From assembly GCF_040932005.1 (NCBI RefSeq), contig NZ_CP162414.1, positions 1,205,501 to 1,269,500 of the forward strand: 64,000 bases of DNA, written 5' to 3'. The notes under the pieces are model-generated. The model had not been told where the DNA came from. It ran no database searches and saw only the letters and a program-made list of their open reading frames with translations. This document shows, piece by piece, positions 1 to 64,000 of the stretch. This DNA is from Aestuariibius sp. HNIBRBA575 (lineage in GTDB: Bacteria; Pseudomonadota; Alphaproteobacteria; Rhodobacterales; Rhodobacteraceae). A program made the translations under genes and the position numbers. Within the stretch, counting starts at the first letter, position 1. Every line of letters begins with the position of its first letter.

Positions 1-899
1 ATGTCCATCACGGCCAGATATTCGTCATAAAACGCGTTGTGTTTGTCATGTTCGCCGGCTTCACCGCGGGCCACACGCATAATTTGGTCTGAAAACGCCT
101 TGGAATGCATTTCGCTGTTCATCGACATAAAAGAGCTGAGCTGTAGCAGGCCGGGATAGACTTTGCGTCCGACGCCCGCATATTTGAACCCAACTTGTTG
201 GATCATCGTCTGTTCCAGCTGCCCCATTGTGACCGACCGGCCAAAGTCGGTGACGTCGGTATGGTTGGCCTCGGGATCGACTGGCCCCCCAATCAAGGTG
301 AGCGATTTTGGCTGGGCCTTGGGGTCGTCTTCGGCCAGATAGGCGGTCGCAGCCAAGGTTAGCGGAACCGGTTGGCACACGGCAATGACATGTAGGTCAC
401 TGCCCAGTTCCTTCATGAAATCAACGAGGTAAAGCGTGTAATCTTCGACGTCAAATTTGCCTTCGGACACGGGAATGTCGCGGGCATTGTGCCAATCGGT
501 GATGTACACTTCGCAATCGGGCAACAGAGACAGAACCGTTTTACGCAGCAACGTGGCATAATGGCCTGACATCGGTGCGACCAGCAGAACCCGGCGTTTG
601 CGTTCTGCGCGGCCATTCACCTTGAAATGGATCAGATCGCCAAACGCTTTGGCGACGACAATTTCCGGGGTGACAATATGATCTTTGCCATCTTCGCAGG
701 TAAAGGATGGGATGCCCCAGTCAGGCTTTATGACCATGCGGGCAAAGCTGCGTTCGGTCACCTCACCCCAGGCCTTCATCATTTCCAAACCGGGATTTGG
801 GAACAGGGACATCGCAGGATAAGAGGCAAAGGCATGAGCAGACGCGCCCAACCACTGATTTGTGGTCCGCAAACTCTCCATTAGATCGTATGTCAGCAT
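1..899 (-). CDS. phaZ: intracellular polyhydroxyalkanoate depolymerase (3' part beyond window)
   Basis: Mobilises stored poly(3-hydroxybutyrate) in the cytoplasm by thiolysis or hydrolysis on the granule surface. The frame reads leftward from the ATG at 897-899 (MLTYDLMESL...) and stays open to base 1, so about 299 residues of a family usually a little over 400 long are present. The alpha/beta-hydrolase nucleophile region reads VIAVCQPVPL with Cys175 in the lipase-box-like position, as in intracellular PhaZ enzymes where cysteine replaces serine. An earlier ATG at 909 is in another frame. A purine-rich AAGGGA lies upstream. The gene is divergent from phaC, the usual alphaproteobacterial arrangement. 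Identification is confident; the C-terminal half cannot be assessed. Confidence 0.93.
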   Translation of the reverse strand, partial: MLTYDLMESLRTTNQWLGASAHAFASYPAMSLFPNPGLEMMKAWGEVTERSFARMVIKPDWGIPSFTCEDGKDHIVTPEIVVAKAFGDLIHFKVNGRAERKRRVLLVAPMSGHYATLLRKTVLSLLPDCEVYITDWHNARDIPVSEGKFDVEDYTLYLVDFMKELGSDLHVIAVCQPVPLTLAATAYLAEDDPKAQPKSLTLIGGPVDPEANHTDVTDFGRSVTMGQLEQTMIQQVGFKYAGVGRKVYPGLLQLSSFMSMNSEMHSKAFSDQIMRVARGEAGEHDKHNAFYDEYLAVMD

Positions 900-980
900 A
901 AATCTCATGTATCATTCCCTTGCCAGATATTAGGTCGTTCGATTCGTCGCATTGACCCAAGGCTGGCTTTTGGGCGATTG

Positions 981-992
981 CTGCAGGTGCAA
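981..992. promoter_or_regulatory. possible degenerate PhaR box between phaZ and phaC
   Basis: The sequence CTGCAGGTGCAA in the 113-bp phaZ-phaC divergent gap differs by one base from CTGC-N4-GCAG, the TGC-rich half-palindrome I recall for PhaR of Paracoccus and Rhodobacter. It lies about 20 bp before the phaC start. A single degenerate match could be chance. Confidence 0.3.
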
Positions 993-1012
993 AGTAAGGT
1001 GAGGAAGCCGCT

Positions 1013-2824
1013 GTGACAATAAAAGATTATGACGACGATGACGCAGTGACACCCCACTTGGCCAATCTAGAGGCCAATTTGGCACGGGTTGAACAACTGA
1101 GTGAACGATTAGTTAACGTGTTGTCCCATAAGCGAAATGTGCCAACTTCATTGCAGGGCCCAAGCCAAGAATTATACGCAAAAGCGGCCAGTGCATATTG
1201 GCAAGAAATGATTCTGAATCCGGTTAAAATAATGGAGACTCAGGTCGAATTCTGGGGAAAATCGGTCAAACACTTCGTCGAAGCACAGGCCGCGATGGCG
1301 TCTGGGCATTTGATGGAGCCGAAAAATGACACCCCACAAGACCGGCGTTTTTCCAATCCATTGTGGAACACGCACCCCTATTTCAACTTCGTAAAGCAGC
1401 AATATCAGCTGAATTCTGATGCCATCAGAAATGCGGTGCAAACATGCGAAGGTCTGAGTCCAAAAGAGCGGTCGCGGCTGGAATATTTCAGCGATCAGAT
1501 CGTCAACATGATGAGCCCGGCCAATTTCTTGGCCACCAATCCGGATGCCCTAGAAAAGGCCGTCGCGACCGATGGTGAGAGCCTGGTGAAAGGGTTGGAA
1601 AACCTAGTGGCGGATCTGGAGGCAAATGACGGTGAGCTGATTGTCAATCTGGCTGACAAAGATGCATTTACCGTTGGCGAAAATATCGGCACGACCCCCG
1701 GGGCGGTGGTTTTTCGCAACCATATGTTTGAGTTGATCCAATACACCCCAACGACGGAAAAGGTGCATCAGACCCCGCTGATTATTTTTCCACCTTGGAT
1801 CAACAAGTTTTACATTCTGGATTTGAAACCCAAAAACAGCCTGATCAAATGGGCAGTGGATCAGGGCCATACGGTGTTTGTCGTCTCTTGGGTCAATCCG
1901 GATGCCAGCTATGCGGATATCGGCATGTCTGACTATGTCGAAGACGGCTATCTGACCGCAATCAAAGAGGTCAAATCGATCTGCAAGGTGCCAAAGGTGA
2001 ACGTGGTTGGCTATTGCATCGCCGGAACAACTTTGTCGATGACGCTGTCGGTGCTAAAGCAGCGCAAAGACAAATCCGTCAATTCAGCAACGTTGTTCAC
2101 CACCTTGACGGATTTTTCGGATCAGGGCGAAGTTGGCGTGTTTCTGGACGATGATTTTGTCGATGGCATTGAGGCCGAAGTCACAAAAACAGGGTTTTTG
2201 GACAAATTCTATATGTCTCGGACGTTCAGCTATCTGCGCTCAACCGACCTGATTTATACGCCCGCAATCAAAAGCTATATGATGGGCGAAGCGCCCCCGG
2301 CCTTTGATTTGTTGTTCTGGAACGGGGATGGAACCAACCTGCCGGGGAAAATGTCGATCGAATATCTGCGTGGGCTGTGTCAGGGTGATCGGTTCGCCAC
2401 AGAAGGGTTTGAAATCGCCGGGACAATCGCCAAAATTGACGAAGTAGATGTGCCGATCTGTGCCATTGCCTGCGAAACCGACCATATCGCCGCTTGGAAA
2501 AGCTCTTATCGCGGAATTCAAAAAATGGGGTCCAAGGACAAGACCTTTATCCTCGCTGAATCAGGTCATATTGCCGGGATCGTCAGCCCCCCCAGCAAAA
2601 ACAAATACGGCCATTACACCAATGTCGATTTGGACCTGTCGCCAGAAGATTGGCAAGAAGGGGCAGAGAAACATCAGGGGTCTTGGTGGCCGCGTTGGGA
2701 CACGTGGTTGTCATCTAAGTCGGGCAAACAAGTACCAGCACGCCAGCCCGGCGATTCGACCCATCCTGCATTATGTGATGCGCCAGGGACCTATGTGACG
2801 TTGAAACCAGGGGAACAACCCTAA
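1013..2824 (+). CDS. phaC: class I polyhydroxyalkanoate synthase
   Basis: Polymerises (R)-3-hydroxyacyl-CoA into PHB at the granule surface. The 603-residue length fits class I synthases. The alpha/beta-hydrolase C-terminal domain carries the modified lipase box GYCIAG with nucleophile Cys335, then Asp490 (ETDHIAAW) and His519 (SGHIAG), the complete catalytic triad; WWPRW near residue 563 is also typical. The GTG start at 1013 follows AAGGTGAGGAAG, a good ribosome site. phaP and phaR follow in the same direction and phaZ is divergent, so this is a full PHB locus. The gap to phaP holds a long inverted repeat that may end some phaC transcripts as well as bind PhaR. Confidence 0.97.
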   Translation: MTIKDYDDDDAVTPHLANLEANLARVEQLSERLVNVLSHKRNVPTSLQGPSQELYAKAASAYWQEMILNPVKIMETQVEFWGKSVKHFVEAQAAMASGHLMEPKNDTPQDRRFSNPLWNTHPYFNFVKQQYQLNSDAIRNAVQTCEGLSPKERSRLEYFSDQIVNMMSPANFLATNPDALEKAVATDGESLVKGLENLVADLEANDGELIVNLADKDAFTVGENIGTTPGAVVFRNHMFELIQYTPTTEKVHQTPLIIFPPWINKFYILDLKPKNSLIKWAVDQGHTVFVVSWVNPDASYADIGMSDYVEDGYLTAIKEVKSICKVPKVNVVGYCIAGTTLSMTLSVLKQRKDKSVNSATLFTTLTDFSDQGEVGVFLDDDFVDGIEAEVTKTGFLDKFYMSRTFSYLRSTDLIYTPAIKSYMMGEAPPAFDLLFWNGDGTNLPGKMSIEYLRGLCQGDRFATEGFEIAGTIAKIDEVDVPICAIACETDHIAAWKSSYRGIQKMGSKDKTFILAESGHIAGIVSPPSKNKYGHYTNVDLDLSPEDWQEGAEKHQGSWWPRWDTWLSSKSGKQVPARQPGDSTHPALCDAPGTYVTLKPGEQP

Positions 2825-2860
2825 GTTTAAGCCCCTGAAAATTAATCATTCTAAAGTTTT

Positions 2861-2902
2861 TGCTGCACTGCAGAAAAAGACTTGATTTTCTGCAGTGCAG
2901 CA
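2861..2902. promoter_or_regulatory. double PhaR-type operator in a perfect inverted repeat
   Basis: Two perfect 17-base arms (2861-2877 TGCTGCACTGCAGAAAA; 2886-2902 its reverse complement) are separated by 8 bases. Each arm contains one CTGC-N3-GCAG box (2863-2873 and 2890-2900), the motif I recall as the PhaR target in Paracoccus denitrificans and Rhodobacter sphaeroides. The site is 65 bp before phaP, which PhaR represses in those species. As RNA the repeat would also fold into a hairpin with T-rich flanks, so it may contribute to ending phaC transcripts. Confidence 0.75.
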
Positions 2903-2966
2903 TATAGATATTCGGTAATGACAAAACGCGGGCAACCTATCTCGCACTTTTCAAAGGACCGAACAA

Positions 2967-3416
2967 ATGGCTGCGACTAAAACACAAGATTTCTCTGCGA
3001 TTATGAAAGACATGCTGGGCGCATTCCCCGTTGACACAAAAGCAATGGAAGACGCGTTCAAAAACCAAACAACATTGGCTGAAAAAATGTCTGGTGTTGC
3101 TCTGGAAGCTGCAAACAAATCTGCTGAGCTGTCTTCGAAATGGACACAAGCAACAATCGACAAAATGGCTGACCTGTCCAAAGCCAAAGAAGATCCTGCA
3201 GATTACGCAAAATCCATGACTGATTTCGCATCCGCAACTGCAGAATCCGCTGCTGAAAACATGGCTGCTTTCGCAGAAATCGCCAAAAAAGTTCAAACAG
3301 AAACTCTGGAACTGATGATGGCTGCTGGCAAAGACCTGTCCGAAGAAGTGTCTGCTGCTGCGAAAAAAGCCACAACAGAAGTGACTGCTGCTGCGAAAAA
3401 AGCCGCTGCTAAGTAA
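2967..3416 (+). CDS. phaP: phasin, PHB granule-associated protein
   Basis: Coats PHB granules and controls their size. The 149-residue product is almost wholly helical and amphipathic, lacks cysteine, has a phasin-type core (residues about 10-115: DMLGAFPVDTK, EKMSGVALEAANKSAEL), and ends in a lysine/alanine tail with two copies of an SAAAKKA/TAAAKKA unit resembling the histone-H1-like tail of some phasins. The DNA of that tail is an imperfect direct repeat. The AAAGGA ribosome site at 2954-2959 fits the ATG at 2967. The gene sits between a PhaR-type operator and a strong terminator, so it can be its own transcription unit. Confidence 0.9.
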   Translation: MAATKTQDFSAIMKDMLGAFPVDTKAMEDAFKNQTTLAEKMSGVALEAANKSAELSSKWTQATIDKMADLSKAKEDPADYAKSMTDFASATAESAAENMAAFAEIAKKVQTETLELMMAAGKDLSEEVSAAAKKATTEVTAAAKKAAAK

Positions 3417-3469
3417 TCGGAATTCAGGGTCGGCTGTGCCTCCTCCCTTATAGTCCGATCCTGCCCGAG

Positions 3470-3502
3470 GGGCGAGCTGCAAAGCTCGCCCTTTTCTTTT
3501 TT
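3470..3502 (+). terminator. intrinsic terminator after phaP
   Basis: GGGCGAGC (3470-3477) pairs perfectly with GCTCGCCC (3484-3491) around the 6-base loop TGCAAA, followed by a T-rich tract TTTTCTTTTTT. It separates phaP from phaR. Confidence 0.9.
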
Positions 3503-3556
3503 GCTATTGCGGCGTAGGCTTCTCTGCAGCGCCAAAATCGCAGGGAGGATGCTGGG

Positions 3557-4120
3557 GTGGTCGATACAAATAAACCTTTGTTGATAAAACGTTACGCGAG
3601 CCGCAGACTCTATAACACTGAAACCAGCGACTATGTCACATTAGAAGATATCGCCGGATTCATTCGCGACGGACGCGAAGTTCAGATCGTTGATCTGAAG
3701 TCCGGGGACGATCTGACACGCCAATATCTGCTGCAAATCATCGCCGAACACGAAAGCCGCGGCGAAAGCGTTCTGCCCGTGGATGTGTTAACCGATCTGG
3801 TTCGGTCCTACACGTCACAGGCGTCATCCGTGGTGCCGCAATTCCTGGCTGCCAGTTTTGAGATGCTGAATTCCGGTCAATCAAAAATGATGGAAAACAT
3901 GGGGTCGATGAATCCGATGGCATCCTTGCCTGGATTTGAAGCCATGCGCGCCCAACAAGAAGCGTTTTTCAAAGCCATGACGGGGGGCGGTATTCCGGGC
4001 ATGACCGGGGCATCCACCCCAGCGCCAAAACCTGATCCCCAAACGTCCGAAGAAGGGCTGGATGACATCAAAAAGCAACTGAGCGAATTGCAGGACAAAC
4101 TTTCCAAACTTGGGAAATAG
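3557..4120 (+). CDS. phaR: polyhydroxyalkanoate synthesis repressor PhaR
   Basis: Autoregulated repressor that senses PHB and releases phaP when polymer accumulates. The N-terminus LLIKRYASRRLYNTETSDYV is the PHB_acc_N DNA-binding/PHB-sensing domain (residues about 8-65), followed by the PHB accumulation regulatory domain (about 70-110) and a Met/Gly/Pro-rich linker ending in a short coiled-coil (residues 166-187). The 187-residue length is typical. GTG start at 3557 follows GGGAGGAT at ideal spacing. Its likely target is the double CTGC-N3-GCAG site in front of phaP; no equally good site is visible just upstream of phaR itself. Confidence 0.95.
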   Translation: MVDTNKPLLIKRYASRRLYNTETSDYVTLEDIAGFIRDGREVQIVDLKSGDDLTRQYLLQIIAEHESRGESVLPVDVLTDLVRSYTSQASSVVPQFLAASFEMLNSGQSKMMENMGSMNPMASLPGFEAMRAQQEAFFKAMTGGGIPGMTGASTPAPKPDPQTSEEGLDDIKKQLSELQDKLSKLGK

Positions 4121-4123
4121 AGC

Positions 4124-5095
4124 ATGTCAGTTGGCGGCGGCAAGGTGACGCTGTGGGGGATCGAAGTTTTTGTTGCCACCGCAGAAGAGACGTCGATTTC
4201 TGCTGCGGCGCGGCGATTAAACACCTCTCCGGCGACCGTATCCCAACAGCTTAGCAATCTAGAGGGCGCGATCGGGACCCAATTGTTAAACCGATCTGAA
4301 CGCCCTGTTAGTATGACACCCGCGGGCGAAATGTTTTTGCGGCGGGCAAATACCATTCTAAACGAAGCCGATCAGGCCCGGGCAGAATTGGCGCAAGCGG
4401 ATCTAAGTCGGTTGACGCGATTTCGGTTGGGAATGGTTGAGGATTTTGACGCAGACGTAACCCCCCGCATTCTGTCATTGATGGCCGAAGAAATGAAAAG
4501 CGCGCAGTTTCTGTTGGAAACAGGGGCGTCGCATTGGTTGTCAGATTTGTTGGACACACGGGCATTGGATGTGATCGTTGCCGCGGATATGGGGGTTGCC
4601 ACCGATGGCATGGAAATCCATCCCCTGATGGTCGAACCCTTTGTTGCAGCCGTCCCCAAAGGGGTGATCAAAGGTGATAAAGTCTTGAAACAACTCAGAC
4701 AAATGCCGCTGATCCAATATACAAACCGCCACTATATGGGACGGTTGATCACCGCCCATTTGGCGCGCCAAAACATTCGATTGACCAGCCGGTTTGAGCT
4801 GGACAGCTATCACGCGATTTTGGCGATGGTTGCCGAAGGGGCAGGGTGGGCGATCATGACCCCGCTTGGATGGCAACGGGCGCATCGGTTTCGCGACGCC
4901 ATCGACATCATTGAACTGCCCGGTGATCCGTTGACGCGGACGATTTCACTGACCACCCGCGCAGATGTGATGGGAACTATGCCGGCACTGATGGCCGCCC
5001 ATTTACGGCCTATGTTGCAGGAATTGATCGTAACCCCCACTTGCGCACGATTGCCGTGGTTGGGGGATACGATGCGGGTTTTTGACGCCCATTAG
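4124..5095 (+). CDS. LysR-family transcriptional regulator
   Basis: A 323-residue regulator with an N-terminal winged helix-turn-helix (residues about 15-75, SISAAARRLNTSPATVSQQL) and a periplasmic-binding-protein-like effector domain from about residue 95. It begins 3 bp after the phaR stop, so it is probably co-transcribed with phaR, but the effector and targets are unknown; a link to PHB or the facing aminotransferase gene is only suggested by position. Its TAG stop overlaps the TAA stop of the opposing aminotransferase gene by 4 bases, leaving no room for a terminator between them. Confidence 0.9.
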   Translation: MSVGGGKVTLWGIEVFVATAEETSISAAARRLNTSPATVSQQLSNLEGAIGTQLLNRSERPVSMTPAGEMFLRRANTILNEADQARAELAQADLSRLTRFRLGMVEDFDADVTPRILSLMAEEMKSAQFLLETGASHWLSDLLDTRALDVIVAADMGVATDGMEIHPLMVEPFVAAVPKGVIKGDKVLKQLRQMPLIQYTNRHYMGRLITAHLARQNIRLTSRFELDSYHAILAMVAEGAGWAIMTPLGWQRAHRFRDAIDIIELPGDPLTRTISLTTRADVMGTMPALMAAHLRPMLQELIVTPTCARLPWLGDTMRVFDAH

Positions 5096-6276
5096 GCCGC
5101 GATGGCATTGCCCATAACTTGGGCCACGGATTCAACCAGCAATTTGGCAACCGCATCACAATCCGCAAGGCTCAGACGTGCAGGCAGCCGCACATCGCAG
5201 GCTTTGTTCAGCATTGCGCGTGTTTGAGGCAGATCAGGCGTGTCGCCCAAAAACTGCCAATTCCAAAACGCACGTGCATTATCGCTGCTCAGGCCAAAGA
5301 CTTGAACTTTCACGCCTTTTTCAGCTGAAATACGGGCAAATTCACGTGTCTGCACCTCATTCAAGCCGTCCAGATTAAACTGAATACTGTCTGGTGCGCG
5401 CAGCTCTGGGGCCAGTTTTTCGGGAACGTTAAACCATGGGGAAGCGTTCAATTGCGTGGCAACGTGATCATGATTGCGACGCCCATCGGTCACGCGGCGG
5501 GCCAGTTCGCCCAGTTGAGGCCGCACAATCGCCGCCGAAAGGTTGGACAGACGCAAATTATAAAGCGGCAATTGGTTTTGCCATTTGGCGAATGCATCCT
5601 GCAGCACAGGGTGTTTTTGCCAATTATGTTCATAGGCCCCGGACATGATGATCGCACGCGCCACAAGATCGGCATCATCGGTGACCAGAATGCCACCTTC
5701 GCCTGCATTGATCAGTTTGTAGGACTGAAAGCTAAAGCACCCGATTTTACCAAGTGTTCCGATGTTACGGCCGTGCCAAGTGGTGCCCAATGAATGGGCC
5801 GCGTCTTCGATGACGGGGATATTGGCCGCGTCACATAGCGTCATGATCGCATCCATATCAGACGTGTGGCCCCGCATATGGCTGATGATGACCGCATCGA
5901 CATTTGGCAATTTGACCGCGAAATCATCCATGTCGATACGGTAATTGTCCTGACATTCACAAAGCACCGGAATGCAATCGGCATGAACAACCGAAGACGG
6001 CACCGCGGCAAATGTGAAGGCAGGGATCAACACTTTGGCGTCGCGGGGCAGATCCAATGCCTTGAGCGACAGGAAAAGCGCCGCCGAACAAGACGACACG
6101 GCCAGTGCATATTTACTGCCCAAAAGCGCAGCATATTCCTGTTCTAACAACGCAACCGGTGAATCCTCGGCTGCGGTATAGCGGAACAGATCACCGGTGC
6201 TTAAAAGGCGCTGGACCTCTTGCATGGCGGAATCTGGGATCGGTTCAGCGGCATAGACATTCGGAATCGCGGTCAT
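5092..6276 (-). CDS. DegT/DnrJ/EryC1/StrS-family PLP aminotransferase
   Basis: Fold-type I PLP enzyme of the sugar aminotransferase family, 394 residues. The PLP lysine is Lys187 in SFQSYKLINAGEGG and the cofactor-ring aspartate is Asp158 in PVIEDAAHSLG, both in the expected places. These enzymes usually convert a 3- or 4-keto nucleotide sugar to an amino sugar for surface polysaccharide, but no sugar-nucleotide genes are adjacent, so the substrate is unknown. It is transcribed alone, leftward, and is divergent from the SRAP gene. The 3' end overlaps the LysR gene by 4 bases. Confidence 0.85.
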   Translation of the reverse strand: MTAIPNVYAAEPIPDSAMQEVQRLLSTGDLFRYTAAEDSPVALLEQEYAALLGSKYALAVSSCSAALFLSLKALDLPRDAKVLIPAFTFAAVPSSVVHADCIPVLCECQDNYRIDMDDFAVKLPNVDAVIISHMRGHTSDMDAIMTLCDAANIPVIEDAAHSLGTTWHGRNIGTLGKIGCFSFQSYKLINAGEGGILVTDDADLVARAIIMSGAYEHNWQKHPVLQDAFAKWQNQLPLYNLRLSNLSAAIVRPQLGELARRVTDGRRNHDHVATQLNASPWFNVPEKLAPELRAPDSIQFNLDGLNEVQTREFARISAEKGVKVQVFGLSSDNARAFWNWQFLGDTPDLPQTRAMLNKACDVRLPARLSLADCDAVAKLLVESVAQVMGNAIAA

Positions 6277-6403
6277 CTTTTCAGGTTTCCTAAAAACTAA
6301 ATTTGGATAATCCTAACATTTGAGGTGTGAAATATCTATGACAAACGGGCAGGGCTGATTAGGGTGGCCCTGAATTGAGTGCCATTTGCGGCAAGGAGGC
6401 CAC

Positions 6404-7120
6404 ATGTGCGGGCGATTGATCGCAGGAGAAGAAAGCTGGAGTGAGCATTTTGACCGGCATCGGGCCTTTTTGGATGAAATGAACATCACAGAAATGGACC
6501 CTGACGCCCCTGCGGCTGCGCTTGGATTTAATGTAAAGCCGACGCAATCGGTCAACATCGCCATCAATGGAAAAACGGGATTGCGGGCAACCACGGCCCG
6601 GTGGTGGTTTGTGCCGCACTATTTTAACGGCACACCCAAGGATTGGTCATACACCACGTTCAATGCGCGTATCGAAAAGGCAAATGACACCCGCACGTTT
6701 AAGCAGGCCTGGCAAACAGGGCGGTGCGTTTTGCCGGTGCGGGGATATTATGAATGGCAAAAGCTGGGCAAGGAAAAGCAACCTTGGGTGATTGCGCCGC
6801 AGGGGAATGCTCCGATGTTTTTCTTGGCCGGGTTGTGGGAAAAAATGCAAGATGGAACAGCGACTTGTGCGATTTTGACACGTGCGCCAGACCCCGCATT
6901 GGCATCGATCCACAACCGGATGCCGGTCATGTTGCGCGAAAGCGAAATCACGCCTTGGATGGCCAATGCATCGTCCGATGACGTGGTGAAATCCACATTA
7001 GGGGACGGCTGGGCAGGGCGGTTTGACGCCCACAAAGTCAGGCGTTTTGGCATGAAGGATGACGGAGACTCCCTGATTGAGCCATTTGACCCAGATTTAG
7101 AAGCGCCGCGGCTGATCTGA
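6404..7120 (+). CDS. SRAP-domain protein (abasic-site DNA-protein crosslinker, YedK/HMCES family)
   Basis: SRAP proteins shield abasic sites in single-stranded DNA by forming a thiazolidine link through Cys2 after Met1 is removed. The ATG at 6404 is chosen because it gives MCGRL with Cys2 and is preceded by AAGGAGG at 6393-6399; a longer TTG-started reading would bury the essential cysteine. Other family residues are present: Asn87 (TTFNARIEK), Glu117 (GYYEWQK) and His170 (SIHNRMPVML). Length of 238 residues fits. It is a single gene, convergent with a glutamine amidotransferase. Confidence 0.93.
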   Translation: MCGRLIAGEESWSEHFDRHRAFLDEMNITEMDPDAPAAALGFNVKPTQSVNIAINGKTGLRATTARWWFVPHYFNGTPKDWSYTTFNARIEKANDTRTFKQAWQTGRCVLPVRGYYEWQKLGKEKQPWVIAPQGNAPMFFLAGLWEKMQDGTATCAILTRAPDPALASIHNRMPVMLRESEITPWMANASSDDVVKSTLGDGWAGRFDAHKVRRFGMKDDGDSLIEPFDPDLEAPRLI

Positions 7121-7160
7121 GGATTGGCCAAAAGGTCTGCCAAAGGCAGGCTGGATGAGC

Positions 7161-7176
7161 GACGCCCAAGGGCGTC
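7161..7176. other. short perfect hairpin between convergent genes
   Basis: GACGCCC (7161-7167) and GGGCGTC (7170-7176) form a perfect stem in the 65-bp gap between the SRAP and amidotransferase stop codons. There is no T tract on either side, so it is at best a weak or Rho-assisted end point. Confidence 0.35.
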
Positions 7177-7185
7177 ACAGTGGCG

Positions 7186-7869
7186 CTATTTGACCTGTCG
7201 TGTTTTGAAAAAACGCGTGATGGATTGGGCAACCGCATTGTCATCGATTGGATCATCCAGATGGTCCTGAGCGGTTTTTATCAAGTCAGGCGGAACAATG
7301 CCATTTGCACGATGGGTCAGCAACCCGTTCACAAATGTGCCCTTAAATTCAGGGTGGGGCTGAATGGTAAACGCCTTTTCTCCGTAAAGGAGGACAGCGT
7401 TTTCACAAAAGTCATTCCCAGCAAGCACAGTCGCATCGTCAGGGCGGGTCACTACTTGGTCCTGATGCCATGCATTCAAATAGACTTTTTTGCCGTCATA
7501 TTCATATTCTTGGCGTCCAACAGCCCAGCCTTCGGGATATTTGATCACTTTTCCACCGAGGGCCTGCGCGATGATTTGATGCCCGAAACAGACACCGACC
7601 ATTGGCACATCCGCGGCATAAGCTGCGCGAATGAACTCTTCTAGTGGGGGGATGAAAGCGTGTTCTTCGTAGGCGCCATGTCGTGATCCGGTGATCAGCC
7701 AACCATCCGCTTGGTCAACATCGGTAGGGAATTGCATGTCCACGACGCTCCAACTTTGGAACGTGAATCCCTGCCCATCAAGCAGGGTTTCAAACATCGG
7801 GGCATAGGTCCCATAATCAGGTTTCATTTCATCAGGCAAATGCCCGGTGATTAGGATGCCGATTTTCAT
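7186..7869 (-). CDS. class I glutamine amidotransferase-like protein
   Basis: Stand-alone GATase1 domain resembling the GMP-synthase-type family. Nucleophile Cys94 (VGVCFGHQ), His172 and Glu174 (IQPHPEF) form an intact triad, so the protein should hydrolyse glutamine or a gamma-glutamyl compound. Length 227 residues. It is the last gene of a leftward run with an amino-acid ABC transporter (61-bp gap), suggesting that it acts on a compound the transporter imports, for example a gamma-glutamyl amine; this is inference. It has no synthetase partner domain. Confidence 0.82.
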   Translation of the reverse strand: MKIGILITGHLPDEMKPDYGTYAPMFETLLDGQGFTFQSWSVVDMQFPTDVDQADGWLITGSRHGAYEEHAFIPPLEEFIRAAYAADVPMVGVCFGHQIIAQALGGKVIKYPEGWAVGRQEYEYDGKKVYLNAWHQDQVVTRPDDATVLAGNDFCENAVLLYGEKAFTIQPHPEFKGTFVNGLLTHRANGIVPPDLIKTAQDHLDDPIDDNAVAQSITRFFKTRQVK

Positions 7870-7930
7870 GTTATCGCCTATTTGATCAAATTTCAGCGCA
7901 GGCTAAAACCAGAACGTTTATGATGCAAGC

Positions 7931-8737
7931 CTAGCGGATCAAATTGGGTCGGATGCGCATCTTGGTACGTTGATTGCCGGGCAGATGCCTGTTCAGACGC
8001 CGGTTGATCACCCCAAAAATCCCGATCACGACAAGCGTCAACAAGATGAAATAACCGGCCAAAATCGGGTAGGGTATGAACGGGTTAAACGTTTTATCCG
8101 CAAAATACCGCGCGTAATACAGCGCATCCCCCTGTTGGCCACGTGCAGGAAACCCTGAGAAAAACACCAAAGTTGTGGCGTGGAACAAGAAGATAGCTTC
8201 GTTGGTGTAGCTTGGCCATGCAAGGCGCAGCATTGTGGGCCAAACGATCCGGCGAAACCGTGGCATGCCGGTAATTCCATAGGCGTCGGCAGCTTCGGTG
8301 TCGCCTTTGGGGATGGATTGCAGCGCCCCATAAAAGATTTCACCGGAATAGGCGGCCGTGTTCAGGAACAAAACGATCAGCGCCCCCAACCAAGCCGAGG
8401 TGAATGGATCAAAGAAATCATATTGGCCTTTGAGGGATAGAAACACAAAATAGGCAAAGAAAAACTGAATGAACAAAGGCGAGCCGCGGAACAAAAAGAT
8501 GAACCATTCCGCAGGTTTACGCAGCCACCAATTGGTCGATGCCTTGCCAAGCGCCACAGCCGTCGCCAGGGCAAACCCCGTGACCAATGCCAGCACGCCG
8601 AAATAAATGTTCCACAACAGACCAGAACCGATCAGCGTGAATTGCTGACACAATGTAAAGTCGGAACGCGGCAAAAGCCTTTCGCCATGACCCAATGAAC
8701 GTAGGCCATAATCCGCGATTGTTTCCCAACAACTCAT
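7931..8737 (-). CDS. polar amino-acid ABC transporter permease (HisM-like)
   Basis: Inner-membrane permease of the His/Glu/Gln/Arg/opine family. The start at 8737 (MSCWETIADY) overlaps the stop of the upstream permease as ATGA and follows AAAGG; longer readings would run far into the neighbour. The 268 residues hold about five membrane helices and the EAA-type loop with GDTEAADAYGITGMPRFRRIVWP, which contacts the ATPase. It pairs with the adjacent permease, binding protein and ATPase. Confidence 0.88.
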   Translation of the reverse strand: MSCWETIADYGLRSLGHGERLLPRSDFTLCQQFTLIGSGLLWNIYFGVLALVTGFALATAVALGKASTNWWLRKPAEWFIFLFRGSPLFIQFFFAYFVFLSLKGQYDFFDPFTSAWLGALIVLFLNTAAYSGEIFYGALQSIPKGDTEAADAYGITGMPRFRRIVWPTMLRLAWPSYTNEAIFLFHATTLVFFSGFPARGQQGDALYYARYFADKTFNPFIPYPILAGYFILLTLVVIGIFGVINRRLNRHLPGNQRTKMRIRPNLIR

Positions 8738-9618
8738 GCTGCGGCCTTTCGCTGAGCTTCGCCACCGGCGGTGGCTTGGCCACGTGTTAAACGTTGCATA
8801 ATGCGGTCCAAAACGATTTCCGAAACACGGGTAAAGGCGAGGTAAAACACCAGCAAAGCGAGGAAATACCACATGCGCCAATCGCCATGCGGATAGTCGG
8901 TAAATTGCGGCGTTTTGGTGCCACCCAATTCACGCGCCCAATACACGATATCTTCGACGCCCAAGAGGAACAGCAGGGGGGTGGCCTTGATCAAAACCAT
9001 CCACAAATTGCTGAGGCCGGGCAGGGCATAAACCCACATTTGCGGCACAATGATCCGCCAAAAAGATTGACGATGCGACATGCCATAGGCTTCGGCGGTT
9101 TCGACCTGAGCGCGAGGCACGGCCCGCATGGCACCAAACAGAACATTGGCGACGAAAGCCCCGAAAACAATGGCAAATGTCAAAACAGCAAGGCTGAAGC
9201 CATAGGTTTCATGCACCCATTGTGGCGAGGTTGAGAGGGGCAGTTTTGCCTCGGCGCAGACCAAAAAGTCGCTGCCTTGGCGGATCGGATCGGTCCAGTC
9301 GGGGCACTTCACCTGATGGCGCAGCCACTCAAACCCTTGGTCCAATGCGATCACAAAAAACAGAAAAAATGCGATGTCAGGCACGCCCCGAACAACCGCG
9401 ATATAGGCCTTGCCGATCCAAGAGAGTGGCGCGAATTGCGACCGGGCAGATGTTGCACCAACAAAGCCAAAGGCCATCGACAAAGGCGCAGTGATGGCCA
9501 GCAACAGCAACACGGTGCCAAAGGCCGAATAGAAGGCAAGGTGCTTGCCTGTGGTCAGGTAGCACGACAGCCAAGTCAGGCCCGTGAGCGTTTCAGGATC
9601 GGTGCAATATGAATACAT
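8734..9618 (-). CDS. polar amino-acid ABC transporter permease (HisQ-like)
   Basis: Second inner-membrane permease of the same importer, 294 residues, with an EAA loop around QVETAEAYGMSHRQSF and several hydrophobic helices (about residues 30-55, 85-110, 140-165, 200-225, 255-275). A periplasmic insertion with two cysteines (VKCPDW...LVCAEA, about residues 108-130) lies between helices. It overlaps the following permease by 4 bases. A hairpin separates it from the binding-protein gene. Confidence 0.87.
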   Translation of the reverse strand: MYSYCTDPETLTGLTWLSCYLTTGKHLAFYSAFGTVLLLLAITAPLSMAFGFVGATSARSQFAPLSWIGKAYIAVVRGVPDIAFFLFFVIALDQGFEWLRHQVKCPDWTDPIRQGSDFLVCAEAKLPLSTSPQWVHETYGFSLAVLTFAIVFGAFVANVLFGAMRAVPRAQVETAEAYGMSHRQSFWRIIVPQMWVYALPGLSNLWMVLIKATPLLFLLGVEDIVYWARELGGTKTPQFTDYPHGDWRMWYFLALLVFYLAFTRVSEIVLDRIMQRLTRGQATAGGEAQRKAAA

Positions 9619-9635
9619 GGCCGCGCTATTTTTAA

Positions 9636-9662
9636 GGCGCGGCAGGGGGATCCCGCCGCGCC
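9636..9662 (-). other. intercistronic stem-loop after the binding-protein gene
   Basis: GGCGCGGC (9636-9643) pairs with GCCGCGCC (9655-9662), with an inner GGG/CCC. In the transcript it lies directly after the binding-protein stop. Such hairpins typically protect the upstream message and allow more binding protein than permease. No strong T tract follows, so partial read-through is expected. Confidence 0.6.
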
Positions 9663-9672
9663 GATTTCTAAC

Positions 9673-10404
9673 TTAGTAAGTTGCGGCGTCTTCGCCGAAC
9701 CACTTGATGATCATGGCGTTCAATGTTCCGTCTTCTTTCATCGAAGTGATCGCAGCGTCGAACTTTTCTTTCAGCTCAGCGTCGGATTCACGCAGGCCCA
9801 TGCCAACGCCGCCGCCCAACTGAACGTCAGCGGCTGCAAATGTCAGCTCACCGCCAGAGGCTTCGACCAGTGGAACCAGATAATCTTTGTCCGCAAAAAC
9901 TGCGTCTGCTTCGCCGTTACGAACGGCTGCGACGGTTTCTTCTGGGGTGGCGAATTCGATCAATGCAGCACCAGATTCAGCAACATGTGCGGCCTGAATG
10001 GTTGCGGCCTGCGCGGCAACAACACCACCGGTAACATCAACATCCGCAGACAATGCCACATATGCTGAGGATGCTGGCGGGATGTAGTTTTGAGTGAAAT
10101 CAATGACTTCGTCGCGTTCGTCGGTGATAGACATGCCCGCGATGATGGTGTCATAGTTTGACGATACAAGGTTCGGGATGATGCTGTCCCATTCGTTTGT
10201 CACCCACTCACAGGTCAGTTCTGCGCGCGCGCACAGCTCGTCACCGAGTTCGCGCTCAAAGCCGTCCACTTCGCCGTTATCATTCAAAAAGTTATACGGA
10301 GGGTAGGCGCCCTCGGTGCCCATGCGTACGACGGAATGTCCGTCAGCCAAGGCAAAACCAGCGGTGATCGCAAGCGCAGCAGTCGTCAGTAAAAGTTTCA
10401 TCAT
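9673..10404 (-). CDS. periplasmic amino-acid-binding protein (SBP family 3)
   Basis: Solute receptor of the importer. A clear signal peptide (MMKLLLTTAALAITAGFALA, cleaved near residue 20) is followed by a family 3 binding domain: RMGTEGAYPPYNF, VDGFERELGDELC, WDSIIPNL, DTIIAGMSITDERDEVIDFT. These resemble lysine/arginine/ornithine, histidine or opine receptors; the ligand cannot be fixed by eye. Length is 243 residues. GGGAG before the start codon is the ribosome site. The ATPase gene lies 18 bp upstream. Confidence 0.9.
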   Translation of the reverse strand: MMKLLLTTAALAITAGFALADGHSVVRMGTEGAYPPYNFLNDNGEVDGFERELGDELCARAELTCEWVTNEWDSIIPNLVSSNYDTIIAGMSITDERDEVIDFTQNYIPPASSAYVALSADVDVTGGVVAAQAATIQAAHVAESGAALIEFATPEETVAAVRNGEADAVFADKDYLVPLVEASGGELTFAAADVQLGGGVGMGLRESDAELKEKFDAAITSMKEDGTLNAMIIKWFGEDAATY

Positions 10405-10422
10405 GTGTCTCCCGTTGATGAA

Positions 10423-11190
10423 TTAGTGGGCCGTGTGGGACAGAAATCCCCGCAGCCTCTCGGTTTTTGGATTGCCAAATAGGTCCTTTGGCGCGCCTTC
10501 TTCTTCGATTTTTCCTTGGTGCAGGAACACGACATGATCTGACACATCCGCGGCCAGCTTCATATCATGGGTGACGATCACCATCGTACGCCCTTCGGTT
10601 GCCAAGTCTTTGATAACTTTGACAACCTCTTGTTCCAGCTCGGGGTCAAGCGCAGAGGTCGGTTCGTCAAACAACAGCGCCTGCGGTTCCATACATAACG
10701 CGCGCGCAATGGCGGCACGTTGTTGCTGGCCGCCGGACAATTGTGCGGGGTAAACGTCGCATTTATCGCCGATGCCCACCTTATCCAGATATTTACGCGC
10801 CGATGCTTCGACTTCGTTTGGGTCCCGTTTCAGGACCGTGACCGGCGCTTCCATCACGTTTTGCAGGATGGTCATGTGTGCCCACAGGTTAAACTGTTGA
10901 AACACCATCGATAGATTGGTTCGGATGCGGATCATCTGGGCTTTGTCCGCGGGGCGGCGGGCCAGGCCTTCGCCTTTCCAGGTGACAGGTTCGTCATTGA
11001 ACATCACATCGCCCATTTGACTGTCTTCCAGCAAATTTGCGCAGCGCAGCAATGTGGATTTTCCAGATCCAGAGGATCCGATCAACGACACCACATGTCC
11101 GGCAGGCGCGACAATATCGACGCCTTTCAGCACTTCTAGTGAGCCATAGCTTTTGTGAAGATTTCGAATCTCGATAACGTTTTTAGTCAC
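10423..11190 (-). CDS. polar amino-acid ABC transporter ATP-binding protein
   Basis: Energises the importer. Walker A GSSGSGKST (residues about 38-46), Q-loop VFQQFNLW, signature LSGGQQQR, Walker B LLFDEPTSALDPE and the H-loop TVIVTHD-type segment are all intact; length is 255 residues from the GTG at 11188-11190. That start is preferred over an upstream ATG at 11262 because AAGGATGG sits about ten bases before it and the family N-terminus begins here. First gene of the operon ATPase, binding protein, permease, permease, amidotransferase. Confidence 0.92.
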   Translation of the reverse strand: MTKNVIEIRNLHKSYGSLEVLKGVDIVAPAGHVVSLIGSSGSGKSTLLRCANLLEDSQMGDVMFNDEPVTWKGEGLARRPADKAQMIRIRTNLSMVFQQFNLWAHMTILQNVMEAPVTVLKRDPNEVEASARKYLDKVGIGDKCDVYPAQLSGGQQQRAAIARALCMEPQALLFDEPTSALDPELEQEVVKVIKDLATEGRTMVIVTHDMKLAADVSDHVVFLHQGKIEEEGAPKDLFGNPKTERLRGFLSHTAH

Positions 11191-11297
11191 GTTTGGCAGC
11201 CATCCTTGTTTGGCATGAAGTAAGACTTGTTTTACCGGCAAATGCAACGTCACCCTGTTCATTAACCTAGGGTAAATTCGGGCAAAACGACCTAATT

Positions 11298-12053
11298 TCA
11301 GTCGGTTTGTAGCATTGCAGGGGTTGGAACGTCTAAAAACTGATCCATTGAGATATCAGCGATTCCCCACAGGTTCAGGATTTTTTGATCCTCAACAGCA
11401 AGCTGATCAAGGGCCGCGCCCACGGCCTGACGGATGCGGGCGGCATCATTTGATTTGGCGGTGATGTAGGGCATGGCGGGGGTCGCGGCCGTGCGTCCAA
11501 CCGTGGTGAGTTGCGTGGCGATCCCGTTCTCAGCTTGGATCATGTTCCACGTCACCGCGTCCAAACTGGCAATATCTGCCTTGCCAAAGGCAACGTCAGC
11601 AGCTGAATTGCGGTGACCGCCGGAAAAATAAGTGTTGGTCAGTGTCACGTTCTGATCGGCCAGATGGGTGATCGGGGCGGCCCAGCCAGATTGCGAATGA
11701 TCCTGATTAAAGGCAAATTTCAGATCGGCCCAATCTTCGGGCAGGTCTGTTTCACTGCCGCGGCGCATGACAAAAACGCTATAATAATACCCGGGTTCTG
11801 CATGTGGCAGCCCATAATCAGGGGCGCCAACCAATGCGACCTGATCATGCAGTTTGCTGCGATAGGGCAGGCCGCAAGTCTGGGAAAACACCAATTCAGG
11901 ATTGATCCAATGGTCCCAAATATCCCCTGACCGGGTCAGGGCAGACGGCGCGGCGATCCCTGTCGCCTGCAGCGCATCCCGTATCAACCCCCAAAGCCGA
12001 TCATTCGCGCCAATGGTGGCAGGCGCATCATACATGGGCAGGCTGGCGATCAA
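11298..12053 (-). CDS. PhnD-like phosphate/phosphonate-type binding protein without signal peptide
   Basis: A 251-residue protein with the fold of phosphonate-type periplasmic binding proteins (ASLPMYDAP at the N-terminus, then SQTCGLPYR, FNQDHSQSGW, TYFSGGHRNSA and a DAVTWNM segment). It begins directly with the binding domain and shows no signal peptide, so it is either cytoplasmic or exported by another route. Its start overlaps the stop of the upstream TerB-like gene as ATGA, implying translational coupling. No phosphonate permease or ATPase is adjacent. Confidence 0.7.
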   Translation of the reverse strand: MIASLPMYDAPATIGANDRLWGLIRDALQATGIAAPSALTRSGDIWDHWINPELVFSQTCGLPYRSKLHDQVALVGAPDYGLPHAEPGYYYSVFVMRRGSETDLPEDWADLKFAFNQDHSQSGWAAPITHLADQNVTLTNTYFSGGHRNSAADVAFGKADIASLDAVTWNMIQAENGIATQLTTVGRTAATPAMPYITAKSNDAARIRQAVGAALDQLAVEDQKILNLWGIADISMDQFLDVPTPAMLQTD

Positions 12054-12493
12054 GCGCTGCGGGCCTCGACCCGGCGGCGGGCATGGGCGCTGTCTTGGTC
12101 TTTGACGCCCAACATCGGTGCCACCATGCGAATCAACGCGTCTTCGTCGTGATCACGCACACCATCGGCCAGCACCACTTCCCAAAGGGCTTCGATCACC
12201 GCTTCGCGATCCTCGTAGGCCACGGCGTCTTTGATCGCGCGGGTGAACCGCACGGTGTCTGGCGCTTCGTGTTCGATCGCTTCGCATTGGGCGCGCAATT
12301 GCGCGGCTTCAACTTGGTTCAAGTCATAGCGCGCTGACAGGATTCGGTCGATCCGGGCGATTTCTGCGACGGCATATTCGCCGTCCGATTTGGCCAAACG
12401 GACCAACAATGCCCCAAGAGCAAGACGTGCATCGACGTCTTGAAACGGTTCCGGGGCCTGCCCGGTTAAACGGCGGAAAAATTCTGATATCAT
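12050..12493 (-). CDS. TerB-family protein (first of a tandem pair)
   Basis: A 147-residue cytoplasmic helical protein of the TerB (tellurite-resistance-type) family, with the typical pattern ALGALLVRLAKSDGEYAVAEIARIDRIL then EALWEVVLADGVRDHDEDALI, the acidic helices proposed to bind metal. It is clearly paralogous to the neighbour at 12542-12979. Function is unknown; despite the family name there are no other ter genes here. Confidence 0.8.
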   Translation of the reverse strand: MISEFFRRLTGQAPEPFQDVDARLALGALLVRLAKSDGEYAVAEIARIDRILSARYDLNQVEAAQLRAQCEAIEHEAPDTVRFTRAIKDAVAYEDREAVIEALWEVVLADGVRDHDEDALIRMVAPMLGVKDQDSAHARRRVEARSA

Positions 12494-12541
12494 AGGTCTG
12501 ATATAGGCATCCCAGCGGGGCGCGCCAATATGTTAATTCAG

Positions 12542-12979
12542 CTAGCCAGTCACATCTGCCAACAAAGCTGCGACCCGTTCTGGTGCCACACCAAAGGCTT
12601 CGCTGGCCATCGCAACCACATCCTCTTCGCTGCTGTGTTTTTGCCCATCCGCAACAGAAATGACCCACATCGCGCGCACCATGGCTTCACGGTCTTCTTC
12701 TGATACGTCGCGGGTTATGATCGCGGCCATGTCTTTGGTAGAGGGCAGGGCGGTTTCTAGTTTTTCACAAGATGCCCGCATCCGCGCGGCCTCTAACGGG
12801 TTTAAATCGAACCGATCCATCAGAATTTTGTCAATCTGTTCAATCTCTTGAAATAAATAGGCTTTGTCGGCTTTTGCGATCCTGACCAACAAGGCCCCCA
12901 ATGCATGTTGTGCATCCTCGGGTGCCATCGGGGTCACCAAGGGGTCGGATTTGAAATGGGACAGCAGGCGTTCAAACAT
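12542..12979 (-). CDS. TerB-family protein (second of a tandem pair)
   Basis: A 145-residue paralogue of the 12050-12493 product: ALGALLVRIAKADKAYLFQEIEQIDKIL and RAMWVISVADGQKHSSEEDVVAMA match it position for position. The start at 12979 (MFERLLSHF) follows AAGGAG; longer readings have no such site. It is the first gene of the leftward unit TerB, TerB, PhnD-like. The pair looks like a local gene duplication. Confidence 0.8.
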   Translation of the reverse strand: MFERLLSHFKSDPLVTPMAPEDAQHALGALLVRIAKADKAYLFQEIEQIDKILMDRFDLNPLEAARMRASCEKLETALPSTKDMAAIITRDVSEEDREAMVRAMWVISVADGQKHSSEEDVVAMASEAFGVAPERVAALLADVTG

Positions 12980-13143
12980 GGCAAAGCTCCTTGGAATTGA
13001 AGTCATGCTGGTACAAGCCGCACAGGGTTTCAACGGGGAAAAATATTTTTGCGGTGTCTTGTTGTGTGAAACAGGTTGCTGGGCTGCGGCTATCCCCTCA
13101 TAGTTGATTTGGGTGATGTTTTTACCCGTTCAAATGTTTTTCT

Positions 13144-13614
13144 GTGAGGATGATGACTTTGCGTATTCTTAGCCGACCGCTCTCTTTGGCTTGTCTGATG
13201 GGGGCGATGATTGCGGGCCCTCATGCCGCTGCGGCGGACGATGTTGTAGCACAGGCCGACTGGCCGTATCTGGGGGTCAGCTGGAGCAGCGGATCAACTA
13301 CCCATTACCGGTTTGACGTGTTTAACTCTGACGGGAAAGTAATGCTATGTGGTGCGATTGCGACGCGCGGACGGGGCACAGCAGCCCAGCAATTTACCCG
13401 GGCCCTAAAAAACGATCTGGTTTTGCGCATCAATGATGAACAGGTGGAACGCAACTTGAGTTTTTTCCGTACTGTTGGGTCACGCTATTTAGCAGATCAA
13501 TTGATTGGCGCAGCAGCCAATTGCGAAGTTCTGGATGTGGATTTCCCGTCGGGGGAATTTAGCTATTGGGTTGGTCCGCCAAATTCCAGCGGCAGCTACC
13601 GCGTTGATCGCTAA
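13144..13614 (+). CDS. small secreted protein of unknown function
   Basis: I do not recognise a family. A hydrophobic signal sequence with cleavage near residue 30 (PHAAAADDV) is followed by about 125 residues with two cysteines, likely one disulfide bond in the periplasm. The exact start is unclear: GTG at 13144 and ATGs at 13150 and 13153 are all in frame and the only purine-rich run (GAGG, 13146-13149) overlaps them. It is transcribed alone and ends in a strong terminator. Confidence 0.6.
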   Translation: MRMMTLRILSRPLSLACLMGAMIAGPHAAAADDVVAQADWPYLGVSWSSGSTTHYRFDVFNSDGKVMLCGAIATRGRGTAAQQFTRALKNDLVLRINDEQVERNLSFFRTVGSRYLADQLIGAAANCEVLDVDFPSGEFSYWVGPPNSSGSYRVDR

Positions 13615-13620
13615 TAAAAA

Positions 13621-13650
13621 ACCGGTGCAGATTATCTCTGCACCGGTTTT
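13621..13650. terminator. bidirectional intrinsic terminator
   Basis: ACCGGTGCAGA (13621-13631) pairs perfectly with TCTGCACCGGT (13637-13647). A-rich sequence precedes it and T's follow, so it can end both the small secreted gene (rightward) and pyrG (leftward). Confidence 0.88.
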
Positions 13651-13680
13651 CGGTGAATGAAATCTGGCGAGACGAGCCTG

Positions 13681-15324
13681 TTAAACCAACCGGGAATTAT
13701 CAACGGCGGCCCGCACGAAATCGGCGAACAAAGGATGCGGCAGGAACGGTTTAGATTTCAGCTCGGGGTGGAATTGAACGCCGATAAACCACGGGTGATC
13801 CTTCCATTCGACGATTTCTGGCAGCCGGCCATCCGGGGACATGCCAGAGAATTGCAAACCGCATTCTTCCAATTGTTTGCGATACTTGATGTCGACCTCA
13901 TAGCGGTGACGATGGCGTTCTTCGATGGCTGTTCCGCCATAAATCTCGGCGACTTTGGACCCTTCGGTCAGGACCGCATCATAGGCGCCCAGACGCATAG
14001 TGCCGCCTTTGTCATCGTCGGTTTTGCGCTGTACCTTGGCGTTGCCCTGCACCCATTCCTTTAGGTGATATACCACAGGTTCGAACCGTTTTTTGCCTGC
14101 TTCGTGGTCAAACTCTTCGGACCCGGCTGCGGTCAGACCGGCCACGTTACGGGCCGCTTCGATAACGGCCATTTGCATGCCCAAACAAATACCCAAATAA
14201 GGCACTTTGCGTTCGCGGGCGAATTGCGCGGCTTTGATTTTGCCTTCTGTGCCGCGTTCGCCAAATCCGCCGGGCACCAGAATCGCATCATAGCCTTCTA
14301 GGTAGGGGGCGGCGTCTTCACTGTCGAATACTTCGGCATCGACCCATTCCACTTTGACGCGGACCCGGTTGGCCATGCCACCATGTGTCAGGGCCTCTTT
14401 GATGGATTTGTAGGCGTCTTCCAGTTGGATATATTTGCCGACAATCGCCACTTTGACTTCGCCGTCTGTGTTTAATGTGCGGTCCTGAACGTCGCGCCAT
14501 TTGCCCATCGACGGTTGCGGGGCAGGGGAAATGCCAAAGGCATCCAAGACGGCCTGATCCAGACCTTGTTCGCGATAGGCCAGCGGGGCTTCGTAGATCG
14601 ATTTCAGATCATACGCCGCGACAACCGCCTCTTTGCGCACGTTACAGAACAGCGCGATTTTTTCGCGCTCGCGATCTGGAATAGGGTGTTCGGACCGGCA
14701 AACCAACACATCAGGCGCGATCCCGATGCTTTGCAATTCTTTGACGGAATGCTGGGTTGGCTTGGTTTTCAATTCACCGGATGCGGCCAGATAAGGCAGC
14801 AATGTCAGGTGCATAAAGATACATTCGCCCCGCGGTCGCCCATGGGCAAACTGGCGGATGGCCTCAAAGAAGGGCAGACCTTCGATATCGCCAACCGTAC
14901 CGCCAATTTCGCATAGCATGAAATCAACTTCGTCATCCCCAACAGCGAGGAAATCTTTGATTTCGTTGGTGACATGGGGCACCACCTGAATGGTTTTGCC
15001 CAGATAATCGCCGCGCCGTTCCTTTTCCAGCACACTGGAATAGACCCGCCCGGAGCTGACAGAATCAGTGTTGCGCGCCGCAACCCCGGTGAACCGTTCG
15101 TAATGACCCAGGTCCAGATCGGTTTCTGCCCCGTCATCGGTCACAAACACTTCGCCATGTTCAAACGGCGACATCGTGCCGGGATCGACGTTCAGATAGG
15201 GATCCAATTTCCGCAATCGAACAGAAAACCCGCGTGCCTGTAACAACGCGCCAAGCGCCGCAGACGCCAGGCCTTTGCCCAGCGAAGATACAACACCACC
15301 AGTAATGAAAACGTAACGCGCCAT
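13681..15324 (-). CDS. pyrG: CTP synthase
   Basis: Makes CTP from UTP, ATP and glutamine, the last step of pyrimidine nucleotide synthesis. The N-terminal synthase domain carries [14 protein letters not shown] and [22 protein letters not shown]; the C-terminal amidotransferase domain has Cys380 (YLGICLGMQ) and the HPE triad part in GVQFHPE. The 547-residue length and the [10 protein letters not shown] start are typical. It lies downstream of secG in the same direction but is separated by a terminator, so it is probably transcribed from its own promoter in the 15.33-15.45 kb gap. Confidence 0.98.
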
Positions 15325-15453
15325 GTTCGGCTGTCCCCCGTGAATTCGTAGCTATGCGAAAACGGCCTTAGATAGGCCCTATCACGGGATTTAAGAATAA
15401 CAGGATTCGCCCCGGCCCCGCAACCGAAACACGCAATATCATGTTGAACAAAT

Positions 15454-15493
15454 AAAAAGACCCGCAATCTGTTGTAGATTAGGGGTCTTTTTT
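15454..15493 (-). terminator. intrinsic terminator after secG
   Basis: Read leftward, AAAAAAGACCC and GGGTCTTTTT flank an inner AATCT/AGATT stem, giving a hairpin with a T run starting two bases after the secG stop codon. Confidence 0.85.
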
Positions 15494-15494
15494 A

Positions 15495-15860
15495 TCAATC
15501 AGCGGCTGGAACAACCGGTGTGTTGGCATCAACCGTCGGCGGCAACAAAGATGTGCCATCTTCGACGGGGGCGGTTTGTTCGACCCCTGCACCATCTGTC
15601 AGGCCATTCACAACGGATCCATCTGCTGAATTATTGGCCGCAATGATGGTCATCGCAACCGACGCCGCCATAAAGCCTGCGCCCAGAAACCATGTGACTT
15701 TGCCCAGAGCGGTCGCCGCGGACCGGCTGGACATCACGCCACCGCCGGCACCACCACCGCCGCCCATTCCAAGACCGCCCCCTTCTGACCGCTGCAACAG
15801 CACGACAGCAATCAACGCCAGAGCGAAGATCAACAGGATAACTAGAACGACGTTTTCCAT
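15495..15860 (-). CDS. secG: preprotein translocase subunit SecG
   Basis: Auxiliary SecYEG channel subunit that aids SecA cycling. The N-terminus MENVVLVILLIFALALIAVVLLQRSEGGGLGMG is a transmembrane helix followed by the hallmark Gln-Arg-Ser-Glu-Gly-Gly-Gly motif, a glycine-rich loop, and a second helix (residues about 50-75). A Pro/Thr/Val-rich tail extends the protein to 121 residues, as in other alphaproteobacteria. Confidence 0.95.
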   Translation of the reverse strand: MENVVLVILLIFALALIAVVLLQRSEGGGLGMGGGGGAGGGVMSSRSAATALGKVTWFLGAGFMAASVAMTIIAANNSADGSVVNGLTDGAGVEQTAPVEDGTSLLPPTVDANTPVVPAAD

Positions 15861-15952
15861 TCAGGGGGCCTTTGTGGTCAGGTGGTGTTATAGAACGGTG
15901 TGTATCTAAAACCAGAAACCCGCCTTCGCAACCCTTAACGGGCCGATCTGGT

Positions 15953-16348
15953 TTATTCGTCCACATCATCGATGTCTGATTGACCTGATAAGGCGCGGCG
16001 CACGTGGCTCCAACTTAGGCCGATGCCCAACACAAAGGACAGGGCCACCAACCCAATCCACGTGTTCAGCGTCGGGTTTTGCAGATCAAGCCAGCCAAAA
16101 TCATAGGCCACCCACAAAATCGCACCCACCAGCGCCAAAACCAGCCCCATGCCAAACAGCCCAATGGATCGCAGCGTCGCGCGTAGGTAGATAATGTAAC
16201 CGATCAACAGCAATAATCCCGCCAAAGCCGCCACAGACATTTGGGTTTCCCAGTTTTGCGCAACCCATTGCACATAATTCCAACGGGTGGGGTTATAGGT
16301 CGCAGCCAATAACACAAACGCAAATAACCAACGCAAAACAAAGCTCAT
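15953..16348 (-). CDS. small four-helix membrane protein (possibly DUF6524)
   Basis: A 131-residue inner-membrane protein with about four hydrophobic segments (residues about 5-20, 38-58, 64-86, 98-120) and an acidic tail [12 protein letters not shown] associate it from memory with the DUF6524 family of Rhodobacteraceae, whose function is unknown. The start at 16348 (MSFVLRWLF) gives the first membrane helix at the N-terminus; a longer reading to 16417 adds a charged segment unlike the family. Divergent from purA. Confidence 0.65.
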
Positions 16349-16498
16349 ATTCCATCCTCTGGCAGCCACAGCGCCAAGATGCCTGCGCGGTTTCACCCTG
16401 TCCAGAACCCAGTTCATCCAATGTGCTGTGAATTTGCTGTTTCGTTAAACGTTTGGTTCGCCTATACGGGCGCGGGTTTATGCAAAAGGATCAGCAAT

Positions 16499-17794
16499 AT
16501 GGCCAACGTGGTTGTCGTGGGCGCCCAATGGGGTGACGAAGGCAAAGGCAAAATCGTCGACTGGCTCTCTGAGCGGGCAGATGTGATTGCACGTTTTCAA
16601 GGTGGGCATAATGCCGGGCACACGCTTGTCATTGATGGCGCGGTTTACAAATTGCACGCATTGCCATCGGGCGTTGTGCGGGGCGGTAAATTGTCGGTTA
16701 TCGGCAATGGCGTCGTGCTGGATCCTTGGCACCTGTTGAAGGAAATCGAAACGCTGCGCGCGCAAGGCGTTGAAATCACGCCAGAAACGCTGATGGTTGC
16801 GGAAAATACGCCGCTGATCCTGCCGATCCACGGCGAATTGGACCGCGCCCGCGAAGAGGCTGCCAGCAAAGGCACCAAGATCGGCACAACCGGTCGCGGC
16901 ATTGGCCCCGCATACGAAGACAAAGTGGGCCGCCGGTCGGTTCGTGTTGCCGATCTGGCCGATCCTGCAACGCTTGAGGCACGTGTTGATCGCGCATTGC
17001 AGCATCACGATCCGCTGCGCAAAGGTCTGGGCTTTGATCCGGTTGATCGCGACGCGCTGTTGGCACAACTTAATGAAGTTGCCGCACAGATTCTGCCTTA
17101 TGCGGCCCCGGTTTGGAAAGTGCTGAACGAAAAACGCAAAGCCGGAAAACGTATCCTGTTTGAAGGGGCACAAGGCGCGCTGCTGGACATCGACTTTGGC
17201 ACCTATCCCTTTGTGACATCATCCAATGTGATCGCAGGTCAGGCCGCCACAGGTGTTGGCATTGGCCCGGGATCCATCGATTACGTACTGGGCATCGTCA
17301 AAGCTTACACCACACGCGTCGGAGAAGGCCCGTTCCCAACAGAATTGGACGACGATGATGGGCAACGTCTGGGCGAACGCGGTCACGAATTCGGCACGAC
17401 TACGGGCCGCAAACGCCGCTGTGGTTGGTTTGACGCTGCTTTGGTGCGCCAAACCTGCGCCACATCCGGCGTCACCGGGATTTCACTGACCAAATTGGAC
17501 GTTTTGGACGGGTTTGAGACGCTGAAAATCTGTACCGGATACGAATTGGACGGCAAAACGCTGGATTATTTGCCCACAGCGGCGGATCAGCAGGCGCGGT
17601 GCAAACCGATCTACGAAGAAATGCCCGGCTGGTCCGAATCGACCGAAGGCGCGCGCAGCTGGAACGATTTGCCGGCCAATGCGATCAAATACGTTAAACG
17701 CGTCGAAGAACTGATCGATTGCCCGGTTGCGTTGCTGTCCACATCACCAGAGCGGGACGACACGATCCTGGTCACTGACCCGTTCGCGGATTGA
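16499..17794 (+). CDS. purA: adenylosuccinate synthetase
   Basis: Converts IMP, aspartate and GTP to adenylosuccinate, the first committed step to AMP. The start at 16499 is preferred because AAAGGA lies 8 bases before it and the family N-terminus [18 protein letters not shown] follows at once. Other hallmarks are [46 protein letters not shown] and [13 protein letters not shown]. The 431-residue length is standard. The small DUF2842-type gene follows after 4 bp. Confidence 0.98.
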
Positions 17795-17798
17795 TCTG

Positions 17799-18023
17799 AT
17801 GACCTATAAATCCCGCAAAAAGCTGGCTTTGTTTATCTTGCTGATTGGCATGCCAGCCTATGTGGTTTTTGCCGTAACGGTGATGAACCGGATCGGAAGC
17901 CTGCCCAATTGGGTCGAGTTTCCGATTTATGTCATGCTTGGGATTGGTTGGATTTTCCCGTTGAAAAAGGTGTTTATGGGGATCGGTCAGGCCGACCCGG
18001 ATGCACCAAGGGACCAAGAGTAA
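17799..18023 (+). CDS. DUF2842-type small membrane protein
   Basis: A 74-residue protein with two hydrophobic helices (residues about 9-28 and 40-58) separated by a short loop with NWVEFP, matching the DUF2842 family of alphaproteobacteria, function unknown. The ATG at 17799 lies 4 bp after the purA stop, so it is translated from the purA message. A strong terminator closes the unit. Confidence 0.75.
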   Translation: MTYKSRKKLALFILLIGMPAYVVFAVTVMNRIGSLPNWVEFPIYVMLGIGWIFPLKKVFMGIGQADPDAPRDQE

Positions 18024-18043
18024 AGTCCCCCAATTCGGTGACG

Positions 18044-18083
18044 CACAAAAAAGCGGGCAGAGAAATCTCTGCCCGCTTTTTTG
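18044..18083. terminator. bidirectional intrinsic terminator
   Basis: A-rich CACAAAAAAGCGGGCAGAGA pairs with TCTCTGCCCGCTTTTTTGTG with almost no loop. The A and T runs on both sides let it serve the purA unit and the opposing large acidic gene. Confidence 0.9.
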
Positions 18084-18109
18084 TGTGTTTGGCGCGTGAA
18101 GCGAGGGGG

Positions 18110-20455
18110 TTAGCCCTGCGCGGCACGGGGTTCTTGACGAAACCGGATTTGGTCTGAAATCTGGAACCGACCATTGCGTACCTTTTCGATCCGACCCTGA
18201 CGCAACAAGACGCCGAACGACCGCAATTCGTCTTCGCGGGAATGTTCTGCCTCCATGGCGTTGCGCACTTTGCGCAGCAATTGCGGACGCGAGAAGTTTT
18301 CAGCGCCTTCAACATCAGACAGATAGGCCGCCGCCGCTTCGAGCATATCCTGCAAAGAATGCGCGCCAACGCTGTTGGCAAATTCCGCAAACCCGTTGGA
18401 TTCCTTGGACGATGTGTCCTGCTCCGTTGTCGATTGAACCCGACGCGGGCGGACTGGTTCAACCGGTTTTGACGGTGCTTCGGCGGGAACATCCACACGT
18501 TGCGACGCCACCAGTTTCAACGGAGCAGGGCGCGGACGTTCAGTCCGGGCTTGCAGACGACGGGCACGGCGAGGACGGACAACTTGGTCCAGATCGTCGC
18601 GAAATGCATTGGTCGCTTCACCGTTATCATCGGCTTTTTCACCCAATTGACGGGCCGCTTCTGTGGCAGCAACAGCCGCTTTCAGATGTGCGATGGCCTG
18701 ACGACGGCGATTGCCTTCTGGCTCTTTCATCTGGGCGTCTGCTTCGGACAGGATCCGGGAAACGGATGCTTCGTCATTCAGCGGGCTGTCCGTCAGAATG
18801 TTGCGGCGCGGGCTTTCTTCTACAGCTTCGTCGTCAACAGCTTCGACTTCAGCGGCGTCATCTGCGGATTGATCCTCAGCCACGGCGCTTTGCTCTGGTG
18901 TTTCTTCTGTTTGTGCCACTTCGATCGCATCGCTTTGATCGCCCTCGGCAGAAACATCCTGCGCTACAACATTTGCAATGGCCGCTGAAACATCAGCAGA
19001 TGCATCTTCTGCAGCGTCTTCGATGTCGGCGGCTTCAGAAACATCCTCAACCACGTCCTCAGCCACGTATTCAGCCACTTCGGGTGCCAATTCGCGTTCG
19101 ACTTCGGCCAACTCTTCCATCAGGGCGGCTTCTTCTTCGGCGGACAGGCTTGCCTTGTCGTCTGATGCGATCAGGTCGTCGAATTCCTCAGCGCCATCAA
19201 GCGCTGCGAGGCCTTCAAATTCAGACATGTCATCTTCGGGTGCGTTGTCTTCTTCGGTCGCATCAACAGGTGTGAGCCCAGCCAATACAGACGCAATCGC
19301 AGCAGACGAATTGGGTTCCGCTGTGTCGTCCGTGTCAGACTTTTTCATGCGCACAACGCGCGCTTGAACCCGAGCAGAGGACGGTTCATCGCTGGCATCT
19401 TCTACTGGGGCGGTGTTTTCTGCGGCATCTTGGGCCAGAACATTTGCCAATACAGCATCTTGGTCTGACGTATCGTCCTGTGCTGCTTCTGGCGCGTCTT
19501 CAACCGCTTCGTCCACGGTGTCAGATGCGGCTTCTACGATCTCTTCTTCGATCGTATCGACGGTTTCTGGCGCGGTCTCATCCTCTGCGGAGGTGTCTTG
19601 TGCGACAGTTTCAGGTTCGGACAGATCTTCGGTGAAAATGTCACCTGTTTGTGCCTCGTTGCGGCCAACAACTGCGCGGATACGCTGAAGTTTGGCAGCC
19701 ACGCTATCCGCATCTGTGTGTACAGGCGCAGCCGGAGCAGCCGCAGCTGGCTCTTGAATTTGCACCTCCGGATCAGACGCCGCGAGCAAAGCAGACGGAG
19801 TCACCTCCGCCTTTGCGTCCGATCCGGGGGCTGTGCCGACGTCAGAGTCCGTCATCTCTTGGCCGGTTTCAGTGTTCTGTGGAGTGCCGGAAACATCTTC
19901 GGCGAATTCATCCGCGGACCAATCGGGGGCCGAAATCACTGCGCTGACGGGCGCAATGGGGTCTGACCCATGGATTGGCGTGATATCTGCGGTTTCAACA
20001 CCCTCTGGCGCAGTTTCGGAAACCTTGCCAGAAACCTTGCCAGAAACCTTGACGGAGGTTTCTTCTTGGTCTGCGCGGGTGATTGTCGGACCCGGTTTGG
20101 GCGCGGTTTCTGTCACGGTCTCTGCCGTTGAACCTGCGTCAGGGGTGGCTGCCTGTTCATTGCTCAGACGGGCCTGTTCCCCACGCATCACAGCATCCGC
20201 CGCAGCGGGGCGCAGCACAATGCCGCTTGCCTCGGTGCGTGCTTCGACGCGGCGCGTGATTTCACGTTCGGCGATCCGCGACAGCATTTCTGCGTCCGGT
20301 GTCGGTGGTTCAGCGCCGAAGTAACGGTCATCGGCTGCTAAATCGCGGAAATACTCCGCAATTGATTTCATTGTCCCAAAAGATTCATCGAATCCTTCGA
20401 GCGTGCACGAGAATGTGCCATATGAAACGGTGAGAATCTTATTTGATCCAACCAT
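18110..20455 (-). CDS. large acidic, mostly disordered protein conserved in roseobacters
   Basis: A 781-residue protein of unknown function. It has three parts: an N-terminal folded segment (residues 1-75, MVGSNKILTVSYGTFSCTLE and DSFGTMKSIAEYFRDLAADDRYFG-like text) that I recall as strongly conserved in Rhodobacteraceae; a long central stretch (about 85-640) dominated by Ala, Glu, Asp, Ser and Thr with no hydrophobic core; and a C-terminal helical, winged-helix-like segment (about 680-781) containing LQDMLEAAAAYL, RPQLLRKVRNAME and RIEKVRNGRFQI. No signal or membrane segment. Some databases may call it CheA-like; no kinase motif is visible. Confidence 0.8.
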   Translation of the reverse strand: MVGSNKILTVSYGTFSCTLEGFDESFGTMKSIAEYFRDLAADDRYFGAEPPTPDAEMLSRIAEREITRRVEARTEASGIVLRPAAADAVMRGEQARLSNEQAATPDAGSTAETVTETAPKPGPTITRADQEETSVKVSGKVSGKVSETAPEGVETADITPIHGSDPIAPVSAVISAPDWSADEFAEDVSGTPQNTETGQEMTDSDVGTAPGSDAKAEVTPSALLAASDPEVQIQEPAAAAPAAPVHTDADSVAAKLQRIRAVVGRNEAQTGDIFTEDLSEPETVAQDTSAEDETAPETVDTIEEEIVEAASDTVDEAVEDAPEAAQDDTSDQDAVLANVLAQDAAENTAPVEDASDEPSSARVQARVVRMKKSDTDDTAEPNSSAAIASVLAGLTPVDATEEDNAPEDDMSEFEGLAALDGAEEFDDLIASDDKASLSAEEEAALMEELAEVERELAPEVAEYVAEDVVEDVSEAADIEDAAEDASADVSAAIANVVAQDVSAEGDQSDAIEVAQTEETPEQSAVAEDQSADDAAEVEAVDDEAVEESPRRNILTDSPLNDEASVSRILSEADAQMKEPEGNRRRQAIAHLKAAVAATEAARQLGEKADDNGEATNAFRDDLDQVVRPRRARRLQARTERPRPAPLKLVASQRVDVPAEAPSKPVEPVRPRRVQSTTEQDTSSKESNGFAEFANSVGAHSLQDMLEAAAAYLSDVEGAENFSRPQLLRKVRNAMEAEHSREDELRSFGVLLRQGRIEKVRNGRFQISDQIRFRQEPRAAQG
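20019..20054. repeat. three 12-bp in-frame tandem units in the acidic gene
   Basis: GAAACCTTGCCA occurs at 20019-20030 and 20031-20042, with a third copy GAAACCTTGACG at 20043-20054. In the leftward reading it encodes VSGK repeated units in the disordered region, so copy number could vary without a frameshift. Confidence 0.8.
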
Positions 20456-20595
20456 GTACTTGCTCGCTTTCTCTCATACCCAGCAACGTTCGGTTTACCA
20501 TGGATTGGTTCCAAAACCGGAACAAGAACGGGTAAAAGGCGGTATTATTTCGTGTCAACTTTAAGGCATGTTTCCAAAACAGAGGGTAATCGCAG

Positions 20596-21288
20596 GTGAA
20601 GTCTATCATTGTCTCTTCCGAATCGCCGATCACACTTGTTGGTGGTGCGCGATTGAACCCGGATGATGTAAACGAGGTCTTAAGTCTTGCGCCTTTGTTG
20701 GTGGCCGCGGATGGGGGCGCGGCATCGGCGTTAACGCTTGGGCATTTGCCAGAGGCGGTGATTGGCGACATGGACAGCCTGCCAGATGACGCCGCACAGG
20801 CCCTATCGGGGCGCATTCACTGTATATCAGAGCAAGATAGCACAGATTTCGACAAAGCGCTGCGGTCGATCGATGCACCATTGGTGGTCGCGCTGGGATT
20901 CGCGGGCGGACGGTTTGATCATGAATTGGCGGTGATGAATACGTTGGTTCGTCGCGCGGATCGTGCCTGCATTGTTGTTGGCGCGGAAACATTGGTGTTT
21001 GTGGCTCCACCCAAATTGCGATTGGACCTTTCTGCTGGGTCGTTGGTGTCGTTGTTTCCAATGGCTGAGGTGCGTGCCAATGCGACCGGGTTACAATGGC
21101 CGGTTGAGGATTTGGATTTGGCCCCCGATGGACGTGTCGGCACATCCAATGCCGCCACGGGCCCTGTCGATCTGAGCGTCGATACCCCATCGCTCTTGGT
21201 GATCCTGCCCCGATCCGCGTTGCGGGTGGCGATTATGGGGCTGTTGGCACAGCGGGGCGGCGCGCAATGGCCCGTTCGCGCAGAATAA
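20596..21288 (+). CDS. thiN: thiamine pyrophosphokinase
   Basis: Transfers pyrophosphate from ATP to thiamine to give the cofactor TPP. The 230-residue protein has the family motifs: LLVAADGGA (about 35-42), VIGDMDSLP with Asp58 and Asp60, DSTDFDKAL (81-89) and GFAGGRFDHELA. The GTG at 20596 follows AGAGGG at 9 bases. It stands alone, divergent from the acidic-protein gene, and its 3' end overlaps the opposing DMT transporter gene by 56 bp. Confidence 0.9.
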   Translation: MKSIIVSSESPITLVGGARLNPDDVNEVLSLAPLLVAADGGAASALTLGHLPEAVIGDMDSLPDDAAQALSGRIHCISEQDSTDFDKALRSIDAPLVVALGFAGGRFDHELAVMNTLVRRADRACIVVGAETLVFVAPPKLRLDLSAGSLVSLFPMAEVRANATGLQWPVEDLDLAPDGRVGTSNAATGPVDLSVDTPSLLVILPRSALRVAIMGLLAQRGGAQWPVRAE

Positions 21289-22117
21289 TATAAATCCCGG
21301 CGCCAACTGTAATGACAATCCCCAACGCAGCCAGGCCATTGGGCAAATCTGAAAAGAACACCCAACCCACCAGCGCGCTGATCGGGATTTCCAGATATTG
21401 CATCGGCGCCAACGTAGAGGCCGGGGCATAACGCAGCGACCAGCTCATGGCCAAATGCCCCAACGTGCCCAGCAATCCCAATACCAACAAATGCCACATA
21501 AATGAGGTATCCGGTATTGCATCGGGGGTCATCCAAACCAGCGGGATCAAAATGGGCAGACCGTATAATCCGGTCAAAGCCTGCAATGCGATGGGATCAA
21601 CCTCTTTGGCAATCTGGCGGGTGATCATCATGAACAAGGCAAAAATCACCGCCACGCAAAGGGGCAACAGCGCCGGCAGACCCACTTGAGCAAAGTTGGG
21701 CTGAATGACCAACAACGTTCCAATGAAACCAACCCCACAAGCCCCCAATCGCTGTGGGCCGATCTCTTCTCCTAAAACGTATTTCCCCAGCAACAACATC
21801 AGGAACGGCATAACAAAGGCGATGGCCACCGCATCGGCAATAGGCAAATAGCGCAGAGACAGAAACATCGCGCCAATGCCGCCAATTTGCAAAATGGACC
21901 GCGCAATGATCAGCCTGTTCAGCCGCCAATCCACGCGCAATTGCGACCACCGCATCGGGGTGAGGATTGCCGCCTGCACCGCAAACCGGGTGAGGATTAA
22001 CGTGCTCAGGGCAACATACGGCCCAAGATATTTGGCCATCCCGTCGCCCATTGGGGCAAACAGGCAAAACAGCAGCATCAAACCAATGCCAAGAAGGGGG
22101 CGATCATTGTGTGTCAT
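21233..22117 (-). CDS. DMT-superfamily (EamA) transporter
   Basis: A 294-residue inner-membrane protein with about ten helices in two EamA repeats (LGIGLMLLFCLFAPMGDGMAKYL in the first, VIFALFMMITRQIA opening the second). Members export or import amino acids and other small metabolites; the substrate is unknown. Its stop lies inside the thiN coding region, a 56-bp tail-to-tail overlap. Confidence 0.85.
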   Translation of the reverse strand: MTHNDRPLLGIGLMLLFCLFAPMGDGMAKYLGPYVALSTLILTRFAVQAAILTPMRWSQLRVDWRLNRLIIARSILQIGGIGAMFLSLRYLPIADAVAIAFVMPFLMLLLGKYVLGEEIGPQRLGACGVGFIGTLLVIQPNFAQVGLPALLPLCVAVIFALFMMITRQIAKEVDPIALQALTGLYGLPILIPLVWMTPDAIPDTSFMWHLLVLGLLGTLGHLAMSWSLRYAPASTLAPMQYLEIPISALVGWVFFSDLPNGLAALGIVITVGAGIYIILRERAIARRPAVPTAP

Positions 22118-22196
22118 CGCGCAACCCTACTGGCCAATACCGCCGACACAAGCCCAGATCGCCGTTATGTTTTTGTGGGCTGAAAACCGCAGATAA

Positions 22197-23570
22197 TCAG
22201 CAATTTGGCACATTCACTGCCAAGCCGCCCAAGGCGGTTTCTTTGTATTTCTCGCTCATGTCTTCTCCGGTCTGGCGCATGGTTTCAATGGCGGCATCCA
22301 GTGGCACCAAATGGGTGCCATCGCCGCGCAACGACAGCGACGCGGCGGATACCGCTTTGATTGCACCCAGCCCGTTGCGTTCGATGCAAGGAACCTGAAC
22401 CAGCCCACGCACCGGATCACACGTCATGCCTAGATGATGTTCCAGCGCAATTTCGGCAGCGTTTTCCACTTGGGCCACGCTGCCGCCCATCACCGCACAT
22501 AATCCGGCCGCTGCCATGGCGCTGGCAGATCCGACTTCGGCCTGACAGCCGCATTCCGCACCGGAAATTGACGCGTTATATTTGATCAACCCGCCAATGG
22601 CCGCCGCCGTCAGCAGGAATTCGGGCACTTTGGACGCAACTGCTCCGGGCACATGATCCAGCCAATACCGGATCACCGCAGGCACAACGCCCGCCGCCCC
22701 ATTGGTCGGAGCCGTGACAACCTGCCCCCCGGCGGCGTTTTCTTCGTTCACCGCCATCGCATAGGTCGACATCCAATCGTTGATGGTGTGGGGGGCGGAT
22801 AGGTTCAGGCCGCGCTCTGCCTCAAGCGCGTCATGGATGCCCTTGGCGCGGCGTTTCACATTCAGCCCACCGGGCAGAATGCCATCCGAAACCAGCCCGC
22901 GATCAATACAGGCATTCATCACCTGCCAAATCCGCGCCAGCCCCGCATCCAAATCCGCCCCCGGCATGCGCGCCAATTCATTGGCACGTTTCATCTGCGC
23001 GATGGATTTGCCTGACTTAGCCGCCATGTCCAACATTTCGGCTGCGGTGTGAAACGGAAACGGGATAGTGGGGCCGTGATCCACGTCTTCGCCCTGCGCC
23101 AGTTCCTCTTGGGTCAGAACGAACCCGCCGCCGATCGAAAAATAAGTCTGGGTGACGATTTCATCGCCTTGGGCATCCAGCCCGTGCAGGATCATCCCAT
23201 TGGCATGACCGGGCAGGGCGGGGCCGTAGTCAAAAATCACGTCCTCTTTGGGGTGAAAGGCCAGCTGTTCCAGCCCGTCGGGGGTGACATGGTGGTCCGC
23301 GGCCAATCGCGCCAGTTCGGCTTCGGCTTTGTCGTGGTCATAGGTGTCGGGCAGAAACCCGGACAGACCCAAAATCGTGGCGCGATCCGTGGCATGGCCC
23401 ACCCCGGTAAAGGCCAGCGACCCATATAACGTCGCCCTGACGCCATAAACCCGAAACGGCTGTGCACGCAGATGATCCAGAAACCGGGCTGCCGCAACCA
23501 TTGGACCCATCGTGTGGGATGATGACGGGCCGACGCCCACTTTGAACATGTCGAAAACCGATAGAAACAT
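22197..23570 (-). CDS. sdaA: L-serine ammonia-lyase (iron-sulfur type)
   Basis: Deaminates serine to pyruvate. The 457-residue protein is the single-chain form: an N-terminal beta domain ([24 protein letters not shown]) and a C-terminal alpha domain with cysteines that bind the 4Fe-4S cluster in [13 protein letters not shown] and [13 protein letters not shown]. The start at 23570 is the family start and overlaps the stop of the glutathione transferase gene as TGATG, so translation is coupled. Longer readings upstream belong to another frame of that gene. Confidence 0.95.
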
Positions 23571-24262
23571 CAGGTTGGGCTTCCTTCTGGGGGACTGCAA
23601 TAGGTGGGGTTGGTGAATATCGTGAGGCCTAAGCCCTCGGCTTGGGCGGTGATCAATGCGCTGGGCCGGGTTTGCAATCTGGCGGCCAGATCGGCCAGAG
23701 CCGGATAATCCGTCAGCGTAAACCACATCGTCTGGCCTTTGGGATAAATCGCCATCCACCGCAAACAGGCGCAGATATAGACATCCAGCACGGATGGGTG
23801 TTCGCCGCCAAACCACTCCGGTTTCTGAGCGGCCAACCCATCGAGCGTTTTCAAATGGTCGCGCAACGCGGATTGCATCTGGTTGCGCAATGGATCTGTG
23901 GCCGCCGGACCTGCGTATTTTTCTGGATAAAACAGCATCCGCAGCCCCGCATGCAGGGTGTTTGAGTTAAAAAACAACCATTTCAGAAAATTGGCCCGCT
24001 CTGGTGATCCCGATTGAGGGGCCATTTGACCGTGGGTTTCCGAAAGCCACAATAAAATCGCCCCGGTTTCGAAAATCGGACCTGACGGGGTTTCCAGAAC
24101 CGGGATCAACCCATTGGGATTGAGCATTCTATAATTGGGAGAATTCTGTGCATTCTGGCGGCGATCGACCAATGTGACGTCAAACGGGACCTTCATTTCC
24201 AGCAGGACCATTCGAATGATCAGCGACGCATTGTCCGGCGCATAATGAAGTCGATAGGTCAT
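23570..24262 (-). CDS. glutathione S-transferase family protein
   Basis: A 230-residue protein with an N-terminal thioredoxin-like GST domain (YRLHYAPDNASLIIRMVLLEMKV; NPNGLIPVLETPSGPIFETGAILLWL, the cis-Pro and glutathione-contact region) and an all-helical C-terminal domain with PSVLDVYICACLRWM. The substrate is unknown. The start at 24262 follows a GGGGG-rich site. First gene of the two-gene unit with sdaA. Confidence 0.85.
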   Translation of the reverse strand: MTYRLHYAPDNASLIIRMVLLEMKVPFDVTLVDRRQNAQNSPNYRMLNPNGLIPVLETPSGPIFETGAILLWLSETHGQMAPQSGSPERANFLKWLFFNSNTLHAGLRMLFYPEKYAGPAATDPLRNQMQSALRDHLKTLDGLAAQKPEWFGGEHPSVLDVYICACLRWMAIYPKGQTMWFTLTDYPALADLAARLQTRPSALITAQAEGLGLTIFTNPTYCSPPEGSPT

Positions 24263-24723
24263 GGAAACCCCCAGAAAGAAGCGAAAAGCTGTCCTTTTGC
24301 CATTGCTTAAAGGCAGATGCAGAATCAAAGAGTGTCAAAAGCGACGTTTCCTATCGGAAACACGTAGCGGCAGGTTTAGCAAGGTCATAAAGCCGGATGA
24401 AAAGCAGAAAAAGCCGGGATTTATGGCCCGTCTGACAGCGGCGGGATCGATGGCCGCGGGCGATGTTCTATTGGGGGTAGCAGACTGGACGATAAGAAAA
24501 ATAAGGGGTTTTGGTCCATATAGGTTGACCTGTTTTAGATCATCAGGCCCGGTTCAGTGCCTTTTGGTTCACTTGATCGGATATGGCAAATGTTTCAATA
24601 TTGACCACATGGCCGCCTGTTTCGGGGGGCCGATTTTGAAAGTTGGACGCCGATTTATGGTAAAGACTAACTAAAGATACATCATTGATTGCTGTCCAAC
24701 CGAATTATTTTGGGGGGATTACG
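24263..24723. other. 461-bp intergenic region without a convincing gene
   Basis: It contains the promoter side of the glutathione transferase gene (left) and of the VPLPA-CTERM gene (right). A rightward open frame from 24261 to 24674 has Lys/Arg-rich, non-domain-like content and no ribosome site, so I do not call it. Near the right end, TTATGGTAAA (24655-24664) resembles a sequence found upstream of the two other VPLPA-CTERM genes. No terminator hairpin or tRNA is visible. Confidence 0.5.
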
Positions 24724-25419
24724 ATGCATAAGTTTCTGACGATTTTAACTGGTTTTTTGTCATTCATAATGGTGGCGGCGGCGCCTGCGAACGCCACGGT
24801 CATAGAAACCACTTTTGGCACGTTCCCGGGGGGGATCACGTTTAGCTCTAGTGGCGTAGGTGCGGCGACAGGGGTTCGGACATGGAACCTTCCGGCCACC
24901 GATCCGTCGCAGTTTGACCAGGCTTGGTTTACGTTTGACCCGATTGCGTCGGGCATGGACGGTCGGACCAGCCCATTGTCGCTGGCGTCAGGTCTGGGAA
25001 CCAGCACCGCCGTCTGGACCGGGCTTGGGAATTGGCATCGTTTTGATGGGATTCATGCCATTGAAACCCGGTTCACGGCCTTCATTTCAACGGGCCAAAA
25101 CTGGATTGACCCAAGCACGATTGGGCTGATCGGTGTTGGCAGCCCTCAAACCGTGGCTGAAATGGGCGGGCCATTTACGGTCAATTTCTCATTTGAGGCA
25201 CGGCTTGCCTCTGGGGGCGCATGGATGTCGCATCTGGCGCTTTATGACAGTGTTAACAATTGCGGTCCCAGCTGTTCTGGCGATGCGATTACCAGCGCCA
25301 GCACACGGTATTTTCATACCGAACTGCCAGCCGTTCCGGTGCCCGCTGGCCTGCCATTGATGGCGGGGGGACTGGCGTTGTTTGGGTTTGTTGGTATGCG
25401 TCGCAAACGCATGTCCTGA
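24724..25419 (+). CDS. VPLPA-CTERM sorting-domain surface protein
   Basis: A 231-residue exported protein: signal peptide (MHKFLTILTGFLSFIMVAAAPANA), an all-beta-looking body rich in Gly/Ser/Thr, and a C-terminal tripartite sorting signal with the motif AVPVPAGLPLMAGG, a hydrophobic helix and the basic end RRKRMS. Such tails are recognised by an exosortase in Gram-negatives; the cognate one for VPLPA signals (XrtD type) is not in this window. GGGGGG lies 6 bases before the ATG. The ligand or role of the body is unknown. Confidence 0.88.
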   Translation: MHKFLTILTGFLSFIMVAAAPANATVIETTFGTFPGGITFSSSGVGAATGVRTWNLPATDPSQFDQAWFTFDPIASGMDGRTSPLSLASGLGTSTAVWTGLGNWHRFDGIHAIETRFTAFISTGQNWIDPSTIGLIGVGSPQTVAEMGGPFTVNFSFEARLASGGAWMSHLALYDSVNNCGPSCSGDAITSASTRYFHTELPAVPVPAGLPLMAGGLALFGFVGMRRKRMS

Positions 25420-25440
25420 GTGCAGCCACATCAAAAAAAC

Positions 25441-25468
25441 AAAGAGCGGTCTATTGTGCCGCTCTTTT
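25441..25468 (+). terminator. intrinsic terminator after the VPLPA-CTERM gene
   Basis: AAAGAGCGG (25441-25449) pairs with CCGCTCTTT (25459-25467), preceded by an A run and followed by T. Confidence 0.85.
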
Positions 25469-25602
25469 GCGTTTGTTCATAGATAAAGTGTCATTGGATA
25501 TCGATGAAACTTTTGCCAATGCCCCTCGTAGAATAGTGCGAACCTGTTATAACCCCCGCAACGCAGGACACGCGAAACAACACAAGACCAAGGAGCTGCC
25601 CC

Positions 25603-26391
25603 ATGTCCGGAGAATTGTCCCCCATCGACAAGGCGAAATTTGCTGCTGCCAAACGGGCTGCAGAATATGTCGAAGACGGTATGAAAGTGGGGTTGGGCAC
25701 CGGGTCCACGGCGGCTTGGCTGGTGAAATGTCTGGGTGAAATGGTGCGCGACCAAGGGTTGCGGATCAAAGGCGTGCCTACGTCAACCCGCACCGCCGAT
25801 CTGGCCCGCGAAGTCGGGATCGAAGTGATCAGCCTGGATGAGGCACGTTGGTTGGATCTGACCATTGATGGCGCGGATGAATTTGATGCCAACCTCAACC
25901 TGATCAAAGGCGGCGGTGGTGCGCATTTGCAGGAAAAAGTTGTGGCCACGGCCAGCGATCAGATGGTGGTGATCACCGATGCCAGCAAACAGGTTGAAAC
26001 GCTGGGCGCATTCCCATTGCCCGTCGAAGTGATCCCCTTTGGCTGGCAGACCACCAAAACGCTGGTCGAAGAAACATTGATTGGCATGGATGTTCTGGGC
26101 CGCACGACATCGCTGCGTATGAATGGTGACGTGCCGTTCATCACCGACGAAGGCAACCACATTCTGGACCTGCATCTAAACCGGATTGGCAATGCCCGCC
26201 AACTAAGTCTGGTGCTGAACCAGATCCCCGGCATTGTCGAAAACGGTCTGTTTATCGATATTTGTGACGCAGTTGTGATCGGCCATGGGGATGGCAAGGT
26301 TGAGGTGCGCGACATTAATGAGGGAACTGTTGAGGAATCCAAAGTAGACTTCCTCGAGAATGATAACCTCTTTAGCGACATTGCGGATTAA
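25603..26391 (+). CDS. rpiA: ribose-5-phosphate isomerase A
   Basis: Interconverts ribose-5-phosphate and ribulose-5-phosphate in the pentose phosphate pathway. Family motifs are intact: VGLGTGSTAAW (phosphate binding), DLTIDGADEFD and IKGGGGAHLQEKVVA with the catalytic Asp and Glu. The length of 262 residues is typical for alphaproteobacteria. CAAGGAGC is the ribosome site. It is followed after 3 bp by gor, so the two are co-translated; both feed on NADPH/pentose phosphate metabolism. Confidence 0.97.
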   Translation: MSGELSPIDKAKFAAAKRAAEYVEDGMKVGLGTGSTAAWLVKCLGEMVRDQGLRIKGVPTSTRTADLAREVGIEVISLDEARWLDLTIDGADEFDANLNLIKGGGGAHLQEKVVATASDQMVVITDASKQVETLGAFPLPVEVIPFGWQTTKTLVEETLIGMDVLGRTTSLRMNGDVPFITDEGNHILDLHLNRIGNARQLSLVLNQIPGIVENGLFIDICDAVVIGHGDGKVEVRDINEGTVEESKVDFLENDNLFSDIAD

Positions 26392-26394
26392 TAC

Positions 26395-27783
26395 ATGACC
26401 TATGATTTTGACCTTTTTGTAATTGGTGGTGGTTCTGGCGGCGTGCGCGCGGGCCGGGTGGCGGCATCCCAAGGCGCCAAAGTGGCACTGGCCGAAGAAT
26501 ACCGTCTGGGCGGCACCTGTGTGATCCGGGGCTGCGTGCCGAAAAAACTGATGGTGTTTGCGTCCGAATATCCCGGTTTCGCCGAAGAAGCCCGCGCCTA
26601 TGGCTGGGACATGCAGATCGGTGACTTTAACTGGGGCGGGTTTCGCTCCAAATTACACGCCGAACTGGACCGCCTAGAAGGCATCTATGGACGTCTGCTG
26701 GACAATTCAGGCGTGACGTTTTTTGACAGCCGCGCTGAAGTGGTGGATGCCCATTCTGTCCGTCTGGCCGATGGCAAAGTGATCAGCGCCAAACATATCC
26801 TGATTGCGACAGGTGGAACGCCGACGGTTCCCGAATTCAAAGGGTCCGAACTGGCGATCACATCCAACGAAATTTTTCAGATGACACGGCTGCCCAAAAA
26901 GGTGCTGATCGTGGGCGGTGGTTATATCGCGTCAGAATTTGCCTGTATCCTGAACGGGTTAGGTGTCGAAGTTACGCAGTTTTATCGCGGTGCGCAAATC
27001 CTGCGCGGCTTTGACGAAGAGGCCCGCGGCCTGATCGCCACCCATATGCAGGAAAACGGCATCGATCTGCGGCTGGGCGTCAATGTGACCAGCATGGAGC
27101 GGGTTGGCGAACATGATATTCTGCCACCTGAATACGGTACTCATGGTCCGATCAAAGTGTGCAATACAGATGGCGCAGACGACGTTTACGATCTGGTCAT
27201 GTATGCCACGGGTCGCGCGCCAAATATCACAGGTCTGGGGCTAGAGGATGCGGGCGTGGCCGTGGAACGCGGCGCTATTAAGGTCGACGCCTATTCCCAA
27301 ACCAGCGTGCCGTCGATCTATGCGATTGGCGATGTCACCAACCGGGTGAACCTGACACCAGTTGCGATCCGCGAAGGCATGGCCTTTGTTGAAACGGTGT
27401 TTAACGGCAACCCTACGCCTGTGGATCACGATCTGATCCCATCGGCCGTGTTCACACAGCCGGAATTTGGCACTGTTGGCCTGTCCGAAGAAGACGCCGC
27501 CGATCTCGAACCGATCGAGGTTTACGCCACATCATTCCGTCCTATGCAAACCATGTTTGCCGACAAAGCGGACAAAGTGCTGATGAAACTGATCGTCAGC
27601 AAAGCCACCCGCAAGGTTCTGGGCTGTCACATTGTGGCGCCAGCGGCGGGTGAATTGATCCAATTGGCCGGAATTGCAGTAAAAATGGGCGCAACCAAAG
27701 AAGATTTCGATCGCACGGTTGCAGTTCATCCCACCATGTCCGAAGAATTGGTCACAATGAAGGAACCGGTACGGTCAACTTGA
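26395..27783 (+). CDS. gor: glutathione-disulfide reductase
   Basis: FAD flavoenzyme that reduces glutathione disulfide with NADPH. The 462-residue protein has FAD-binding GGGSGGVRAGR, the redox-active pair Cys42/Cys47 in GGTCVIRGCVPKK, the NAD(P)-binding VGGGYIASEFA, the second FAD motif YAIGDVTNR and the C-terminal catalytic HPTMSEE. It is the second gene of the rpiA-gor unit. Confidence 0.96.
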   Translation: MTYDFDLFVIGGGSGGVRAGRVAASQGAKVALAEEYRLGGTCVIRGCVPKKLMVFASEYPGFAEEARAYGWDMQIGDFNWGGFRSKLHAELDRLEGIYGRLLDNSGVTFFDSRAEVVDAHSVRLADGKVISAKHILIATGGTPTVPEFKGSELAITSNEIFQMTRLPKKVLIVGGGYIASEFACILNGLGVEVTQFYRGAQILRGFDEEARGLIATHMQENGIDLRLGVNVTSMERVGEHDILPPEYGTHGPIKVCNTDGADDVYDLVMYATGRAPNITGLGLEDAGVAVERGAIKVDAYSQTSVPSIYAIGDVTNRVNLTPVAIREGMAFVETVFNGNPTPVDHDLIPSAVFTQPEFGTVGLSEEDAADLEPIEVYATSFRPMQTMFADKADKVLMKLIVSKATRKVLGCHIVAPAAGELIQLAGIAVKMGATKEDFDRTVAVHPTMSEELVTMKEPVRST

Positions 27784-27787
27784 AGCG

Positions 27788-27810
27788 ACTTGATTTTGTA
27801 GAAATCAGGT
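27788..27810 (+). other. weak hairpin after gor
   Basis: ACTTGATTT (27788-27796) pairs with AAATCAGGT (27802-27810) through nine pairs including one G-U. It lacks a T tract, so it may stabilise the gor message rather than end it. Confidence 0.35.
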
Positions 27811-27862
27811 ACACATTCATGTGAAGGGCCCGTTTTGGGCGCAGACGAGGAAGAATAGCCAG

Positions 27863-29065
27863 ATGGCAGGAAACAATGGTGGCCCTTGGGGCGGCGGCGG
27901 AAATAACGGATCAGGAGGGCGTGATGATGACGACCGGCCCGATAACAATGGCAACCGACGTCCGGGTCAGGGCGAAGGTCCGCAGATCCCGGAAATTGAC
28001 GAGCTGGTAAACAAAGGCCGCGAACAATTGCGCGTTCTGATGGGCGGCGGCAATGGCGGTGGCAACAATGGTCGCCCCGGCGGCGGTGGCAGTGGCGGGC
28101 AAAATGGCCCTGCATTGACCAAAGGCACTGTTGGTCTGGGCCTGTTGGTGGCCGCAGGCCTGTGGACAGCGGCGTCGGTTTACACCGTCAAACCCGAAGA
28201 AAAATCCGTGGAATTGTTTTTGGGCACGTTTTCGCAAATTGGCGAACCGGGTCTGAACTTTGCGCCTTGGCCGTTGGTCACATATGAAAAAGTGTCCGTA
28301 ACGCAGGAACAACGGATCGATATCGGCACATCTAATACCGGCATTGATGCGGGTTTGATGCTGACGGGGGACGAAAATATCGTCGACATCGATTTCCAGG
28401 TTGTGTGGAACATCGTTGCCCCGGATCAATACCTGTTTACGCTGGACGATCCCGAAACCACGATTAAGGCGGTTGCGGAATCCGCGATGCGTGAAATCAT
28501 CGCCCAATCAGAATTGACGCCTATTTTGAACACCAACCGGGGCGCGATTGCAGACCGGCTTCGGGTTTTGATCCAACAAACGTTGGACGAATACGAAAGT
28601 GGTGTGAACATCGTGCGTGTGAACTTTAACAAAGCCGAAGCGCCCGACATTCAGGTCGAAGTGACCAATTCCGACGGTCGCAGTGAACGCAAATCACCGT
28701 TTGACGCTTTCCGCGATGTTCAAAACGCCGAACAAGAACGGTCGCGTTTGCAAAACGTCGCCGAAGCCTATGCCAACCGTGTGGTCGCTGAGGCCCGTGG
28801 TGAAGCGGCCTCGATCCTTGAGGCAGCCGAAGGGTACCGCGCCGAAGTAGTGAACAACGCGCTGGGTGAAGCGTCGCGGTTCACAGCAGTTTTGGAACAA
28901 TATCTGCTGGCCCCAGAAGTGACCCGCAAACGGATCTATCTGGAAACCATGGAATCTGTCTTTGGCGAAGTGGACATCATCCTGCTGGACGATGCCGCTG
29001 GTGGTCAGGGCGTTGTGCCTTACCTTCCTTTGAATGAACTTCGCCGCTCAGGAGGGTCAAACTAA
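27863..29065 (+). CDS. hflK: FtsH protease modulator HflK
   Basis: SPFH/prohibitin-family membrane protein that forms the periplasmic HflKC cage around FtsH. The 400-residue product begins with a Gly/Asn-rich cytoplasmic tail, one membrane helix (about residues 88-108), then the SPFH domain (KPEEKSVELFLGTFSQIGEPGLNFAPWP) and a long coiled-coil (about 290-360). The ATG at 27863 is chosen over 27821 because GAGGAAGA precedes it and the family Gly/Asn tail starts there. Its stop overlaps the hflC start as TAATG. Confidence 0.95.
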   Translation: MAGNNGGPWGGGGNNGSGGRDDDDRPDNNGNRRPGQGEGPQIPEIDELVNKGREQLRVLMGGGNGGGNNGRPGGGGSGGQNGPALTKGTVGLGLLVAAGLWTAASVYTVKPEEKSVELFLGTFSQIGEPGLNFAPWPLVTYEKVSVTQEQRIDIGTSNTGIDAGLMLTGDENIVDIDFQVVWNIVAPDQYLFTLDDPETTIKAVAESAMREIIAQSELTPILNTNRGAIADRLRVLIQQTLDEYESGVNIVRVNFNKAEAPDIQVEVTNSDGRSERKSPFDAFRDVQNAEQERSRLQNVAEAYANRVVAEARGEAASILEAAEGYRAEVVNNALGEASRFTAVLEQYLLAPEVTRKRIYLETMESVFGEVDIILLDDAAGGQGVVPYLPLNELRRSGGSN

Positions 29066-29964
29066 TGCGCCGTTCCGTATTTATTCTGCCAGTTCTGGCG
29101 GTTATCGTGGTTGGCGCCTTGTCGTCGATCTTTATTGTCGACGAACGCGAAAAGGCGTTGGTACTGCGTTTTGGCCGCGTGATTTCCGTTCAGGAATCCC
29201 CCGGTTTGGCGTTTAAGATGCCGTTGGTTGACGAAGTTGTCACCTATAGCGACCAAATTCTGAGCCGTGATTTGGCCCCGATCCGGGTCACACCAGAAGA
29301 TCAGCGTATTTTGATCGTTGACGCCTTTGCGCGGTACCGGATCGAAGACGTGACCAAGTTCCGTCAAGCGGTGGGTGCTGGTGGTCAGGCCAACTCAAAC
29401 CGGTCATTGGATCGCATTCTGGATGATGGCATTCGCCAGGTTCTGGGGTCGGTTTCGTCAAACGATATCCTGTCCACAGATCGTGCCGCGTTGATGGAAC
29501 GTATTCGCGATCGTACCAATGGTCGGGCCGAAAACTTGGGTCTGTCGATCATCGACGTGCGTCTGAAACGCACCGATTTGCCACCGGAAAACCAAACAGC
29601 GACATTCGCACGGATGATTGCCGAACGGGACCAAGAAGCCGCCGATCTGCGCGCCCGTGGTCGTGAGGCCCAGCAACGGATCGAAGCCGCCGCAGACCGG
29701 ACTGCGATTGAGCTAAGCTCAGAAGCGCGCCGCGAAGCCTTGATCACACGCGGTGAAGCGGATGGTGAACGCAACCGTATCTTTGCCGAAGCGTTTGGTG
29801 CGGACCCGGAATTCTTTGAATTCTACCGGTCGATGATTGCCTACAATTCCGCCCTGCGTTCAGAGTCGACCACTCTGGTATTGTCACCAGACAATGAATT
29901 CTTCAATTATTTGAAGGGGGCTGACACGGCAGGCGAAAGCAATGTTAGCGCCGCTGACCAATAG
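29065..29964 (+). CDS. hflC: FtsH protease modulator HflC
   Basis: Partner of HflK in the HflKC-FtsH quality-control complex. It has an N-terminal membrane anchor (residues 4-23), an SPFH domain (DEREKALVLRFGRVISVQESPGLAFKMPLVDEV) and a coiled-coil rich in Arg/Glu/Ala (about 180-240). The length of 299 residues is usual. The start overlaps the hflK stop by one base, giving coupled translation and equal amounts of the two subunits. A terminator follows. Confidence 0.95.
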   Translation: MRRSVFILPVLAVIVVGALSSIFIVDEREKALVLRFGRVISVQESPGLAFKMPLVDEVVTYSDQILSRDLAPIRVTPEDQRILIVDAFARYRIEDVTKFRQAVGAGGQANSNRSLDRILDDGIRQVLGSVSSNDILSTDRAALMERIRDRTNGRAENLGLSIIDVRLKRTDLPPENQTATFARMIAERDQEAADLRARGREAQQRIEAAADRTAIELSSEARREALITRGEADGERNRIFAEAFGADPEFFEFYRSMIAYNSALRSESTTLVLSPDNEFFNYLKGADTAGESNVSAADQ

Positions 29965-29993
29965 AAATTCCAAGTTTCGACTGAAAATCAAGG

Positions 29994-30021
29994 GGGCTGA
30001 TCTGCGTGTCAGCCCTTTTTT
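29994..30021 (+). terminator. intrinsic terminator after hflKC
   Basis: GGGCTGA (29994-30000) pairs with TCAGCCC (30009-30015), followed by six T's. Confidence 0.87.
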
Positions 30022-30240
30022 ATTGGGCTTTCGGCAGGTTTTTGCCCGTGGCCGCGCCGCTGACAAAAAACGTAGTTAACGAAATCTTTCCTTTGCGCGC
30101 GTTAAGGGTCACCTTTGTTCACATCCACTTGAAAATATGTGTGGGGCTTTTTGTTGCAACTCGGACGCCCTACATACAAACTCAGACCAACCGGACCAAT
30201 CGGTCCCGGCGTGATGTTGCACAGACGAAGGAGAACACCC

Positions 30241-31704
30241 GTGTCGTCAAAGGCGATTGCACTCGCAAAAACTCAGACCAATTCGCGCCTGTTACAGGCA
30301 TTTTCTGCGCTGTTCATCAGTGCGGTCCTGTTGCTTGCTATGGTGATGTCAGCCGCGGCCCAAGATCGGCCCGCGACATTTGCTGATCTGGCCGAAGATG
30401 TCAGCCCATCTGTGGTGAATATCACCACATCGACCATCGTGGCGGGCCGCACAGGGCCGCAGGGGCTGGTCCCGGACGGGTCCCCATTTGAGGATTTCTT
30501 TAACGATGGCGAAGGCAGCCCGCGGCGGTCTTCTGCGTTGGGATCAGGGTTTGTGATTTCAGCGGATGGGTTCATCGTGACCAACAACCACGTCATCGAA
30601 GGCGCCGATGAAATCCTGATCGAATTCTTTTCGGGCGAAGAACTGCCCGCTGAATTGATCGGCACGGACCCCAATACCGATATCGCCGTGCTCAAGGTCG
30701 ATGCCGAGGATCTGCCATTTGTTGAATTTGGCGACAGTGATGCAGTTGGCGCCCGCGTTGGCGATTGGGTTATGGCCATGGGCAACCCGTTGGGGCAGGG
30801 GTTTTCGGTGTCTGCCGGGATCGTATCTGCGCGCAACCGGGCCCTATCGGGGACCTATGATGATTACATTCAGACCGATGCGGCGATCAACCGGGGCAAT
30901 TCCGGCGGGCCATTGTTCAACATGGACGGCGACGTCATTGGTGTGAACACCGCGATTCTATCCCCCAATGGGGGGTCCATCGGCATCGGCTTTGCCATGT
31001 CATCTGCGGTTGTCACCAATGTGGTTGATCAATTGCGTGAATTTGGTGAAACCCGCCGTGGTTGGCTGGGCGTGCGCATTCAGGATGTGACTCCGGATAT
31101 GGTTGATGCCGTTGATGGTCTGTCCGAAGCATTGGGCGCGATGATCACCGATGTGCCAGATGGCCCGGCCAAAGATGCCGGTCTGGAAGCCGGGGATGTG
31201 ATTGTGACCTTTGATGGTCATGACGTTGCTGACACCCGCGAATTGGTGCGGATCGTTGGGAATTCACCGGTTGGTAAAAACGTGCCGGTGATCATTTTGC
31301 GCTCTGGTGAGCTGAAAGAAATGACCGTGACGCTTGGCCGTCGCGAAACCGCCGAAGCGGCTGCCTTTCCTGTCGAAGAAGAAACCCCACAAGAAGATCC
31401 AGGCACAACCAACCTGTTGGGATTGACCCTGTCCGAAATCACCCCCGAATTGATGGAACAATTCAGCCTGGCCGATAGCCAAGAAGGCGTGGTGATCACG
31501 GCAATTGATGCAGAATCAGAAGCAGCCTCAAAGGGATTGCTGGCTGGCGATGTCATCACCGAAGCCGGGCAAATCGCGGTCGTGGCGATCGATGACTTTG
31601 AGGATCGTGTCCTCGAAGCCCGAGATGCCGGGCGCAAGTCGATCCTGTTGTTGGTTCGTCGCGGTGGGGACCCACGGTTTGTGGCGCTGAGCCTGACGGA
31701 ATAA
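30241..31704 (+). CDS. degP: Do/DegP-type periplasmic serine protease
   Basis: Envelope quality-control protease. GTG at 30241 is chosen because AAGGAGAA lies 7 bases upstream; it yields a signal peptide ending ...MSAAAQ|D near residue 40. The trypsin-like domain has His117 (TNNHVI), Asp147 (NTDIAVLK) and Ser221 (RGNSGGP). Two PDZ domains follow (GWLGVRIQDVTPDM and the C-terminal segment from about residue 390). Length is 487 residues. Its position next to hflKC puts two envelope proteolysis systems side by side, though a terminator separates them. DegQ-like assignment is equally possible. Confidence 0.93.
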   Translation: MSSKAIALAKTQTNSRLLQAFSALFISAVLLLAMVMSAAAQDRPATFADLAEDVSPSVVNITTSTIVAGRTGPQGLVPDGSPFEDFFNDGEGSPRRSSALGSGFVISADGFIVTNNHVIEGADEILIEFFSGEELPAELIGTDPNTDIAVLKVDAEDLPFVEFGDSDAVGARVGDWVMAMGNPLGQGFSVSAGIVSARNRALSGTYDDYIQTDAAINRGNSGGPLFNMDGDVIGVNTAILSPNGGSIGIGFAMSSAVVTNVVDQLREFGETRRGWLGVRIQDVTPDMVDAVDGLSEALGAMITDVPDGPAKDAGLEAGDVIVTFDGHDVADTRELVRIVGNSPVGKNVPVIILRSGELKEMTVTLGRRETAEAAAFPVEEETPQEDPGTTNLLGLTLSEITPELMEQFSLADSQEGVVITAIDAESEAASKGLLAGDVITEAGQIAVVAIDDFEDRVLEARDAGRKSILLLVRRGGDPRFVALSLTE

Positions 31705-31730
31705 GCGTCAACACAATCAAACAGATATGG

Positions 31731-31750
31731 GGGCGCCGTTGGGCGCCCTT
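31731..31750 (+). terminator. compact GC-rich hairpin after the protease gene
   Basis: GGGCGCC (31731-31737) pairs with GGCGCCC (31742-31748) around four bases; only a short TTATT follows. It abuts the opposing gene's stop codon. Confidence 0.65.
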
Positions 31751-32270
31751 ATTCGTTTAGCTGCTCTTGGTTCAAGGCCACCAAGCCCAAATCGCGCGCT
31801 GTCGCAATCGACAAGACCGACGAACGCGGACCGCCCCGTGCTGCCTGCCAATCCCGCAACGCACGGGCTGTGCGCGCATCCATCACCCCGGTGATGGGGC
31901 CAGAATAACCGCCCCGCACATGCAGAGCCCGCTGCAGGGATCCGACAAATTCGACCGTCAAAACATTGGGGCAAACGGCTTCGAATTCGATTTCGCGGCG
32001 TTCGCGCAATATCCGTTGATGGGTGACGGTCCGATAGGCCGCCGGGGATCGCACCGATCCATCCGTATCAATCACCGCAGGCTGCACAATGATCTGTTCG
32101 GTGACCGTTTCTATCACGGCGGGGCTGATTTCTTTGCCGTAGCACAGCCCATCTGTGCCCTGATAAATAATCCCGCCATCCGCATCCGGCGCCACGCGCC
32201 CGACATCGGTTGCGTCCACACAACCCAACACCCCAAACAGGGCAGGGAAAAGAAAGGTTTTAACGTTCAT
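31749..32270 (-). CDS. peptidoglycan-binding-domain lipoprotein (putative)
   Basis: A 173-residue protein starting MNVKTFLFPALFGVLGCVDATD: a short hydrophobic signal with a lipobox-like VLGC, so probably a lipoprotein with Cys17 as the lipid site. The C-terminal third (about residues 110-155, LQRALHVRGGYSGPITGVMDARTARALRDWQ) is a peptidoglycan_binding_1-type domain. The middle (ISPAVIETVTEQIIVQPAV) is typical of conserved roseobacter proteins of unknown role. It probably links outer membrane or periplasmic machinery to the cell wall. Start fixed at 32270; longer readings lack a signal. Confidence 0.72.
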   Translation of the reverse strand: MNVKTFLFPALFGVLGCVDATDVGRVAPDADGGIIYQGTDGLCYGKEISPAVIETVTEQIIVQPAVIDTDGSVRSPAAYRTVTHQRILRERREIEFEAVCPNVLTVEFVGSLQRALHVRGGYSGPITGVMDARTARALRDWQAARGGPRSSVLSIATARDLGLVALNQEQLNE

Positions 32271-32435
32271 GCTCGGCCTTGATCCCAAAAGGGTCCCTTT
32301 GCGGGTTTTGTTGAAATTAGCGCAGATTGCGGTCCACTGATAGCCTGCGCAATTGCCGATCACGGCTCCGTGTCGCAAATGGCGCATATTCTGCGATCTG
32401 GGGACTGGCACCAAAGCGTCGGGCGCAATAGATAG

Positions 32436-32788
<353 letters not shown>

Positions 32789-32789
<1 letters not shown>

Positions 32790-33514
32790 TGCGGGTTCTG
32801 GCGGCTGTATTTTGCGCGCTTGGCCCGCTTGGGGCGCAGGCAGATATCACAGCCGCCCAGTATCGTGACGTCACAAATGTCTATGGCCACGGTGCGGTTG
32901 AGGGCGGCGAATATGCCGGACTTGAGGTGCATCTATCCGATGGCCGTGTGCTGGGCACCGCTGCGCATAACGCCGTTTACGAAGATACAGCCCCGCGGCT
33001 GGTGGATTTGAACAGCGATGGAAACCCAGAGATCATCACCGTGGTGTCCAGGTTCCAAACCGGCGCAGCGATCCGGATCTGGTCCGAGGTTGAAACGGCG
33101 GATCATCCGCTTGGCTCGACTGTGGCCGTTGTGGCCGAAATCGACCCGATTGGTACGCGCAACCGCTGGCTGGCCATCGCGGGGGCTGCGGATATTGACG
33201 GGGACGGGGTTATGGAAATTGCCTATGTGGATCGCCCGCATCTGGCAAAAACCCTGCGTATTCTAGAGGTTCGGGTAAATGGCGACGATTGGGAACTGGT
33301 CCCCGAAGCGTCGATGCGCGGTGTGACCAACCACCGATTTGGCGATAGGTTTATCATCGGCGGCATTCGCGAATGCGGCTCTGATCCGGAAATCATTTTG
33401 GCCTCTGCGGACTGGACCCGATTGCTGGCCGTGCAATACGGCGAAAATCAGTTCACAACCCAAGATTTGGGGCTTTACAGCGATGCATCCATGCAGGATG
33501 CGATGGGCTGTTGA
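32789..33514 (+). CDS. secreted FG-GAP/VCBS-like repeat protein
   Basis: A 241-residue exported protein: signal peptide (MRVLAAVFCALGPLGAQA) followed by beta-propeller-type units with Asp-rich turns (DLNSDGNPEIITVV, DIDGDGVMEIAYVD) typical of FG-GAP/VCBS calcium-binding blades. Three cysteines lie in the last 80 residues. A TTG-start reading is one codon longer, but the ATG at 32789 overlaps the ferredoxin stop (TGATG) and is preferred. Ligand unknown; co-translation with a ferredoxin is unusual and may be only operon packing. Confidence 0.78.
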
Positions 33515-33518
33515 AGGA

Positions 33519-34304
33519 TTAAACCGTTGTTACCAATACCAAAAGAACGGCAATTTCACTAATCTGTTGGGACGCGCCCAAAATGTCCCCGGTTTGGCCT
33601 CCTATTTTTGCCCGGGCCAATTTCGCGATGCCAAAGGTGCAGATCGCCAAAACCACGCAGATCGCCAACATCTTGGCTGGCCAGATCACCAACCCCAGTA
33701 TTGCAGCCGTCACACATGCCAGCACGGCGATTTGCCAGACCGGGCGTCCCACAGAATGGCTTAGACCTGTGGTGCGCGCATGCGGGAGGGTCGCCATCAA
33801 AACCACCATTGGTGCGCGGCTGATCATTGGGACCAATAGCAAAACCGCCCACAAAAACCCCACCTCGATCAAGGCCATATACCCAGCCCAGCGTAGAATG
33901 ACCGAAAGGATCAAACCCAACACGCCATAGGTGCCGATTTTGCTGTCTTTCATGATCTGAAGCCGCCGTTCACGATCCCAGCCCCCCCATAGGCCATCAC
34001 AGGTATCGGCCAGCCCGTCTTCGTGTAGGGCGCCGGTGACGACAATCATCACCACCACGGCCAAACCGGCTGTGATGGTCGGCGAGATGTCAAACCAAAG
34101 GGCAATATACCCCATCACAGCTGCCAGCCCCCCCACAACCAGCCCAACCAACGGATAGGCCCAGGGCGCAATCGCCGCGCGGGCCTGCGCCTGATCTGTG
34201 TCCACCGAAATCGGCAATCGCGTGAGCAATCCTATTGCTGCCAAAACATCCTTGGGACGCGGACAATGGGGGCAGGGATCAGACATCGGGTCGGTTTTCG
34301 TCAT
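33519..34304 (-). CDS. cobS: adenosylcobinamide-GDP ribazoletransferase (cobalamin synthase)
   Basis: Polytopic membrane enzyme that joins adenosylcobinamide-GDP and alpha-ribazole to form cobalamin (also called cobV). The 261-residue product has DVLAAIGLLTRLP near the N-terminus, the metal/phosphate motif HEDGLADTCDGLWGG and TYGVLGLI, with about six helices. The start at 34304 follows AAAGG at a good distance; 34286 is an alternative. It is divergent from cobT, which makes its alpha-ribazole phosphate precursor. Confidence 0.93.
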   Translation of the reverse strand: MTKTDPMSDPCPHCPRPKDVLAAIGLLTRLPISVDTDQAQARAAIAPWAYPLVGLVVGGLAAVMGYIALWFDISPTITAGLAVVVMIVVTGALHEDGLADTCDGLWGGWDRERRLQIMKDSKIGTYGVLGLILSVILRWAGYMALIEVGFLWAVLLLVPMISRAPMVVLMATLPHARTTGLSHSVGRPVWQIAVLACVTAAILGLVIWPAKMLAICVVLAICTFGIAKLARAKIGGQTGDILGASQQISEIAVLLVLVTTV

Positions 34305-34383
34305 CAACTGCGCCTTTCTGGCTCTTTTCTTCGCCTCTGAAACCGTTAGACAGACGCAACCCGCTTTGCAATGAAGGCCTGAC

Positions 34384-35400
34384 ATGACTGCTCCTTTTTC
34401 CTCGATCGAAACGTTTCGTGCAACTTTGGCCGCTGCGCCCAATACGGATAGTGCGGCTATGGCCGGGGCTGAGGCCCGCAATGGCCAGCTGACCAAACCC
34501 CCCGGCGCGCTGGGGCGGCTCGAAGATCTGGCGATTTGGTATGCGGGCTGGCGCGGGACGGATCGCCCGGTGATCAAATCGCCCCAAGTGGTGATTTTTG
34601 CGGGCAATCACGGTGTTTGCGCCCGTGGCGTTTCGGCATTCCCAGCCGAAGTAACAGTGCAAATGGTGGCCAATTTTGAACATGGCGGGGCTGCGATCAA
34701 TCAATTGGCCAAGGAATTTGGGGCCAAAATGGACGTGGTTGCATTGGAACTGGATCGACCAACCGCTGATTTTACCAGCCAGCCTGCTATGAGCGAAGCA
34801 GAGCTGGTGACGGCATTGCAGGCAGGTTGGAACGCGGTTGACCCAGAGGCGGACCTGTTGGTTACCGGTGAAATGGGCATTGGCAACACGACCTCAGCCG
34901 CGGCGATCGGTGCGGCTTTGTTGGGGGGTGATCCTGCGGACTGGACCGGGCGTGGCACGGGCGTTGACGATGCGGGATTACAACGCAAAACAGAGGTTGT
35001 TGCCGAAGGTTTGGCGCTGCATGCGGATCAATTGTCCGATCCGTTGCAGGTTTTGCGCTGTTTGGGGGGCCGTGAATTGGCTGGCATGGCGGGGGCGATT
35101 GCCGCCGCGCGCGCGCATAAAATTCCGGTCATTCTGGACGGCTTTATCTGCTCTGCGGCGGCGTTGGTTTTGGCCAAAACCCAATCGGGCGCGTTGGATC
35201 ACGCGGTTGCGGGCCATCAAAGCGCAGAAGGCGCGCATGCTAACCTGTTGGCGGGGCTGGGCAAAGAGCCGCTGTTGCAACTGGGGTTGCGATTGGGCGA
35301 AGGGTCGGGGGGCGCCTTGGCCATTGGCGTTCTGAAAGGCGCGATTGCCTGTCATTCCGGCATGGCGACCTTTGCAGAAGCGGGCGTTTCTGACGGTTAA
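34384..35400 (+). CDS. cobT: nicotinate-nucleotide-dimethylbenzimidazole phosphoribosyltransferase
   Basis: Makes alpha-ribazole 5'-phosphate for the lower cobalamin ligand. Family motifs are present: [42 protein letters not shown] and the catalytic-glutamate segment [13 protein letters not shown] near the C-terminus. Length is 338 residues. The TAA stop overlaps the stop of the facing antiporter gene by 4 bases. Confidence 0.96.
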
Positions 35401-37358
35401 TTTTCGTCACTATCCATTGGCTTAAGTCGACCGCCAGGGCTCAGATCTTGGCGGTTTTCTTTGACATAGGATCGCATTTCCGCCAATTCACGTCGATCAA
35501 CGTTATTGCCAAGCGCGCTTTCCAAATCTTTGTTCAACTCGCGTGATCGCGCCATATATTCCGGATTATCCGCCGCAGCGACACCCGGTTTCCACAGATC
35601 AGCCAATTCCAGCATGGTGGCCCGATCGTGGTGGTAAAAATAGACCTCGGCTTCGTTGGCTTCGTATTCAGAAAGCCCCATATTTTCAAGAACATACCGC
35701 CCAGCCCGAAGCGAGCTGTCAAACATTTCACGCACGATATCATTCGCACCGGCCTGATATAGTTCATAGACGTGGTGCCGGTCGCGCGCCCGCGCTACGA
35801 TGTGGATATCGGGACGGGTTTGGCGTGCATATGCAACCAGTTTGGTGACGTTGGCTTTGCTGTCAACGGCCACAACCAACACCGCGGCATCCTGCAACCC
35901 GGCCGCATGCAGCAAATCAGGGCGGGTCGGGTCCCCAAAGAAGCCCTTAAAGCCAAATTTGCGCATGGTTTGAACGATTTGCAGGTCATGATCCAGAATG
36001 ACCGTGGAAAAGCCTGCGCTTTGAACCAAGCGATTGACCACCTGACCAAATCGGCCAATCCCGGCGATGATCACCTGACCCTGTTCGTTGATTTCGTCAT
36101 GGGGCTGATCAGGATGCACCGTCAGACGCCGCCCCAGCTGTTCATAAAGGATAAACAACAACGGCGTGACCATCATCGACAGGGCAATCACCATCAACAG
36201 CAAACCGGACAATTCCGCGCTAAGCACATGTGTTTGCAGCGAAAATGATACCAGAACAAAGCCAAATTCGCCCGCCTGAGCCAATCCAAGCGTAAACAGC
36301 CAGCGATCCCGGCCATGAATCTGAAACACCCGTGACAACAGGTACAGCACGGCGGCTTTGATCAGGATCAGGCCCAATGTCAGGCCCAGCAATGTGCCCG
36401 GCTGGTCCAGCAGCAAATCAAAATTGATGCCCGCGCCGACGGTGATGAAAAACAGCCCAAGCAACAGGCCTTTGAACGGTTCTAGATCGCTCTCTAATTC
36501 GTGGCGGAACTCAGTATTGGCCAGCACCATCCCGGCCAAAAACGTGCCCAAAGCGGGGGACAGGCCGACCATATTCATCAATGTGGCGATTGAAATGACC
36601 ATCAACAAGGCCAGCGCTGTGTACATTTCACGCAATCGCGCCTGATGGATGTAGCGAAACAAAGGTTGGGTCAGGTATATGCCCGCCAAAACGACCACCG
36701 CCACCGCGCCCAAAGTCACCAATGTGACGCCCCAGGCGGGCAGGCCTTCGACCAGTGACATGGTTGCGCCGTGACCTGTGTCATGGGCCGCGTCCGTGCC
36801 TGTGGTCGGGCGGTCAATCGATCCGTCTTGGTTAAAGCTGGCGACAGGCGCGACGGCCAGCAAAGGCATCAGCGCCAACATCGGAATGACCGCGATATCC
36901 TGTGTCAGCAGCACCGAAAACGACGACCGACCACCGGGGGTTTGCATCAGACGTTTTTCAGAAAGGGTTTGCAGGACAATCGCCGTGGAAGACAGGGCAA
37001 AAATCAGCCCAATCGCAAGCGCCGTTTGCCAAACCTGCCCCAGAATAAGCGCAGCAACGGTTACCGCCAACGTGGTTAATGTCAGCTGCAATCCACCCAG
37101 CCCGACCAGACGTTGGCGCATATTCCACAATGCATGCGGTTCCAGCTCTAGGCCGATGAGGAACAGCATAACCACCACGCCAAATTCGGCAAAATGCTGT
37201 AATTCCTGCGCCTCGGAACCGATGCCGGGGATAAACCCGATCGCGATTCCGGCCAGCAAATACCCCAAAACAGAGCCAAGCCCCAGACGCGCGGCCATTG
37301 GCACCGCTATGACAGCCGCACCTAGATAAATTGTCGCTTGAAAAAGAAGGCCTTGCAT
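35397..37358 (-). CDS. Kef-type (CPA2) potassium/proton antiporter
   Basis: Inner-membrane cation/proton antiporter with an N-terminal 12-helix exchanger domain (residues about 5-400; [44 protein letters not shown]) and a C-terminal RCK/TrkA-N domain ([17 protein letters not shown], about 415-530) that binds nucleotide or glutathione to gate flux. The 653-residue length matches KefB/KefC-like proteins. The start MQGLLFQAT at 37358 is used. Which ion it carries is not certain. Confidence 0.9.
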
Positions 37359-37447
37359 CCCGGATACCTTAGGTGTGCGACATGACAATCGCAAGACAAT
37401 CAGAAGCTGTGTGACGTGGATCAGAACGGATTTTTGTCAAATTTCCG

Positions 37448-37903
37448 TTAAATGGGCAGGGGCGCATCCTGCTTCAGTTGATCCATAACAATCTGACTTT
37501 GAACGCGAGCCACCGCTTTGTGCGCCAATAACACATCGTGGATCAGCGCGTTTAAATCCGTCAACGTCGCGGTCCAGACCCGCAACAGATAATCTGCTTC
37601 GCCGGTCATGGTCCAAGCGCTGACAATTTCGGGACGGGTATCGACCAAACGGGCAAATGATCGCGCATTTTCAGCCCCATGTGTTCCCAGATGGACCTGC
37701 ACAAAGGCCTGCACATTCAACCCAAGCCGATCTGGGTCAAGGCGCGCGGAAATATAGGAAATATACCCTGCCGCCTCGAGCCGCTGCCGCCGTCGCCCGG
37801 CCTGTGACGGGGACAGATTTAGAGCGTCACCCAATTCCTGTGATGTGGCTTGTGCGTGGCGTTGCAGAATCGCCAAGAGCTGTTTGTCTGTGTCATCAAG
37901 CAT
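37448..37903 (-). CDS. Lrp/AsnC-family transcriptional regulator
   Basis: A 151-residue regulator: an N-terminal winged helix-turn-helix (residues 1-60, LAILQRHAQATSQELGDALNLSPSQAGRRRQRLEAAGYI-type pattern in part) and a C-terminal RAM ligand-binding domain (ENARSFARLVDTRPEIVSAWTMTGEADYLL). It is divergent from the tyrosine-catabolic gene hpd across a 129-bp gap, so it most likely senses an aromatic amino acid or homogentisate-pathway intermediate and controls hpd; that assignment is by position. Confidence 0.9.
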   Translation of the reverse strand: MLDDTDKQLLAILQRHAQATSQELGDALNLSPSQAGRRRQRLEAAGYISYISARLDPDRLGLNVQAFVQVHLGTHGAENARSFARLVDTRPEIVSAWTMTGEADYLLRVWTATLTDLNALIHDVLLAHKAVARVQSQIVMDQLKQDAPLPI

Positions 37904-38032
37904 GCGGCAAATTTCCAGGATTTTCCGAATTTGTGCGGTTGTTGGTCAGTTATACCCAGAAATCCCACGTATTACACGCAAAACCCGCGCGAAATGTGCG
38001 GTAGGATTGATCAAACAAAAATGGAGAGACAA

Positions 38033-39142
38033 ATGGGCCCGTTTCCACATGATGCCCCCAAGGCGCAGATCACCCCTGAAAACCCGGCGGGGACAGATGG
38101 GTTTGAGTTTGTAGAATTCGCGCATCCCGACCCCCAAGTGCTGCAAGAGCTGTTTTCCAAAATGGGGTATGTGCACACGGCCACCCATAAAACCAAAGCC
38201 ATTCAACTGTGGCAGCAGGGCGATATTACCTATGTGTTGAACATGGAGCCCAACAGCCATGCCGCTGAATTCATTGAGGAACATGGCCCCTGTGCCCCGT
38301 CAATGGCGTGGCGGGTTGTAGATGCTGACAACGCTTTGGCGCATGCGCTGTCCAAAGGCGCCACAGAATATACCGGGGATGGCAAAACCATGAATGTTCC
38401 CGCCATTGTCGGGATCGGTGGGTCATTGATCTATTTCATTGATCAATATTACGAAGCCAACCCCTATAACGCGGAATTCGATTGGGTGCATGACGCCCAT
38501 CCAACGGGCATCGGGTTCTTTTATCTCGATCACTTGACCCATAATGTCCACAAAGGGAACATGGACGTTTGGTTCCGGTTTTACGGTGACATTTTTAATT
38601 TCAAAGAAATCCGTTTCTTTGACATCGAAGGCAAATTTACCGGGTTGCTCAGTCGTGCGTTGACATCGCCCTGTGGTCGCATCCGCATTCCGATCAACGA
38701 AGATCGCGGTGAAAAGGGGCAGATTGTCGAATATCTGAAACGTTATAACGGCGAAGGTATTCAGCATATCGCGGTTGGGACGTCGGACATTTATGCCGCC
38801 ACGGATGAAATTGCCGAACGGGGGATCACGTTTATGCCCAAACCCCCCGCGAGCTATTATGAGCTGTCCCATAACCGCGTGGTTGATCACCAGGAACCAG
38901 TGGATCAAATGATGAAACACGGCATTCTGATCGATGGCGAAGGCGTTGTGGATGGCGGCGAAACCCGGATTCTGTTGCAGATTTTCTCAAAGACCGTGAT
39001 TGGGCCGATCTTCTTTGAGTTTATCCAACGCAAAGGCGATGACGGATTTGGCGAAGGCAATTTCAAAGCCTTGTTCGAAAGCATCGAGGCAGATCAAATC
39101 GCGCGGGGTGTGCTGGATAGCGGTGAACAGAAAGCCAGCTAA
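38033..39142 (+). CDS. hpd: 4-hydroxyphenylpyruvate dioxygenase
   Basis: Non-heme Fe(II) enzyme converting 4-hydroxyphenylpyruvate to homogentisate in tyrosine breakdown. The 369-residue protein has the 2-His-1-Glu iron site: His167 (YLDHLTHNV), His245 (GIQHIAVG) and Glu329 (FFEFIQRKGDDGFGEGN). The start MGPFPHDAPK at 38033 follows GGAGAG; an upstream open stretch belongs to the divergent regulator region. No hmgA/fahA genes are adjacent, so later steps lie elsewhere. Ends at a bidirectional terminator. Confidence 0.96.
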   Translation: MGPFPHDAPKAQITPENPAGTDGFEFVEFAHPDPQVLQELFSKMGYVHTATHKTKAIQLWQQGDITYVLNMEPNSHAAEFIEEHGPCAPSMAWRVVDADNALAHALSKGATEYTGDGKTMNVPAIVGIGGSLIYFIDQYYEANPYNAEFDWVHDAHPTGIGFFYLDHLTHNVHKGNMDVWFRFYGDIFNFKEIRFFDIEGKFTGLLSRALTSPCGRIRIPINEDRGEKGQIVEYLKRYNGEGIQHIAVGTSDIYAATDEIAERGITFMPKPPASYYELSHNRVVDHQEPVDQMMKHGILIDGEGVVDGGETRILLQIFSKTVIGPIFFEFIQRKGDDGFGEGNFKALFESIEADQIARGVLDSGEQKAS

Positions 39143-39159
39143 GGTATTGACGTAACTAA

Positions 39160-39189
39160 AAAACGGCGCCCGCATTGTGGCGCCGTTTT
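39160..39189. terminator. bidirectional intrinsic terminator
   Basis: AAAACGGCGCC (39160-39170) pairs perfectly with GGCGCCGTTTT (39179-39189) around 8 bases, with A's and T's outside. It serves hpd and the opposing VOC gene. Confidence 0.9.
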
Positions 39190-39209
39190 GTGTTTTGCAA
39201 ACATGATGA

Positions 39210-39590
39210 TCAGGTCATGGAACTGATGCCAAACAGATTGCCTTCTGTGTCTTGGCAAAGTGAGACAAAGCCAAATTCGCCAATCGAAAATTTGGGGCGG
39301 ATCACTGCGCCCCCGGATTTGGTCACGCGGGCTTCTTCTGTGGCGCAATCCAACGCTGAGAAATAGACAATCGTCCCACCGATACCCGGACCCGCATGGG
39401 GGGATTTCGACAGAGCCCCGCCAGCGCCATAAACGCTCATATCCGCAGGAAAGCTCATCATTTGGGTTTCCCCGGTTGGGTCGCCAATTTGAACAAGCTT
39501 GCGGTCAAAAACCGCTTCGTAAAATGAAACGGCCCGGTCCAGGTCGTCCACAAAAATATCAAACCAACCAATCGCGTTTGTCTGTGACAT
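39210..39590 (-). CDS. VOC-family (glyoxalase/bleomycin-resistance-fold) protein
   Basis: A 126-residue single-domain protein of the vicinal-oxygen-chelate fold: IGWFDIFVDDLDRAVSFYEAVF at the N-terminus and FGFVSLCQDTEGNLFGISS at the C-terminus. Few of the usual metal-site histidines are present, so it may bind rather than transform a ligand. It lies 67 bp downstream of an AraC-type regulator on the same strand; the two probably work together, ligand unknown. Confidence 0.85.
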   Translation of the reverse strand: MSQTNAIGWFDIFVDDLDRAVSFYEAVFDRKLVQIGDPTGETQMMSFPADMSVYGAGGALSKSPHAGPGIGGTIVYFSALDCATEEARVTKSGGAVIRPKFSIGEFGFVSLCQDTEGNLFGISSMT

Positions 39591-39657
39591 ATCCCACTCC
39601 TTTATTCGTGTTGATATGTCGGGTGTAGCGCATGCAATTCAGGGCGTATTGTAGATT

Positions 39658-40389
39658 TCAGACATAGAATTTGCGTGCATATTGGCCGGGCGTGTACCCG
39701 GTGGCGCGGCGAAAGGAATGAATGAAATGGGATTGATCCGCATAAGATAACGACGGTTCCCCCAAAAGCGATTGCTGCAGGCGAATGATTTTCAGGAAAT
39801 CATGCGGGGCAAATCCGGTGGTCCGTTTGAGGACGCGCTGAAATTGCCGCGTTGAAAGACCGGCAATCTCTGCCATATCGGCCACGGAATGAATATCTTG
39901 GAGCTGGGTGAAAATCCGTTCAGTGATCTGATTGCCGCTGACCTTTGATTGCGCCAGCAGGTCATCGACAAACTCTGATAACTTGGCTTGTTGATCGGAA
40001 AACCCGAGCCCGGACAGGGCTTTGTTCAAATGCAACAGGGGCAAATCCCCGACATAGGGCTGTTCAATGGAACCAAAACCAACCTGATCTTGCCACACAC
40101 CGGGCAAAAAGCGGATATTCACAAAATGAAAGTCGCGCCCCAGATCGATTTCTTCTGATGATGCCTTTAGGCGGGTAACCCCGGCAATGTCAGGTTTGTT
40201 TTGGTCAAGGACGACATAAACACAGGCATCCGGCAGGGCGTGAAACCGATAGTTTTCCAACAAAGGCTGGCAGGTGCGCAGCGCAATGAAGCGATGCACA
40301 ATGTCGCGCAAATGATGCGGTGGTTCAGCCTCTAGGAACTGAACATGTTCAAACCGGCGGTCTACGGCATTTCCGGTTGGATCATACAT
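39658..40389 (-). CDS. AraC-family transcriptional regulator
   Basis: A 243-residue regulator with an unassigned N-terminal sensor region and a C-terminal AraC double helix-turn-helix (about residues 165-243: DMAEIAGLSTRQFQRVLKRTTGFAPHDFLKIIRLQ and SHFIHSFRRATGYTPGQYAR). It lies directly upstream of the VOC gene, a common pairing, and probably controls it. Confidence 0.88.
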   Translation of the reverse strand: MYDPTGNAVDRRFEHVQFLEAEPPHHLRDIVHRFIALRTCQPLLENYRFHALPDACVYVVLDQNKPDIAGVTRLKASSEEIDLGRDFHFVNIRFLPGVWQDQVGFGSIEQPYVGDLPLLHLNKALSGLGFSDQQAKLSEFVDDLLAQSKVSGNQITERIFTQLQDIHSVADMAEIAGLSTRQFQRVLKRTTGFAPHDFLKIIRLQQSLLGEPSLSYADQSHFIHSFRRATGYTPGQYARKFYV

Positions 40390-40404
40390 AAGATATTGAT
40401 GCCC

Positions 40405-40626
40405 TTAGCCTTTCAGGTCGCCGGAATTGACATTTGCAAACCGCCCATCATGAAATTCAGCCCGCGGGCGCACCCATAATTGACCGGTTTCCAATGACCG
40501 ATAGGCAACCGCTGGGGTCAGGTCAGCCTCGATCAGGGCATTGTCATCAATGATTACATAAAGCCCACCGGTTTTACGGTGAATCCAGATTTGGCTGGGC
40601 GCGTTCGGATCATGGTTTACAGTCAT
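40405..40626 (-). CDS. small DUF1653-like protein
   Basis: A 73-residue protein with HRKTGGLYVIIDDNALIEADLTPAVAYRSLETGQLWVRP, matching the KGGxY...VVYR...WVRP pattern of DUF1653-type small proteins of unknown function. The ATG at 40626 is used rather than the TTG one codon upstream. It sits 15 bp before the AraC gene, so it may be in the same unit. Confidence 0.65.
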   Translation of the reverse strand: MTVNHDPNAPSQIWIHRKTGGLYVIIDDNALIEADLTPAVAYRSLETGQLWVRPRAEFHDGRFANVNSGDLKG

Positions 40627-40672
40627 CAAAGCAACTCTTTGTCAGAGGAAAAGGGCAAAAAACGGGGTCAAC

Positions 40673-43600
40673 CTAACCGGCAGGCATGTCCAGACGGGTG
40701 GTGCGGCCCCGGTCGGTATAGGTGATATACGTATCGCCGATCGCGGCAACATGCCCACCGTCCAGCCGATCGCCCACGGACACTTTGATGTAGCGGCCAT
40801 TTGACAGACGCACCAGGGCCCGCCGGTCGCTGTTGCTGCCATAAACACCGATCAAATTGATACGTCGCAGATTGATGGCATTGTCCAATGTCGCGGCAGA
40901 GGCAACGCTGGTTGGCGTCGGACCAGATGACGGGGCAGGGCGGGCAACGGCGGGTTGCTGGGGGGCCTGACGCTGGGCAGAGGCTTGTTGTTGTTGCACA
41001 ACCCGCGAAAAATTGCGTGGTCTTGTATCAGGGCGCACGGATTGGGCCACCGCCTGAGCAGAGGCATTGGCGAACGGATCGGGGCGGTTGGCCTCTGTGA
41101 GTGCGCCTTGGATGGCCGCAGCAAGGGACGCATCAGCGGCGGCATTGCGTGCCGGTTCCTGAGGGGGCGTTTCAACGCTAGGTTCGGCTGGGACTTCGGC
41201 AATCACAGGGTCTGTTTGTGGGGCCGGTGCAATGCCTGACGGGCGCAGACGTGGGCGAAACGCCACAAGTTCAGGGTTCTGCGGAGTCACAGTTTCCGGT
41301 GTCGCAGGCGCGGCAGCGACAATGGTCGCAGGGCGGGATTGGGGGCGGAAACGGACCAGTTCTGGATTGGGTTGAGGCGTCGCTGTTGCAGTGGGCGCAG
41401 GTGCAATTGCATCGGTTGCGGCCGCAACAATTGTTTCTGGTCGGGCCAGTGGGCGCGTGGCTGCCAAGGCCGCCTGTGCGGCTGACAATGGCGGCGTGGC
41501 GGTGGTTACTTCGGGCAGAATTGGGGGCGTAATGGACGGAGACTGTGGCGAAACAGCGGGAAGGGCCGCTAAGGTTTGCGCGCCGTCAGGTGCTGTCGTT
41601 TCGGCCGGGGCTGGCTGTGCGGTCTGCGCAGTGGGGGCTTGCGTTACCGCCAGGGCCGCTCGCTGAAAAAACGCCTCAGGGGGGCGCACAGCCGGGGAAC
41701 CTGCAAAAATCAGCGCCCCATCTGGGGTGCGTGTGCCTTCTGGGGTTGCCAGAATAAAACCACGGGCGTCACGGGCATAACGGGTGCCGGGCGGAGGGGG
41801 CGACATGACTGTGGCCAAAGCAAAATCTGTCGTCGACGCAGCAACGCTGGGCATGAATGTTGGGGTGGTTTGGGTTGTGATCTGGCGATCCAAATCAGAT
41901 GTACCCAGATCAGAGATGGATTCATCTCTTGGAATCAATGGGATACGAGGGGCGCGTTGCCACACACCAGTGGCGGCATAGATGCGTTGCGCTTCGGATG
42001 GGCTTAAAACTTGGCCAATTGGGGGCGTTGGGGATGCCAGCGTCTGAATCGTTGCTGACGCGGATGCGGTTTCAGGTGCGGACGTGGCTTGGGGGGCGGC
42101 CTCGTTTGGGGTGTCCACCCCCAAAGAGGCAACAACCGGTTCGGCATTGTTGCGCCCGCCAAACCAATAGGCAAAGCCTTCTTCTGATAGGGCTGCGAGG
42201 GCAGCCATGGTCGCCAGAAACAGGATCAATATCACGGTTAAGATCAAGCCGAGAAAACGGGGCTTTCCCCCGACCACTTTGGCCGGTTTGGCGGATTTTC
42301 TGGCGCCAAAAATGCTGGATTTTGCGGCAGGCTGCGCCGCTGGATTGGGATCTGTGGTTTGACCTTTATTCGGTTTTCTGCGGCTGCGAAACAGACTTCC
42401 AGCCCCTGAGAGGGCAGACCCGGCGCTGGAAACCAAACCAGTAGCTAAACCGGCGGCTTTGCTAGTTGAAACCGTCGATTGGGGTTCTGTTTCAGTGGGT
42501 TGCAGGGTTGCAGACAGGCTTTCTGCCATGTCCGCAGATAGAGTTGGCGCTGCCACAATGGGATCAACGGCGGTTTCAGAAACACCGGTGACAGGAGCGG
42601 CATGTGCGGGCATGTCGGGTGCATTGGTCGCAGGCCCAAGATTGGGCGTGTCCCCAAGTGGTGCAGAAATGCCGGCATCAACCGCCGCCGCATCGCCGGA
42701 AATCGCAGGAGCGTTTCCTTCGGTGATGGGTGACAGAACTGGCGCGGTCACACTTGGTTCGCGCCGCTCAATATTGGGTTTCTTGTTCTTTTTGCGCGCA
42801 GGCTTTTCTGCGGGGGGGGCGGTGTTGGCCTGTGATGCGCCGTCACGCTGCGCCACCAAGGATGGATCCCTGCGACTGCCAAAAACAGGTTGTGGTGCAG
42901 CAACATCATCCGGGGCCGCATCGGCAGGGGGGCCCGTAACCTCGGCTGCAGAAACCTCTGGGCCCGAAACCTCTGGGGCGGAAATGTCTGGTGCAGAAAC
43001 ATCCGGCAAAGAAACAGTGGGTGCAGCATCGTTGCTCGGCACGGTTGGTGTCGCAGAGAGACGCGGACGCGGCACAAAGACCGGCATATCCGCCTCTTCG
43101 TCCTGCAAGTCACCTGTGTCGTCTTTCTGATCATCCTCTTGGGGCTGATCTGCCACCTCATCCGCTGTTTCGTCCGGATCGGTTTCGGCATACTGTGGGG
43201 CGGCGGCTTGTTCTTCGTGGGGCAATGACGCCGCCAGAGCCAGCTCGTTTAGAGCGTCAAAATCCGTCAGCGTCGAATCGGCTGGGGTGTCATCCATGTG
43301 CGATGCGTCATCCGCATCCTGAATGGCGACCACATTGCTGTCGGCATCGGTCGGGGGCGATGTGTGGTCTGTGTCATCCTCAATCGCGGGCAGTTCTTGG
43401 GGGGCGGCACCCACAACTTCGATGGCGCTGTCTTCGCGCGCAATTGTAATGGCGCCGTCGCCCATAGTGCTGGCAAATTGCGTCGCGCCAAAGAACGCTT
43501 CGCCGGAAAAGGTAAACGGTTCCGGGATCGCAGCAAAGGCAACCGGGGCCATGTGATGGGCCATTGCGAAGGCTTCGGCTTCGGCCAGTGTTTCGCGCGC

Positions 43601-43951
43601 AACCGCCGCAATATAAGTGCGTCCGCCGCCATGCACAAAGTCATAGACCAGTTCGTCAACCGCATAGGGGGTGGCCCCATCCAGCGCGTGACGCACGTCG
43701 TTTTCATCGGCGCGGGTGGTGTCCAAAGCCAGATATTTGATCTGATCGTTGGGCAGGATCAACCGCGTATAAAGCGTGTCGTCGCCCTGTGATTTGGCCG
43801 CAGACATGGCCCGCATATGCACCGCAGCCAGATCGGCATCCAAGTCTGGGGACTCTAACCCAACCTCGCCAAATAGCAGCCACCCTTCGGGGGCGCGCTG
43901 CAACAGGCGGATACCTTCAAACGACAAAGAGAGAGCAAAATTTGGTTTCAT
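40673..43951 (-). CDS. large envelope protein with PilM/GspL-like start and PilP/GspC-like end
   Basis: A 1092-residue protein I cannot name. Residues 1-160 look like a PilM/GspL-type actin-like module (LILPNDQIKYLALDT, DDVRHALDGATPYAVDELVYDFV-like helix-strand pattern, TYIAAVARETLAEAEAFA). About 160-545 is an acidic Ala/Pro/Thr-rich linker. One membrane helix lies at about 564-586 (GLILTVILILFLATMAALAAL). A Pro/Ala/Thr/Gln-rich periplasmic stretch follows to about 1010. The last 75 residues (INLIGVYGSNSDRRALVRLSNG then VSVGDRLDGGHVAAIGD) resemble the PilP/GspC periplasmic domain. Domain calls are by eye. Confidence 0.75.
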   Translation of the reverse strand: MKPNFALSLSFEGIRLLQRAPEGWLLFGEVGLESPDLDADLAAVHMRAMSAAKSQGDDTLYTRLILPNDQIKYLALDTTRADENDVRHALDGATPYAVDELVYDFVHGGGRTYIAAVARETLAEAEAFAMAHHMAPVAFAAIPEPFTFSGEAFFGATQFASTMGDGAITIAREDSAIEVVGAAPQELPAIEDDTDHTSPPTDADSNVVAIQDADDASHMDDTPADSTLTDFDALNELALAASLPHEEQAAAPQYAETDPDETADEVADQPQEDDQKDDTGDLQDEEADMPVFVPRPRLSATPTVPSNDAAPTVSLPDVSAPDISAPEVSGPEVSAAEVTGPPADAAPDDVAAPQPVFGSRRDPSLVAQRDGASQANTAPPAEKPARKKNKKPNIERREPSVTAPVLSPITEGNAPAISGDAAAVDAGISAPLGDTPNLGPATNAPDMPAHAAPVTGVSETAVDPIVAAPTLSADMAESLSATLQPTETEPQSTVSTSKAAGLATGLVSSAGSALSGAGSLFRSRRKPNKGQTTDPNPAAQPAAKSSIFGARKSAKPAKVVGGKPRFLGLILTVILILFLATMAALAALSEEGFAYWFGGRNNAEPVVASLGVDTPNEAAPQATSAPETASASATIQTLASPTPPIGQVLSPSEAQRIYAATGVWQRAPRIPLIPRDESISDLGTSDLDRQITTQTTPTFMPSVAASTTDFALATVMSPPPPGTRYARDARGFILATPEGTRTPDGALIFAGSPAVRPPEAFFQRAALAVTQAPTAQTAQPAPAETTAPDGAQTLAALPAVSPQSPSITPPILPEVTTATPPLSAAQAALAATRPLARPETIVAAATDAIAPAPTATATPQPNPELVRFRPQSRPATIVAAAPATPETVTPQNPELVAFRPRLRPSGIAPAPQTDPVIAEVPAEPSVETPPQEPARNAAADASLAAAIQGALTEANRPDPFANASAQAVAQSVRPDTRPRNFSRVVQQQQASAQRQAPQQPAVARPAPSSGPTPTSVASAATLDNAINLRRINLIGVYGSNSDRRALVRLSNGRYIKVSVGDRLDGGHVAAIGDTYITYTDRGRTTRLDMPAG

Positions 43952-44017
43952 TAGCGCGGCTTTAGCATTCCTGTTTGTGTGGATATAGCATCCCCATCGC
44001 AGCGGCGAAACACTAGC

Positions 44018-44039
44018 AATTTCTCGCCGATGAGAAATT
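44018..44039. other. inverted repeat in the divergent gap
   Basis: AATTTCTC (44018-44025) and GAGAAATT (44032-44039) are perfect 8-base arms 6 bases apart in the 172-bp gap between two divergent genes, with outer TAGC/GCTA. It could be an operator or a hairpin in a leader; no other evidence. Confidence 0.35.
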
Positions 44040-44123
44040 TCGCGCTAATCGCCAAGGATCGGTGGCTTCGCGGCGTCCAATAGTCAGGGTAAAGTGCCCA
44101 AAGAGATAGCGTGAGGAATGCAA

Positions 44124-44855
44124 ATGTTTGGTTTGAAAGCAGCGATAAACGGGAAATGTCGGATCGTGGCGTTTGGTGTGATGATGGCCTGTGGGGCGGT
44201 TGTTGCCGGGGCGGTGCCAAACGGGGTGCAGGCGGAAACGGTCAATGGGTCAACGATTCAGGTATCGGGCCAGGGCCGTGTAAATGTGGCGCCTGATATG
44301 GCCTATATTCAGGTCGGAGTAACCCACGAGGCGGAACTGGCCAATGATGCCTTGGCCGGAATGAGCCACGCCATCGCGTCGGTGCTGGATCAGCTGGACG
44401 CCGTCGGAATTGCCAAATCGGACATCCAAACCGGGCAAGTGCAATTGCATCCGCAATACAGCAACTCTAGCCTAAGTGGGCGTGAACAATCCGGATTTGT
44501 CGCCACGACGATGTTGAACGTTCAAGTGTTGGATCTGGCCGATCTTGGGCATGTTTTGGATGCGGTTGTCGCCCAAGGGGCCAATCGTTTGGGGGGATTG
44601 CGGTTTGACGTCCAAGATCGCGCACCCCATCTGGATCACGCGCGTCTGGCCGCCGTTGAGGACGCACAATCCAAGGCCGCCTTTTTCGCGAATGCGGCAG
44701 GCGTTGAGATCGGGGATGTGATCCATCTGATCGAAGACGGCGTAGCAAGCCCATCTGGTAGAGCGATCCGTATGGCTATGGAATCTGCCGTGCCCATCGC
44801 CGAAGGAGAGATCGAGATTTCCGCCGGCGTGGTTATGGTTTTAGCGATCGATTGA
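44124..44855 (+). CDS. secreted SIMPL-domain (DUF541) protein
   Basis: A 243-residue periplasmic protein: signal peptide (residues 1-38, ending NGVQAE) and a SIMPL/DUF541 domain (IQVSGQGRVNVAPDMAYIQVGV at its start, LGGLRFDVQDRAPHLDHARLAAVEDAQSKA in the core). Family members bind lipid or protein partners in the envelope; role here unknown. ATG at 44124 follows GTGAGG at 7 bases; the ATG at 44118 is too close to it. Confidence 0.83.
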   Translation: MFGLKAAINGKCRIVAFGVMMACGAVVAGAVPNGVQAETVNGSTIQVSGQGRVNVAPDMAYIQVGVTHEAELANDALAGMSHAIASVLDQLDAVGIAKSDIQTGQVQLHPQYSNSSLSGREQSGFVATTMLNVQVLDLADLGHVLDAVVAQGANRLGGLRFDVQDRAPHLDHARLAAVEDAQSKAAFFANAAGVEIGDVIHLIEDGVASPSGRAIRMAMESAVPIAEGEIEISAGVVMVLAID

Positions 44856-44969
44856 TCGTTTGAAAAACAGCGCGGGCTTAAACGGGCAATGTACTGTTCA
44901 GTTTGAACAATGGCAGATGGCTTGGATGTCAGCGGTCAAATAACCCTGAGCGGTAGTGTTTGCTTGTGA

Positions 44970-45135
44970 AATGCAACTTTTGGGTGTGTTTGCTTCCGAT
45001 AATTATGGTAAACCTGCGATTAACATTCGCGCGCAAACCGATCTTGCCGCTATAAAACATAACGGTTTGCCATTTGCGTTTAACGTGGCCGACTGCGCTA
45101 CAAGATAATTAATTTCAAATCGAGGGATACGACAA
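44970..45135 (+). repeat. duplicated upstream region, copy 1
   Basis: Aligns by eye with 45811-45977 in front of the next VPLPA-CTERM gene. Shared blocks include ATGGTAAA, CATTCGCGCGCA, CTATAAAA (possible -10 element, 45050-45057), AACGGTTTGCCA and CAAATCGAGGGATA just before each ATG. The promoter, leader and ribosome site were copied together with the gene. Confidence 0.75.
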
Positions 45136-45690
45136 ATGGTTCGACCACTCCTTAGTTTGTTAACAATTGGATGTTTATCAATTTCAACCGCCGCACAGGC
45201 CGTTCCTGTGAGTTTTGAATATACCAGCACAACCTCATCAGGTTTGGGCGGATATTTTTCAAGCGGTGACGCCGTTTCGGTCACTGTTGCCTTGGAAAAT
45301 GGGGGCTCAGGCCTGACGTCTCAATCTTGGGGTGTCTCCGATATTTTGAGCGCATCAGTTCAGATTGGGTCCTATGCGGCGTCTTGGTCGACCTCGTTTT
45401 GTGGTGGATTCTCAACGGATGCATCGGGCAATATTTCCAGCAACTTCTGCGGATCCTTTTCCAATGCTGGGGTCGATAATGACGGGTCGACTGCATATCT
45501 ATTCAATACCGGGATCAACTCAACCACGGGCAGCTCAGTGCACTTTTCTCATATTTTCGGAGACGACACGCGCTGGACCGTCGCTTCTGTCGCGCCATTG
45601 CCACCCGTACCGCTGCCGGCAGGTCTGCCGCTGTTGTTTGGGGCATTGGGATTGTTCGGCTTGGCCAAACGGCGTCGCGCTGCGGCCTAA
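45136..45690 (+). CDS. VPLPA-CTERM sorting-domain protein (tandem copy 1)
   Basis: A 184-residue exported protein: signal peptide (MVRPLLSLLTIGCLSISTAAQA), a Ser/Gly/Thr-rich beta body with paired cysteines (TSFCGGF...NFCGSF), and a C-terminal PPVPLPAGLPLLFGALGLFGLAKRRRAAA sorting signal comprising the VPLPA motif, membrane helix and arginine cluster. GAGGGA lies 8-9 bases upstream. It is a paralogue of the 45978-46538 gene, alike from the promoter to the tail. Confidence 0.9.
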   Translation: MVRPLLSLLTIGCLSISTAAQAVPVSFEYTSTTSSGLGGYFSSGDAVSVTVALENGGSGLTSQSWGVSDILSASVQIGSYAASWSTSFCGGFSTDASGNISSNFCGSFSNAGVDNDGSTAYLFNTGINSTTGSSVHFSHIFGDDTRWTVASVAPLPPVPLPAGLPLLFGALGLFGLAKRRRAAA

Positions 45691-45716
45691 ATCACCTAAA
45701 TCAATATGATACACTT

Positions 45717-45747
45717 AAACGGGTCGTGATTGCGGCCCGTTTTTTTG
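45717..45747 (+). terminator. intrinsic terminator after tandem copy 1
   Basis: AAACGGG (45717-45723) pairs with CCCGTTT (from 45736) and is followed by a run of T's. It separates the tandem genes into two units. Confidence 0.82.
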
Positions 45748-45810
45748 TTGAAGCGGATGGCGGCTTAAAGATTTAGCTGAAATGCGTCTTTTACGGTCGT
45801 GCAGGCTGAT

Positions 45811-45977
45811 CAATTGCAACTGCAGGCCGTGTTCGCCACGTATTATCATGGTAAATATGCAGATAGCATTCGCGCGCAGGCGTATCTTGTCTCTATAAAA
45901 AAGAACGGTTTGCCACTTTTGTTTAAAGTGGCCGGCATCTCTACAAAATGATAATTACAAATCGAGGGATAAGACCA
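45811..45977 (+). repeat. duplicated upstream region, copy 2
   Basis: Counterpart of 44970-45135. The same ordered blocks occur at nearly the same distances from the start codon, including CTATAAAA at 45893-45900 and CAAATCGAGGGATA ending seven bases before the ATG. Confidence 0.75.
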
Positions 45978-46538
45978 ATGGTTCGACTATTCTCTAGTTT
46001 GTTAACAATCGCATTTTTATCAAGCTCTACCACGGCGCAGGCGATCCCTGTGTCTTTTACGCAAACAGTTGAAACAAACGTTGGATTGACAGGGTTCTTC
46101 AGTTCCGGTGACACGGTTTCGATCACTGTGACGATGGACAATGGCGGAACAAGCACGGCGTCTCAAACTTGGACAACGGCTCAGATATTGGGCGCCGTTT
46201 TAACAGTCGGCAGCTATTCTGCCAGTTATGGTGATACTTTCTGTGGAGATTTTACGTCGACGGCAACAGGATCGCTAAGCACAGCCTTTTGTGGGACGTT
46301 AGCATCCACAGGAGTAGACAATAGCGGGGTTGGTGCCCGTTTGTATAATGGGACCATTCGGATTTCCGACGGCACTTTGGTCGGCCTGTCTAACAACCTT
46401 GCTCACTTAGCTGCTTGGTCAGGAGGGTCTATCGCGGGGCCGCCTTTACCACCTGTACCACTGCCAGCGGGCCTGCCGTTGCTGCTGGGCGCTATTGGAT
46501 TGTTTGGATTGGCCAAGCGTCGTCGCAACGCAGCCTAA
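45978..46538 (+). CDS. VPLPA-CTERM sorting-domain protein (tandem copy 2)
   Basis: A 186-residue exported paralogue of copy 1: signal peptide (MVRLFSSLLTIAFLSSSTTAQA), beta-rich body with the same cysteine spacing (DTFCGDF...AFCGTL), and the PPVPLPAGLPLLLGAIGLFG tail ending in KRRRNAA. The bodies are clearly related but diverged, while signal peptide, sorting tail and 5' region are closest. The ATG at 45978 follows GAGGGAT. Confidence 0.9.
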   Translation: MVRLFSSLLTIAFLSSSTTAQAIPVSFTQTVETNVGLTGFFSSGDTVSITVTMDNGGTSTASQTWTTAQILGAVLTVGSYSASYGDTFCGDFTSTATGSLSTAFCGTLASTGVDNSGVGARLYNGTIRISDGTLVGLSNNLAHLAAWSGGSIAGPPLPPVPLPAGLPLLLGAIGLFGLAKRRRNAA

Positions 46539-46563
46539 TCAATTCATGCGACTCATGTGACAA

Positions 46564-46591
46564 AAAACGGGCCGTTGTTGCGGCCCGTTTT
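46564..46591. terminator. bidirectional intrinsic terminator
   Basis: AAAACGGGCCG (46564-46574) pairs perfectly with CGGCCCGTTTT (46581-46591) around TTGTTG, with A's before and T's after; it serves tandem copy 2 and metY. Confidence 0.9.
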
Positions 46592-46612
46592 CATGTGATT
46601 ATATCCGCCGGT

Positions 46613-47899
46613 TTAGGCGGTGGCCGCGCTCAGCGCTTGGTCGAGATCCGCGATCAGATCTTTGACATCCTCGATCCCGATAGACAGCCGCACCACATTC
46701 GGACCGGCCCCTGCGGCTTCTTGTTGTTCTGGGGTCAGCTGACGGTGGGTGGTAGACGCGGAATGGATGATCAACGACCGCGTATCGCCCAGATTGGCCA
46801 CATGGCTAAAGATTTCCAAAGCATCGACCAGTTTCACGCAGGCCTCATAGCCGCCTTTGACCGCAAAGGTGAACAAACCGCCTGCGCCTTTGGGGCAAAT
46901 TCTGGCGATCCGGTCATGATAGGGGGAACTGGGCAGGCCCGCATAGGTGACGTAATCCACCCGCGGATCATTTTCGAGCCACTCTGCCAGGGTCTTGGCG
47001 TTTTCTACGTGACGCTGCATGCGCAATGACAGGGTTTCGATCCCCATCAATGTGTAATGCGCCGCCTGAGGGTTCATGGTCATGCCCAGATCGCGCAGGC
47101 CAATGGCGATCCCGTGGAACGTAAAAGCCAGCGGTCCAAAGGTTTCGTGGAATTTCAGCCCGTGATAGGCCTCTTCTGGGGCGGAAAGCGATGGGAATTT
47201 GTCACTGGCGGACCAGTCAAATTTGCCCGAATCCACTACGCAGCCGCCCATAACCGTGCCGTTGCCGGTCAGGTATTTGGTGGTGGAATGCACCACCAGC
47301 GTAGCGCCATGTTCGATTGGGTTACACAAATAAGGCGTCGCCGTTGTGTTATCCACGATCAATGGCAGGCCAGCCCGATCCGAAATCGCCGAAATAGCAT
47401 CCAGATCCGTGATATAGCCGCCCGGATTGGCGATGGATTCACAAAATACCGCGCGGGTTTGATCATCGATGGCTGCGGCGACCGCGTCCAGATCATCAAA
47501 ATCGACAAACTTTGCCGACCAGCCAAAGCGTTTGATGGTCTGGCTAAACTGCGTAACAGACCCCCCATATAGCCGTGTGGACACAACCACATTGTTGCCC
47601 GGCATCATCAATGGAAACAGCGCCATCAACTGCGCTGCATGCCCAGAGGAACAGCACACAGCCCCAGCGCCACCTTCAAGCGTGGCGATGCGTTCTTGTA
47701 AAACCGCGACCGTTGGGTTGGTCAGGCGGGAATAGATGTAACCCACCTCTTGGAGGTTAAACAAAGCTGCGGCGTGATCGGCATCGCGAAACACGTAAGC
47801 GGTTGTTTGATAGATGGGGGTTTGGCGTGCGCCGGTGGCAGGGTCGGGGCGTGATCCTGCATGGATTTGCAATGTGTCAAAGCCGGGTGTGTTGGTCAT
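46613..47899 (-). CDS. metY: O-acetylhomoserine sulfhydrylase
   Basis: PLP enzyme of the Cys/Met metabolism family that makes homocysteine from O-acetylhomoserine and sulfide. Lys208 in VVHSTTKYLTGNG binds PLP; YSRLTNPT, CCSSGHAAQ and LIVDNTTATPYLCNPIEHGAT are family segments. The 428-residue length and the long insertion typical of the O-acetylhomoserine subgroup separate it from cystathionine enzymes. It is monocistronic; GGAGGACC precedes the ATG. I saw no SAM-type riboswitch in its 130-bp upstream gap. Confidence 0.95.
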   Translation of the reverse strand: MTNTPGFDTLQIHAGSRPDPATGARQTPIYQTTAYVFRDADHAAALFNLQEVGYIYSRLTNPTVAVLQERIATLEGGAGAVCCSSGHAAQLMALFPLMMPGNNVVVSTRLYGGSVTQFSQTIKRFGWSAKFVDFDDLDAVAAAIDDQTRAVFCESIANPGGYITDLDAISAISDRAGLPLIVDNTTATPYLCNPIEHGATLVVHSTTKYLTGNGTVMGGCVVDSGKFDWSASDKFPSLSAPEEAYHGLKFHETFGPLAFTFHGIAIGLRDLGMTMNPQAAHYTLMGIETLSLRMQRHVENAKTLAEWLENDPRVDYVTYAGLPSSPYHDRIARICPKGAGGLFTFAVKGGYEACVKLVDALEIFSHVANLGDTRSLIIHSASTTHRQLTPEQQEAAGAGPNVVRLSIGIEDVKDLIADLDQALSAATA

Positions 47900-48032
47900 T
47901 GGGGGTCCTCCGCAAAAGTTGCCGCGAGGTTAGGCGCGTGACGCGCGAAAGCCAAGGGCGGGTTTGTCGCAAGTATTTCATCGCCAATGACGCGCGCGTT
48001 TGCGTCAACAAAACACCACAGACCGACGGGGC

Positions 48033-49034
48033 TTACCGCATCCAAAAACCTTCTTTTTTGATGATGTTGCGGATTTTCTGTTCCTTACGGGGCAGATCAT
48101 TCTGATCAAATAGCGCGCGCACTTTGTGGCCGCGCCCCTGATAGATCATGCGTTTGAACGGGTCATGTTCCTTCAGCACTTTTTTGATTTTATTGGGGGC
48201 AGTGACGGTTTCAAGGCATTGCACCACCGCGTCGCTTTCACGGGCATAGGCCAGTGGCAACATGCGATAGTGACAGGTGATGTCCCCATCCAACCCATCC
48301 AGATCCGGCCCCGGACGCCCGCCGCCCAAGGCATGAATGACCAAGGGCAGGGCGATCTGATCCAGCCAGGGATCCAGCGGTTGAATGACCATTTCATCGG
48401 TCGGATTGTCACGGATGCTTAGCGCGAAGGTCAGGAATTTGTCGCGAAACGCTGCCGGGTCAGACCCATAGAACCAACCGGCGTTGAAATAGAGGTATCG
48501 TTCCCAATATTCGTCGGGTTTAGTCAAATCCAGCGAACTGTCAAAATCCAGCTCGAACCGATCATAAAGCGATTTCCAGATGGCGCTGTAGCCGGGCCAA
48601 TAGAGTTCCTCAACCGGCCATGTACCTGTGCGCCGCATAGAGGCAGAGGGTTTGGTGAAATCAATGACCAGATCGTTCAGCTCGCCCAGCACCAATGTGT
48701 CGGTGTCAAAGAACATAAACGGCTCATTTGCGGGCAGGGCGGACAGGCCTTCGATCTTGTTTCCATAGGGGTAGCTATGGCCGAAATGCTGATTGTCAAA
48801 CGGGACGATTTCGGCGCCCAAATCCAACAGGGCGGTGCGCACATGATCGGGTAGGCGCGGATCATGGGGCCAATGATTGCCGGGTTGGGGTTCAGCAACA
48901 ATCAAACGACCGGCAAAATCCGGGGAATTGGCGCGTAAAGACGCCGCAAACAGCACGGCCTCATAGGCCAGACGCCCGGATTGCCCAACAATCATGATAT
49001 TGAAAAGCTGGCCTGATTTGGATTTGCGCGCCAT
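48033..49034 (-). CDS. glycosyltransferase-like protein (GT-A-type DxD)
   Basis: A 333-residue cytoplasmic protein. The N-terminal half has a Rossmann-like start (FNIMIVGQSGRLAYEAVLFAASLRA) and a candidate DxD metal motif in FMFFDTDTLVLGEL (Asp110, Asp112), followed by WPGYSAIWKSLYDRF and YLYFNAGWFYGSDP, a pattern seen in GT-A glycosyltransferases. The donor and acceptor are unknown; no polysaccharide cluster surrounds it. Confidence 0.65.
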   Translation of the reverse strand: MARKSKSGQLFNIMIVGQSGRLAYEAVLFAASLRANSPDFAGRLIVAEPQPGNHWPHDPRLPDHVRTALLDLGAEIVPFDNQHFGHSYPYGNKIEGLSALPANEPFMFFDTDTLVLGELNDLVIDFTKPSASMRRTGTWPVEELYWPGYSAIWKSLYDRFELDFDSSLDLTKPDEYWERYLYFNAGWFYGSDPAAFRDKFLTFALSIRDNPTDEMVIQPLDPWLDQIALPLVIHALGGGRPGPDLDGLDGDITCHYRMLPLAYARESDAVVQCLETVTAPNKIKKVLKEHDPFKRMIYQGRGHKVRALFDQNDLPRKEQKIRNIIKKEGFWMR

Positions 49035-49124
49035 ACTTGTCCTGCCTCATTCGTTATGGGTGTCACTATAGACCCGCAACCCGCGCCGCAAAAGCCAGAT
49101 CACGGCGTCGGAAGGAGAAAAGAC

Positions 49125-49649
49125 ATGATTGAATTATTTTTACCGTTTGTGATTGGAACCGCGCTGGGCGCAGAGCCGGAAATGGACGCCGTCGCAGCGA
49201 TGCAGGACGATACTGCTGTGGTGTTGCCGCAGATAGATGCCGGATCAGGGGATGGGGCGGACCGCGTGCCCGAACCACAGGTGCCAACGGGCAAATTCAC
49301 CACCGCCGTAGAGGTAAAACCGATCCTTGGTATGACCAAAGCCAATTGGGTCGCCGTGCGCGACTATGAGGGGCAAGATTTGGTGTACTTTACCCATCTG
49401 CTGTCATGGCGCTGTGGGCTTTGGGACATCCGCTATGGCGTGAACGGCGCCCCCGCCACCGAAGTGTTCCCGATGGAGCCTTGCCACGAAGACACAGCCA
49501 GCCCCAATGCCATGACTGATGTGGAGAATTTCCTGCCTTATGTGATCATGCCATCCGGGTTTGTGAACAACATCTATGTGGAAATCACCTTGGATGACGG
49601 CACGGTCGATTTCGCCCGGTTCGATCGCAACCAAGTGCTTATTCCGTAG
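49125..49649 (+). CDS. small exported protein of unknown function
   Basis: A 174-residue protein with a hydrophobic N-terminus (MIELFLPFVIGTALGAEPE) likely cleaved after GA or retained as an anchor. The rest is a compact domain with two cysteines (SWRCGLW, MEPCHED) and alternating strands. I recognise no family. The ATG at 49125 follows GAAGGAG at a good distance. Divergent from the glycosyltransferase-like gene. Confidence 0.7.
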   Translation: MIELFLPFVIGTALGAEPEMDAVAAMQDDTAVVLPQIDAGSGDGADRVPEPQVPTGKFTTAVEVKPILGMTKANWVAVRDYEGQDLVYFTHLLSWRCGLWDIRYGVNGAPATEVFPMEPCHEDTASPNAMTDVENFLPYVIMPSGFVNNIYVEITLDDGTVDFARFDRNQVLIP

Positions 49650-49869
49650 GGTTTACAGATTTTATGACCCATCAAACCTTTTCATTTCGGCGGCGTGAAT
49701 GGTTTTCCCGGACCTAGGTTCCTGAATAGTAAACGACCTGAATAAATGCGCCTGACACACGCTCTGTTTTGAAATTTGGGGGGCGCATGATACATTGTTC
49801 AACTCTTTCATTGCGATAAAACCCAGATATAATGAGGCGTCCGTTGTTCAGAAAACAAAGGTGTTTGGT

Positions 49870-50811
49870 ATGTTACGCGAACTTTTAACGGTCATAAGCT
49901 TGGTGGGAATTGCACAAAATGCGGTTGCACAGACCGATGAACCCGCCCCGCTGACCCAGTTTCAAGACTGCGATGCCTGCCCGGAAATGATCATGATGCC
50001 CGCCGGTTCGTTCATGATGGGTGCGATTGAAGGGGAATCACGCAATCCATTCGACGTTTTTGGCCCCGATGCAACGTGGCGACGGCGCGGCCCAGATGAG
50101 GTGAATATCCTGCCGCATGAACATCCCCGTCACCCGGTTGTCATGGACATTCCCTTTGCAATCGGGCGCAATGAAGTGACGTTTGGGGAATGGTCCCAAT
50201 GTGTGGCAGCGGGGGCCTGTCGCCATGAACCGGATGCGTGGATTTTGACGCGCACTGGCCGCATTGAACTGGGGCCAGACCATCCCGTGATCAATGTGTC
50301 TGTTTTGGACATTCAGGAATATACCAATTGGCTGAATGCTCAGGTTGGGGCAGACGTTTACCGCCTGCCAACCGAGGCAGAGTGGGAATATGCCGCGCGC
50401 GCGGGGACAGAAACCCGTTTTGCCCAAGGTGATGATCTGACACCTGATCAAGCGAATTTTTCACGTGTAGGAACGGAGAGACTTCGCGGTGAGGAAATGC
50501 CGCATCTTTTGTCGCGCGAGAGCCCGGTTCCGGTGCAAGAATTGGATGCGGCAAATGCGTGGGGACTACGGCACATGTCTGGCAACGTGTTTGAGATTAC
50601 CCAGTCGTGCCGGGCGGACCAACATCTTGGGCTTGCGCTGGACAGTGACTATTTAGCCCATGACCTGGCCTACCCAGACTGCAATCGCGCCTTAAAAGGT
50701 GGCAGTTATGCTGTTGCAATGGATTATGCGCGACCATCGGCGCGAGGGCATGTTTTTGTAACTTCCAGCGGGGATATGATGGGGTTTCGGATTGTGCGCG
50801 AACTTGACTAA
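49870..50811 (+). CDS. secreted formylglycine-generating-enzyme-like (SUMF1) protein
   Basis: A 313-residue exported protein of the FGE-sulfatase/SUMF1 fold. Signal peptide (MLRELLTVISLVGIAQNAVA) is followed by MIMMPAGSFMMG, PFAIGRNEVTFGEWSQCV, HPVINVSVLDIQEYTNWLN, YRLPTEAEWEYAARAG and GLRHMSGNVFE, all hallmark segments. The C-terminal ALKGGSYAV and GFRIVREL complete it. True FGE uses two copper-binding cysteines near the C-terminus that I cannot confirm here, so it may be a non-catalytic or ligand-binding relative. No sulfatase is adjacent. ATG at 49870 follows AAAGG. Confidence 0.85.
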   Translation: MLRELLTVISLVGIAQNAVAQTDEPAPLTQFQDCDACPEMIMMPAGSFMMGAIEGESRNPFDVFGPDATWRRRGPDEVNILPHEHPRHPVVMDIPFAIGRNEVTFGEWSQCVAAGACRHEPDAWILTRTGRIELGPDHPVINVSVLDIQEYTNWLNAQVGADVYRLPTEAEWEYAARAGTETRFAQGDDLTPDQANFSRVGTERLRGEEMPHLLSRESPVPVQELDAANAWGLRHMSGNVFEITQSCRADQHLGLALDSDYLAHDLAYPDCNRALKGGSYAVAMDYARPSARGHVFVTSSGDMMGFRIVRELD

Positions 50812-50858
50812 TTTTTGGAGATAAGTAACGTTTACAGGTGTATTTCCGGGGGGAAGTC

Positions 50859-51473
50859 ATGACACATCTGTTGAAAACAGCATTCATTTCGTTTTTTCTA
50901 TCCTGTATGGCATTGCCAGTTTTCGCTTTAACAATTTCGCCGTCAGGTATCGTTGGGATAGAAGTAAACGGCGTGTTGTATGACGTCGCTTTTGAGGACG
51001 GAAATTGTATAACTGTTTTTTCGGGTTGCGATGACCAGAGCGATTTTCTGTTTGATGTCAACACTATTTCAGATGCTGTTGTGGCATTAAGCGAAGCAGT
51101 CCGTGGTACAATATATGATACTGATCCATCTTTGATTGACGGGTGCGACGACAGCCGTCTGTGCAATATCAGGACACCCTATGCAGGGTTCAGCGATCAT
51201 GTGGGGTCGTTTGCCGTTGTCGGAGTGTTTAGCAACGATACTCGCCTCGATTCAGTATCTCTGGTCGTGAATGTGCCGATCGATTTCTTCCAGCCGAATG
51301 ATGGACGGGTTTTTGCCGTCTGGTCTGTTGCGGCAGTCCCAGTGCCGGGCTCGGTTTTGTTTATTTTTAGCTTTTGCGCCGGGTTTCTTGGAATTAATGC
51401 GATGCGCAAGACGAAAAAGCGTCGCCTCGATTGCTCTGCGTTCCAGAATGTAAACGGCAGTGCCTTAACCTGA
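50859..51473 (+). CDS. surface protein with PEP-CTERM-like sorting tail
   Basis: A 204-residue exported protein: signal peptide (MTHLLKTAFISFFLSCMALPVFA), a body with several cysteines (GNCITVFSGCDDQSD; DGCDDSRLCN), and a C-terminal AAVPVPGSVLFIFSFCAGFLG helix followed by RKTKKRR. The motif VPVPGS departs from VPLPA and about sixteen residues follow the basic cluster, both unusual for sorting signals. GGGGGGAAG precedes the ATG. It lies 47 bp after the FGE-like gene and may be co-transcribed. Confidence 0.75.
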   Translation: MTHLLKTAFISFFLSCMALPVFALTISPSGIVGIEVNGVLYDVAFEDGNCITVFSGCDDQSDFLFDVNTISDAVVALSEAVRGTIYDTDPSLIDGCDDSRLCNIRTPYAGFSDHVGSFAVVGVFSNDTRLDSVSLVVNVPIDFFQPNDGRVFAVWSVAAVPVPGSVLFIFSFCAGFLGINAMRKTKKRRLDCSAFQNVNGSALT

Positions 51474-51545
51474 TAGGGCAAAAATAAAAGGCTTCTGAGC
51501 TGGCCTCCGAACCGGGAAAACCAATAAAAAATGTCGTGAGGAGAA

Positions 51546-51629
51546 TGGTGGGCGACCCTGGAATCGAACCAGGCGTGCGTCTCCGCGAGGGAGTTACAGT
51601 CCCCTGCCACACCTTGCGGCCTGTCGCCC
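51546..51629 (-). tRNA. tRNA-Tyr (anticodon GTA)
   Basis: The leftward sequence folds as a class II tRNA with encoded CCA: acceptor GGGCGAC/GTCGCCC, D stem GCC/GGC, anticodon loop CTGTAAC with GTA at 51595-51597, a long variable arm, T arm CCTGG-TTCGATT-CCAGG, then discriminator A and CCA (51546-51549). Tyr anticodon and long variable arm agree. Divergent from rlmB. Confidence 0.96.
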
Positions 51630-51750
51630 AAACCGGGGTCTGATTACGACCGAAGTTGAGGGGCGTCAAGCGGTTAAATCGGGAAAAACCTTGCTGATGG
51701 TGACTTTTTCTGCGACTTGTCCGGCTCTGATCTGGCAGGAGTGGATTTCA

Positions 51751-52530
51751 ATGAAAAAACCGACATGGGTTGTTGCCAAAGAGCAGGCAAAACGCGCAGC
51801 AGCAGCCGAGACAATCTGGCTGTTTGGCATTCACGCCGTGCGGGATGCGTTGGAAAATCCAAATCGCACCAAATTGCGTTTGGTTGTGACCCGAAACGCC
51901 ATGGGCCGGCTAGAGGATGCGATTGCCGCGTCGGGCATGGAGCCTGAAATGGTGGAGCCACGCAAATTTGATGTGCCGATTGATCCGCAATCGGTCCATC
52001 AGGGCGCCGCACTTGAGGTGAAGCCGCTGGATTGGGGGCCGGTGAATGAAATCTGTCTGGGGGACGGGGATATTCCGCCGCGGGTTATATTGCTGGATCG
52101 TGTGACGGATCCCCATAATGTGGGGGCGATTTTGCGATCTGCCGAAGTGTTCGGCGCGCGCGCTGTGATCGGGGTCAAACGCCATTCTGCACCCGAAACC
52201 GGGGCCTTGGCCAAAACCGCATCTGGCGCGCTGGAACGTCAGCCCTATTTGCGCATTCGCAACCTTGCCGACACAATGGAAGAGCTGCGCGCGCTGGGCT
52301 ATATCATTTTGGGTCTGGCGGGCGAAGCAGAGCAAACCATAGAGCAGGTGCTGGACGGCAAGAAAGACCGCCCCGTAGCGCTGGTTCTGGGCGCTGAGGG
52401 GCCGGGATTGCGTGAAAAAACCCGCGAAACCTGTGATGCGCTGGTGAAAATCGACTTTGCCGGGGCTTTTGGGTCGTTGAACGTGTCAAATGCCGCCGCG
52501 ATTGCATTATATGCCTCTACGGGACGCTAA
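51751..52530 (+). CDS. rlmB: 23S rRNA (guanosine-2'-O-)-methyltransferase, TrmH/SpoU family
   Basis: SPOUT-fold methyltransferase that by family resemblance methylates G2251 of 23S rRNA. The 259-residue protein has the N-terminal substrate-binding domain (WLFGIHAVRDALEN) and SpoU motifs ILLDRVTDPHNVGAILRSAEVFGA, LVLGAEGPGLRE and FGSLNVSNAAAIALY, the knot that binds SAM. The ATG at 51751 follows AGGAG. The TAA stop overlaps the stop of the opposing membrane-protein gene by 4 bases. Confidence 0.93.
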   Translation: MKKPTWVVAKEQAKRAAAAETIWLFGIHAVRDALENPNRTKLRLVVTRNAMGRLEDAIAASGMEPEMVEPRKFDVPIDPQSVHQGAALEVKPLDWGPVNEICLGDGDIPPRVILLDRVTDPHNVGAILRSAEVFGARAVIGVKRHSAPETGALAKTASGALERQPYLRIRNLADTMEELRALGYIILGLAGEAEQTIEQVLDGKKDRPVALVLGAEGPGLREKTRETCDALVKIDFAGAFGSLNVSNAAAIALYASTGR

Positions 52531-53381
52531 GCGTCTGATAAAATGCCATAAAAGCGCCCCTTGAGGAGCCAGGACGCCCCAAAGGCCGCAAGCGCAATTG
52601 TTTCACACCAAAACGTGCCACGTGCGTCGATCCAAGTTTGGAAAAACGGATCAAACGGATCAATTGCAAAGCTGACCCAAACAATTGTCGCGGTGGGAAT
52701 AACGATCATCGCGGCAAAAATTCTGTAAAGCAGGTTTCTGATTTTCTTGTTCTTTGAGAAGGCTTTGCCATGCGACGTTAATGCGTCTTGGGAATGGATT
52801 CGTGTAAACACAAAGGCTGAAAAATAGGCCAATATTCCAAACATGACCCCGGCTGCGCCATAGTGAATGTCGCCAATCCAGGCCCATGCACCATCGTCAA
52901 ACGTCGCCATCAGGTGGAACCCTGCAACGGCGTCAAAGGAACTGTTGCTAAATAGGGCAGCGTCACCGGGGAAAAAATCCTCTGAGCCTGAGGATTGAAC
53001 AACAAAGGCGCGTCCCACTTGCCCTGCATAGTCGCAACCGGACCCACGGGTCGGGAACAGGGCCACGATAATCGCGCACAATCCCGCCACGCGGATCAGC
53101 CAGCGATCCATTTTCCAATGGGCGCTTTCACGTTCGGATTGCTCTAATCCGGTATAGGCGAATAGCAACAAAAAACCAATTGCGCCCAAAGCGGCGACAA
53201 ACATATCGCCACTAAAACGGCCATAATAATAGTGGCTTAGGGATACGTAATCGCAGTTTCCCAACCATTGGGACGTCATCAAAGCCACAATCGGCAGGCT
53301 CAGCGCAACAAAGCCGACGCTTTTGTTCAGGCGACGTAGATCAATTTGAAATGAGGTACCGGGCTTACTCTGTTGAGACAT
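52527..53381 (-). CDS. multi-pass membrane protein of unknown function
   Basis: A 284-residue protein with about six hydrophobic segments (residues about 22-40, 60-78, 95-113, 168-195, 215-238, 258-275) and a periplasmic or loop region rich in Gly/Asp/Ser (CDYAGQVGRAFVVQSSGSEDFFPG). I do not recognise the family. AAAGGGAA precedes the ATG at 53381. Confidence 0.75.
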   Translation of the reverse strand: MSQQSKPGTSFQIDLRRLNKSVGFVALSLPIVALMTSQWLGNCDYVSLSHYYYGRFSGDMFVAALGAIGFLLLFAYTGLEQSERESAHWKMDRWLIRVAGLCAIIVALFPTRGSGCDYAGQVGRAFVVQSSGSEDFFPGDAALFSNSSFDAVAGFHLMATFDDGAWAWIGDIHYGAAGVMFGILAYFSAFVFTRIHSQDALTSHGKAFSKNKKIRNLLYRIFAAMIVIPTATIVWVSFAIDPFDPFFQTWIDARGTFWCETIALAAFGASWLLKGRFYGILSDA

Positions 53382-53493
53382 AGATTTCCCTTTGGTTTGC
53401 TCTTGAAGACGCGGGGGGTATCACAAATATAACGGGGACCAGATTAACCCATCGCACGCATCTTTGGTCGTGCTAACTGACCTAGGATTGCGG

Positions 53494-53787
53494 ATGACTG
53501 TACACAAAGTTGCGACTTGTTCATATTGTGGGACGCGCGCGGCGTTGGTGCTGCGGGGGGATGTGCGCCATGAATTGAGCTGCGCAAGCTGCGGCGCACC
53601 TTTGCATAATCTTAAAATAATGCCCAAGACGACCCAGCCAAAGGTCAAATCAAAGAAACCGGCGCGGTCGCAATATGGGGCACATGACGTCAAAGAAATG
53701 CCGGTCAAGAAATCAAAGAAACGCAAACCCAAGCGCAACAAGATTTTTGAGGAACTTTGGGACATCGTCGAAGATATTTTCGACTAG
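53494..53787 (+). CDS. zinc-ribbon protein with basic tail
   Basis: A 97-residue cytoplasmic protein. Residues about 6-35 form a zinc ribbon with two CxxC pairs (CSYCGT and CASCGA). A lysine/proline-rich stretch follows (KPARSQYGAHDVKEMPVKKSKKRKPKRNK) and an acidic helix ends the protein (FEELWDIVEDIFD). Typical of roseobacter small proteins of unknown role; the basic tail suggests nucleic-acid binding. ATG at 53494 follows AGGA. Confidence 0.72.
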   Translation: MTVHKVATCSYCGTRAALVLRGDVRHELSCASCGAPLHNLKIMPKTTQPKVKSKKPARSQYGAHDVKEMPVKKSKKRKPKRNKIFEELWDIVEDIFD

Positions 53788-53895
53788 GATCAGTCACGAC
53801 GGTTCACGCCTGCGTTAGGCATATGTCTTTTGGGTTTACCCAATCGCAATTGCGCACATTTACTGAGGGCTATGATCAACCCAAAGGAACGCCTC

Positions 53896-54351
53896 ATGCT
53901 GTCACGTCGTCAATTGTTGAAAACTTCGCTGGTGCTTGCACCGATTGTTGCGCTGCCACAGATTGCGCTGGCGGGCGAACCAGAAACGTTTGCGGTTGAT
54001 GGGATTGCGATCCGTGGCGCTGATCCCGTGGCCTTTTTCACCCAAGGTGGCCCTGTGATGGGGGATGCGGCGCATTCCTATGATTGGGCAGGCGCGACAT
54101 GGCATTTTGCCAACGCCGAAAACCGTGACATGTTTGCCGCCGATCCAACCGCATATGCCCCGCAATTCGGCGGATATTGCGCCTTTGCGGCGTCAAAAGG
54201 GGCGCTCGCAACCTCTGTCCCAGAAGCGTGGACAATTTACGAAGGCAAACTGTACCTGAATTTTTCAGTCGCCGTGCGCCAAGTCTGGAGCGAAGACATC
54301 CCCGGCAATATCGCACTGGCAGAAGCCAACTGGCCGGGCATTTTGGGGTAA
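53896..54351 (+). CDS. Tat-exported YHS-domain protein
   Basis: A 151-residue periplasmic protein. The N-terminus MLSRRQLLKTSLVLAPIVALPQIALA carries a twin-arginine signal (SRRQLLK). The mature part has a YHS-type domain: GADPVAFFTQGG, WHFANAENRDMFAADPTAYAPQFGGYCAFAASKG, usually linked to metal binding. AAAGGAAC lies upstream of the ATG at 53896. Its substrate is unknown. Confidence 0.85.
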   Translation: MLSRRQLLKTSLVLAPIVALPQIALAGEPETFAVDGIAIRGADPVAFFTQGGPVMGDAAHSYDWAGATWHFANAENRDMFAADPTAYAPQFGGYCAFAASKGALATSVPEAWTIYEGKLYLNFSVAVRQVWSEDIPGNIALAEANWPGILG

Positions 54352-54419
54352 ACACATTTCTTGCGGTTTTTCGCCAGTTTTTAAGCCCGTGTTCACAGAT
54401 GCGCGACATGCTCTTTAAT

Positions 54420-54534
54420 GTGAGAATGGGCCTCTTACCTATATAACGAGGGCCGGCTTTTGGAACAGGCCGCCCCAATCTCACTGTCCCTCGTTCCACG
54501 ACTGACGCCCGGGGCTATGCCTCGGGCGATTTTT
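54420..54534 (+). ncRNA. candidate structured RNA or attenuator leader
   Basis: A non-coding stretch with several complementary blocks: GTGAGAATGGG (54420-54430) with CCCAATCTCAC (54474-54484, one mismatch); AACGAGGG (54445-54452) with CCCTCGTT (54488-54495, perfect); then a terminator hairpin (54506-54528) and T run. The first two pairings interleave, so they form a pseudoknot or exclude one another. It ends about 30 bp before the CoA-binding-protein gene. It is either a free small RNA or a regulatory leader; I recognise no known family. Confidence 0.5.
54506..54534 (+). terminator. intrinsic terminator upstream of the CoA-binding gene
   Basis: CGCCCGGGG (54506-54514) pairs with CCTCGGGCG (54520-54528), nine pairs with one G-U, loop CTATG, followed by five T's. 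Confidence 0.82.
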
Positions 54535-54563
54535 CTTGCACAAAGGATGGAAAGGGGATTGTT

Positions 54564-55031
54564 GTGACCTATAGCGATGCATTTCTGACGCGGGTGTTAA
54601 GGCGCACCAAAACCATCGCGATTGTGGGAATTTCTGCCAAAGAAATCCGGCCCAGTTTCTATGTCGCGCGCTATTTACAGCTAAAGGGATATCGGATCAT
54701 CCCGGTGAATCCGGGGCTGGTAGGCCAGAAAGTCCTGGGCGAAGAGGTGTATGCCGATTTGGCGTCCATCCCGCATGATCTTGATATGGTTGATATTTTC
54801 CGCAGGTCAGACGCCGTGCCCGAAATAGTGGATAACGCTTTGGGGCGTTGGCCAAATTTGCAAACCATTTGGATGCAGATTGGCGTCGAACATGAGGAGG
54901 CTGCAAAAATCGCCACGGCACGTGGTGTGGACGTGATCCAGAACAAATGCCCCAAAATGGAATATCAGCGCCTATTCGGGGAATTGCGCATGGGCGGTTT
55001 CAACACCGGGATGATCAGCTCGAAACTTTGA
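54564..55031 (+). CDS. CoA-binding (YccU-type) Rossmann protein
   Basis: A 155-residue cytoplasmic protein of the CoA_binding_2 family: TIAIVGISAKEIRPSFYVARYLQLKGYRIIPVNP (nucleotide-binding start), DLDMVDIFRRSDAVPEIVDNAL and DVIQNKCPKMEYQRLF. Function is unsettled. The GTG at 54564 follows AAAGGGGA. It starts close after an intrinsic terminator, which could attenuate it. Confidence 0.88.
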   Translation: MTYSDAFLTRVLRRTKTIAIVGISAKEIRPSFYVARYLQLKGYRIIPVNPGLVGQKVLGEEVYADLASIPHDLDMVDIFRRSDAVPEIVDNALGRWPNLQTIWMQIGVEHEEAAKIATARGVDVIQNKCPKMEYQRLFGELRMGGFNTGMISSKL

Positions 55032-55039
55032 AAAGTCGC

Positions 55040-55345
55040 TCAGCGGCTGGCTTTTTCTGAAATCCCGGAAACACCTTCGCGCCGCGCCAGTTCTGCTTCG
55101 ATATCATCCAGATTGACGCCGCGTGCCGCACACATGACCAACAGATGATAGATCGAATCCGCCGCTTCTGAGATGAGTTTGTCGCGATCACCCTTCACCG
55201 CTTCGATGATCGCTTCCACGGCTTCTTCACCGAACTTTTCGGCGCATTTTTCCGGCCCCTTATACAGCAATTTCGCGGTCCACGAACTGTCAGGGTCGGC
55301 CCCAATGCGGGACTGAATGGTTGCGTTTAACGTCTTCAGGCTCAT
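55040..55345 (-). CDS. hisE: phosphoribosyl-ATP diphosphatase
   Basis: Second step of histidine synthesis, removing pyrophosphate from PR-ATP. The 101-residue protein has the MazG-type metal site [14 protein letters not shown] and [12 protein letters not shown]. It overlaps hisF by four bases (ATGA), so the two are translated together at the end of the hisA-hisF-hisE run. Not fused to HisI here. Confidence 0.95.
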
Positions 55346-56103
55346 GTCATCCTCACGGGGATACCTGCATCGGCCATGTGTTGTTTGGCCTCACCGATCG
55401 TATAGGTCCCAAAATGGAAAATCGACGCGGCCAACACGGCCGATGCGCCGCCTTCTGTCACGCCTTCGACCAGATGATCCAGATTTCCGACGCCCCCCGA
55501 TGCGATCACAGGCACGTTCACCGCGTCTGAAATCGCGCGGGTCAATGGCAGGTTAAACCCCGCCTTGGTGCCGTCGCGGTCCATCGAGGTCAGCAGGATT
55601 TCTCCCGCGCCTTTTTCGGCGGCAGTGATGGCAAATTCAATGGCGTCGATCCCGGTGGCTTTGCGCCCGCCATGGGTGAATATTTCCCAGCGTCCGGGTT
55701 CCACCGTTTTGGCGTCGATTGCGCAGACGATGCATTGTGATCCAAACCGCAATGCGGCTTCGGTCAGAACATCTGGGTTGGCCACCGCCGCAGAGTTAAA
55801 GCTGACTTTGTCCGCCCCAGCCAGCAACAGATTGCGCACATCTTCGTGGGTGCGCACCCCGCCACCAATGGTCAGCGGCATAAAACAATGTTCCGCCGTG
55901 CGGGTGGCCAGATCATACATTGTGCCACGATTTTCGTGGGTTGCATGAATATCAAGAAAACAAAGTTCGTCGGCACCTGCGGCGTCATAGGCGATGGCGG
56001 CATCCACCGGATCGCCAGCATCGACAAGATCGACAAAGTTCACGCCTTTGACGACACGCCCATCAGCGACATCCAGGCAAGGTATGATACGTGTTTTAAG
56101 CAT
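55342..56103 (-). CDS. hisF: imidazole glycerol phosphate synthase, cyclase subunit
   Basis: Partner of HisH; uses its ammonia to make IGP and AICAR. The 253-residue TIM barrel has the catalytic aspartates in [15 protein letters not shown] and [13 protein letters not shown], and the phosphate sites [11 protein letters not shown] and [12 protein letters not shown]. Overlaps hisE by 4 bases. A double hairpin lies between it and hisA. Confidence 0.97.
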
Positions 56104-56165
56104 GCCCGCTTGATAGGCCGCGCGACCTGAAACGGCAAGGGGTTTGGCGACCCTTCGGTTTGGGG

Positions 56166-56211
56166 CGTGGGGCAGGGCCCCACGAGGCTCAAAATCGGCA
56201 GATTTTGAGCC
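56166..56211. repeat. pair of adjacent perfect hairpins between hisA and hisF
   Basis: CGTGGGGC (56166-56173) pairs with GCCCCACG (56177-56184), and GGCTCAAAATC (56186-56196) pairs with GATTTTGAGCC (56201-56211). There is no T run. The layout resembles repetitive extragenic palindromes; it may stabilise or partly terminate the his message. Confidence 0.65.
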
Positions 56212-56229
56212 ACCTGTTCAGAAAATCGT

Positions 56230-56952
56230 TTAGGCGCGGCAGAGGGTCAACGCATCGCTTAGATCAATTGCCCCATCATAGAGCGCACGGCCAGAAATCG
56301 CGCCATTTAACGCAGCACCGCAATTTTTCAGTGCTTGCAGATCCTCAAGCGAGGACACGCCACCAGATGCAATCACAGGGATTGATACGGCATTGGCCAG
56401 ATCGGCCGTGGCCTGCACATTTGGCCCTTGCATGGCCCCATCGCGGTTGATGTCGGTGTAGATGATTGCAGCCACGCCAGCATCCTCAAAGGATTTTGCC
56501 AAATCAGTCACCATGACATCGGTTTCCTCGGCCCAGCCTTTGGTCGCCACGCGCCCGTCACGCGCGTCAATGCCCACAGCAACTTTGCCCGGAAAGGCAC
56601 GCGCCGCTTCGCGCACCAAATCAGGGTTTTCCACGGCAACCGTGCCCAAAATGACCCGTGCCAGCCCGCGATCCAGCCAGCGTTCGATTGTCGCCATGTC
56701 GCGGATCCCGCCCCCAAGCTGCGCAGGCACTTTGGTTTGTTTCAGGATTTCTTCAACTGGGGCGGCATTGACAGGTTCACCGGCAAAGGCGCCGTTTAAA
56801 TCCACCAGATGCAGCCATTCACAACCCGCATTGGCAAATTCCATCGCCTGAGCAGCCGGATTGTCGTTGAACACGGTGGCTTGATCCATTTCGCCTTTGA
56901 TCAGGCGTACGGCATTGCCGTCTTTTAGGTCGATGGCGGGATAAAGGATCAT
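56230..56952 (-). CDS. hisA: ProFAR isomerase
   Basis: Fourth step of histidine synthesis, a sugar isomerisation. The 240-residue TIM barrel has the catalytic aspartates in [14 protein letters not shown] and [15 protein letters not shown], and [14 protein letters not shown] and [13 protein letters not shown] for phosphate binding. It is first in the leftward hisA-hisF-hisE run and divergent from the DUF2147-type gene. Confidence 0.97.
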
Positions 56953-57101
56953 TTAACGTGCCTTTCACGATTTGGGCGCAATGTTGGGGCTGTTTATGCA
57001 TGTTGGCGTCCGGGATGCAACGATGCGGGGCCGACCCCACGTCATACTTGATCGGGTGGGGGGCAATGCCGCAGCATGCGTTCAGTTCATGGGAGGACAG
57101 A

Positions 57102-57488
57102 ATGAAAAAGTTTGTATTGAGCGTCGTTGGCGCAATTGCATTGGCGGGGGCGGCAACGGCGGACCCGTTAGAAGGCACGTGGCGCACAACCGCTGATGAT
57201 AATGGCAATTCGGGGCTGATTCAGGTTGCGCCCTGTGGGTCTGCGCTGTGTGGCACATTGATCCGCGCTTATGGCCCAAATGGCGCCGAAATTCCGTCTG
57301 ACAACATCGGTCAGAACATTATTTCCGAAACGGTCGCCAGTGGCGGCGGCGCATATACGGGCAAAGTGTATTCGCCGGATCGTGATAAAACCTACAATTC
57401 CCGGCTGCAGCTTAGCGGCAATCAGTTGACTGTTTCTGGCTGCGTTTTAGGGATCTGCCGCGAAGGCGGGGTCTGGACGCGCCAGTAA
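57102..57488 (+). CDS. secreted DUF2147-type protein
   Basis: A 128-residue exported protein: signal peptide (MKKFVLSVVGAIALAGAATA) and the DUF2147 pattern DPLEGTWRTTADDNGNSGLIQVAPCGSALCGTLI, GKVYSPDRDKTYNSRLQLSGNQLTVSGCVLGICREGGVW. Function unknown. GGGAGGACAG lies before the ATG at 57102. It is the only rightward gene inside the leftward histidine cluster, between hisA and hisH. Confidence 0.87.
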   Translation: MKKFVLSVVGAIALAGAATADPLEGTWRTTADDNGNSGLIQVAPCGSALCGTLIRAYGPNGAEIPSDNIGQNIISETVASGGGAYTGKVYSPDRDKTYNSRLQLSGNQLTVSGCVLGICREGGVWTRQ

Positions 57489-57512
57489 TTGCATCTCTCA
57501 AATCAGATGTAG

Positions 57513-57536
57513 CGCCCGCCGGTTTGGCGGGCGTTT
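57513..57536. terminator. intrinsic terminator between the DUF2147-type gene and hisH
   Basis: CGCCCGCC (57513-57520) pairs perfectly with GGCGGGCG (57526-57533), loop GGTTT, followed by TTTCTT. It ends the rightward gene; hisH's stop at 57538 lies within a few bases. Confidence 0.82.
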
Positions 57537-57537
57537 C

Positions 57538-58176
57538 TTATGGGGCCCAGCTTAGAAAGTTGGCGATTAGTTTCAGGCCAGCAGCTTGGCTTTTCTCAGG
57601 GTGGAACTGCATGCCAATCATGTTGTCCCGTCCCACAATGGCCGTGATGTCACCGCCGTAATCAACATGGGTCAATCGATGCTGCGTATTGTTCATAACC
57701 ATCTGATAGGAATGCACAAAATAGGCGTGATCCCCGGTGGCTACACCGTCTAGAACCGCATGTTCCTGATCGATGATCAGGTCATTCCACCCCATATGCG
57801 GCACCTTCATTTTAGGATCAGAAGGTGCAATTGGGTGAATATGCCCGTCAATCCAGCCAAAGCCCGGCGTTTCCTGATATTCAAAGCCGCTTTTGGCCAT
57901 CATCTGCATGCCAACACAGATACCTAAAAACGGAACAGCCCGGCTTTCAACGGCATCCGTGATCGCTTCGGCCAATCCGTCAACACCATGTAGCGCGGCG
58001 TGACATGCAGGAAACGCGCCGTCGCCGGGCAAAACAATCCGGTCCGCCTTGGCCACGACATCAGCCTCAGACGTGACAACAATTGTGCCGCCATCCGTTT
58101 CCCGAGCCATCCGTTCAAACGCTTTTTGCGCCGAATGCAAATTGCCACTGTCATAATCGACCAGCGCAGTCAGCAT
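57538..58176 (-). CDS. hisH: imidazole glycerol phosphate synthase, glutaminase subunit
   Basis: Supplies ammonia to HisF. The 212-residue class I amidotransferase has the nucleophile in FLGICVGMQMM and the His/Glu pair in GMQFHPEKSQAAG. Its ATG shares an A with the hisB stop (TAATG), so hisB and hisH are coupled. It is separated from hisA by the DUF2147-type gene. Confidence 0.96.
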   Translation of the reverse strand: MLTALVDYDSGNLHSAQKAFERMARETDGGTIVVTSEADVVAKADRIVLPGDGAFPACHAALHGVDGLAEAITDAVESRAVPFLGICVGMQMMAKSGFEYQETPGFGWIDGHIHPIAPSDPKMKVPHMGWNDLIIDQEHAVLDGVATGDHAYFVHSYQMVMNNTQHRLTHVDYGGDITAIVGRDNMIGMQFHPEKSQAAGLKLIANFLSWAP

Positions 58177-58763
58177 TACAATGTGCCCTTGGTCGAAGGA
58201 ATCGCATCCATTTTGCGTGGGTCCAATTCAACCGCAACCCGCAATGCGCGTGCCACAGATTTGAACATCGCCTCAGCAATATGGTGCGAATTGAACCCGT
58301 GTAGTTGATCAATATGCAGCGTCATCCCGGCATGTACCGACAGAGCTTGGAAAAATTCGCGGACCAATTCGGTATCAAACGTGCCGATTTTATCCGAGGA
58401 AAATTCGGTGTTGAAAATCAAATAGGGGCGTCCGGCCAAATCCAGTGCCGTGCGGATTTGCGCATCGTCCATCGCCAGGTGGCAGGACCCGTAACGGGTG
58501 ATTCCCCGTTTGTTTCCAAGCGCTTGGGTGATGGCTTGGCCCAATGTGATCCCCACATCTTCGACGGTGTGGTGATCATCAATATATAGATCGCCTTTGG
58601 CCCGAATGCGCATATCGATCAGCGAATGACGGGCCAGTTGATCCAGCATATGGTCAAAAAAACCAACCTTGGTCACGTTGTCATAGGACCCTGTCCCGTC
58701 AAGATTAACTTCAACGGTGATCTCGGTCTCTTCGGTTTTCCGCGTGATCGTGGCTGTGCGCAT
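58176..58763 (-). CDS. hisB: imidazoleglycerol-phosphate dehydratase
   Basis: Sixth step of histidine synthesis. The 195-residue manganese enzyme has [34 protein letters not shown] and [13 protein letters not shown], all metal-binding hallmarks. The start at 58763 ([10 protein letters not shown]) is preferred over 58787 because GGAG lies six bases before it. First gene of the leftward his cluster. Single-domain, not fused to a phosphatase. Confidence 0.96.
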
Positions 58764-58908
58764 TTTCGGCTCCGGTTTGTCGTTCAATGCCTTATAGGCG
58801 GCTGTTGCGCCGGGGCCAAGCAGCCGATTGCAAGCGCCGTTCCGCCCGTGTCCTTCTTGTCTCGGTTTTTAGAAAATGACATCAAAATCGGGGCGGGGTA
58901 TCCCTACT

Positions 58909-58936
58909 TTTACCTTGGTTTATACCACGTTACTAT
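58909..58936 (+). promoter_or_regulatory. possible promoter of the E1-like operon
   Basis: TTTACC (58909-58914) and TACTAT (58931-58936) are spaced 16 bases apart and would start transcription about 20 bases before the GTG at 58961. Both boxes are imperfect. Confidence 0.3.
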
Positions 58937-58960
58937 TTGTTAACTCGGCAGGGGGGCGCT

Positions 58961-59914
58961 GTGATACGATCATTACTTAAATCATTTCGTCACACCTATT
59001 TGGACCTGCGGCTGCGTTCTTCTGGTTTGCATATTCGAATTCTGGAACGTCCCGGTTTGTGGATGCAAGATGCTGAACTTGAACAACTTTCCGACGACTT
59101 AAGAAAAGTCGCATCAGCGACCCTGCCAGTCGGAAGCTTGACCTATGGCGTGTTCTCTGCGGATCGAAAACGAATGTCTTCTTCGATTGTGACCTTGGTG
59201 AGCCGGCCGGACGGCACACCGATCGCATTTAACGCTTTGGCGATCATGACCCTCTCAACTTTGCCAAAACCAACCGAAGTTTTGCATTTGGGATTGGTGA
59301 TGGTCGACCCCAATGAGCGTTCAAAAAACCTGTCATGGGTGCTGTATGGATTAACATGTTTTTTGTTGTTTGTGCGGCGAAAATTTCGTCCGTTATGGAT
59401 TTCAAACGTGACGCAGGTTCCAGCTGTCGTGGGCATGGTATCTGGTATGTTTTCAAATGTTTACCCATCTCCTAGCGCATCTCGGCGCACGCTTAGCCAG
59501 CTGCAGGTGGCGCGTCGAATTATGGCAGATCATCGGTATGTATTTGGGGTTGGGGACGAAGCAGACTTTGATGAAAACCGGTTTGTGATCACAAACGCCT
59601 ATACCGGCGGATCGGACGATCTGATGAAAACGTGGGAACAGGCGCCTAAACATCGTGATGACAGTTATAACGACTTTTGCGCGCGCGAACTGGACTATGA
59701 GCGGGGGGATGATGTGCTGCAGATTGGGCAATTGGACATGGCAGCCATCGGGCGATACCTCTCAAAAGAAGTGCCCAGTTCCGCATTAAGCGGACTGTTG
59801 CTCGTGGCTGGAATGGTCATTTTACGTCGATTGATCCTGCCCATTCTACATTGGTTCGAAAGTGACCAAGAATGGTCCATTCTGCGCCCCGTGAAGGACA
59901 AAACAAATGTTTAG
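58961..59914 (+). CDS. unassigned protein opening the E1-like operon (possible acyltransferase)
   Basis: A 317-residue protein that I cannot place. The middle (about residues 75-170: GTPIAFNALAIMTL, EVLHLGLVMVDPNERSKNLSWVLYGLTCFLLF) has the strand-helix order and the R-S-K-N-L turn seen in GNAT-like N-acyltransferases of the autoinducer/FeeM type, but this is a weak resemblance. A conserved-looking C-terminal part follows (RYVFGVGDEADFDENRFVITNAYTGG, KHRDDSYNDFCAREL, GDDVLQIGQ), and one hydrophobic stretch near residue 285 may be a membrane anchor. GTG at 58961 follows GGGGGG. Overlaps the next gene by 8 bases. Confidence 0.7.
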   Translation: MIRSLLKSFRHTYLDLRLRSSGLHIRILERPGLWMQDAELEQLSDDLRKVASATLPVGSLTYGVFSADRKRMSSSIVTLVSRPDGTPIAFNALAIMTLSTLPKPTEVLHLGLVMVDPNERSKNLSWVLYGLTCFLLFVRRKFRPLWISNVTQVPAVVGMVSGMFSNVYPSPSASRRTLSQLQVARRIMADHRYVFGVGDEADFDENRFVITNAYTGGSDDLMKTWEQAPKHRDDSYNDFCARELDYERGDDVLQIGQLDMAAIGRYLSKEVPSSALSGLLLVAGMVILRRLILPILHWFESDQEWSILRPVKDKTNV

Positions 59915-60776
59915 CTACGACGAAATGACAACCCGAAATCAGGGGTTTGTGTCTAACGACGAACAAAATGCGTTAAAGTCTAGCACGGTGTTTGTTTGCG
60001 GTAATGGGGGAATGGGGGGCGCTTGTATTCAGGCTTTGGTACGGATGGGAGTTGGAAAACTCATTCTTGCGGACGTAGATGAATTCGAAATTTCGAACCT
60101 GAACCGGCAGGTTTTTTGCAACTTACACGGGGTTGGATTGCACAAATCGAACGTCACTGCGAAAATGTGCCGAAACATTAATCCTGAAATCGACATCGAA
60201 GTATATGGTTTAGAATGGATGGAGTTGGCCGAAGGTTTGGTGTCTCGGTCCGATATTGTGGTTAACGGAACTGATGATTTGGCGGCTACGTTGTTGCTAT
60301 ACCGGACAGCACGCGAGCAGAACAAAGTGATGATTGACGCTTATGCCGCGCCTCTGCCCTCAGTTTATGTTACCAAGCCGACCGATCCAGCACATGAAAC
60401 TCGGTTGGGATTTCAAACAGAACAGACGGATTGGAGGTCAATCTCGCAGGACCAAAGAGAGTCCGCTTTTATGGCAGAGGCTGAGTATGTTGTCCTCAAT
60501 TCTTCATCGCGACATTACATCGATTTAGATTTGATCGGTGATGTGATCACAGGCAAACGCGGGCGTCCGAGTTTTGCCCCTATGGTCATCACAACGGGTA
60601 TGTTGATGGCATATGAATGCGCAAATGGCGTTATGGGCCGACCATTTGGTGCAAATTGCCAGGGCTATTTTTTGAACCCATATCGCGGCCGTGTTGAGCG
60701 ACCAAATCCAAAATGGATGTCCGCAGTCATACGCCCATTTGTCCGTCGGTTTCTGGCACGATTGCTAAGTCAATGA
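59907..60776 (+). CDS. E1/ThiF-like adenylyltransferase
   Basis: A 289-residue member of the ThiF/MoeB/E1 superfamily, which adenylates a protein or peptide C-terminus or other carboxylate. The ATP site is textbook: VFVCGNGGMGGACIQALVRMGVGKLILADVDEFEISNLNRQVF-type sequence at residues about 27-70, with GxGGxG, the aspartate of ADVD, and the NLNRQ arginine; DIVVNGTDD follows. The paired CxxC zinc sites of MoeB/ThiF are absent, as in stand-alone E1-like enzymes of secondary pathways. It overlaps its neighbours by 8 and 4 bases. No ubiquitin-like or ThiS-like partner is visible. Confidence 0.85.
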   Translation: MFSYDEMTTRNQGFVSNDEQNALKSSTVFVCGNGGMGGACIQALVRMGVGKLILADVDEFEISNLNRQVFCNLHGVGLHKSNVTAKMCRNINPEIDIEVYGLEWMELAEGLVSRSDIVVNGTDDLAATLLLYRTAREQNKVMIDAYAAPLPSVYVTKPTDPAHETRLGFQTEQTDWRSISQDQRESAFMAEAEYVVLNSSSRHYIDLDLIGDVITGKRGRPSFAPMVITTGMLMAYECANGVMGRPFGANCQGYFLNPYRGRVERPNPKWMSAVIRPFVRRFLARLLSQ

Positions 60777-61972
60777 TGACCGCGGCCCCATATATTGTTG
60801 ATCTTTTCCTATCGATTTCGGCGGTCATTGGATTATTGCTGATGCGGGCAATGATCGTTGATCAGGGGCGGTATGACCCACTTAATCAGCGATTTCTATT
60901 TGGCGTTCATGCGATGATTTTGCTGTTTGGTGCCCGTGCGGCCTACAGTTTGACCGATTTGAATCTTTTTCGCGCATTGGTTTTGTTTGCCGCAGCTTTG
61001 GTGCCGCTCGCTGCTCTCTTGCTCACCGAAGGTTTGTTGCGACGGCACGCCGCCAAATTCATTAAGGTCGGTTTCGCGGTGATGACCACGCTGCTGTCGG
61101 TATCAGCGTTGTTCCCGGTTGAATTGGTGGATCCGTTCAGGTTGGTGATCCTGTTGATGTTTCAGGTCGCAGGATTTTTGATCTGCGGACTGTTGGTGTT
61201 CACGCGGGATGTGTCGTCTTTGTCCCGGGCGGAAAACCAAATGGCAGAACGTATCGGGCTTTCAGTGTTTTTGTTGCTGCCATTTGCAGCGGCTGATTTC
61301 CTGATGGTGTATTTTAACCTTCCGGTTCGTGTTTCTGCTTTGGGTGTGCTGTTTTTATGTTGGTTATCAATTACTTTGGGGAAATCATCACGGTCCCATA
61401 TCGACGCATTGATGGGGTTTTGCGTAACCGTTGTCGCCGCAATTTTATCCGGTGCAACCGTTTCATTTTTGATGGGGTTCAGCTGGAATGCGACGATCAT
61501 GACAGTGGCGATTTTGTTGGGATCGGCGCTTTGCGCTGCGCTTTATAATGAAATTCGAACCTTAAAAACAGAGGCACAAGGCGTTGCTGTTTTAGAGGAA
61601 ATGTCGAAAAATTCGGCGTCCTCTCCTATGGATTTCCTACGAAATGTTGTTGGGAATATGGACAATGACGGGGTCGCATTGATTGACTTAGATACGTTAC
61701 ACGATTGCCAAGAAGAGGTTCTGACCGAGTTGTTTCGCAAACATCCCGTCCTGCGACGCTCGGATCCAATCCCGTCAAACCCAGACTTGGCAGAGCATAA
61801 ATCACATCTGTTTGAGCGATATCAGGCGTCCCATATTCTATGTGCTCAGGCCCAGCCATTGACGTTGATCGCTTTGTCGATCCCGATGATCGCGGCAACA
61901 AAACGTGTGGAGTCTGAGCTGAACGCAGCACAGAGTTTTTCGCGTTTGTTGGAGGTTAAAAATGCTGAATGA
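60773..61972 (+). CDS. polytopic membrane protein with unassigned cytosolic tail
   Basis: A 399-residue protein with about eight or nine membrane helices in the first 265 residues (for example LFLSISAVIGLLLMRAMIV, FGVHAMILLFGARAAYSL, LVLFAAALVPLAALLLTEG, AILSGATVSFLMGF) and a soluble tail from about residue 270 (PMDFLRNVVGNMDNDGVALIDLDTLHDCQEEVLTELFRKHP) of unknown family. The topology resembles a multi-helix sensory input module, but no kinase or cyclase follows. Starts in the ATGATG overlap with the E1-like stop and overlaps the nitroreductase gene by 11 bases. Confidence 0.75.
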   Translation: MMTAAPYIVDLFLSISAVIGLLLMRAMIVDQGRYDPLNQRFLFGVHAMILLFGARAAYSLTDLNLFRALVLFAAALVPLAALLLTEGLLRRHAAKFIKVGFAVMTTLLSVSALFPVELVDPFRLVILLMFQVAGFLICGLLVFTRDVSSLSRAENQMAERIGLSVFLLLPFAAADFLMVYFNLPVRVSALGVLFLCWLSITLGKSSRSHIDALMGFCVTVVAAILSGATVSFLMGFSWNATIMTVAILLGSALCAALYNEIRTLKTEAQGVAVLEEMSKNSASSPMDFLRNVVGNMDNDGVALIDLDTLHDCQEEVLTELFRKHPVLRRSDPIPSNPDLAEHKSHLFERYQASHILCAQAQPLTLIALSIPMIAATKRVESELNAAQSFSRLLEVKNAE

Positions 61973-62921
61973 TCAGTCGTTTAGATCGGTGGTCGCGCGT
62001 GCCTGTCTGGCGCCATCGGTGCATAACATTCAACCAACGCGCTGGCATCGGTCAGACGATGGTATCGACGTTTTTTGCGATTTGACGCAATCGCTACCAG
62101 TGGGCGATCCACACCACCTTGATGCGGGTCTGTCATCTGGCGCTGCAATCGAAGCAACGGTGCTGGCGCTGTCTGAAATGGGGGTTTCAGCGCAGGTTGA
62201 GGAACGCTGGGACGCGCATTCAGATTTAAAACCAGTCGCGCATATTCGTCTGCAATCAGGACTGCAGGATGGACTAAGCCGTCAGTTGGAAAACCGGTTT
62301 ACTTGGCGTGGAAAATTCGCGGATCAAACGCCTGACCTGTTTGGTTGGAGCCGCAGCGACACATTTGTGATCACAGATGCAAAACGACGAAATTGGTTGG
62401 CAGAGCTGAATGACCAAACCAGTTACCGAATTATGCAAAATCCAGCATTTCGCAAAGAGCTGCTAAGCTGGATGCGATTGCGCGACACACATCCACGTTT
62501 GGGCTTGGATGGAATGGGGCGAGAGGCCTGCCAAATGAGCGATTTGCAAGCCCGCATGGCGGGATTGGCCTTGGGTCCTCTTTGGGGAATGCTGAACCTA
62601 TTTGGTGCAACAAAATCAATCACATCTGAGGCCGAAGCGACCAAAAGCGCCCCGGTGATCGCCGCGTTTCATCAGCCCACAGAAGCAAGCCCAATTGCCA
62701 GAGGCCGCGCCTATTTGAGAATGTGGTTAGAGGCGACGTCGCTCGGATTCTCAGGATGGCCAATGGCGGCGTTGTCCGACGATCCATCCGCAAATGCCGA
62801 AATTTGCGCGCGTCTCGGGATCGGTGCGGATCGTGACTTGGTTCAGGTTATTCGCTTTGGGGTCGCAATGGGGCCACCGCCCGCAAGAGCGCGGCGCCCG
62901 TTGGATGAGTTGATCATCTAA
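61962..62921 (+). CDS. nitroreductase-family protein (Acg-like)
   Basis: A 319-residue flavin-type protein. LAPSVHNIQPTRW near the N-terminus is the FMN-site arginine/serine-asparagine pattern of nitroreductase-fold proteins, followed by DAGLSSGAAIEATVLALSEMG and, near the C-terminus, GRAYLRMWLEATSLGFSGWPMAAL. The length and pattern resemble the Acg/Rv1355c-type subgroup more than small nitroreductases. It may oxidise or reduce the product of the E1-like enzyme. Last gene of the four-gene run; its stop overlaps the stop of the opposing peroxidase-like gene by 4 bases. Confidence 0.8.
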   Translation: MLNDQSFRSVVARACLAPSVHNIQPTRWHRSDDGIDVFCDLTQSLPVGDPHHLDAGLSSGAAIEATVLALSEMGVSAQVEERWDAHSDLKPVAHIRLQSGLQDGLSRQLENRFTWRGKFADQTPDLFGWSRSDTFVITDAKRRNWLAELNDQTSYRIMQNPAFRKELLSWMRLRDTHPRLGLDGMGREACQMSDLQARMAGLALGPLWGMLNLFGATKSITSEAEATKSAPVIAAFHQPTEASPIARGRAYLRMWLEATSLGFSGWPMAALSDDPSANAEICARLGIGADRDLVQVIRFGVAMGPPPARARRPLDELII

Positions 62922-64000
62922 TCAACAGGCAGTCCAGACGGCACGGATTCCGGGGCACCGAGGGGGCGATAAAGAGCGGTTTCGCCGGTTAGCGCCTGCA
63001 AAAACGCAACCAAATCATCAATGTCCTGATCGGTTAAGGTCAGCGGAGTGATATCGAGGTGATTGCGTTGACGCTCCATTTCCATTTCGTCAGATTGAAT
63101 TGCAAAATCAATGGGTTCCAACCAAGGCGCAAGTGGGAGCTGCGCCTGATCATGGGGCCAATTGTCCCGTGACGTGAGCGGGTCCAAATGATGTCGGATC
63201 ATAGCGTCCAACGTCGCAAATGCACCATTATGCCCATAAGGTGCGGTGAGCGCGACATTGCGCAATGATGGCGTACGAAACCGATACGCATCTTGCAATA
63301 AATTGGTTTTTCCCATGCGTCCAACATCGCGGGGGATCGGATCATGAACCCGTGTGCGCCCGGGTCCAAACGCGGGCAGGGACAAGGCGTGAAAGTCCTG
63401 ATCGCTAAACAACGGCCCCGAATGACAGCTGGAACAGGCACCCGCTCCAAAGAAAATCTGACGTCCGCGCTCGGCCGCTTCGGGCAGGGGGGTGCCAGCC
63501 AGATAGGCATCATAGGGGCTGTCAAAGCTCTGCCATTCCGTGATTTCAAACGCGGCGATTGCATTGGCAATTTCTACGATTGTGATCTGGTCTGGACTGT
63601 CGATATGATCAAACGCATCTACAAACAGCGCCCCATATTCGGGAATGATCCGCACCCGTTTTGCCAAAATCGGCCAGGGCGCATCGATGCGATCATGCAG
63701 TGCCCCCACGACATCATTTTCCCCCAGATTGCCGGCCATTTCAAATTGGGCGACCAGCGGAAACAAGGCCTGAGCGGCTAGAATATTGTCCAAACCTTGT
63801 GGCAGCCATTCCTGAGCGGGGGAATTAAAACCATTCCCGTAAATGTCCGAAACCTCTAATCGGCCATCATGAAATAACACATCCACGTCGCGGTGGCCCA
63901 GATTCCACAGGGCAGGGGCGTTGCGTGGCACGCGTTTGATAATGTCCCCGGCAACCCGATCGGGCCCCAGACCGACACCGCCTTCTCCGATGCCAAGACT
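62918..64000 (-). CDS. di-heme cytochrome c peroxidase/MauG-family protein (5' end beyond window)
   Basis: The frame is open from base 64000 leftward to the stop at 62918, giving 360 residues of the C-terminal part. The visible heme site is CSSCH in GACSSCHSGPLFSD, with GPGR, FRTPSLRNVALTAPYGHNGAF (distal-ligand region) and TDQDIDDLVAFLQALTG at the C-terminus. The first heme site and the signal peptide must lie beyond the right edge. An internal GTG at 63931 could be mistaken for the start, but the frame continues upstream with GVGLGPDRVAGD. Periplasmic. Confidence 0.9.
   Translation of the reverse strand, partial: SLGIGEGGVGLGPDRVAGDIIKRVPRNAPALWNLGHRDVDVLFHDGRLEVSDIYGNGFNSPAQEWLPQGLDNILAAQALFPLVAQFEMAGNLGENDVVGALHDRIDAPWPILAKRVRIIPEYGALFVDAFDHIDSPDQITIVEIANAIAAFEITEWQSFDSPYDAYLAGTPLPEAAERGRQIFFGAGACSSCHSGPLFSDQDFHALSLPAFGPGRTRVHDPIPRDVGRMGKTNLLQDAYRFRTPSLRNVALTAPYGHNGAFATLDAMIRHHLDPLTSRDNWPHDQAQLPLAPWLEPIDFAIQSDEMEMERQRNHLDITPLTLTDQDIDDLVAFLQALTGETALYRPLGAPESVPSGLPVD

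Follow-up and report, generated by a model that had tools for sequence, protein, structure and literature searches.

N-acylated amino acids are converted to oxazolones by several described enzyme sets, and the products are broken down by acid and by methanol (PMC12856293). In the tyzACB cluster of Mycobacterium tuberculosis, which makes acyl-tyrazolone, TyzA N-acylates tyrosine or phenylalanine, the ThiF protein TyzB cyclises with ATP and TyzC, of the nitroreductase superfamily, desaturates with O2 (PMC10404671). The trzAS genes of mycobacteria and rhodococci serve tryptazolone biosynthesis, where the ThiF-oxidase fusion TrzS, which is Rv1355c, is the cyclase/desaturase and needs for cyclisation an aspartate modelled near ATP (PMC12856293). 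An acyltransferase, a ThiF protein and a nitroreductase are likewise found in oxzAB of Pseudoalteromonas rubra and in the nasY/ThiF/nitroreductase clusters of the stieleriacines, thalassotalic and kyonggic acids; in two producers the genes overlap or stand a short distance apart (PMC12479983). The ThiF and nitroreductase genes go with dehydrotyrosine products and are absent where the products are saturated; in one strain that makes saturated compounds, both are lacking from the candidate clusters (PMC12479983). The physiological role of oxazolones is, in the words of the tryptazolone study, a major unresolved question (PMC12856293).

Layout of the operon and its relation to described clusters

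A stretch of 64,000 nucleotides from Aestuariibius sp. HNIBRBA575 (the window) was analysed, and for the genes near its end predicted folds, motifs, gene order and co-occurrence were computed. The features are:

Gene A, 58961-59914, + strand, 317 aa: GTG start; putative acyltransferase, GNAT fold predicted, hydrophobic helix at the C-terminal end
Gene B, 59907-60776, + strand, 289 aa: ThiF/E1-like adenylyltransferase with intact ATP-binding and adenylation motifs, without CxxC pairs
Gene C, 60773-61972, + strand, 399 aa: predicted nine-helix membrane protein with a cytosolic alpha/beta tail
Gene D, 61962-62921, + strand, 319 aa: Acg-like FMN oxidoreductase (nitroreductase superfamily), candidate desaturase
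Neighbour, 62918-64000 (cut by the window end), - strand: convergent diheme cytochrome c peroxidase/MauG-type gene

The coordinates confirm the overlaps given in the initial annotation, which are 8 bases between A and B (59907-59914), 4 between B and C (60773-60776) and 11 between C and D (61962-61972), all on the + strand. An in-frame TTG is found at 58937, upstream of the GTG of A, and homologues align from about the GTG. When 58700-63200 was scanned with consensus patterns, the only promoter-like site was inside D, so none was found upstream of A. No terminator-like site was detected on the + strand of this region and one on the other strand; the promoter-like and terminator-like counts were both under the shuffled means.

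As in tyzACB, a fold-identified acyltransferase, a ThiF-type cyclase candidate and a nitroreductase-superfamily desaturase candidate are encoded separately, and TyzA with 322 aa is near A in length (PMC10404671). The two clusters differ in that tyzA is on the opposite strand, and in that no C-like protein was noted for tyzACB, whose nearest membrane gene, mmpL9, is a flanking transporter of unknown substrate (PMC10404671). With trzAS the three activities would be in common and B and D match its model (NF005901), whereas ThiF and oxidase are fused there and separate here, and both matches are far below the cut-off (PMC12856293). The oxzAB and nasY clusters combine the same three protein types, but A is without a FeeM-family match in the Pfam search and in the comparison with four FeeM-type sequences.

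The initial annotation had suggested that the operon may be a split form of the Rv1355c pathway and had named it a candidate for an undescribed system. The first idea was a useful lead, as B and D both match the Rv1355c model, although below its cut-off. The claim of newness is not supported, since Rv1355c is TrzS (PMC12856293) and tyzACB is a split form (PMC10404671), both in print, and related systems with this chemistry have been described. Four features look new: the putative acyltransferase has no detected FeeM link, its flavin partner is of the Acg type, a further GNAT gene is optional, and the membrane protein C is receptor-like. The phrase 'membrane protein' is absent from the main text of PMC10404671, PMC12856293 and PMC12479983, and no published description of the A-D operon was found in a literature search that excluded most subscription journals.

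The ThiF-like and Acg-like proteins

B scored 112.6 bits on the Pfam ThiF model. Its best NCBIfam model was PRK08223 (NF006077) with 103.7 bits, under the curated cut-off of 266 bits, followed by ThiF, MoeB and, lower down, Rv1355c (NF005901, 55 bits, below cut-off). B aligned with E. coli ThiF, and the ATP-binding and adenylation motif columns were invariant in 13 of 13 B proteins. CxxC zinc pairs are the mark of MoeB/ThiF E1 enzymes with structural zinc. None of the 14 B proteins, the window's included, has them, and the first description of B as a ThiF/E1-like enzyme without such pairs holds throughout. The PDB matches of B include PaaA and MccB, which are ThiF relatives with other roles.

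In a tree of 29 rows the 14 B proteins formed their own clade (99/99) and seven ThiFs of the PRK08223/PRK14852 type a separate group (97/100), while E. coli MoeB, ThiF and TcdA, two paralogues from the window's own genome and two others were placed apart from B (branch 91/82). We regard this tree as moderate evidence because of its midpoint root, the great length of some branches (Vibrio ThiF, TcdA) and the program's warning of possibly false joins. The two paralogues, the only further ThiF-family genes noted in this genome, grouped with E. coli MoeB and ThiF. A housekeeping ThiF function of B was rejected on account of these two genes, the tree and the missing CxxC pairs. An identical B (100%) is present in a contig of an uncultured Rhodobacteraceae bacterium.

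B was also compared with the locus L073, where a TIGR03694 exosortase-type/FeeM acyltransferase (241 bits; 32.8 bits on Pfam FeeM), a PRK08223 ThiF (406 bits) and a nitroreductase follow in a row that resembles the published N-acyl-dehydrotyrosine arrangement. B and the L073 ThiF were 31% identical over 182 residues, starting at the first residue. B shares the N-terminal motif and the start with this PRK08223-type ThiF beside a PEP-CTERM/exosortase acyltransferase, but differs from the type in scoring under the 266-bit cut-off and in forming its own clade.

The only Pfam match of D at E < 0.01 was Nitroreductase, with 23.3 bits just under the cut-off of 23.5. D reached 148 bits on the Acg/Rv3131 model (NF047509), whose cut-off is 199, and 39 bits, also below cut-off, on that for Rv1355c, so that its early naming as an Acg-like nitroreductase-family protein agrees with its best, sub-threshold model. 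The same preference was seen for D of Maritalea (137 versus 66 bits) and of Ensifer (156 versus 64), whereas the L073 nitroreductase leans the opposite way (89 bits on Rv1355c versus 78 on Acg). No NF005901 member over the cut-off was found in 14 control genomes. Against solved structures, a sequence search at E <= 1 returned Acg only (2ymv, E 0.0011), and APSxHNxQP-type and R-x-x-x-R motifs are kept in the D orthologues. Because of the Acg-type matches and the conserved motifs, D is likely a flavin enzyme. In the published FDO-A/B scheme, where TyzC is an FDO-A protein (PMC10404671), these model scores would put D closer to FDO-B than the oxazolone desaturases already described. Current data in that report have FDO-B (Acg-type) proteins not involved in oxazolone synthesis (PMC10404671).

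The predicted acyltransferase, the membrane protein and their distribution

Family-model searches gave no assignment for A. A GNAT fold was predicted from the structure model and fold matches, in keeping with the earlier suggestion of a possibly acyltransferase-like first gene, and a hydrophobic C-terminal helix was modelled at about residues 273-299. With the E limit set at 1, Pfam FeeM (PF21926) matched none of the 13 A proteins and did match the positive controls L071 and L073. A profile comparison with FeeM-type proteins gave nothing; it is weak since only four sequences were used, L071 and L073 being Pfam-checked, and L070 and L072 chosen for their likeness to L073, with which they share 52% and 26% identity. 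FeeM structures were not among the fold matches listed for A, which was not counted as evidence against a relation. Membership of A in the FeeM family by sequence is unsupported by these Pfam and profile results, and A looks new as a putative acyltransferase without a detected sequence tie to FeeM, in a comparison with the Pfam model and the four FeeM-type proteins. The window's genome has a FeeM match elsewhere, away from the operon (G000:C1:2070987-2071340; 27.4 bits, threshold 27).

The model of C has nine helices, in what may be a GPCR-like arrangement, and a small cytosolic alpha/beta tail at about residues 285-398, with a GAF-like order by eye only; the eight or nine helices and soluble tail first ascribed to it are well matched. 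Foldseek, with lists that cover residues 1-267, gave no significant match (best E 0.02). No family model was over its cut-off and a recognised output domain was absent. The 7TMR-DISM_7TM model (PF07695) was matched at E up to 1 by 2 of 28 C members, the better being P0208 with 24.4 bits versus a cut-off of 29; the window's own C had neither a PF07695 match at E up to 1 nor a sensor-family match. Distant C homologues (P0204-P0209) score about 60-76 bits. Alkaline ceramidases have a triple-His zinc site. The reading of C as a zinc hydrolase of this type (ACER3, Foldseek rank 49) was dropped because a single histidine, H92, is invariant in the membrane part of the C alignment.

Orthologous clusters were found on rhizobial plasmids, in Maritalea and in further Rhodobacteraceae. 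They often include a fifth gene, G, for a GNAT protein; one member has its GNAT match in the first half of the sequence, others in the second half. The comparison of A and G profiles gave nothing past a short GNAT loop (probability 0.3%). With the window's genome included in each count, the A profile was found in 19 of 394 genomes of the family sample (two are of the window's species), 4 of 385 of the class sample and 5 of 299 of the phylum sample. The class count includes G172, whose 26-bit match (L052, with 22 bits inside a 1606-aa frame) was judged spurious. As 4-5 first-look candidates were scored per genome in the family sample, single misses are possible there. The C profile was found in 17 of the same 394 genomes, and A was present in 17 of 17. 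In the two A-positive genomes without C (G505, G623), A is a fragment or carries stops. C therefore always accompanies A in the family sample, except in two genomes with a broken A.

Among 24 neighbourhoods the order A-B-C-D occurred in 7 (one from the window's species), A-B-C-G-D in 6, A-C-D in 1 and A-C in 5; the others were cut by contig ends (L046, L048), decayed (2) or spurious (1). One of the two genomes with cut loci, G541, has further A, B, C and D pieces, in order, on another contig. Genome-wide searches found no B orthologue elsewhere in the A-C genomes (G288, G346, G868, G946, G961) or in the A-C-D genome G433 (64-81 bits only), and no close D in the five A-C genomes (best 98 bits). 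In a plasmid collection A had an adjoining B in 10 rhizobial records (Ensifer, Shinella, Rhizobium), and all three loci examined in detail were A-B-C-G-D. The same gene order in other genera places the arrangement beyond chance. Co-occurrence past close relatives, on which the initial annotation had staked its proposal, is thus seen in other genera and on rhizobial plasmids.

Three Vibrio records contain a distant A, with 23% identity and, in one single comparison, E 2e-15. In the one Vibrio locus examined, A abuts a ThiF gene with one base shared and C and D are not nearby, so the A-C pairing is not universal. Pairwise divergences calculated for each of the four genes across 14 complete loci were correlated (r 0.45 to 0.85), highest for A-C and lowest for B-D, and no more than 6 of 2000 permutations reached such values; the set omits L037 (same species), L044 and L047 (unsure ORF limits) and loci without one of the genes. 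These correlations indicate that A-D are inherited as a unit and say nothing on function. Taken together, the operon set is sparse, patchy and partly plasmid-borne, and A and C are its core in alphaproteobacteria. They are the tightest pair and B and D can be absent, which was unforeseen in the earlier note.

A proposed pathway and its alternatives

We infer the reactions (those of B and D by analogy to TyzB, TyzC, OxzB and TrzS), the amino acid, the acyl chain and the role of C. The operon would make an amino-acid-derived acyl lipid at the inner membrane, with A yielding an N-acyl amino acid, B its oxazolone, D the dehydro form, and C acting as the membrane partner; we give this reading a probability of about 45%. 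A, with its modelled GNAT fold and membrane-seeking C-terminal helix, would acylate an amino acid on its amine. B would then adenylate the carboxylate with ATP, as suggested by TyzB, OxzB and TrzS, and the amide oxygen would close the ring. D may use FMN and O2 to convert the alpha-beta bond of the amino acid to the dehydro form, by comparison with TyzC and TrzS. C, with its nine-helix receptor-like body and cytosolic tail, could bind the product of A as a sensor or carrier. A and C would form the fixed core in alphaproteobacteria, and B, D and G would provide tailoring steps.

An oxazolone cannot be the product everywhere, since one A-C-D locus is without B and five loci have A and C only; strains of the latter kind would stop at the plain acyl amino acid. 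The missing FeeM link of A, the preference of D for the Acg model and the reported place of FDO-B proteins outside oxazolone synthesis also count against the oxazolone route.

LuxM and LuxN are a synthase/receptor pairing. The A-C pair recalls it, with a GNAT-fold synthase candidate and a nine-helix receptor-shaped protein, as a resemblance and not a membership. A could accordingly make an acylated signal for C as its dedicated membrane receptor, with B, D and G tailoring the signal and the tail of C signalling to an unlinked partner. AHL synthases and FeeM are among the GNAT-fold synthases, and the nine-helix body of C is like that of the AHL receptor LuxN, for which nine transmembrane helices are predicted (PMC5007282). 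However, the null Foldseek result, the absence of an output domain and of a sensor-family match for the window's C, and the neighbouring regulators make this explanation unlikely: among 23 loci none was consistently adjacent, LysR-like genes being present in the sequence around 5 of them and another shared family, which looks TetR-like by eye, in the three g303 genomes only. The receptor-like pairing fits no better than a carrier role for C or a complex of A and C as an enzyme. It would be quite surprising if A and C were a new acyl-signal synthase/membrane receptor pair, sequence-unrelated to known autoinducer synthases and receptors as far as detected, whose signal is upgraded by optional ThiF cyclase, Acg-type desaturase and GNAT genes to an oxazolone or dehydro-acyl-amino acid in lineage-specific dialects.

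A membrane lipid pathway without an oxazolone is also improbable. Here A, with G where present, would acylate an amine lipid head group, B would activate a carboxylate that forms an amide or ester with another partner, like MccB or PaaA, D would be a reductase or desaturase of the acyl part and C an integral subunit or flippase. The hydrophobic helix predicted in A, the GNAT matches in one or the other half of G proteins, the other roles of these two ThiF relatives and the acyl-ACP--phospholipid O-acyltransferase gene that adjoins the operon on two rhizobial plasmids are consistent with it. Yet an acyltransferase with a ThiF protein and a nitroreductase has a direct precedent in oxazolone synthesis, and the best NCBIfam model of B is the one matched by the ThiF beside a FeeM-type acyltransferase. 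A chance overlap of unrelated genes with housekeeping or detoxifying roles (activation of a sulfur carrier, detoxification by a nitroreductase) could appeal to the many housekeeping members in the large families of B and D, but is largely refuted and hardly credible given that B branches apart from the genome's MoeB- and ThiF-like paralogues and that, across families and on plasmids, the genes keep their order and diverge together.

In the loci compared here, the acyltransferase candidate is locked to one membrane protein, and the genes of the oxazolone type are present in some loci and absent from others. Should C bind or sense the product of A, a direct experimental handle on the purpose of such lipids would exist in cultivated alphaproteobacteria, for example Maritalea and Ensifer. 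The oxazolone toolkit would then also take in an acyltransferase that does not belong to FeeM by sequence, and the little-characterised Acg-type flavin enzymes.

The MauG-type gene on the - strand, whose end shares 4 bases with that of D, is a possible associate of the operon; it is complete in L037 (9033-10733), from the same species as the window.

Neighbours of the operon

The genes directly adjoining the operon in the window (55040-58787, minus strand) were recognised from their sequence as what we take to be the histidine biosynthesis genes hisE, hisF, hisA, hisH and hisB. On the other side lies a gene for a cytochrome of the c type that carries two CxxCH sites. Of the 23 operon neighbourhoods scanned, 7 contain such a gene, with L037 representing the species of the window. 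In five of these seven, it runs convergent to D, the gene of the Acg-like FMN oxidoreductase, and the two genes share 4-14 bases where D ends.

Cytochrome genes with two CxxCH sites (L, fetched locus with its own coordinates)
Window 62918-64000, minus strand: same species as the L037 copy
L037 9033-10733: CCP/MauG-type
L039 10449-12155: CCP/MauG-type
L040 5076-6395: CCP/MauG-type
L005 12187-13887: RoxA-like
L042 3517-5193: RoxA-like
L082 11949-13349: RoxA-like
L043 1086-2801: placed by clustering only

The D-type oxidases might release H2O2, and any tie to the cytochrome is speculation.

On two rhizobial plasmids, the operon is adjoined by a gene for an acyl-[ACP]--phospholipid O-acyltransferase (L080 12131-14918, where AMP-binding and acyltransferase domains were found, and L081 12258-14906).

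Gene G and decayed copies

Gene G, which is not present in the window operon, encodes a GNAT protein of about 370 residues. Maritalea, rhizobia and some Rhodobacteraceae have it between C (membrane protein) and D. For L005, the GNAT matches fall in the first half of the protein; for L045 and L080, they fall in its second half.

Positions of gene G
L005 10096-11208
L080 9982-11088
L081 9961-11064
L082 9887-10978

In L050 (genome G505, 5032-5809), the start of the predicted acyltransferase gene A is joined directly to the remainder of D, which itself contains a stop, and B (ThiF/E1-like) and C are absent. This arrangement resembles a deletion scar. In the decayed copy in L049 (G623), A is interrupted by stops.

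Other ThiF loci

On a plasmid of Vibrio sp. THAF191d (L083 6722-8637), a distant relative of A (23% identity) adjoins a gene for a ThiF protein of 249 residues, and neither C nor D was found near them. This could be a minimal A-ThiF pair of gammaproteobacteria.

ThiF genes of the PRK08223/PRK14852 type were observed in L068, L070, L071 and L073. They are adjoined by a FeeM/exosortase-type acyltransferase in L071 and L073, and in L068 and L070 sugar-nucleotide-dehydrogenase-like genes, judged by eye, are close by. These four neighbourhoods hint at a connection of exopolysaccharide/PEP-CTERM regions with acyl amino acid chemistry.
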